Of a DNA stretch of 21,637 nucleotides, positions 1-21,637 are shown piece by piece. A program made the translations under genes and the position numbers. This DNA comes from a virus. The notes beneath the pieces are model-generated. The model was not told the origin of the DNA, did not search any database, and worked only from the letters and a program-made list of their open reading frames with translations. Location of the stretch: the IMG/VR virus record IMGVR_UViG_3300027861_002514, positions 1 to 21,637 of that record, one strand, 5' to 3'. Each line of letters opens with the position of its first letter. Position 1 is the first letter of the stretch.

Positions 1-268
1 CGCCTGTGCGAGTCCATGGACAGGATACCTGGCTGTCGTCCACGACTCCGTGACTGCAGCCATCCCAGTTCATGCCGGTGTTCGTGTCGCCGCACATGTG
101 AAGCGGATACAGCTTGCCGTCAATGGTAGCCATCAACAGCTCAGAGTTTATGTAGTAGGCATTTGTCCTACTGAAGCACTCCGCTGGATCCGTGGGGTCG
201 ACAGGGATGATGTACCCTTCAAGGGAAGTTGATCCTTCCTGCCCTGTCGAATCTGTATTAATCGGCAT
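1..268 (-). CDS. Unrecognised tail-region protein, N-terminal part (runs off left edge)
   Basis: An open frame of 89 codons starts with ATG at 268 and continues past base 1, so the C-terminus is missing. The start lies one base after the TAG stop of the upstream gene, as expected for translational coupling. The protein begins MPINTDSTGQEG and contains four cysteines in its second half, in the contexts HMCGD, DGCSH, VSCPW and, earlier, AECFS. No domain was recognised. Its position, third after the tape measure gene, is where distal tail, baseplate or fibre genes usually lie, so a virion tail role is inferred from context only. Confidence 0.6.
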   Translation of the reverse strand, partial: MPINTDSTGQEGSTSLEGYIIPVDPTDPAECFSRTNAYYINSELLMATIDGKLYPLHMCGDTNTGMNWDGCSHGVVDDSQVSCPWTRTG

Positions 269-269
269 G

Positions 270-839
270 CTAAGCTGTTCCCGTTCCAGTTGAGCAGTCA
301 TCCTCAAAGCTGCGATTCACGATCTCAACAGTGTATGTTGAGCAGTCCTGATCACAGATTGCCGTAACAATGCCGTGCTTCAGGGTAGCTGACCCGCCCA
401 TGTTGGTGACCCACCACTGCCCTGACCACTTAGTCACCCAGATGAAGTCGTCGACTGCAACCGAAACAGCAGGTGATGCAGCTGCGTAAAGGATTCGATC
501 AGCAGCGTCGACCTCTGCCAGGTCCTGTGATCCCACGGCCTCATTAAACACTGCGTCGATCAGTTCAGCCTTAACCACATTAACCTTACCAGCAGCCCCG
601 AACGTGCCAGAGCCAGGCGTCCCGATATCCAAGACCTTGACGAGTCGCATGTCGGGCCCCGGCAACTGGCGAGGATTGAAATTCCCCGCCCCATTGTTGA
701 TCCCCGGCTGCCCGATCGTCTTCTGTGCTATCTGCGAGATCGAGTCCGTGACATTGTTCAGGAACTTGTGATCCAACGCCTTCTTGGCCGGATCGCCAGC
801 GTTGAATTGCGGGAATATGTTCTCAGGTTTATTTGCCAT
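270..839 (-). CDS. Unrecognised post-tape-measure tail-region protein (189 aa)
   Basis: The ATG overlaps the stop of the preceding gene in a TAATG junction, so the two are translationally coupled. The N-terminal third is polar and Gly/Pro/Asn-rich, with a short helical stretch near residues 20-40. The remainder alternates hydrophobic and polar residues like a beta-rich domain, and includes a tryptophan-rich piece (WVTKWSGQWWVTNMGG). The C-terminal part has three cysteines (AICDQDCST and EDDCST). No signal peptide or membrane segment is evident. I do not recognise the family. Position in the tail operon suggests a structural or adsorption-apparatus protein. Confidence 0.65.
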   Translation of the reverse strand: MANKPENIFPQFNAGDPAKKALDHKFLNNVTDSISQIAQKTIGQPGINNGAGNFNPRQLPGPDMRLVKVLDIGTPGSGTFGAAGKVNVVKAELIDAVFNEAVGSQDLAEVDAADRILYAAASPAVSVAVDDFIWVTKWSGQWWVTNMGGSATLKHGIVTAICDQDCSTYTVEIVNRSFEDDCSTGTGTA

Positions 840-1846
840 TATTGCACGAACAGGGCTGTTAGATCAGCCTTCCTAAAGATTGCGGTTTCTGCGTCATAGA
901 CAAGAGGGTCAGCACCAGTTCCAGTTCCGCCATTTGGGTCAGATGAATGCAGTCTGCGGAATCCACTGGTCTTTGTGTTAACTCCGTCCTTGTCTTCTGA
1001 TTCTTCCTGCTTGTAGAAATGGTTCCATCCACCGAACTCCGTAGCGTGCCCGTCTACCCCATCAGCAATAATGCTTCCGCCGAGAGAGTCTTTGCAAAGC
1101 TCGTCCACTCTTCGTTCCGAGAAGCGGTATCCGATCTCCCATACCCGCGTCCCGTCACTCATGATATCAGGCACTGCCGTGAATCCAAGGTATAGTAACG
1201 TCTCTTCGAACATTGTGCCAGTTTGGAAGGGCCCAAGGTCGTCATCGTTCACTTTCCCGACCAACTCTCGCATGTCAGACCATGGCGGATTAAGGACCCG
1301 TCGCCAAGTCACGTTGTGTTCAATCGTTGTGACGACCTTGCTGGCAGTGACATTCGTGCCTTTGGCGGACGTGTTGTCGGACCACCACAGGGAGTCGTTC
1401 GCGAGAGTAATTACCTCGCCGCCGGACGAGAGCTGATGCGTGATCCCAGAAACTTCTGTTGAGCCGTCTGGGGTGTCAGGGCTGTCGCTGGACTCGTTCG
1501 GAAACTCAACTTGCAGGGAGCTGTAAGTAATCGTGAGCCAAGCGAGCTCATATTTCGGAATCTTGAAGTCTGAGTCGAAAGCTGATGCAACTGGAGTACC
1601 AGCCTGGTTTACAAGAGCCTGCTCATCACCCACAGGGCGAAACTCACAGGACTGACAACGATAGATCCCAAACAGAGGATCCACTGGATTGGCACCAACG
1701 CCGGCTGCAGTACTGGAAGGGAACAATTCATCCAACTTGGAGCCAAGATTCGCCCACGGAATGGTCCCCGACACCGTAATTGTGCCCTGCTCAGCGTTGA
1801 TGTTTCCGTTCGGCGAGCCCGCCTGGACATTTACTGCAACTGCCAT
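839..1846 (-). CDS. Unrecognised tail protein directly downstream of tape measure (335 aa)
   Basis: This is the first gene after the tape measure, where distal tail proteins are normally encoded. The start has an AAGGA-type ribosome site (AAGGACGG) about 8 bases upstream. The sequence is Ser/Thr/Gly/Asp-rich and beta-like. It has a possible CxxC pair near residue 64 (YRCQSCEF), a central aromatic stretch (WRRVLNPPWSDMRELVGKV) and a C-terminal region with WEIGYRFSERR and GGWNHFYKQ. No enzymatic motif was seen. A distal-tail or hub role is inferred from gene order only; no family was recognised. Confidence 0.7.
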   Translation of the reverse strand: MAVAVNVQAGSPNGNINAEQGTITVSGTIPWANLGSKLDELFPSSTAAGVGANPVDPLFGIYRCQSCEFRPVGDEQALVNQAGTPVASAFDSDFKIPKYELAWLTITYSSLQVEFPNESSDSPDTPDGSTEVSGITHQLSSGGEVITLANDSLWWSDNTSAKGTNVTASKVVTTIEHNVTWRRVLNPPWSDMRELVGKVNDDDLGPFQTGTMFEETLLYLGFTAVPDIMSDGTRVWEIGYRFSERRVDELCKDSLGGSIIADGVDGHATEFGGWNHFYKQEESEDKDGVNTKTSGFRRLHSSDPNGGTGTGADPLVYDAETAIFRKADLTALFVQ

Positions 1847-1861
1847 ATCAACCGTCCTTGG

Positions 1862-4800
1862 TTATGAAATTACGAGCCCGCCAGAGTTCGCTCGTCGCTT
1901 GAAGAATGTGAGCATTTCAGAAAGAGTCTCAGACGAAGCCTGCTGGTACTTCACAGACTCGGCGTTAGCTTTCTCAGCTTGAACATCCGAATTGGTATTC
2001 ACATTGCTGGTAAGCGACTCCAAAACTTGCAATGCATCACTGGTCGCTTCTTCGCTACCGCTTGAATTAAAGAAATCGACTGCAGCCTGTTGTTCTGCAT
2101 GAGTGCCAACCGTGTTAATGTCTATCACATCCGCAATTGCGGCTTCGTCGATGGCAGTGTTGCTAGCGATCATGTTAGAATCAGCAGCACCATCCAAACC
2201 AGCAAATGCCTGGATCCCGTCATTGATCTGCTGAAGCAAGTCTCTCTGCTCTTTCTGCAGGTCAAACTCTTTGTCGTCGCCCTTCAAGGAGTTCTGGATT
2301 GTACTGTGTAGAGACTCGATCCCCACAGTACTAGTGTCAGCTTGCAGGTCTCTCTTGTCTGCGTCGCCAATCTTTCTCTTTGTTAACTCGAAGAACGGAA
2401 TCAGACTATCGTCATCCTGGTCTGCTGAACGCCTAACTTGATCGATCAGGTCGTCAAGACGTTTCTTCTCTCGGTCGTTAGCCTCTTCCTGAGTTTCCCC
2501 GAGTTTTCGCTCCACTTTGCCGCTGAAGGACATGATCGAATCGCTGATTCTTCGCATCGTCTCGGACATGTTCTCTTTGTCGAACTGAGCGTCCGGACCA
2601 AGAACTTTTTCCCTGTCTTCCTTCCGTTGCTCGAACGTGTCGATCCGGCTTGCGAACGAACCTGAGATTCCGGAGCGATCCGGCTTAATCTTCATGAACT
2701 CAGATTCGAACTCGTCCATCTTACTGAGGACCATGTCGTAGACTGCATCGAGGGGTCCGCCACCTGCTCCTCTGGATGCGGCAATCTCCGCCCGGGCACG
2801 ATCATTGGCCTGCTTCTGGTTCTCGCCAAACTCCCTGCTTGCTTTTCCAGAGTGCCCTTCAGCCAACGCCCCAGCAGACCGAATAGACTGCTCGACAAGA
2901 CGCTTATGCATCTCAGGAGTGAGAACGCCTGCGTTGCTCAACATCTGAAGTTTGTCGGCGAGGGATGACCTAACTCCCTGCAGAGATGTAGAGAACTTCG
3001 TAAGCCCAGACGGAAGCTTTAAGGCTTCATGAGTGATAGTCTTGAATGCATTCAAGAGTTCATTTAGAATTGCCTTCTCATTACTAAGTGCTGCCTGTGC
3101 CGCCTCGTTCTCAGTGCCAATCGTATTATCAACCCGATCCTGGGCGACGTCAATTCGATCTCTTGCCGCCGAGATATCAGAAGTTAAAGACGTAGCTTGT
3201 GCCGCTCCCTGGTCAAAAGACTTGAACTTCATCAATGAGACAGTCTCATTGACGTAGTTGCCTATTGAGATCTGAAGATTCTTAAATAGCTTAGCCTGTC
3301 TAGCTTTTTCGTTGTCGAGTTCATTTTGTGCCTTTTCGATTTCATTCCTAGCGTCCTGCACGAGTTTTGCGTCGGTACCTAAAGCCTCAGCAAGATTCAG
3401 CTGCCCCTCGGTCGTGCTAAGGTCAGCATTTACGATCATCGACTTAATTCTCTCGTATTCCCTCTCTATTTCCCTGTGAGAGCCTCGTCTTTCTTCGATA
3501 TTAGTCCCCCGGAGCCCGGTTCCTTGCCTGGCCAGTTCCCTCATTGCGGAACCTTCTCTGGCGGACCCGGAATCCTCTTCTCTCTTCTCTTTAACAATTC
3601 GCTTGATGTCGAAGGTGAATTGAGTCTTTGCTGTAGACCATATTTTGCCAAACACATCTACCATGGCATCGCCTCGCTCCCTCCAGAAGCCTGCCTCTGG
3701 GGAAAACTCAGATGCCTCAAAAACAGACCTGGCAAGAGCCTCTCCTTTTCTGCTCGCATCAGTGGATTCAGCTGCTGAGTCCCCAGCGTTTGAGATGCTT
3801 TTTCTGATGCTGCCTATTCGTGCACGGAAGTCAGATTGGCCAGCCCCCAAGATCTCCTCAGACACCTCTCGAGACATCTTCCTAGCCCTTGCCATCCTGT
3901 CTATTGAAGAGGCTAGCTTTTCCATTTTCTCTTCAGTTGTCTCAGCTTCAATGCCAAGACTTTTGACTGCATCTGCCAGTCCTATCATAGCAATGGTGCC
4001 GAGGGCGCCAATAAGTGCTCCGCCTGTAGTTCCAGTAGCTGCCGCAAGAGAGGCCATGTTATTCGCTGACGCCCGCAAAGCGCCGCTTAGGCCGGTCTGT
4101 CCGATAACCTGCACAAAGTCTTGAACTCCATAAGAGGCTTGCTGCATCATGAAGTTGAAGCGACGGGACGTCTGAGCTCCCTCATGAAGCCTGCCATTTA
4201 CTCCGTTCTGTGCATTCTTGAGCTTGTTTAGCGATGCGAATTCTATTTCTAACTGGGCGTTTAGTGACTTGAGTTCATTTCTCTCTCTCTTAGTAAGCTC
4301 AATTCCTTTAGCCTCTTTGATAGACAGCCCTGATCGGCTTGCCGTCAGCGATCTGATCTTTTCTTCTTTTCTTGACATCTCCTTGCTGAGCTTGAACTCA
4401 GCATCCTTCAGGGTCACGGCACTGCTAAGCAGCTTCTGTTCAGTCGTGAGTCTCTCTTTCTCTGCGGCAGAGAGGGTTTTGTCATTCTTGATCAGTTTGT
4501 CTATCTCGATCGACCGAGTCCTCAAGGCGTCCAGCTCAGCCTGCTGAGTAACTTCCCCCTGCCCTAGTCCTTCGTTTCTTGACCTGAAGTCCGCATCAAA
4601 GAGCGTGTCCTCTGCGTTGGAAATACCTTGCTTGCCGGCCTGGTTGCGAGCCACGTCAGATCTGAATTGCTCTTTTGTTATGTCACCAGCAGACAGCCTC
4701 TTAGCCGCCAGTCGCATTGCGTCGTCAATCTTGGCCTCTCGCACGCCAGTAGCGGCCTTGCGAAGTGCTGCGGCAATTTCCTGTGCAGCAAGGCTGATCT

Positions 4801-5746
4801 CTTGAGACTTGCCAATGTCACTCAGTTGTTCATTGGATTCGATCTCGCCAATTCGCCGACCCATCAATTCTGAAGGGTTTGCTGCGAGGAAGTCGCGATT
4901 CGACTGCCTGCCCAAAGACGCCTCTCTTCGCTGACTGGCGGCATCTATGTCTCTGAGGTTTCCACGAATTCCTGACTTCTCATCGGGAGTCAACTTGCGG
5001 GATATCCTCAAGGCGGCATTATATTCTTCGGCACTCTGGGCAGTTTTATCCAGCTCGTCCGCCATTACTCTGATCTTAGAAATAAAAGAATTCAACTCCT
5101 TGGACGATGCGTCTTTAGTGTCTGGCATCACAACATTGTCTACAATGTCACGAAACTCCTGGGCAGCCATTCGCATACCGTCAGAGGTACCGCCAACCCC
5201 GACACCCTTGATGTTCTCAGCAATGAAGTTTGCAGTTCCTCTCGATTTATTGAAGCCACCCTTTGCGATAGATAATTGGTCGCTGTTTACGCCAAAGTCC
5301 GCCAGAGAGCTTTGCATCTCGAGAATTGTAGATCGACGAGACTGCATGGCGTCTCGATTAGCCTTGAGTAGTGTTGGAGAAACCGAAGCTGCCTCTTGAC
5401 TTCGGCGAGAAAGCTGCAAATCAGAAAAAGACTTAGTCCTGCTTAGCTGGGACTCGCGGTCGCCCATCATTGCACTTCTGACATTGTTGGCTGCAGGAGT
5501 GCCTGAAGGTGACCTATGCAACGCTCTCTGTTGCGCAATTAACCGAGCAACTTGCCGATTCATATCCTTCATTAAGGATATGTCCCTCAGAAGGCCTTTT
5601 GAGAAAGGCCCCTGACTAGTCTTTGTCTCAGCTCCACTTAACATACCAAGGATTCGATCAATAGAACCCTTAGCTTCTCCCTCAAGAGACTTCAAGCCTT
5701 CAGCGGAGAACAAGATGTGAGCATCGGCTACTTTGCGACTTGGCAT
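1862..5746 (-). CDS. Tape measure protein
   Basis: At 1294 residues this is by far the largest gene and lies after the tail tube and chaperone-position genes, the standard place for a tape measure. The protein is dominated by charged, Ala/Glu/Lys/Arg/Ser-rich helical sequence. A hydrophobic Gly/Ala segment sits at about residues 530-600, opening with MMQQASYGVQDFVQVIGQ and followed by a GALIGALGTIAMIGLADAV stretch, as tape measures usually have. Tape measures set tail length and help deliver DNA. At roughly 0.15 nm per residue the length implies a tail near 190 nm (inference). I saw no lytic transglycosylase or peptidase motif. ATG start with AAAGGA upstream. Confidence 0.9.
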   Translation of the reverse strand: MPSRKVADAHILFSAEGLKSLEGEAKGSIDRILGMLSGAETKTSQGPFSKGLLRDISLMKDMNRQVARLIAQQRALHRSPSGTPAANNVRSAMMGDRESQLSRTKSFSDLQLSRRSQEAASVSPTLLKANRDAMQSRRSTILEMQSSLADFGVNSDQLSIAKGGFNKSRGTANFIAENIKGVGVGGTSDGMRMAAQEFRDIVDNVVMPDTKDASSKELNSFISKIRVMADELDKTAQSAEEYNAALRISRKLTPDEKSGIRGNLRDIDAASQRREASLGRQSNRDFLAANPSELMGRRIGEIESNEQLSDIGKSQEISLAAQEIAAALRKAATGVREAKIDDAMRLAAKRLSAGDITKEQFRSDVARNQAGKQGISNAEDTLFDADFRSRNEGLGQGEVTQQAELDALRTRSIEIDKLIKNDKTLSAAEKERLTTEQKLLSSAVTLKDAEFKLSKEMSRKEEKIRSLTASRSGLSIKEAKGIELTKRERNELKSLNAQLEIEFASLNKLKNAQNGVNGRLHEGAQTSRRFNFMMQQASYGVQDFVQVIGQTGLSGALRASANNMASLAAATGTTGGALIGALGTIAMIGLADAVKSLGIEAETTEEKMEKLASSIDRMARARKMSREVSEEILGAGQSDFRARIGSIRKSISNAGDSAAESTDASRKGEALARSVFEASEFSPEAGFWRERGDAMVDVFGKIWSTAKTQFTFDIKRIVKEKREEDSGSAREGSAMRELARQGTGLRGTNIEERRGSHREIEREYERIKSMIVNADLSTTEGQLNLAEALGTDAKLVQDARNEIEKAQNELDNEKARQAKLFKNLQISIGNYVNETVSLMKFKSFDQGAAQATSLTSDISAARDRIDVAQDRVDNTIGTENEAAQAALSNEKAILNELLNAFKTITHEALKLPSGLTKFSTSLQGVRSSLADKLQMLSNAGVLTPEMHKRLVEQSIRSAGALAEGHSGKASREFGENQKQANDRARAEIAASRGAGGGPLDAVYDMVLSKMDEFESEFMKIKPDRSGISGSFASRIDTFEQRKEDREKVLGPDAQFDKENMSETMRRISDSIMSFSGKVERKLGETQEEANDREKKRLDDLIDQVRRSADQDDDSLIPFFELTKRKIGDADKRDLQADTSTVGIESLHSTIQNSLKGDDKEFDLQKEQRDLLQQINDGIQAFAGLDGAADSNMIASNTAIDEAAIADVIDINTVGTHAEQQAAVDFFNSSGSEEATSDALQVLESLTSNVNTNSDVQAEKANAESVKYQQASSETLSEMLTFFKRRANSGGLVIS

Positions 5747-5757
5747 GAGCTAATCCT

Positions 5758-6285
5758 TTAGCTGTCTTTAGTCTCTTCCTGACTATCAAGCCATGCAAGG
5801 TAAGCGTCTATCGACTCCTTATCGGAGTTCAATGCTCGGTGAATGTCTTCAACCGTGCTCTTCTTGACTGCCTCGATGATGTCATTGTAGCGGCTGCCCT
5901 GCAGAGAGGGACCCCAATAGTCTCGCAGCACTGCCATATTCTCTTCGTCCAGTCGATCGTGCAGTTTCTCGACCTTTGCCTTCTCAATATCGCTGTTTTC
6001 CGCCTTCAGGGACGACTCAAAAGCATAATAGAAGCCCTCTGGCGTGAGCAGCCACTGGTTCACGTCCTCATCGCTGACAATCACACCAGACATATAGGCG
6101 TCAATCGCAGAACTCACTTGTGTTGAGATCGACACCGGATCCACCGGCAGGTCTGAGATTGCATTCTTGAACGCAACGTGCCGATGCTCTCGAATGAACT
6201 CGACACACTTCAGGCGAAAGCCTCGGCCGATGAATCCGAATTTGACGTCTTCATCCATGATCTTCGCGGTTACAGAATCTTCCAT
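5758..6285 (-). CDS. Putative tail assembly chaperone (second gene, 175 aa)
   Basis: This soluble, acidic, helical protein lies just before the tape measure gene, the usual position of the gpT-type half of tail assembly chaperones, which bind the tape measure and recruit tube subunits. The start has an AAGGGAAG ribosome site. It begins 11 bases after the previous stop. The C-terminal half (FYYAFESSLKAENSD, then YWGPSLQG) is charged and helical. No family motif was recognised, so the call rests on synteny. Unlike the lambda G/GT arrangement, the two genes do not overlap and I found no slippery heptamer at the junction. Confidence 0.45.
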   Translation of the reverse strand: MEDSVTAKIMDEDVKFGFIGRGFRLKCVEFIREHRHVAFKNAISDLPVDPVSISTQVSSAIDAYMSGVIVSDEDVNQWLLTPEGFYYAFESSLKAENSDIEKAKVEKLHDRLDEENMAVLRDYWGPSLQGSRYNDIIEAVKKSTVEDIHRALNSDKESIDAYLAWLDSQEETKDS

Positions 6286-6295
6286 GGTTCTTCCC

Positions 6296-7057
6296 TTAGC
6301 TAATGAGGCCGCTCGTCAACGAGTATCCATTGACTAGATTAACGGCCATTTCGTGATACGGTTTCGTGTAAGTAGCTTTCATACGTCGAACACCAGGGTT
6401 ATTTGGTCTCGACGCCAGATTCTTCTCTTCATCGATGTCGTGGGCTGCCTTCTCGCTATCTCCGATAACAAGCGATATTTGACCCAGTGTCATATCTGCG
6501 ACCTGCTCAAGGGTGTATCCGAACGGCTCCTTGAACAGCGTCGAAAAAAGACCCTTCTTGGAGATCAGGTAGTTGTCTTTATGGGCGACCTCTGATCGGG
6601 CAAGCCCGTATATCTTGTAGAGCCGAGACATGTCTGACTCGCCGGTTGCGTTCTCGATAGCGAACTTAATCCGAGACTCCCATTGCTCGTCTCGATCGGT
6701 TTCCTTCAAGTAAATCTCACGAGACTCGTCCAGGTCAAGACCACAGTGTCGAACAGACTGCCAGAACGAATAAACCCTGCCCTCAAGCGTCGAATAGAAT
6801 CGATGAATGTCTTCCCCATTGCATCCAATCCATCGGAATCTGATCTTCTGTAAGGTCGATTCGATAATAGCAATCGCATCAGCCTTAGTTTGCCCGACAA
6901 CAGACTGTCTCAAGTAGGAGAACACGTCTCCTCGCATGAACATAATCTGAGCTTCAACCTCGCCCAGATGCCTGAGTGTACGACCTCTCAATTGATACGA
7001 TCTTCCGCCAGCCTGGATCACAGGGCCGGCGTTGCAAAGAACTGCTAATCCACTCAT
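6296..7057 (-). CDS. Putative tail assembly chaperone (first gene, 253 aa)
   Basis: First gene after the tail tube terminator and before the second chaperone candidate. It has a strong GGGAAGGGAG ribosome site. The N-terminus (residues 1-40) is short and beta-like (VIQAGGRSYQLRGRTLRHLGEVEAQ), a pattern seen at the start of several phage tail chaperone or tail-adaptor families. The rest is helical, with YLISKKGLFSTLFKEPFGY and a late EQVADMTLGQISLVIG segment. No catalytic motif. A role in tube and tape measure assembly is inferred from position. A promoter-like sequence precedes it, so it may be transcribed separately from the upstream head genes. Confidence 0.45.
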   Translation of the reverse strand: MSGLAVLCNAGPVIQAGGRSYQLRGRTLRHLGEVEAQIMFMRGDVFSYLRQSVVGQTKADAIAIIESTLQKIRFRWIGCNGEDIHRFYSTLEGRVYSFWQSVRHCGLDLDESREIYLKETDRDEQWESRIKFAIENATGESDMSRLYKIYGLARSEVAHKDNYLISKKGLFSTLFKEPFGYTLEQVADMTLGQISLVIGDSEKAAHDIDEEKNLASRPNNPGVRRMKATYTKPYHEMAVNLVNGYSLTSGLIS

Positions 7058-7076
7058 GACTCTCCCTTCCCAGAGC

Positions 7077-7105
7077 CATGATTACAAAGTTAGATTGCAG
7101 GTCAA
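7077..7105 (-). promoter_or_regulatory. Promoter-like sequence before the chaperone/tape measure genes
   Basis: On the - strand a TTGACC box (7105-7100) is followed after 16 bases by AATCAT (7083-7078), with TG one base before it as in an extended -10. It lies between the tail tube terminator and the ATG at 7057, so it could restart transcription for the tape measure segment. The GTAATCAT core is shared with the promoter candidate at 17343-17372. Match to the sigma-70 consensus is partial. Confidence 0.35.
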
Positions 7106-7109
7106 CACG

Positions 7110-7144
7110 AAAAAAGCGGAGCACGATTTAACGTACTCCGCTTT
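7110..7144 (-). terminator. Rho-independent terminator after tail tube gene
   Basis: Read leftward, a 13-bp stem (7144-7132 with 7125-7113, one T-G wobble) closes a 6-base loop and is followed by a run of six T (7115-7110, partly within the stem). It stands 18 bases after the tail tube stop. This is a textbook intrinsic terminator. It would set high tube expression apart from the downstream chaperone and tape measure genes. Confidence 0.85.
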
Positions 7145-7162
7145 GGTTTGCGTTCGCTCTGG

Positions 7163-7549
7163 TTATGTAGTCAGAGTTCCGGTCCAAGCTCCGTCAGTCA
7201 TGAATGGCACAGAGACTCGCTCTACAGTACCCTCACGATTGATGGTAGTTTGAATCTGACCGATCCGAGCATTGCCAGTAGCGGTATCGCCGCCGGTAGC
7301 TGCGTAGAAGGTCAATGCGACCAGTTCGCCAGATTCCGCGATGCTCGTAAACAGAGCCGCGTCATCCATGACCAGGTTCAGCGTACCCGAGCCTCGCTTG
7401 GCGGTAGCGACCGTGCTACTCGCACCGGCACCGTCCACACAGAAGAACTCTTCGTTCGGTGAACCGTAGGTCAGGTCACAGTCTGTAAGGCAGAGGATTG
7501 TGCAACTGCCTAAAGTAACGTATCCGTTTAATCCTGAAACAGCTGCCAT
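7163..7549 (-). CDS. Putative major tail tube protein (128 aa)
   Basis: The protein is beta-rich, Gly/Thr-rich and small. It has the pattern seen in siphovirus tube subunits: NGYVTLGS at the N-terminus, then GSGTLNLVMDD, ESGELVALTFYAA, GNARIGQIQTTINREG and a final VSVPFMTDGAW strand. It is followed at once by a strong terminator, fitting a highly made structural protein, and precedes the chaperone and tape measure genes. The ATG at 7549 is preferred over 7555 because the AAAGGAA ribosome site is 8 bases from it and too close to the other. Family assignment is by pattern and synteny. Confidence 0.6.
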   Translation of the reverse strand: MAAVSGLNGYVTLGSCTILCLTDCDLTYGSPNEEFFCVDGAGASSTVATAKRGSGTLNLVMDDAALFTSIAESGELVALTFYAATGGDTATGNARIGQIQTTINREGTVERVSVPFMTDGAWTGTLTT

Positions 7550-7561
7550 TTGCATATTCCT

Positions 7562-8008
7562 TTATGCTGGGACACTATTGTCTTTCTGCCACTCTACCTC
7601 GAACTCGACAGAGCCAAGGAATACATTTTCATCGACAGGCCCAGATTCTCTTCCTGAGTACTGGACTCTGATTACGCTTCCGTTAGAAACAGTGAGCGGA
7701 TCGGTTCCCGCTCGCTCTGAGTTATCATATGTTGACTCTATCAAGTCCAGTGCAGTTTCCAGAGCGGCGGGGTCAGAATGCCACACCTCAAAAGTCACCA
7801 TGTGTTCTCGCAGAGTCTTGCCTACCGTGTGCTCAACAGGAATGTCGCCCTCGACCATGAACTGAGCTCGTGGCAGGTTTTTCGCAGCAATATCTTCTGG
7901 TGTTGAGCCGTACGCGTTTGCACGTGGATGAGTACGAAAAATGGCACAAATAGACGTGTCCAGACTCGCGTCATTCCATCGGTTTAGTATGGCAGCGGTA
8001 ACGCTCAT
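7562..8008 (-). CDS. Putative tail terminator/completion protein (148 aa)
   Basis: Located between the gp10-like gene and the tail tube gene, the usual slot for the protein that caps the tail tube and joins it to the head. The composition fits this group: an N-terminal helix (ILNRWNDASLD), a substrate-like middle with LPRAQFMV, the strand pair REHMVTFEVW, a helix DPAALETALDLIEST, and a final beta strand SVEFEVEWQ. Upstream is an AAGG ribosome site at slightly long spacing. Assignment to the DUF3168/gpU-like group is tentative. Confidence 0.5.
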   Translation of the reverse strand: MSVTAAILNRWNDASLDTSICAIFRTHPRANAYGSTPEDIAAKNLPRAQFMVEGDIPVEHTVGKTLREHMVTFEVWHSDPAALETALDLIESTYDNSERAGTDPLTVSNGSVIRVQYSGRESGPVDENVFLGSVEFEVEWQKDNSVPA

Positions 8009-8019
8009 GTTTTACTGCC

Positions 8020-8673
8020 TTATCTTGATCCACCGACCCCGAAACCACCGGCTCCCGGGACAGCAATTGGTTCTGTGATTTGTTTAGCAATCCAGCCAGC
8101 TTCCGCATCGAAAGCGTCCTGAATTCCACGACGAGCCTTACGACGAATAGGTTTCCTGCTGAGCAAGTAATGCAGGGAGTGCTTTACTCCAGTCTTAGAC
8201 TTGCCCTCTTTCTCGATCCCCAGGAAAGCACGCCGCTTCGCTCCTTTCCCAATGACAATGACCTTCATTTCCTGCCCGCTGGGCTTGAAAGTGCGAGGAC
8301 CCTTGCCGTTGGATGAATGTTTCTTAGCAGCCCAGGAGATCGGTATCGCCAAAGCTTTACTCTTTGGTGCGATAGTCACATCCTCAGAGAGCATCGCAAG
8401 ACGGTGCTTCCGGGGACCAACAGTGACTACCTCAATTGTGTTCTTACCCACGACCTTGCGGACGCGAATTGAATTCATCGCATGCTTGTTGATGTACTTA
8501 GGGTACGTCCCAGGACGAGAGGCATTTCCCTGCCGGCTGGGACGGGAGAACTTTGCACGAATCTTACCTTGGAGCTTCTCTGCAGTGGCCGTGGAGCGAC
8601 GAGCGATAATGTTATCGACCTGCTTCACAAACCCCTTCAGGGTGCTTTTGACTGTAGTTCCAAAGTTGAACAT
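8020..8673 (-). CDS. HK97 gp10-like minor tail/connector protein (217 aa)
   Basis: A strongly basic protein with SRPGTYPKYINKHAMNSIRV near residues 51-70. This resembles the PGxPP...LRxSI segment of HK97 gp10-family proteins that act at the neck or tail completion step, and is followed by an IEVVTVGPRKH stretch similar to the family's VGP motif. The family usually runs about 130-170 residues, so this copy is longer, with a basic insert (KKHSSNGKGPRTFKPSGQ) and a Gly-rich C-terminus. The ATG follows the previous stop by one base, and its AGGAG ribosome site lies in the end of the upstream gene. Confidence 0.6.
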   Translation of the reverse strand: MFNFGTTVKSTLKGFVKQVDNIIARRSTATAEKLQGKIRAKFSRPSRQGNASRPGTYPKYINKHAMNSIRVRKVVGKNTIEVVTVGPRKHRLAMLSEDVTIAPKSKALAIPISWAAKKHSSNGKGPRTFKPSGQEMKVIVIGKGAKRRAFLGIEKEGKSKTGVKHSLHYLLSRKPIRRKARRGIQDAFDAEAGWIAKQITEPIAVPGAGGFGVGGSR

Positions 8674-8674
8674 G

Positions 8675-8986
8675 CTACTCCTCGTATCGCCCCTTCTTGA
8701 GCTTCAGTCCCATTTTGTACAGCCTCTCTCTCAGTTCGTCACGAGACTTTTCTGCCTGCTCTGATCCCATCTGATATTGAGCATTGAGGTTCTTACCACA
8801 AGGCAACTCCAGGTCGCAGATCAATTGATCCTCAGCGACATACGAAGCAAGGAAAGTCACTCGGTATCCGTCATCATTCGCGTCATCGACGTCAGTGAGG
8901 CACCGAACAACAGGCGTAGCACCCTCATCCACAGAGTCCTGTACTTCCTCGATGAAGTCGTCAATCGTGTTAAAAGCTATCCTCAT
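8675..8986 (-). CDS. Unrecognised small acidic connector-module protein (103 aa)
   Basis: The start overlaps the stop of the preceding gene in an ATGA junction, so translation is probably coupled. The N-terminal two-thirds looks like a mixed alpha/beta domain (FNTIDDFIEEVQDSV, then VVRCLTDVDDAND, then YRVTFLASYV). The C-terminus is a charged helix ending in a basic patch (LRERLYKMGLKLKKGRYEE). No family recognised. It lies between head-tail joining and gp10-like genes, so a neck-related or assembly role is possible. Confidence 0.6.
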   Translation of the reverse strand: MRIAFNTIDDFIEEVQDSVDEGATPVVRCLTDVDDANDDGYRVTFLASYVAEDQLICDLELPCGKNLNAQYQMGSEQAEKSRDELRERLYKMGLKLKKGRYEE

Positions 8987-9279
8987 CGAGCTGCAATCGA
9001 GTGATGGCCGAGGCCAGGTTTATGAACAACCTTCAGGTTATTCGGGTTGTACTTCTTCAGGGATGCCTTAACGGCGTCGTAGTTCTTCTTCGACTTCACC
9101 TTGATTGTAGCCCCCTTCATTGCCTTATCCACGGTCTCCTGAACCTTAGGATGGATCTTAGAAGGAGCCACAACAATGTCAGCACCAACAGAGACGGTAT
9201 CGTCCCCACTAGCAGCAACAATCGTGTCTGCGGTAGCCTTTACAGCTCGTTCTTTGTTTCCGCGATTACTGTCCGCCAT
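8983..9279 (-). CDS. Unrecognised small basic protein (98 aa)
   Basis: The gene starts inside the end of the preceding gene (40-base overlap) with a good GGGAGAGG ribosome site and ends by overlapping the next ATG. The C-terminal half is Lys-rich (KVQETVDKAMKGATIKVKSK, then KYNPNNLKVVHKPGLGHH) and may be a compact domain. The N-terminal half is Ala/Val-rich and low in complexity. Family not recognised. Tight packing on both sides supports its being a real gene of the connector block. Confidence 0.6.
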   Translation of the reverse strand: MADSNRGNKERAVKATADTIVAASGDDTVSVGADIVVAPSKIHPKVQETVDKAMKGATIKVKSKKNYDAVKASLKKYNPNNLKVVHKPGLGHHSIAAR

Positions 9280-9614
9280 ATCGTACCTCTCCCAGCCATA
9301 TCAAAAGATGGCTCAATTATTCTACAGACCCGGGCAACGCTACCACTGTCTGTCCACTCAACTTGGTCTTCTGTGACCAGCTCAGGGTCAGAAGCGGTAT
9401 ACATGAACCAGGACATGTCGGTTTCTTTGATTGCGTATTCCGCCTTCTCTTCACTGGACTGAGTCTGCATGTCAGACCTGACCGATGTCGGAACACCATC
9501 AGTCGTTCGATTCGCTGTGGAGAAGGCCAAGACCTTATCTCCATAAGCGGATGTAGTGTTTCCCTGCCTCTTAAGTGTTGCCGTGAATCGGTCGCACATC
9601 GCGGAGATTGACAT
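9240..9614 (-). CDS. Putative head-tail joining (stopper) protein (124 aa)
   Basis: The ATG overlaps the stop of the connector gene in a TAATG junction. Beta-rich, with a start pattern MCDRFTATLKRQG and a middle containing DMSWFMYTASDPELVTEDQV. This is similar in layout to SPP1 gp16/HK97 gp7-type joining proteins, which carry an early short-strand segment and a later strand pair with position-specific Gly/Arg (VARVCRIIEPSFDMAGRGTIW). It follows the gp6-like connector, as in HK97-type genomes. The family call rests mostly on synteny and size. Confidence 0.5.
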   Translation of the reverse strand: MSISAMCDRFTATLKRQGNTTSAYGDKVLAFSTANRTTDGVPTSVRSDMQTQSSEEKAEYAIKETDMSWFMYTASDPELVTEDQVEWTDSGSVARVCRIIEPSFDMAGRGTIWRTVIAETKNEL

Positions 9615-10318
9615 TAGATCATTCTCCCCATAAACATGATCGGATCCAGAGAACCCTTCGCTAAGTCAGACAGTCCTGATTGCCCAGTCGCTTTTGAAGC
9701 ACTGTTGCCGACCGAAACGCTGCTACTCGTGTCGTACTCAATCTCGTAGTCTTTCAGCTTCTCTCGCTTGACCGTTCCTGCGATACCTGTGGACCCCTGG
9801 TTCTGTTTCCGGAAGTGAAACCGATTGATCGTCTCATTGATCACTGCATCCTGCACATACAAGAACTCGTTCGCCAAGGCAGCAGCATCAAAGCCTGACG
9901 TGTACGTGACTTTCACAGACCGAGGAATACATGGCCAGTCCCATCCGTACCTGTGCAGGATCCCCTCTCTCGAGTAATCCGTAGCGTCGTAGTCGATCCA
10001 GAAGTCTGTCCCAACCACTAGCTGGTCAGTGGAATCGAAGTCCCCTGACTGTTGACCGCCGCGAGACTGTCGATCCTCATACACAGAAGCGACTGCAGTC
10101 ACGTATGGCTGCGGAAGCTGTAACTTCTGAGCGATGGGCCCACGAAAGGGCAAGAAGTGCGTATATGTGGCTTCTGTGATATTCCACCGCACATAAGTCC
10201 TGATGAGGGCCTCGGTACGCAGACGAATAAGATCAAGCAGAGCAGAATCAGCAGCGGAAAGCCCGCCACCAAGCTCCGTCTCAATATCCGCCAACGCAAC
10301 AATGTCAGTCAGTGCCAT
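9614..10318 (-). CDS. Putative HK97 gp6-like head-tail connector (234 aa)
   Basis: The N-terminal helical part matches adaptor proteins of this class: a short start (LADIETELGGGLSAADSALL) followed by LDLIRLRTEALIRTYVRW, then a strand region with LPQPYVTAVASVYED. It goes on with VKVTYTSGFDAAA, a hallmark-like segment of phage connector proteins, and a helix VQDAVINETINRFHFRKQN. Such adaptors bind under the portal. The start at 10318 is chosen over a TTG at 10336 because the GGGG ribosome site precedes it. The C-terminal ~40 residues are Ser/Gly-rich and look flexible. Confidence 0.65.
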   Translation of the reverse strand: MALTDIVALADIETELGGGLSAADSALLDLIRLRTEALIRTYVRWNITEATYTHFLPFRGPIAQKLQLPQPYVTAVASVYEDRQSRGGQQSGDFDSTDQLVVGTDFWIDYDATDYSREGILHRYGWDWPCIPRSVKVTYTSGFDAAALANEFLYVQDAVINETINRFHFRKQNQGSTGIAGTVKREKLKDYEIEYDTSSSVSVGNSASKATGQSGLSDLAKGSLDPIMFMGRMI

Positions 10319-10334
10319 AGCAGGACCCCAAACC

Positions 10335-10374
10335 AAAAAGCGACCGGCATCAGCCGAAACCGAAACCAGCCGCT
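10335..10374 (-). terminator. Hairpin with T-run after the decoration-like gene
   Basis: Read leftward, AGCGGCTGG (10374-10366) pairs with CCGGTCGCT (10347-10339) in a 9-bp stem with two G-T wobbles and an 18-base loop, followed by five T (10339-10335, one shared with the stem). It lies 31 bases after the 134-residue gene's stop. A weak or partial terminator that would reduce downstream connector expression is plausible. Confidence 0.45.
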
Positions 10375-10404
10375 CCAGGGAAGGCTTGAAATTAGAGAGC
10401 CAAC

Positions 10405-10809
10405 TTAAGACTTCTTGTTAGCGTGCATCGTCACACTAACATTGAACGTCGGATTTGTTCCGCCGATCGTTGCAACCGAACGAAGAAACTTTTCGTTGTA
10501 GTTGTAAAGCATGAAGCCTGTAGACGTATTTGCATCAGCGTCAGTCAGAGCCAGGGATGCCCCAGTAACTGCAGCGTAGGCATCTGCGGCACCGCTAGCA
10601 TCGGCAGTGTTGTCGTTGCTTGACTGATCGATGGTCACGGTGCAAGTTGGAGTTGTACCAGTAACGGCACCGACTTCGACCTGTACCCAGACGCCGACTT
10701 CGTGGTCAGCAAAACTGGAACCAGTTCCGGTCGCAGTTGTAGTTCGAGCTGCAGGAGCGAGTCCCTGCACGCTAGTAAGTTTGTTCAGCAAGTCCGGCAT
10801 GATAGGCAT
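10405..10809 (-). CDS. Unrecognised beta-rich virion protein, decoration-like (134 aa)
   Basis: A low-charge Ala/Thr/Ser/Gly-rich protein that alternates in beta-strand fashion (VGVWVQVEVGAVTG, CTVTIDQSSND, FNVSVTMHANKK). It lies in the gap between major capsid and connector genes, where capsid decoration or other surface proteins are often encoded, and is followed by a hairpin. The start at 10809 has an AAAGGAA ribosome site. A second ATG sits three codons inside. The decoration role is inferred from composition and position; the family was not recognised. Confidence 0.55.
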   Translation of the reverse strand: MPIMPDLLNKLTSVQGLAPAARTTTATGTGSSFADHEVGVWVQVEVGAVTGTTPTCTVTIDQSSNDNTADASGAADAYAAVTGASLALTDADANTSTGFMLYNYNEKFLRSVATIGGTNPTFNVSVTMHANKKS

Positions 10810-10821
10810 GCGTCTGTTCCT

Positions 10822-11280
10822 TTAGTTCGAGCCCATGAGGGCTTCCATTTGATCTTTGACGATCGACTGGACCATTCCAATCGGAATCATTCCACCTTGA
10901 GCCTGTGACTCTTTGGGAATGTCATTTGTTTCTTCGACTTTCAGGACAATGATCTGACGATCAAGCTGACCCCTGAAGTCTTTTTCCTTGCGTGCCCGAT
11001 GCCGCTTAATCCAGTCGTTATGGCTGGAAATATGACCGTTCACGATGTCTCCACAGAAAGGGCCAAGACCACGCTCCACTTTCGGATCATGAACATGACT
11101 GAATCCGCCACCCGACTGATTCTCCACCCTGCGAGGCTTGCCGCTCCATGTTCGCCATGAAGCTTCCTGCCCGAACTGCAAATCGATACGGTAAAAACTG
11201 TCCGGATCGACATACTCCAGCGGCTTAATGTCTTCCACCGCAAGAGCGACTGTTTCCTCTGTCTCTTTGGCTTTTGCCAT
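10822..11280 (-). CDS. Unrecognised protein downstream of major capsid (152 aa)
   Basis: First gene after the capsid hairpin, with a long GGGAAGGGAAGAAG ribosome site, which suggests strong translation. The N-terminal 20 residues are charged and likely disordered. The central part carries Trp/His/Arg residues (SWRTWSGKPRRVEN, FSHVHDPKVERGLGPFCGD, then HISSHNDWIKRHRARKEKD). The C-terminus is a helix with MIPIGMVQSIVKDQMEALMG. No family recognised. The clustered His and single Cys might bind metal, but the pattern matches no known zinc motif. Confidence 0.65.
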   Translation of the reverse strand: MAKAKETEETVALAVEDIKPLEYVDPDSFYRIDLQFGQEASWRTWSGKPRRVENQSGGGFSHVHDPKVERGLGPFCGDIVNGHISSHNDWIKRHRARKEKDFRGQLDRQIIVLKVEETNDIPKESQAQGGMIPIGMVQSIVKDQMEALMGSN

Positions 11281-11314
11281 TCTGCTTCTTCCCTTCCCTG
11301 GGATTCTGAAAAGT

Positions 11315-11343
11315 CGGGACGCCCCGGAAGTCGAGGCGTCCCG
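11315..11343 (-). terminator. Strong GC hairpin after major capsid gene
   Basis: A perfect 9-bp stem (11315-11323 with 11335-11343, CGGGACGCC/GGCGTCCCG) with an 11-base loop lies 14 bases after the major capsid stop. Leftward it is followed by GACTTTTC, so a short T-run begins two bases past the stem. It is a plausible partial terminator that lets capsid mRNA accumulate while some transcripts continue into the next genes, or a 3' stabilising hairpin. Confidence 0.6.
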
Positions 11344-11357
11344 TTTAGTTACTCAGT

Positions 11358-12779
11358 TTACGACTGCAGCAACTGGTCAACCAGACCAAAGCTTGCTTCG
11401 TGCTTCGGAGCAGCATCGACGTAGTGGACGCCACGAAGAGTGAACTTGCCGGTCTGGAAGTCAGACCCGTCAGAGTTCGTCATCATGATTTCCATCGCAC
11501 CAGCACGCCCGAGGTACAGTTCGCTCGAAACACCCGCCAGAACCAGAGTCAGGTCAGTACCTGAGGCTTTGGCTCGGTCGTTCGGGATATTCGTGCTCGT
11601 GTAAACCGGCTCGCCGCTCATCGCCTTCTGGACGCGACCGCCACCGTAAGCCAAAGCCGAAGCTTGGAACTTAGGACGACCGTTGTCGTCTTCACGATGC
11701 TTAAGGCTTGCCCACAGACGGTTACGAAGAGCGATAAACACTCCACGATCCGTAGGTGCGTTTGCATCAGCCATCTTGGCAAGCAGGATGTCGATGTCAG
11801 CTGGCTCAAGCGTGTTGCCGTTCGCAGCAACAGTAGACGCGGTGTGCGTCGTGATGCCTGAGTAGTTGATGAGGCCGTGGATTTCTTTTCCACCGCCACC
11901 GTTGACGATGTCAGCATCAACTTGAAGGTTGATATCCTGAGTCATCTCTGAGCGAATGAAGGCGTCAGCAGAAACGCTGGTCGCAAACTTCATGAACTCT
12001 TCGCTAATCTTGACGAGGCCGGCGTACTTCTTAGCTTCCAGGGTCACTTCGTCAGTGCCTGGAGTCGATTCCGAAGTGGTTTCAACTTCAGCGTAAGAAG
12101 CAACCGTTACGCCAGAGCTGACTCGCGGATAGCGAATCGCACCCTGCTGTGGAAGCTGGACATTCGAGATGCCCGAAATCTGACCGAAGACCGACGAGGC
12201 ACGGAGCAGGTCAATCAACTCGCCCTGTTCAGGGAAGTCAACCAGCGTTCCGCCCGAAGTGTGCGTCCGGAAAGACATGCTCTTGTTCAGGTCGAGCTTG
12301 TCGGCCATCCATCGCATTTCTTCCGGATCGAAGCCTTCGAGGCCGTGATCCATGTCGGTCCACTCCTTGCGGAGCTTCGTGAGTCCGAGTTCGTCAGACA
12401 TGTACTCAGCACCGATAGGTACCGCAACACGTCCCATGCCGAAGCCGAGCTGGCTTCCGAGTTCCTGCGAGAATTGCATTTCCAGCTTAGCGTCTTCACG
12501 CCAGCTTTCATCTTTCGCAGCCTGCTTAGCGAGACCAACAGCCAAGCGAGAGAAGGAGAACGGTCGGCTAGTGCCAGCTCGCTCACCAACAGTCACAGCC
12601 GGAGCACTCTGCATCCACGCAGGAACGACCTTTGCGTTCGCGTCGATCTTCGCGTCCAGCTCTTCCTGGCCCTTTGCGAGCCCGGCAATGGTACTTGTCA
12701 TACCATCAAGTTTTTCAACGATAGCAGACGCCTGATCCTTGGCATCGGCCGTAACTTCATTCTTCAGTTCATCGGACAT
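11358..12779 (-). CDS. HK97-fold major capsid protein
   Basis: A 473-residue protein with an N-terminal helical delta-like region (about residues 1-60, DAKDQASAIVEKLDGMTSTI) that would act as internal scaffold. The HK97-type core follows from about residue 175: SSGVTVASYAEVE, then KKYAGLVKISEEFMKFA and MTQDINLQVDADIVNG, and near the end GAMEIMMTNSDGSDFQTGK. These are the usual landmarks of the phage major capsid family. The start at 12779 is preferred over 12803 because GGAAAGGGA is well spaced before it. The upstream protease would remove the N-terminal part, but I cannot place the cleavage site. A hairpin follows. Confidence 0.93.
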   Translation of the reverse strand: MSDELKNEVTADAKDQASAIVEKLDGMTSTIAGLAKGQEELDAKIDANAKVVPAWMQSAPAVTVGERAGTSRPFSFSRLAVGLAKQAAKDESWREDAKLEMQFSQELGSQLGFGMGRVAVPIGAEYMSDELGLTKLRKEWTDMDHGLEGFDPEEMRWMADKLDLNKSMSFRTHTSGGTLVDFPEQGELIDLLRASSVFGQISGISNVQLPQQGAIRYPRVSSGVTVASYAEVETTSESTPGTDEVTLEAKKYAGLVKISEEFMKFATSVSADAFIRSEMTQDINLQVDADIVNGGGGKEIHGLINYSGITTHTASTVAANGNTLEPADIDILLAKMADANAPTDRGVFIALRNRLWASLKHREDDNGRPKFQASALAYGGGRVQKAMSGEPVYTSTNIPNDRAKASGTDLTLVLAGVSSELYLGRAGAMEIMMTNSDGSDFQTGKFTLRGVHYVDAAPKHEASFGLVDQLLQS

Positions 12780-12806
12780 GGAAATCCCTTTCCAGGTTAA
12801 CAAAAG

Positions 12807-13595
12807 TTACGCATCAATGCCGCACTCGCGGGCTAGTCTGCGCTGGGTTTCTGTGTGTTTCTCAGCAAGCCCAGACAGAACACTGGACAATTCATCAAGC
12901 TTACTATTGATCGCAGCTTCCTGCTCCGATCGTTGCTTTTCTAGCTTAGCCTCGTCCGCTTCTCGAAGGAGCCGGTCAACATCACCAAGGACGTCAACTT
13001 CTTTCTTCAGGAACTCAGGCTTCTTGTCTTCTTTGTCTTCCGAATCGTCTTCTTCTGAGTCTTCGTCAGACTTCTTTTTGTTCTTGAACTGCTCAGGAAG
13101 CTCCTTCTCAAGCAGTCCGTGGATCGACTTGAGTAAGTCCATAGCTTCTTCAGGGAAAGCACTTACTTCTGGAGCAGGCTGTTCTTTCTCAAGATCAGCG
13201 GCGTCGAACATCACTAAGGCAGTGTCGAGGACCGACTGCTTCTGCTCGTCAGTGAGTTCGCCCTTCTGGATAAAGGAGATCGCAGAGTCGAAATCCATTT
13301 CGATGTTGCCATCCGTGGCGTCCTCTGCGACTTCCTCTTTTTCCAATTCGACCACTTCTTCAGCGGCCTCTTCGGTTGTGTCTTCCGTGACGGCTTCTTT
13401 TTCGAGATCAGCAACTTCGTCTTCCTTGACTTCGTCCTGCTTCTCGTCCTCTTCCTTATAGAGAATGACGGCGTCTGCCTCATCCCCAAGAGCACCCTTC
13501 TTTGTCAGGGTGACTTCTTCCACTTCAATATCAGAGACTCTACGCACAAGATCTTTATCCTTGGACATGATCTCTGCGAGTTTCTTTTCTGACAT
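12807..13595 (-). CDS. Acidic scaffold-like protein (262 aa)
   Basis: Placed directly before the major capsid gene, where scaffolding proteins are commonly encoded. It is very rich in Glu/Asp/Lys, with long low-complexity acidic stretches (residues ~50-95 and ~170-200) and a C-terminal coiled-coil candidate (EAINSKLDELSSVLSGLAEK). The N-terminal segment near residues 20-45 (DIEVEEVTLTKKGALGDEA) is reminiscent of the short VSLVDRPAN-type tail of prohead proteases such as XkdF, so it may be a split-off protease/scaffold segment. That similarity is short and uncertain. Good AGGTGGA ribosome site. It could alternatively be another assembly factor. Confidence 0.6.
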   Translation of the reverse strand: MSEKKLAEIMSKDKDLVRRVSDIEVEEVTLTKKGALGDEADAVILYKEEDEKQDEVKEDEVADLEKEAVTEDTTEEAAEEVVELEKEEVAEDATDGNIEMDFDSAISFIQKGELTDEQKQSVLDTALVMFDAADLEKEQPAPEVSAFPEEAMDLLKSIHGLLEKELPEQFKNKKKSDEDSEEDDSEDKEDKKPEFLKKEVDVLGDVDRLLREADEAKLEKQRSEQEAAINSKLDELSSVLSGLAEKHTETQRRLARECGIDA

Positions 13596-13631
13596 AGCCG
13601 TTCCACCTGTTTAGGAGTGCATTTGATAGGA

Positions 13632-13660
13632 GAGTAAGAATAACTTTTTCTGCAAGTCAA
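13632..13660 (-). promoter_or_regulatory. Promoter-like box before the scaffold/capsid genes
   Basis: A TTGACT box on the - strand (13660-13655) contains the TGA stop of the upstream small gene and stands about 60 bases before the scaffold ATG. The best -10 at 17-base spacing is poor (TTACTC). The -35 is a near-perfect match and shares GTTGAC(C/T)TGCA with the box at 7105-7100, so a real but weak or activated promoter is possible. Confidence 0.25.
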
Positions 13661-13848
13661 CCCTTTTTCTCTAAAGGGTCAGAATCGTACATCTCAGATG
13701 CCGCTTCCTTTATCATCTGTTCGGTAATTGCAGGGTTTGACATGTGAGCGTTTGCATAAGCAAAGCAGACCGACTGCTCGATAAACTCTTCCCGAGTTAG
13801 TCCTAGCCTAGAACAGGCAGTCGCAAAGCTTTGTTTATTCGGCTGCAT
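13657..13848 (-). CDS. Unrecognised small protein (63 aa)
   Basis: Short ORF between protease and scaffold. It begins one base after the protease stop, with GGGG upstream. A longer form from ATG 13890 overlaps the protease end and has a purine-rich AGAGAAGAGAG stretch before it, so the start is uncertain. The protein is one compact helical unit (RLGLTREEFIEQSVCFAYA, then NPAITEQMIKEAASEM) that may bind another assembly protein. No family recognised. Its stop overlaps a promoter-like TTGACT. Confidence 0.5.
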   Translation of the reverse strand: MQPNKQSFATACSRLGLTREEFIEQSVCFAYANAHMSNPAITEQMIKEAASEMYDSDPLEKKG

Positions 13849-13849
13849 T

Positions 13850-14911
13850 CTATGACCCCGGACCAAACCATCTGCTCTGAGCAGTTCCATCTCTCTTCTC
13901 TAGTCGCCATTTCTTAGACGGCCCACCAATACTGAAGGCTGCCAGTTCGCCGGCCTTTGCCATGCGAATAACCTCTGGATGAATGAGCTTAAACTCCGTC
14001 ACCCATGAGCCCTTGGGAATGTTATTCTTGCCGATCTGCATATCATTCGGAGCAATGAAGCTCTGTGTGAGCTGCACATCTCCATTCTCGAAGATCGCTT
14101 TGTGCTTGTACCCAGCGGCTCGACTTTTTACTAAATACGTACGTGCTGCTTGACGTACGTCATCTTCGTCGTAGTAATCGCGGAACTGAGAGCGGTCAAT
14201 TAGATTAGGAACCATGCAGGCTCCATACAGGTAAATCGCACCGTCCCGCTCTTCCATCGTCTTCATGAGCTCAATGCGAGAACTAAACTGACGCAGCATC
14301 TGGTCAACGATCGGAGCAGACGAATCACCGAACTCAATCCATTCCTTGAACTCATCCCAGCTCAGTTCCACCATGCCCTGAAACGGTGCCGGACCCGTGA
14401 AAGAGTCTTCATAAGCCTGACGAGCCAACTTCTTGTCCATGAATCCCACGAAAAACTTGTGCTCATCGAAGTCACCGTCTCGGTTCTGTTGATCGACAGC
14501 AAAAACCTTCCGAGAGCCGGGATCAGGACCGATAGATACATCAAGATGATCCCCATCGGCTTCCGATCTTGTCTTGAGGACGTAGCCATAATGCGATGGC
14601 ATGACAACAGACCAAGGGCTCCCGCCTCGGTCCACGCCAGAACGAACCGAACCGCGAGGGTTCTCAATCACGAAGGTCATACCCTTCATGGAGAACTTGC
14701 CCTTGCGGTAATTACCCGTTCTTCGCTGCTCTTCTGTCGGATTAACGTCCGTTGACAGAGCTGCCAATTGAATTACCTTGTCCAGTCGAGTAAGCTCCCG
14801 GGCTGTGGGGGCCTTGACTCCGATCGACTTCTTGATCCTGATCAGCTCAGAAACGGATCGTTCAGTCTTCAAGGACGTAAGCTTATCAATCTTCGCAGAG
14901 AGACCATCCAT
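13850..14911 (-). CDS. Head maturation protease, XkdF-like, fused to a pyrophosphatase-like domain
   Basis: A 353-residue protein. The C-terminal domain (about 215-335) fits the XkdF/peptidase U35-2 family of prohead proteases: YLYGACMVPNLIDR, then SFIAPNDMQIG, IPKGSWV and a final GELAAFSIGG. Upstream of it (about 70-195) is a soluble-inorganic-pyrophosphatase-like domain with the ADGDHLDV motif: aspartates D119, D121 and D124 at the spacing of E. coli PPase D65/D67/D70. A later FDEHKFFVGF stretch is typical of phage and mobile-element InPase domains. The order portal, protease, capsid fits head maturation. Frame upstream of 14911 reads as the antisense of another gene, so the start is set at MDGL. 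No clear ribosome site precedes it. Confidence 0.8.
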   Translation of the reverse strand: MDGLSAKIDKLTSLKTERSVSELIRIKKSIGVKAPTARELTRLDKVIQLAALSTDVNPTEEQRRTGNYRKGKFSMKGMTFVIENPRGSVRSGVDRGGSPWSVVMPSHYGYVLKTRSEADGDHLDVSIGPDPGSRKVFAVDQQNRDGDFDEHKFFVGFMDKKLARQAYEDSFTGPAPFQGMVELSWDEFKEWIEFGDSSAPIVDQMLRQFSSRIELMKTMEERDGAIYLYGACMVPNLIDRSQFRDYYDEDDVRQAARTYLVKSRAAGYKHKAIFENGDVQLTQSFIAPNDMQIGKNNIPKGSWVTEFKLIHPEVIRMAKAGELAAFSIGGPSKKWRLEKRDGTAQSRWFGPGS

Positions 14912-15710
14912 GGATAAACTCACAAAGAAAGTTAGTGCGACAATATCAGGCGAACTGTGGGAACTGTTCGACAAGCAGTGCAGAAAGTACAGAAAGTCAA
15001 CCCAGCAGGCAATAACAGAAATGATCGCCGCATGGACAGGTAGGCCAGATCTTACTGGATCCCACCGATCCAACAGTCCGGTCATCGAGAACGCCACCAT
15101 GAAAGCGGACATTGCTATCGAGCAGATTCGCAATGGAACCAAGAAGGGCTGGCGAAACCTGACCGAGGCAGTGAACGACCTGATCTTCCACAATCAGATG
15201 TCTGTCACTCGCCGAATTATTACCCAGGCAGTCAATGTCGCAGTCGCGATGCACGGAGAAGGGCATGCCACCACTAAAGACATTCGAATGCTGGAAGAGC
15301 TATGGGATGCGAGAACGGCCTCTCTCGACTGGGATAATGCCAGCACCTGGCAACCGGGAAGTCCTGCATCCACCGGCTACTTCCTCATCCTTTCGGACGG
15401 ACCACCACGACTGTCTCACGTATCTGATAGAGAGCATCCGGATATTGGAAACGAAGCAATTCAGCACCACTTGAGGATTCAGTCGCCACCAAAGGGGCAC
15501 ATCAAGAAAGACCGAACTACGATCGACCACCAAGAACTGCCCGGCCAACTTCAACTGTTTCCTCAGAAGCAGGAGTATTCTTGGGTTCCGGGGCAGATTC
15601 CGATTGTTCTGCCCCATCCGGAAGGCCAGTCTCCTGATCAATCGACTGGAACCCACTTACCATCACCGCTTTCGACCCATGCGGAGAATTCATCGGATCC
15701 CAATCCATGA
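14910..15710 (+). CDS. Opposite-strand protein with ribbon-helix-helix-like N-terminus
   Basis: A 266-codon rightward frame inside the leftward head operon, between portal and protease. Residues 4-45 read like a ribbon-helix-helix DNA-binding unit: a strand (KKVSATIS), a helix (ELWELFDKQCRKYR) and a second helix (STQQAITEMIAAW). A later part (about 69-135) has amphipathic helices and is unrecognised. Codon choice and amino-acid pattern look coding to about residue 195. The last ~65 codons are antisense to the portal's 3' end and Pro/Ser/Gln-rich. The ATG sits in a CCATGG site and overlaps the protease ATG. A regulator or cargo gene is possible. No good ribosome site. Confidence 0.6.
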   Translation: MDKLTKKVSATISGELWELFDKQCRKYRKSTQQAITEMIAAWTGRPDLTGSHRSNSPVIENATMKADIAIEQIRNGTKKGWRNLTEAVNDLIFHNQMSVTRRIITQAVNVAVAMHGEGHATTKDIRMLEELWDARTASLDWDNASTWQPGSPASTGYFLILSDGPPRLSHVSDREHPDIGNEAIQHHLRIQSPPKGHIKKDRTTIDHQELPGQLQLFPQKQEYSWVPGQIPIVLPHPEGQSPDQSTGTHLPSPLSTHAENSSDPNP

Positions 15711-16938
15711 GCATGGATCGAATTTCATCTGGCGTTGCTGCTCCAGCCTTCACAAGCATCTCGGCAATTGCGATAAGCTGAGCTTCTCGGTCCACTGAAG
15801 AAGGTCCAATCTTGACGACCAGACTCTTATCATCTGCGAACTCATTAGCCAGATTCTGCGTGAAGTGCTGTGAAAACTGCTTGAGGATCGGGTCGATCGT
15901 CATCTTGCAGAACTGAATCAGGGCACCTTCCATGTTACTCTTGTTGGAGTCGGCGACCATCCCGAGAATTGCTTTTGGGACACCGTGTGTCGCCAGTGTA
16001 ATCTCCAGCGTCTTGTCCAGGGAGCCAGTGTAATCCAGTTCCTTCTGTGAGCTGTTCTGGAAAGAAGACTCCAGCTTCAGGCCAGAATGTACAATCATCG
16101 GCCGTCCGGAATGTTCACTCATGGAGTGCTGAGCCGCGACATTTGCCCACAGCTGGTGAACCTGGTGCGGCTGAAGCCTCTGGTCGGTCGAGAAGACCAT
16201 CCCTGGGGGAGCGAAGTTCTTGAACGTGTAGTACAGCCGCTCGTACATCTGATTCTCAAGCTCGATAGTCACAGCCGCCGCGCTAATAGACGGCTTGCCG
16301 TAGAATCGACCGTGCCCCTGCCAATCAAGGCTTGGATTCTTGATGTCGATCATCGAGTCTCGGTGAACATAGAAGTTGCCGGGCCCGGAACTGACTTCGT
16401 ACCCGCCAATCAAGTGCTCAGGATCAGGGATCGCCTTGCACCACTGAGAAGGCATCGGCCAGAGCTGTTTCGTAACGCCGAAGCCATTCTTGGCCTTGTA
16501 GATCATCGAGTTTCCAGTCGTCAGTCTCCAGCCTACGGCGTAAAACCATAGATCCCAGAGAGTGTCGATCGGATTGATGTCTTCGAATAGCTCCTGAAGC
16601 GGATGAGTATATTTCACCCTCTCAAGCTTGACGCCTGATTTACCTTCTGTTCGTCGCTGAACGACCACATCCTGCATCGCCACCATCTTAGCAATCGCAG
16701 AGATCGCCATGTAGGTAGAATTCTTGTACTGCTTGACGTAGGAGTTGCGATCTTCGGTCCAGTGAGCTGCAACTCGACCATCGAACTGGCTATTGACAGC
16801 CATCTGAGGGAATTGCTGCTCAACTGGAACCTGAGATATATTTCCGCCGTTTCCTGTCCCAACAACTGAGATTGTGTTGGCGAGAAGCGGGTCTCTACCT
16901 GCCTGGTCGATAATTGACGTCAGACTCGTTATCGGCAT
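15517..16938 (-). CDS. HK97-family portal protein
   Basis: A 473-residue portal, the ring through which DNA enters the head and onto which the neck is built. Recognisable segments in order are STYMAISAIAKMVAMQDVVV, HPLQELFEDINP, WYF-type aromatic helices (LWDLWFYAVGWRLTTGNSMI), LWPMPSQWCK, then GRFYGKPSISAA and NFAPPGMVFSTDQ. A later LDYTGSLDKTLEITLATHGV segment precedes a C-terminal acidic Ser/Glu/Pro tail. These fit the HK97/SPP1-class portal family. The start overlaps the end of the coiled-coil gene by 44 bases, with AAGGAAG upstream. The 3' end overlaps the opposite-strand gene by 194 bases. Confidence 0.92.
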   Translation of the reverse strand: MPITSLTSIIDQAGRDPLLANTISVVGTGNGGNISQVPVEQQFPQMAVNSQFDGRVAAHWTEDRNSYVKQYKNSTYMAISAIAKMVAMQDVVVQRRTEGKSGVKLERVKYTHPLQELFEDINPIDTLWDLWFYAVGWRLTTGNSMIYKAKNGFGVTKQLWPMPSQWCKAIPDPEHLIGGYEVSSGPGNFYVHRDSMIDIKNPSLDWQGHGRFYGKPSISAAAVTIELENQMYERLYYTFKNFAPPGMVFSTDQRLQPHQVHQLWANVAAQHSMSEHSGRPMIVHSGLKLESSFQNSSQKELDYTGSLDKTLEITLATHGVPKAILGMVADSNKSNMEGALIQFCKMTIDPILKQFSQHFTQNLANEFADDKSLVVKIGPSSVDREAQLIAIAEMLVKAGAATPDEIRSMLMDWDPMNSPHGSKAVMVSGFQSIDQETGLPDGAEQSESAPEPKNTPASEETVEVGRAVLGGRS

Positions 16939-17314
16939 TTGAATCTTCCTTGATTCCGGTGTGAGTTCTGGCCATCTCGACCTGAGCAGCCGCTGTTATG
17001 TGTTCAAGCTTCCGGAGCTCAATATCACGATGGATCATTGATTGCTGCTGAGCAACCACCTGATCTGTCAGCATGATTTGATTGTCCTTGGCCTCAACGA
17101 CAAGTTCGTACTGCTCGCATTCGACTTTCAGAGTAGCAATCTCTCTCTTGAGCTGGTTGACCACATCTTCTGATCTCTCAGACTCTCGATCAGCTTTAAG
17201 GGCACGATCAGAAAGAGAACGACACTCTGTGCATTTCTTGCTGTAGCGGTTCTGGCTCGCCTTAACCTCTGCAGATATAAAGCCAGCCAGCCAACTTCTA
17301 AAGTAAGTAATCAT
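16895..17314 (-). CDS. Small coiled-coil protein, first gene of the structural operon (139 aa)
   Basis: Leader gene of the leftward operon, with a GGGAAGGAA ribosome site. The N-terminus (MITYFRSWLAGFISAEV) is a short hydrophobic, possibly membrane-associating helix. A CTEC pair follows near residue 29. Residues ~35-110 are a long charged helix with heptad-like spacing (VVNQLKREIATLKVECEQYE) and the C-terminus is polar. The function is unknown. A holin or spanin role is conceivable from the N-terminal helix but unsupported. Position beside the portal suggests a head or packaging accessory. Confidence 0.65.
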   Translation of the reverse strand: MITYFRSWLAGFISAEVKASQNRYSKKCTECRSLSDRALKADRESERSEDVVNQLKREIATLKVECEQYELVVEAKDNQIMLTDQVVAQQQSMIHRDIELRKLEHITAAAQVEMARTHTGIKEDSNADNESDVNYRPGR

Positions 17315-17342
17315 TCGGTTCCTTCCCGGGAATACGGGGTGA

Positions 17343-17379
17343 TGATTACGTTAACCCTGTGCTCGCGTCAACTTGACTT
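17343..17379. promoter_or_regulatory. Back-to-back divergent promoter region
   Basis: The inverted repeat GTCAA-C-TTGAC (17368-17378) places two -35 boxes head to head. On the - strand, TTGACG (17372-17367) is followed by 18 bases and AATCAT (17348-17343), 28 bases before the first structural ATG. On the + strand, TTGACT (17374-17379) faces the ParB-like gene, but no convincing -10 follows at 16-18 bases. A TCACGTGA palindrome lies downstream (17415-17422). The region separates the leftward structural operon from the rightward genes. Confidence 0.45.
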
Positions 17380-17449
17380 CCCTTGGAACGGCAATTGTGT
17401 TTAGCATGAAAAATTCACGTGACACACATCCTTGGGAAGGGAATTCCAA

Positions 17450-18400
17450 ATGTCAGCTGTAATTGAAGCAACGGAAAACAAGTCAGACCAAATCAAATGG
17501 GTCACTCCTCAACTCCTTAAGCATCACCCGATCAACGAGAAGATCTACGGAATTGAGCCAGTCGACAAGAACCTGATGGATTCGATCAGGACTGGCGGGA
17601 TCATTGAAGAGATTCAGGTAACGCCTGAGTATGTCATCATATCGGGGCACCGCCGAACAATCGCCGCGATTGAACTGGAACTAGAGTCAGTGCCGGTTCG
17701 TCTTCGATACGATCTCGACACTCCGGAGAAAGTCGAGTGGGCCCTCATTGAGGCAAACCGAACCCAGCGGGACAAGACGCTGGAGCAGAAGATTCGCGAA
17801 ATCATGACCATCACTGAGAAGGTCAAGAAGTTTCGTATGGAAGTAAACGCTCGATACGAGACCAAGGACCTTGGAGAGATCGCCAAACTGGAAGAGATCG
17901 ACGCCGAGCAGGTCAATACCTCAAACGCTGACGAGATGCAGGAATTCGTACGGGACAACTTCAACCCGGAGAAGAACAAGAAGAATTCCGCCCTGCTAAT
18001 TGCCCTGAATCACTACAATATCTCAGAACTTCACTACAAAAAAGCCAGAAAGGCGATGCTGGCCATTGACGAGTTCGAATCTGCGGGTAAGATCACCGAA
18101 GCAAAGGAAGTCAGACATGCTTTGAATTCCTACGGCTTCAAGAGGTTTGACGACGTTGTCAATCGCCTGCGAGGCGTAAAGACAGTCAAGAAGTCTGAGC
18201 GTCCTTCGGCTCTAGCTAAGAAATCTATCGAAAGCTTTGAGCAGGCAATTGAGTGCCTGCCAGAAGGAAACAGCCACATCGCCCGTGCCGGAATGGCACT
18301 GGGAATGATGAAGGCGGTCAGGGATGAGATTATTCGACTGCACGTTTCCAAAGAAGTTGAACCCAAGACTGAAAAGGTTGTGACCGATGACGATTCGTAA
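17450..18400 (+). CDS. ParB/Srx-like N-terminal domain protein (316 aa)
   Basis: The start at 17450 has a strong GGGAAGGGA ribosome site 8 bases upstream. Residues ~15-95 match the ParB N-terminal (ParB/sulfiredoxin-fold) layout: HPINEKIYGIEPVDKNLMDS, then GIIEEIQVTPEYVIISGHRR, with GHRR as the family's conserved box, and VPVRLRYDLDTPE. After it comes a charged helical region (about 105-280) without a recognised HTH. Phage ParB-like proteins are used as regulators, nucleases or partition factors; no ParA is nearby, so partition is not supported. The catalytic or CTP-binding state cannot be read here. It overlaps the next gene by 14 bases. Confidence 0.75.
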   Translation: MSAVIEATENKSDQIKWVTPQLLKHHPINEKIYGIEPVDKNLMDSIRTGGIIEEIQVTPEYVIISGHRRTIAAIELELESVPVRLRYDLDTPEKVEWALIEANRTQRDKTLEQKIREIMTITEKVKKFRMEVNARYETKDLGEIAKLEEIDAEQVNTSNADEMQEFVRDNFNPEKNKKNSALLIALNHYNISELHYKKARKAMLAIDEFESAGKITEAKEVRHALNSYGFKRFDDVVNRLRGVKTVKKSERPSALAKKSIESFEQAIECLPEGNSHIARAGMALGMMKAVRDEIIRLHVSKEVEPKTEKVVTDDDS

Positions 18401-18932
18401 AATGGCGACCCGAGACATTCCTGTTGTATCTGCGATCGACTCTGAGCTGTACAAGAACGCAATCACAGAGACGGAACTACTGCAAGAGATTACCGACAAG
18501 AATAACGGCACTAAGAATCCGCTGACTGCACCGATTGTAGCAGTTAACGACCAGGGGGAAGTGGTCGGGTACACAAGATTCGATCGACGAGTGGGTACCA
18601 CTGACTCACTTGCTATCTTCAGAATCTCCACTGCTCCCGGGCAGGGGCGGCAGGGAGTCGCTACTGAAATGGTAATGCATGTTCGATCAAAGCTTAAGGA
18701 GATGAAGTGCAACTCGATCTTCGCAAAGGTTCATCAGGATCGAATCCCTGCCATGAACCTGTTCGCGAAGTGCGGCTTCAACTGCACCGGAACTGAGGAT
18801 GTCTCGCAAGGCGACGAATCCTTCGAAGCGTACGACTTCGAATACTCGGTCCCGCTGGACGACCGCAACCCACGGCACATTGCAAGTATCGCGAAAGCCT
18901 GTCGTGAAGAACGAGCAGGGAAAGAGGAATAG
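18387..18932 (+). CDS. GNAT-family N-acetyltransferase (181 aa)
   Basis: The acetyl-CoA-binding loop QGRQGVA lies at residues 86-92 after the strand LAIFRIST, followed by a helix (TEMVMHVRSKLKE). Next come SIFAKVHQDRIPAMNLFAKCGF (given in two parts: residues 110-120 and 121-131), which form the C-terminal GNAT strand and helix. The N-terminal half carries the strand VAVNDQGEVVGYTRF. The substrate is unknown; RimI-like protein or small-molecule targets are both possible. The gene overlaps the ParB-like gene, so the two are probably co-translated. The tRNA-like element begins 9 bases after its stop. Confidence 0.85.
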   Translation: MTIRKMATRDIPVVSAIDSELYKNAITETELLQEITDKNNGTKNPLTAPIVAVNDQGEVVGYTRFDRRVGTTDSLAIFRISTAPGQGRQGVATEMVMHVRSKLKEMKCNSIFAKVHQDRIPAMNLFAKCGFNCTGTEDVSQGDESFEAYDFEYSVPLDDRNPRHIASIAKACREERAGKEE

Positions 18933-18941
18933 AACCTCATA

Positions 18942-19013
18942 GGAAGAGATGACAGCTGGAGCGTCACCGCTATCGTAAGACGGCATTCGCAGGTTCGATT
19001 CCTGCCTCTTCCT
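18942..19013 (+). tRNA. tRNA-like element, probable tRNA-Thr (anticodon CGT), atypical
   Basis: A perfect 7-bp acceptor stem (GGAAGAG 18942-18948 with CTCTTCC 19006-19012) and a perfect T-arm (GCAGG-TTCGATT-CCTGC, 18989-19005) are clear. The D-arm (GAC/GTC around AGCTGGAGC) is short or shifted. The anticodon arm CCGCT-ATCGTAA-GACGG (18967-18983) has a C/A mismatch and a T-G pair. The loop reads T33-CGT-AA, giving anticodon CGT (Thr). Position 8 is A instead of U, and no CCA is encoded. The length is 72 nt to the discriminator. It could be functional, degenerate, or a tRNA mimic. It is followed by a strong terminator and co-directional with the GNAT gene. Confidence 0.6.
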
Positions 19014-19014
19014 C

Positions 19015-19036
19015 TCTCCGGGGTAGTATCCGGAGA
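19015..19036 (+). other. Short hairpin just 3' of the tRNA-like element
   Basis: TCTCCGG (19015-19021) pairs with CCGGAGA (19030-19036) around an 8-base loop. No T-run follows, so it is not a terminator. It may serve as a processing or stability signal for the tRNA-like transcript. Confidence 0.4.
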
Positions 19037-19094
19037 AATCCAAGAGTTCGTGTTAAGTCAGTTTGTGCCTTAAGATTGAACCCTTGGTTGCCAT

Positions 19095-19142
19095 AAAGTC
19101 TTCGCCTGACAGGACACCTTAGGGTGCAGGCGAAGACTTTTT
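19095..19142 (+). terminator. Strong rho-independent terminator
   Basis: A perfect 14-bp stem (19095-19108 with 19127-19140) continues inside to a 4-bp CACC/GGTG stem with a TTAG loop, and ends in TTTTT (19138-19142). It would end the ParB-like/GNAT/tRNA-like transcript. Reading leftward there is only a short T-run, so it acts mainly rightward. Confidence 0.9.
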
Positions 19143-19163
19143 ACTTATCGAAGAAGGAAGAAA

Positions 19164-19586
19164 ATGACCAATAGATCATTCAAGAGCAAACTCGTTGGTG
19201 ACAAAGTCTTTGTCGTGCACCAGAACGATCGGTACCGAAGCAGTAAGGGGCTTACTCCTAAAACAGAGACACTCTCCATCTGTAAGATCGGCAGGAAATA
19301 CCTCTACCTCGAAGGGTGGCAGAATCAAAAGTTCTTCAAAGATAATGGAGTCAGTGCGCATCACGAAGACAGCAACGCCAGATCTAATGGAGTGGGATTT
19401 GATGTTTACCACTCCGAGGACGATTACAAACAGGAGCAACACGAAAAGCTAGAACTCTCTCGCCTTGAAAGGCGGATGATATCAAGTAGATGGAACAGAA
19501 GCCTCACCAGGCTGTCACCAGATACAGTTAATGAGATTCACAAGATCTTGGATACGGAAGGCGTCGACAGAAACATCGAAGATTGA
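19164..19586 (+). CDS. Unrecognised small protein (140 aa)
   Basis: Starts after the terminator with an AAGGAAG ribosome site. The N-terminal half looks like a small beta-barrel-type domain: DKVFVVHQNDRYRSS, then KTETLSICKIGRKYLYLEGW. The C-terminal half is helical and charged (QEQHEKLELSRLERRMISSR). Phages often encode short proteins of this style of unknown function. Its TGA stop lies inside a TTGACT promoter-like box. No family recognised. Confidence 0.65.
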   Translation: MTNRSFKSKLVGDKVFVVHQNDRYRSSKGLTPKTETLSICKIGRKYLYLEGWQNQKFFKDNGVSAHHEDSNARSNGVGFDVYHSEDDYKQEQHEKLELSRLERRMISSRWNRSLTRLSPDTVNEIHKILDTEGVDRNIED

Positions 19587-19612
19587 CTTCCTGATGTTCA
19601 AGATTGTACAGT
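19583..19612 (+). promoter_or_regulatory. Promoter candidate for the membrane protein/receiver/exonuclease cluster
   Basis: TTGACT (19583-19588), which contains the TGA stop of the preceding gene, is followed after 18 bases by TACAGT (19607-19612, 4/6 match to the -10 consensus). The next gene starts about 85 bases downstream. The leader also holds a CTGCCC/GGGCAG inverted repeat. No other convincing promoter was seen in this gap. Confidence 0.4.
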
Positions 19613-19695
19613 AACTGCCCTATTCGTGTCGCATGTCCGGGCAGGCACCTGCGAAGTAACTAATTGCAAGGGAAAGTCAACAAAAAGGGGCAGGG

Positions 19696-20055
19696 ATGCC
19701 TGACGCGACAGAGATTCTAAATACCGCTGCGAACAGAGGCGATGGAACCTATCTCGCTATCGCAACAATGGTGCTGTGCGGTCTGGTAATGTCTGGCATG
19801 GGGTACATGCAGCTGAAGCTCTGGAGGGAACTCCGAGGTGACATCCAGAGCGACCGAAAAAGCACACGCAAGGCGATTGAGGCTATATCAATAACCAACC
19901 TCGGGATACAGCAGACGTTAGGGGTGATTTCGCTGACTACGACAAGGGAAGGGCCAACTACCCCTGACGATTGCCGAGAATACCACAAGCGAGCTGAAGC
20001 AGTCTTTAAGATACAAGAAGAACAGAGAGCATTTCTTGAAAAGGTACTCTCGTGA
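19696..20055 (+). CDS. Small single-helix membrane protein (119 aa)
   Basis: Residues ~18-38 form one hydrophobic helix (TYLAIATMVLCGLVMSGMGY) after a short polar N-terminus. The remaining ~80 residues are polar and helical, with Arg/Lys just after the helix, which favours N-out/C-in topology. A coiled-coil-like C-terminus (EYHKRAEAVFKIQEEQRAFL) could bind a partner. Its stop overlaps the GTG start of the receiver gene, so the two are translationally coupled. A holin-like role is possible by size, but no endolysin lies next to it. A membrane anchor or sensor partner for the receiver is an alternative. Confidence 0.6.
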   Translation: MPDATEILNTAANRGDGTYLAIATMVLCGLVMSGMGYMQLKLWRELRGDIQSDRKSTRKAIEAISITNLGIQQTLGVISLTTTREGPTTPDDCREYHKRAEAVFKIQEEQRAFLEKVLS

Positions 20056-20396
20056 AGAGAGTAGTCGTCCTTGATGACGACGCCCTTCAAGTGTTAATGA
20101 TAGAAGGGCTCCTCGATAGCAGGGGAATCCAATGCAGGGACTGGTCCAAGAATAAAGATCTTAGCGACACTCGGGCGGTTATCTGCGACTGGCTAATGCC
20201 AGAAAGCTGGACCAAGTATCGCTACGACCTGATAGAGAAGGCGACAGAGATAGGTATTCCTGTCGCGATATACACAGTCGGCGGAACTACTCGCGAAATC
20301 CTAAGTGAGACATATCCAGGGGTCGACCTGGATGTCATCCAGAAGTCACAAGACAGAGGCAGCCTAGTCAAGTGGCTCACTAAAAACGGACTCTGA
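20052..20396 (+). CDS. Stand-alone response-regulator receiver-like protein (114 aa)
   Basis: GTG start overlapping the upstream stop, with AAAAGG upstream. All landmark residues of a CheY-type receiver appear in order: an acidic cluster D8-D10 after the first strand (RVVVLDDD), the phosphoacceptor D46 in AVICDWLMP, T75 in AIYTVGG, and K98 in DVIQKSQD. Spacings are close to those of CheY, with a shorter first half. There is no output domain. A phosphorylation-controlled switch or a decoy for a host kinase is plausible. It overlaps the membrane protein gene upstream and lies 2 bases before the exonuclease gene, so it is likely cotranscribed with both. Confidence 0.75.
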   Translation: MKRVVVLDDDALQVLMIEGLLDSRGIQCRDWSKNKDLSDTRAVICDWLMPESWTKYRYDLIEKATEIGIPVAIYTVGGTTREILSETYPGVDLDVIQKSQDRGSLVKWLTKNGL

Positions 20397-20398
20397 AA

Positions 20399-21178
20399 AT
20401 GCTATCAAACAGCGATGCCTCTAATCTAAGTGGCAAAGTCGTAGTCGTGGACCTGTCGTACCTGATTCACAGGTCATTCAAAGCTGGCGGGTTACGGCCG
20501 ACAGTCTACCCACACCCGGACGCAGCGTCCGCCGTGGTCCCGATGACGATCCAGCGACTGAAGAGCACGCTTCGGCCGAGTGAGATTCACTTCGCCATCG
20601 AATCAGGACACAAGCATCGGGACGAGATACTCCCAAGCTACAAAACTCGTGATCCGAAGCCGCCAGAGCTGATCAGTGAATACGAAGCGATCGTGAGTGG
20701 ACTCTTGGAGAACGGAGAGTCCGTAGTGTTTGCGACCGACTTCGAAGCCGATGACGTCATGGCCACGATGGCCTATGAGCATGGCAGGAACTGCATACTC
20801 GTGACCGCAGACAAAGACATGCATCAGCTCTGTAATATCTGCCATCTCTATGATCCCTATAAGAAGGTTGAAGTTACCTCGCAGGACGTGATCGACAAAT
20901 GGGGAGTCAATCCTCGGCAACTTGGGGACCTGCTGGCTTTAATGGGAGACGATGCCGATTCGATCCCTGGTGTACCCAAGATTGGCCCTAAGACAGCAGC
21001 TACGCTGATCAAGGAGTACTACTGCCTTGATGACATCTTGGATGCGGCCGACGAAATGTCCGAGAAAACCGGAAAAGTTATGTGGAAATCGCTTGTGGAA
21101 AATAAGCACGACGCTATCATGAGCCGTCGACTGGTGCGACTGGTCACTGATGTGAAAATCGAATCACTGGAGAAGTGA
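20399..21178 (+). CDS. 5'-3' exonuclease / flap endonuclease (259 aa)
   Basis: Acts on nicks and flaps during DNA replication, repair or recombination. Family landmarks are in order: metal ligand D18 in VVVDLSYLIHRSF, R74 and YKTRDPKPPE (81-90), EADD at 116-119, TADKD at 136-140, and GDDADSIPGVPKIGPKTA at 183-200, the helix-3-turn-helix DNA-binding segment with its last metal aspartates. The size is typical for phage versions (T5/T7-like exonucleases and the N-domain of Pol I). No DNA polymerase domain is attached. It ends in a TGATG overlap with the next small ORF. Confidence 0.9.
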   Translation: MLSNSDASNLSGKVVVVDLSYLIHRSFKAGGLRPTVYPHPDAASAVVPMTIQRLKSTLRPSEIHFAIESGHKHRDEILPSYKTRDPKPPELISEYEAIVSGLLENGESVVFATDFEADDVMATMAYEHGRNCILVTADKDMHQLCNICHLYDPYKKVEVTSQDVIDKWGVNPRQLGDLLALMGDDADSIPGVPKIGPKTAATLIKEYYCLDDILDAADEMSEKTGKVMWKSLVENKHDAIMSRRLVRLVTDVKIESLEK

Positions 21179-21336
21179 TGTCCGAGGAAAGGTATGATCT
21201 GTGGTTCGCAACCCTGAGTGAAATGTTCGCCCAAATAGAACTGGCAAGCCCAGTCGAGGATCAGCAAAAGAGCAACGAGAAAGACTTCCCTGACGACGAC
21301 AATAGACTCAGTACCATCGTAATCAGCAGGAACTAA
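21178..21336 (+). CDS. Small acidic ORF (52 aa)
   Basis: ATG overlaps the exonuclease stop (TGATG). The product, starting MSEERYDLWFATLSEMF, is acidic with a helical first half and a Ser/Asp-rich second half (DFPDDDNRLSTIVISRN). No homology recognised. The overlap suggests real translation by coupling; at 52 codons it could still be spurious. Confidence 0.45.
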   Translation: MSEERYDLWFATLSEMFAQIELASPVEDQQKSNEKDFPDDDNRLSTIVISRN

Positions 21337-21350
21337 CCGCCGCCAAACGT

Positions 21351-21370
21351 TCGCAACGAGCTCGTTGCGA
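21351..21370. promoter_or_regulatory. Perfect 20-bp palindrome, operator candidate
   Basis: TCGCAACGAG followed directly by CTCGTTGCGA is an uninterrupted inverted repeat with no loop and no T-run, so it fits a dimer-binding operator better than a terminator. It lies about 40 bases before the small winged-helix-like gene, so autoregulation is possible. Confidence 0.5.
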
Positions 21371-21411
21371 TAAGATAGATATGAACACCTGACCCTGAAA
21401 TGGTGATTAAC

Positions 21412-21624
21412 ATGAATGCACTGATGGCGATTATCCGATGCCTGCACTATCGTCCGTGGCAGAGTGTCGAGCAGATAGGAAAGCGGACACGGCTTATCCC
21501 AGAGTTCGTCAAGAAGGTGATTCACGCTGAAATCGCCTACGAGAAGCGAACCGAAGGCAAGGGCGAGAACAAGGTCACGCTTTACCGACTGAAAGATCGA
21601 TCGGATGAGTTATCGCCTGACTAG
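21412..21624 (+). CDS. Small winged-helix-like protein (70 aa)
   Basis: Helices and wing are suggested by MNALMAIIRCLHYRPWQSVE, then IGKRTRLIPEFVKKVIHAEI and a two-strand wing with KRTEGKGENKVTLYRLKD. This is like the short wHTH DNA-binding proteins of phages and mobile elements. The start at 21412 has GGTG upstream; an in-frame ATG at 21400 has no ribosome site. The protein ends just before the window edge. A regulator of this region is plausible, and the 20-bp palindrome upstream is a candidate site. Confidence 0.6.
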   Translation: MNALMAIIRCLHYRPWQSVEQIGKRTRLIPEFVKKVIHAEIAYEKRTEGKGENKVTLYRLKDRSDELSPD

Positions 21625-21637
21625 CCAAAGACCTGAG

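Follow-up and report, generated by a model that had tools for sequence, protein, structure and literature searches.

We describe a gene for a one-helix membrane protein (P0002) and an overlapping gene for a stand-alone receiver (P0001) in a viral contig, and propose that the two form a co-translated accessory cassette in which the receiver would work as a membrane-tethered switch acting through its membrane partner. We give this reading a probability a little under one half (about 0.45). The window, meaning the whole stretch of DNA that was analysed, comprises 21,637 bases and corresponds to a virus record in IMG/VR.

Organization of the gene pair in the viral contig

The minus strand of the window carries structural genes, including a portal gene (E 3e-41 to phrog_12). 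The plus strand carries, in this order, a ParB-like gene, a GNAT gene, a structured RNA-like element, a ProQ_C-like gene, the genes of P0002 and P0001, a 5'-3' exonuclease gene and two small ORFs (Table 1). The first-pass annotation of this DNA had described a one-helix membrane protein gene that overlaps a receiver gene through a GTGA junction and precedes a replication exonuclease. Both ORFs were recovered exactly where it had placed them, and the next gene does encode a 5'-3' exonuclease. Shine-Dalgarno-like motifs are present ahead of the P0002 start (AAGGGG, 19685-19690) and of the P0001 start (AAAGG, 20040-20044), and the GTGA overlap is likely to couple translation of the two genes. Codon usage did not discriminate the reading frame for either of them. 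The P0001 and exonuclease genes are separated by 2 nt and are presumably co-transcribed.

Table 1. Position of the gene pair and of neighbouring features in the window.
Feature	Position	Strand	Evidence or remark
Variable slot (ProQ_C-like gene, P0002, P0001)	19148..20407		Specific to the window, between DNA common to L002
Phage_ProQ_C_like protein, 140 aa, neighbour within the slot	19164..19586	+	PF24203 (E 3e-13); phrog_3032
P0002, one-helix membrane protein, 119 aa	19696..20055	+	ATG start; ORF and hydrophobic segment
GTGA overlap, P0001 start on P0002 stop	20052..20055	+	Sequence; compare the ATGA overlaps (4 nt) between paired genes of Alteromonas phages
P0001, candidate stand-alone divergent receiver, 114 aa	20052..20396	+	GTG start; HMM scores, sub-threshold Pfam Response_reg, alignments
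5'-3' exonuclease, 259 aa, downstream neighbour	20399..21178	+	PF02739 (E 5e-20), PF01367 (E 2e-25); phrog_107; homologues in L002, L004 and L005

Classification of P0001 as a divergent receiver

Alignment with eight phage receivers placed D8, D9, D46, T75 and K98 of P0001 on the conserved catalytic columns. The receiver residues listed in the first-pass annotation (D8-D10, D46, T75 and K98) were thus confirmed for the five catalytic ones, D10 being the third acidic residue of a DDD run and variable among phage receivers. In a four-sequence alignment with Escherichia coli CheY, D8, D9, D46 and T75 remained in register and K109 was displaced by a gap; in a three-sequence alignment, K98 of P0001 fell on the receiver Lys. 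At this conserved position P0001 carries Lys-Ser, as do the receivers of phages PB15 and XX1924, most receivers having Lys-Pro.

Profile searches gave scores above those of the controls. A single Paraglaciecola genome supplied 47 receiver segments for a first receiver HMM, which gave P0001 a score of 17.5 bits over residues 3-106. The maximum was 11.7 among 20,000 composition-preserving shuffles and 10.4 among 2,547 frames taken from different phage loci. An HMM built from the eight phage receivers gave 18.8 for P0001 and 12.6 for the best shuffle. The Pfam Response_reg family (PF00072) covers P0001 end to end with 12.6 bits (E 0.16), a score that does not reach the curated cut-off of 30.2, and P0001 was for this reason filed as a divergent receiver-like protein and not as a Pfam member. 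Its best phmmer match in the PDB was CheY1 of Helicobacter pylori (E 0.018), and searches for relatives in IMG/VR, GTDB genomes and cultured phages returned none beyond ordinary CheY-like proteins. The receiver spans all 114 residues, with no C-terminal output domain. On these comparisons, P0001 is taken as a genuine, divergent and catalytically complete receiver. The possibility of a PhoB-type transcriptional regulator was also considered for P0001 and rejected, given that the receiver fills the whole protein.

Modelling with AlphaFold2 from the single P0001 sequence was poor (pLDDT 51), and the Foldseek matches of this model were disregarded. A model from a three-row alignment (P0001 and two remote receivers) reached a pLDDT of 76, had a response regulator as its best PDB match, had the catalytic residues lying at strand ends or close to them and is compatible with a (beta-alpha)5 fold, all of which is partly circular with receivers in the input.

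Motifs of the DxD, T and K type can resemble motifs I-III of HAD proteins, and the single-sequence model gave weak HAD matches at low confidence. That P0001 is a HAD-type phosphatase instead of a receiver is nonetheless scarcely credible and was rejected, since Pfam returned no HAD family match, the DWLMP motif around D46 suits receivers and not HAD proteins, and the receiver HMM score points the same way.

Predicted topology of the membrane protein P0002

A single segment of P0002, residues 20-38, is strongly hydrophobic (mean Kyte-Doolittle value 1.79). Positive charge is higher after this segment, which predicts an N-out/C-in orientation, with the C-terminal region of about 80 aa predicted to be cytoplasmic. 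No family was found for P0002 in Pfam, PHROG, NCBIfam or PADLOC, and none of the phage hemolysin/XhlA-like, holin or spanin profiles of Pfam, PHROGs and NCBIfam matched it. Relatives were not found in IMG/VR or in phages. A defence-system reading was considered and rejected.

The pair occupies a variable slot in related phages

Three related contigs (L002, L004 and L005) share with the window a portal protein (64-86% identity) and the exonuclease (48-76% identity). Neither P0001 nor P0002 is present in any of these three sister phages. Blastn comparison of the window with L002 showed homology at 16800-19147 (77%) and again from 20408 (74%), and none in between. At the same slot, L002 (5156-5998) encodes a 280-aa protein in which a coil precedes the single membrane helix and a long coil follows it; this protein has no family match and is unrelated to P0002. 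L004 carries a cytidylyltransferase gene and another ORF there, and in L005 the GNAT gene directly abuts the exonuclease gene. Because the pair is absent from the sister phages, two of which have other content in the same slot, the sequence comparison identifies it as an accessory, exchangeable block. The expectation that this exact pair would be conserved was not borne out: no homologue of it was found, and even the closest sister, L002, lacks it.

These results bear on two alternative explanations. The pair could regulate phage replication via the adjoining exonuclease, with which it is nearly contiguous and presumably shares a transcript. This is highly improbable: the exonuclease is kept in sister phages without the pair, no sign of a joint role with this enzyme was seen, and the Alteromonas phage pairs described below do not adjoin nucleases. 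P0001 could also have been taken over from a host and survive as an orphan or decaying receiver that is now functionless, or its likeness to receivers could be due to chance. The lack of homologues, the absence from the sisters, the strong divergence, the score below the Pfam cut-off and the undiscriminating codon usage would fit such an origin. We consider it quite improbable in view of the catalytic residues, all in register, of scores exceeding those of 20,000 shuffles, and of an intact frame that overlaps the upstream gene.

Two other features were observed in this region. A strongly folded RNA-like element lies between the GNAT gene and the variable slot (18938-19145, plus strand; 4895-5103 in L002). 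Its parts are a tRNA-like cloverleaf, two further hairpins and, just ahead of a T run, a terminator-type hairpin of 14 bp. The cloverleaf scores 27.5 bits with the Rfam tRNA model, just under the cut-off of 29, and ARAGORN reports no tRNA. The z-score is -5.65 for the window copy and -4.52 for the L002 copy, which share the same fold and show compensatory changes in the terminator stem, and a 20-nt pattern of its core matches only the sister contig in IMG/VR. Downstream from the exonuclease gene, L002 encodes (7116-7574) a protein with a CAP (cysteine-rich secretory protein) domain (E 1e-8).

Similar gene pairs in Alteromonas phages

A Foldseek search against viral models led to the receiver of Alteromonas phage PT11-V22 (V22), which was then followed up. 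Stand-alone receivers were found in V22, PT15-A5, R9Y1-3, R8W, H4/4, PT11-V19, PB15 and XX1924. In eight Alteromonas phages from several unrelated lineages (Autographiviridae, Schitoviridae, a myovirus and others), the receiver gene is located directly behind a gene for a small membrane-anchored coiled-coil protein. The receivers form three groups (R9Y, R8W and H4/4; V22 and A5; PB15 and XX1924) and a degenerate outlier (V19), with one receiver per phage genome. Matches to receivers in unannotated or apparently bacterial records of the phage collection (Listeria, Acinetobacter and faecal contigs), which made up most of the matches, were left uncounted.

The protein encoded directly upstream has in each case 93-125 aa and a single hydrophobic segment, which is a weak one in PT15-A5 and in V22; the remainder is mostly charged and coiled-coil-like. 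From the charge bias, the soluble part of these partners would be cytoplasmic, with the anchor at the N-terminus or, in PB15 and XX1924, at the C-terminus. Annotation of the H4/4 partner, gp43, reads “containing one membrane domain”, and the PB15 partner belongs to phrog_937 (“hemolysin”). All six records of the R8W/R9Y partner family adjoin a receiver gene, and the family was found nowhere else. Five pairs (R9Y1, R8W, H4/4, PB15 and XX1924) show 4-nt ATGA overlaps. In PB15, the overlap appears once the receiver is taken to begin at 3992, probably its true start; a protein begun at the annotated position, 4013, would lack the first strand.

The PT11-V19 pair is an isolated two-gene unit that lies between tail genes and is oriented against them. 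Its receiver (3998-4450) has lost both the phospho-acceptor Asp and the conserved Lys, so not every lineage requires phosphorylation.

Small membrane genes amount to about 12-14% of V22 genes in the first 50 kb by the same crude measure that was applied to the partners. Four independent pairings would accordingly be rare by chance, roughly a few in ten thousand, an estimate weakened by the clustering of membrane genes in lysis cassettes.

P0001 is related to the Alteromonas receivers at the superfamily level only (best pairwise E 0.007, to PB15, in the eight-sequence set), and no significant sequence link was detected between P0002 and the Alteromonas partners. The window pair would thus be akin to the Alteromonas cassettes by architecture and not by sequence homology, and the arrangement could be convergent. 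Of the suggestion that the gene pair might occur in other phages, the layout was confirmed as recurrent; this exact pair was not found conserved. A different arrangement was seen in Stenotrophomonas phage vB_SmaS_Bhz63, where an apparently whole two-component system, a PhoP-like regulator gene overlapping a sensor-kinase-like gene, lies beside NinB (2489-4035).

Association with lysis genes and search for a cognate kinase

With the exception of V19, the Alteromonas pairs are mostly located among holin, endolysin or spanin genes. PHROG neighbours of the pair are a spanin gene in A5 and V22, an endolysin gene in R9Y1, and endolysin and holin genes that follow the pair in PB15; in R8W and H4/4, a class II holin gene lies upstream. 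Lysis cassettes often contain membrane genes, so that a membrane-protein neighbour is likelier there by chance.

This location raises the possibility that the pair is a regulator of lysis timing, in which phosphorylation by the host alters the action of the partner on holin or spanin and hastens or delays lysis according to the condition of the host. In addition to these neighbours, the match of the PB15 partner to a phage hemolysin PHROG is consistent with it, and there is a precedent in a host-encoded PhoB-like regulator that controls a lysis cassette (PMC10101115). For the pair as a whole we regard this as unlikely: the V19 pair lies between tail genes, the window pair was not seen beside lysis genes (the contig ends 1.2 kb downstream), and none were recognised by eye in the inspected parts of the L002 and L004 contigs.

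No HisKA domain, and no HATPase_c domain above cut-off, was found in the window record, the sister records or the Alteromonas phages, the IMG/VR records being possibly fragments. The view of P0001 as a phage receiver without output domain, coupled to a membrane protein and without detectable kinase, is therefore retained. Since no phage kinase was detected, with the reservation that the window record is a fragment, the phosphoryl group would come from the host or from a small donor.

A receiver of this kind could alternatively serve as a phosphoryl sink that shuts off a host response by drawing phosphoryl groups away from a host kinase or phosphotransfer protein, the membrane gene being an unrelated neighbour. 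Conservation of the catalytic residues, the missing output domain and the lack of a detected kinase would agree with a sink, and single-domain response regulators have been discussed as phosphate sinks in cells (PMC3868531, PMC5964349). We nevertheless judge it distinctly unlikely. A small membrane gene is found upstream in every group examined, the R8W/R9Y partner family occurs only with a receiver, and the V19 receiver has no phospho-acceptor to drain into.

Comparison with published receivers and known systems

Some of these receivers have been reported singly. PMC7289586 includes the V22 receiver among class II auxiliary genes. For A5, PMC10579305 notes a receiver in common with V22 that belongs to a host-recognition module, the genes on either side having no known function. 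The R8W receiver was interpreted as a PhoB that responds to phosphate limitation (PMC8228385), a reading that does not fit, because its predicted receiver of 153 aa leaves no room for a DNA-binding output domain. In the literature covered, which mostly excludes subscription journals, we did not find the pair described as a module; receivers appear only singly, as CheY-like or PhoB auxiliary genes. The proposal of the first-pass annotation that this is a candidate for an undescribed phage system may hence hold for the pair, but does not hold for the receiver by itself.

Like the window receiver, the CheY-like proteins V22 gp30 and A5 gp11, both published under class II auxiliary genes, are stand-alone and encoded right after a small, probably one-helix protein. 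P0001 differs from them in being shorter, in having Lys-Ser for Lys-Pro, in showing no significant pairwise similarity and in not being seen beside lysis or tail-fibre genes. R8W gp48 (“PhoB”, Autographiviridae) and its homologue H4/4 gp44 are also receivers only, with a 4-nt ATGA overlap with a one-membrane-domain protein gene; unlike P0001, they give a strong Pfam receiver match (77 bits) and have a holin gene close by. The regulators of PB15 and XX1924 share with P0001 the Lys-Ser and the overlap of a stand-alone receiver gene with a membrane-anchored (in their case coiled-coil) protein gene, whereas their partner is tail-anchored and matches a phage hemolysin PHROG, with endolysin and holin genes following in PB15.

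Cellular single-domain regulators of the CheY, Spo0F, DivK and MrrA type likewise lack an output domain and act by contact or phosphotransfer; P0001, in contrast, is phage-encoded, has no recognisable cognate kinase and is coupled to a phage membrane protein. The cREC domain of jumbo phages (PMC7824862), another divergent phage receiver-like domain, was considered and set aside, as it is linked to NAD+/ADP-ribose enzymes, and the window neighbours are instead a ProQ_C-like gene and an exonuclease gene.

Proposed mechanism and biological meaning

In the membrane-tethered switch that we favour, P0002 would have its anchor in the inner membrane and its soluble part on the cytoplasmic side, as its charge and hydropathy suggest. 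P0001, in which alignment shows that the acidic pocket, Thr75, Lys98 and Asp46 as phospho-acceptor are all retained, may be phosphorylated by host histidine kinases, phosphotransfer proteins or acetyl phosphate. Because it has no output domain, P0001 would exert its effect by touching another protein, for which P0002 is the simplest candidate, and the cassette would in this way couple the signalling state of the host to a membrane event. In the Alteromonas phages this event would likely be lysis or its timing, in view of the holin, endolysin and spanin genes that mostly surround these pairs.

A broader generalization, which we hold to be doubtful, is that such pairs make up a recurrent and unrecognised phage module, assembled several times across separate phage lineages, in which a receiver read by host kinases controls a membrane-anchored phage protein and tunes lysis or another membrane event to the two-component signalling of the host.

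The published PhoB-type, DNA-binding reading of one such gene, in R8W, is corrected here. How phages sense the physiology of the cell before lysis is a largely open question, and the results suggest that phages with such pairs read internal signals of their host. A receiver without kinase or output domain, paired with a membrane protein among the lysis genes of cultured phages, would make this question directly testable.
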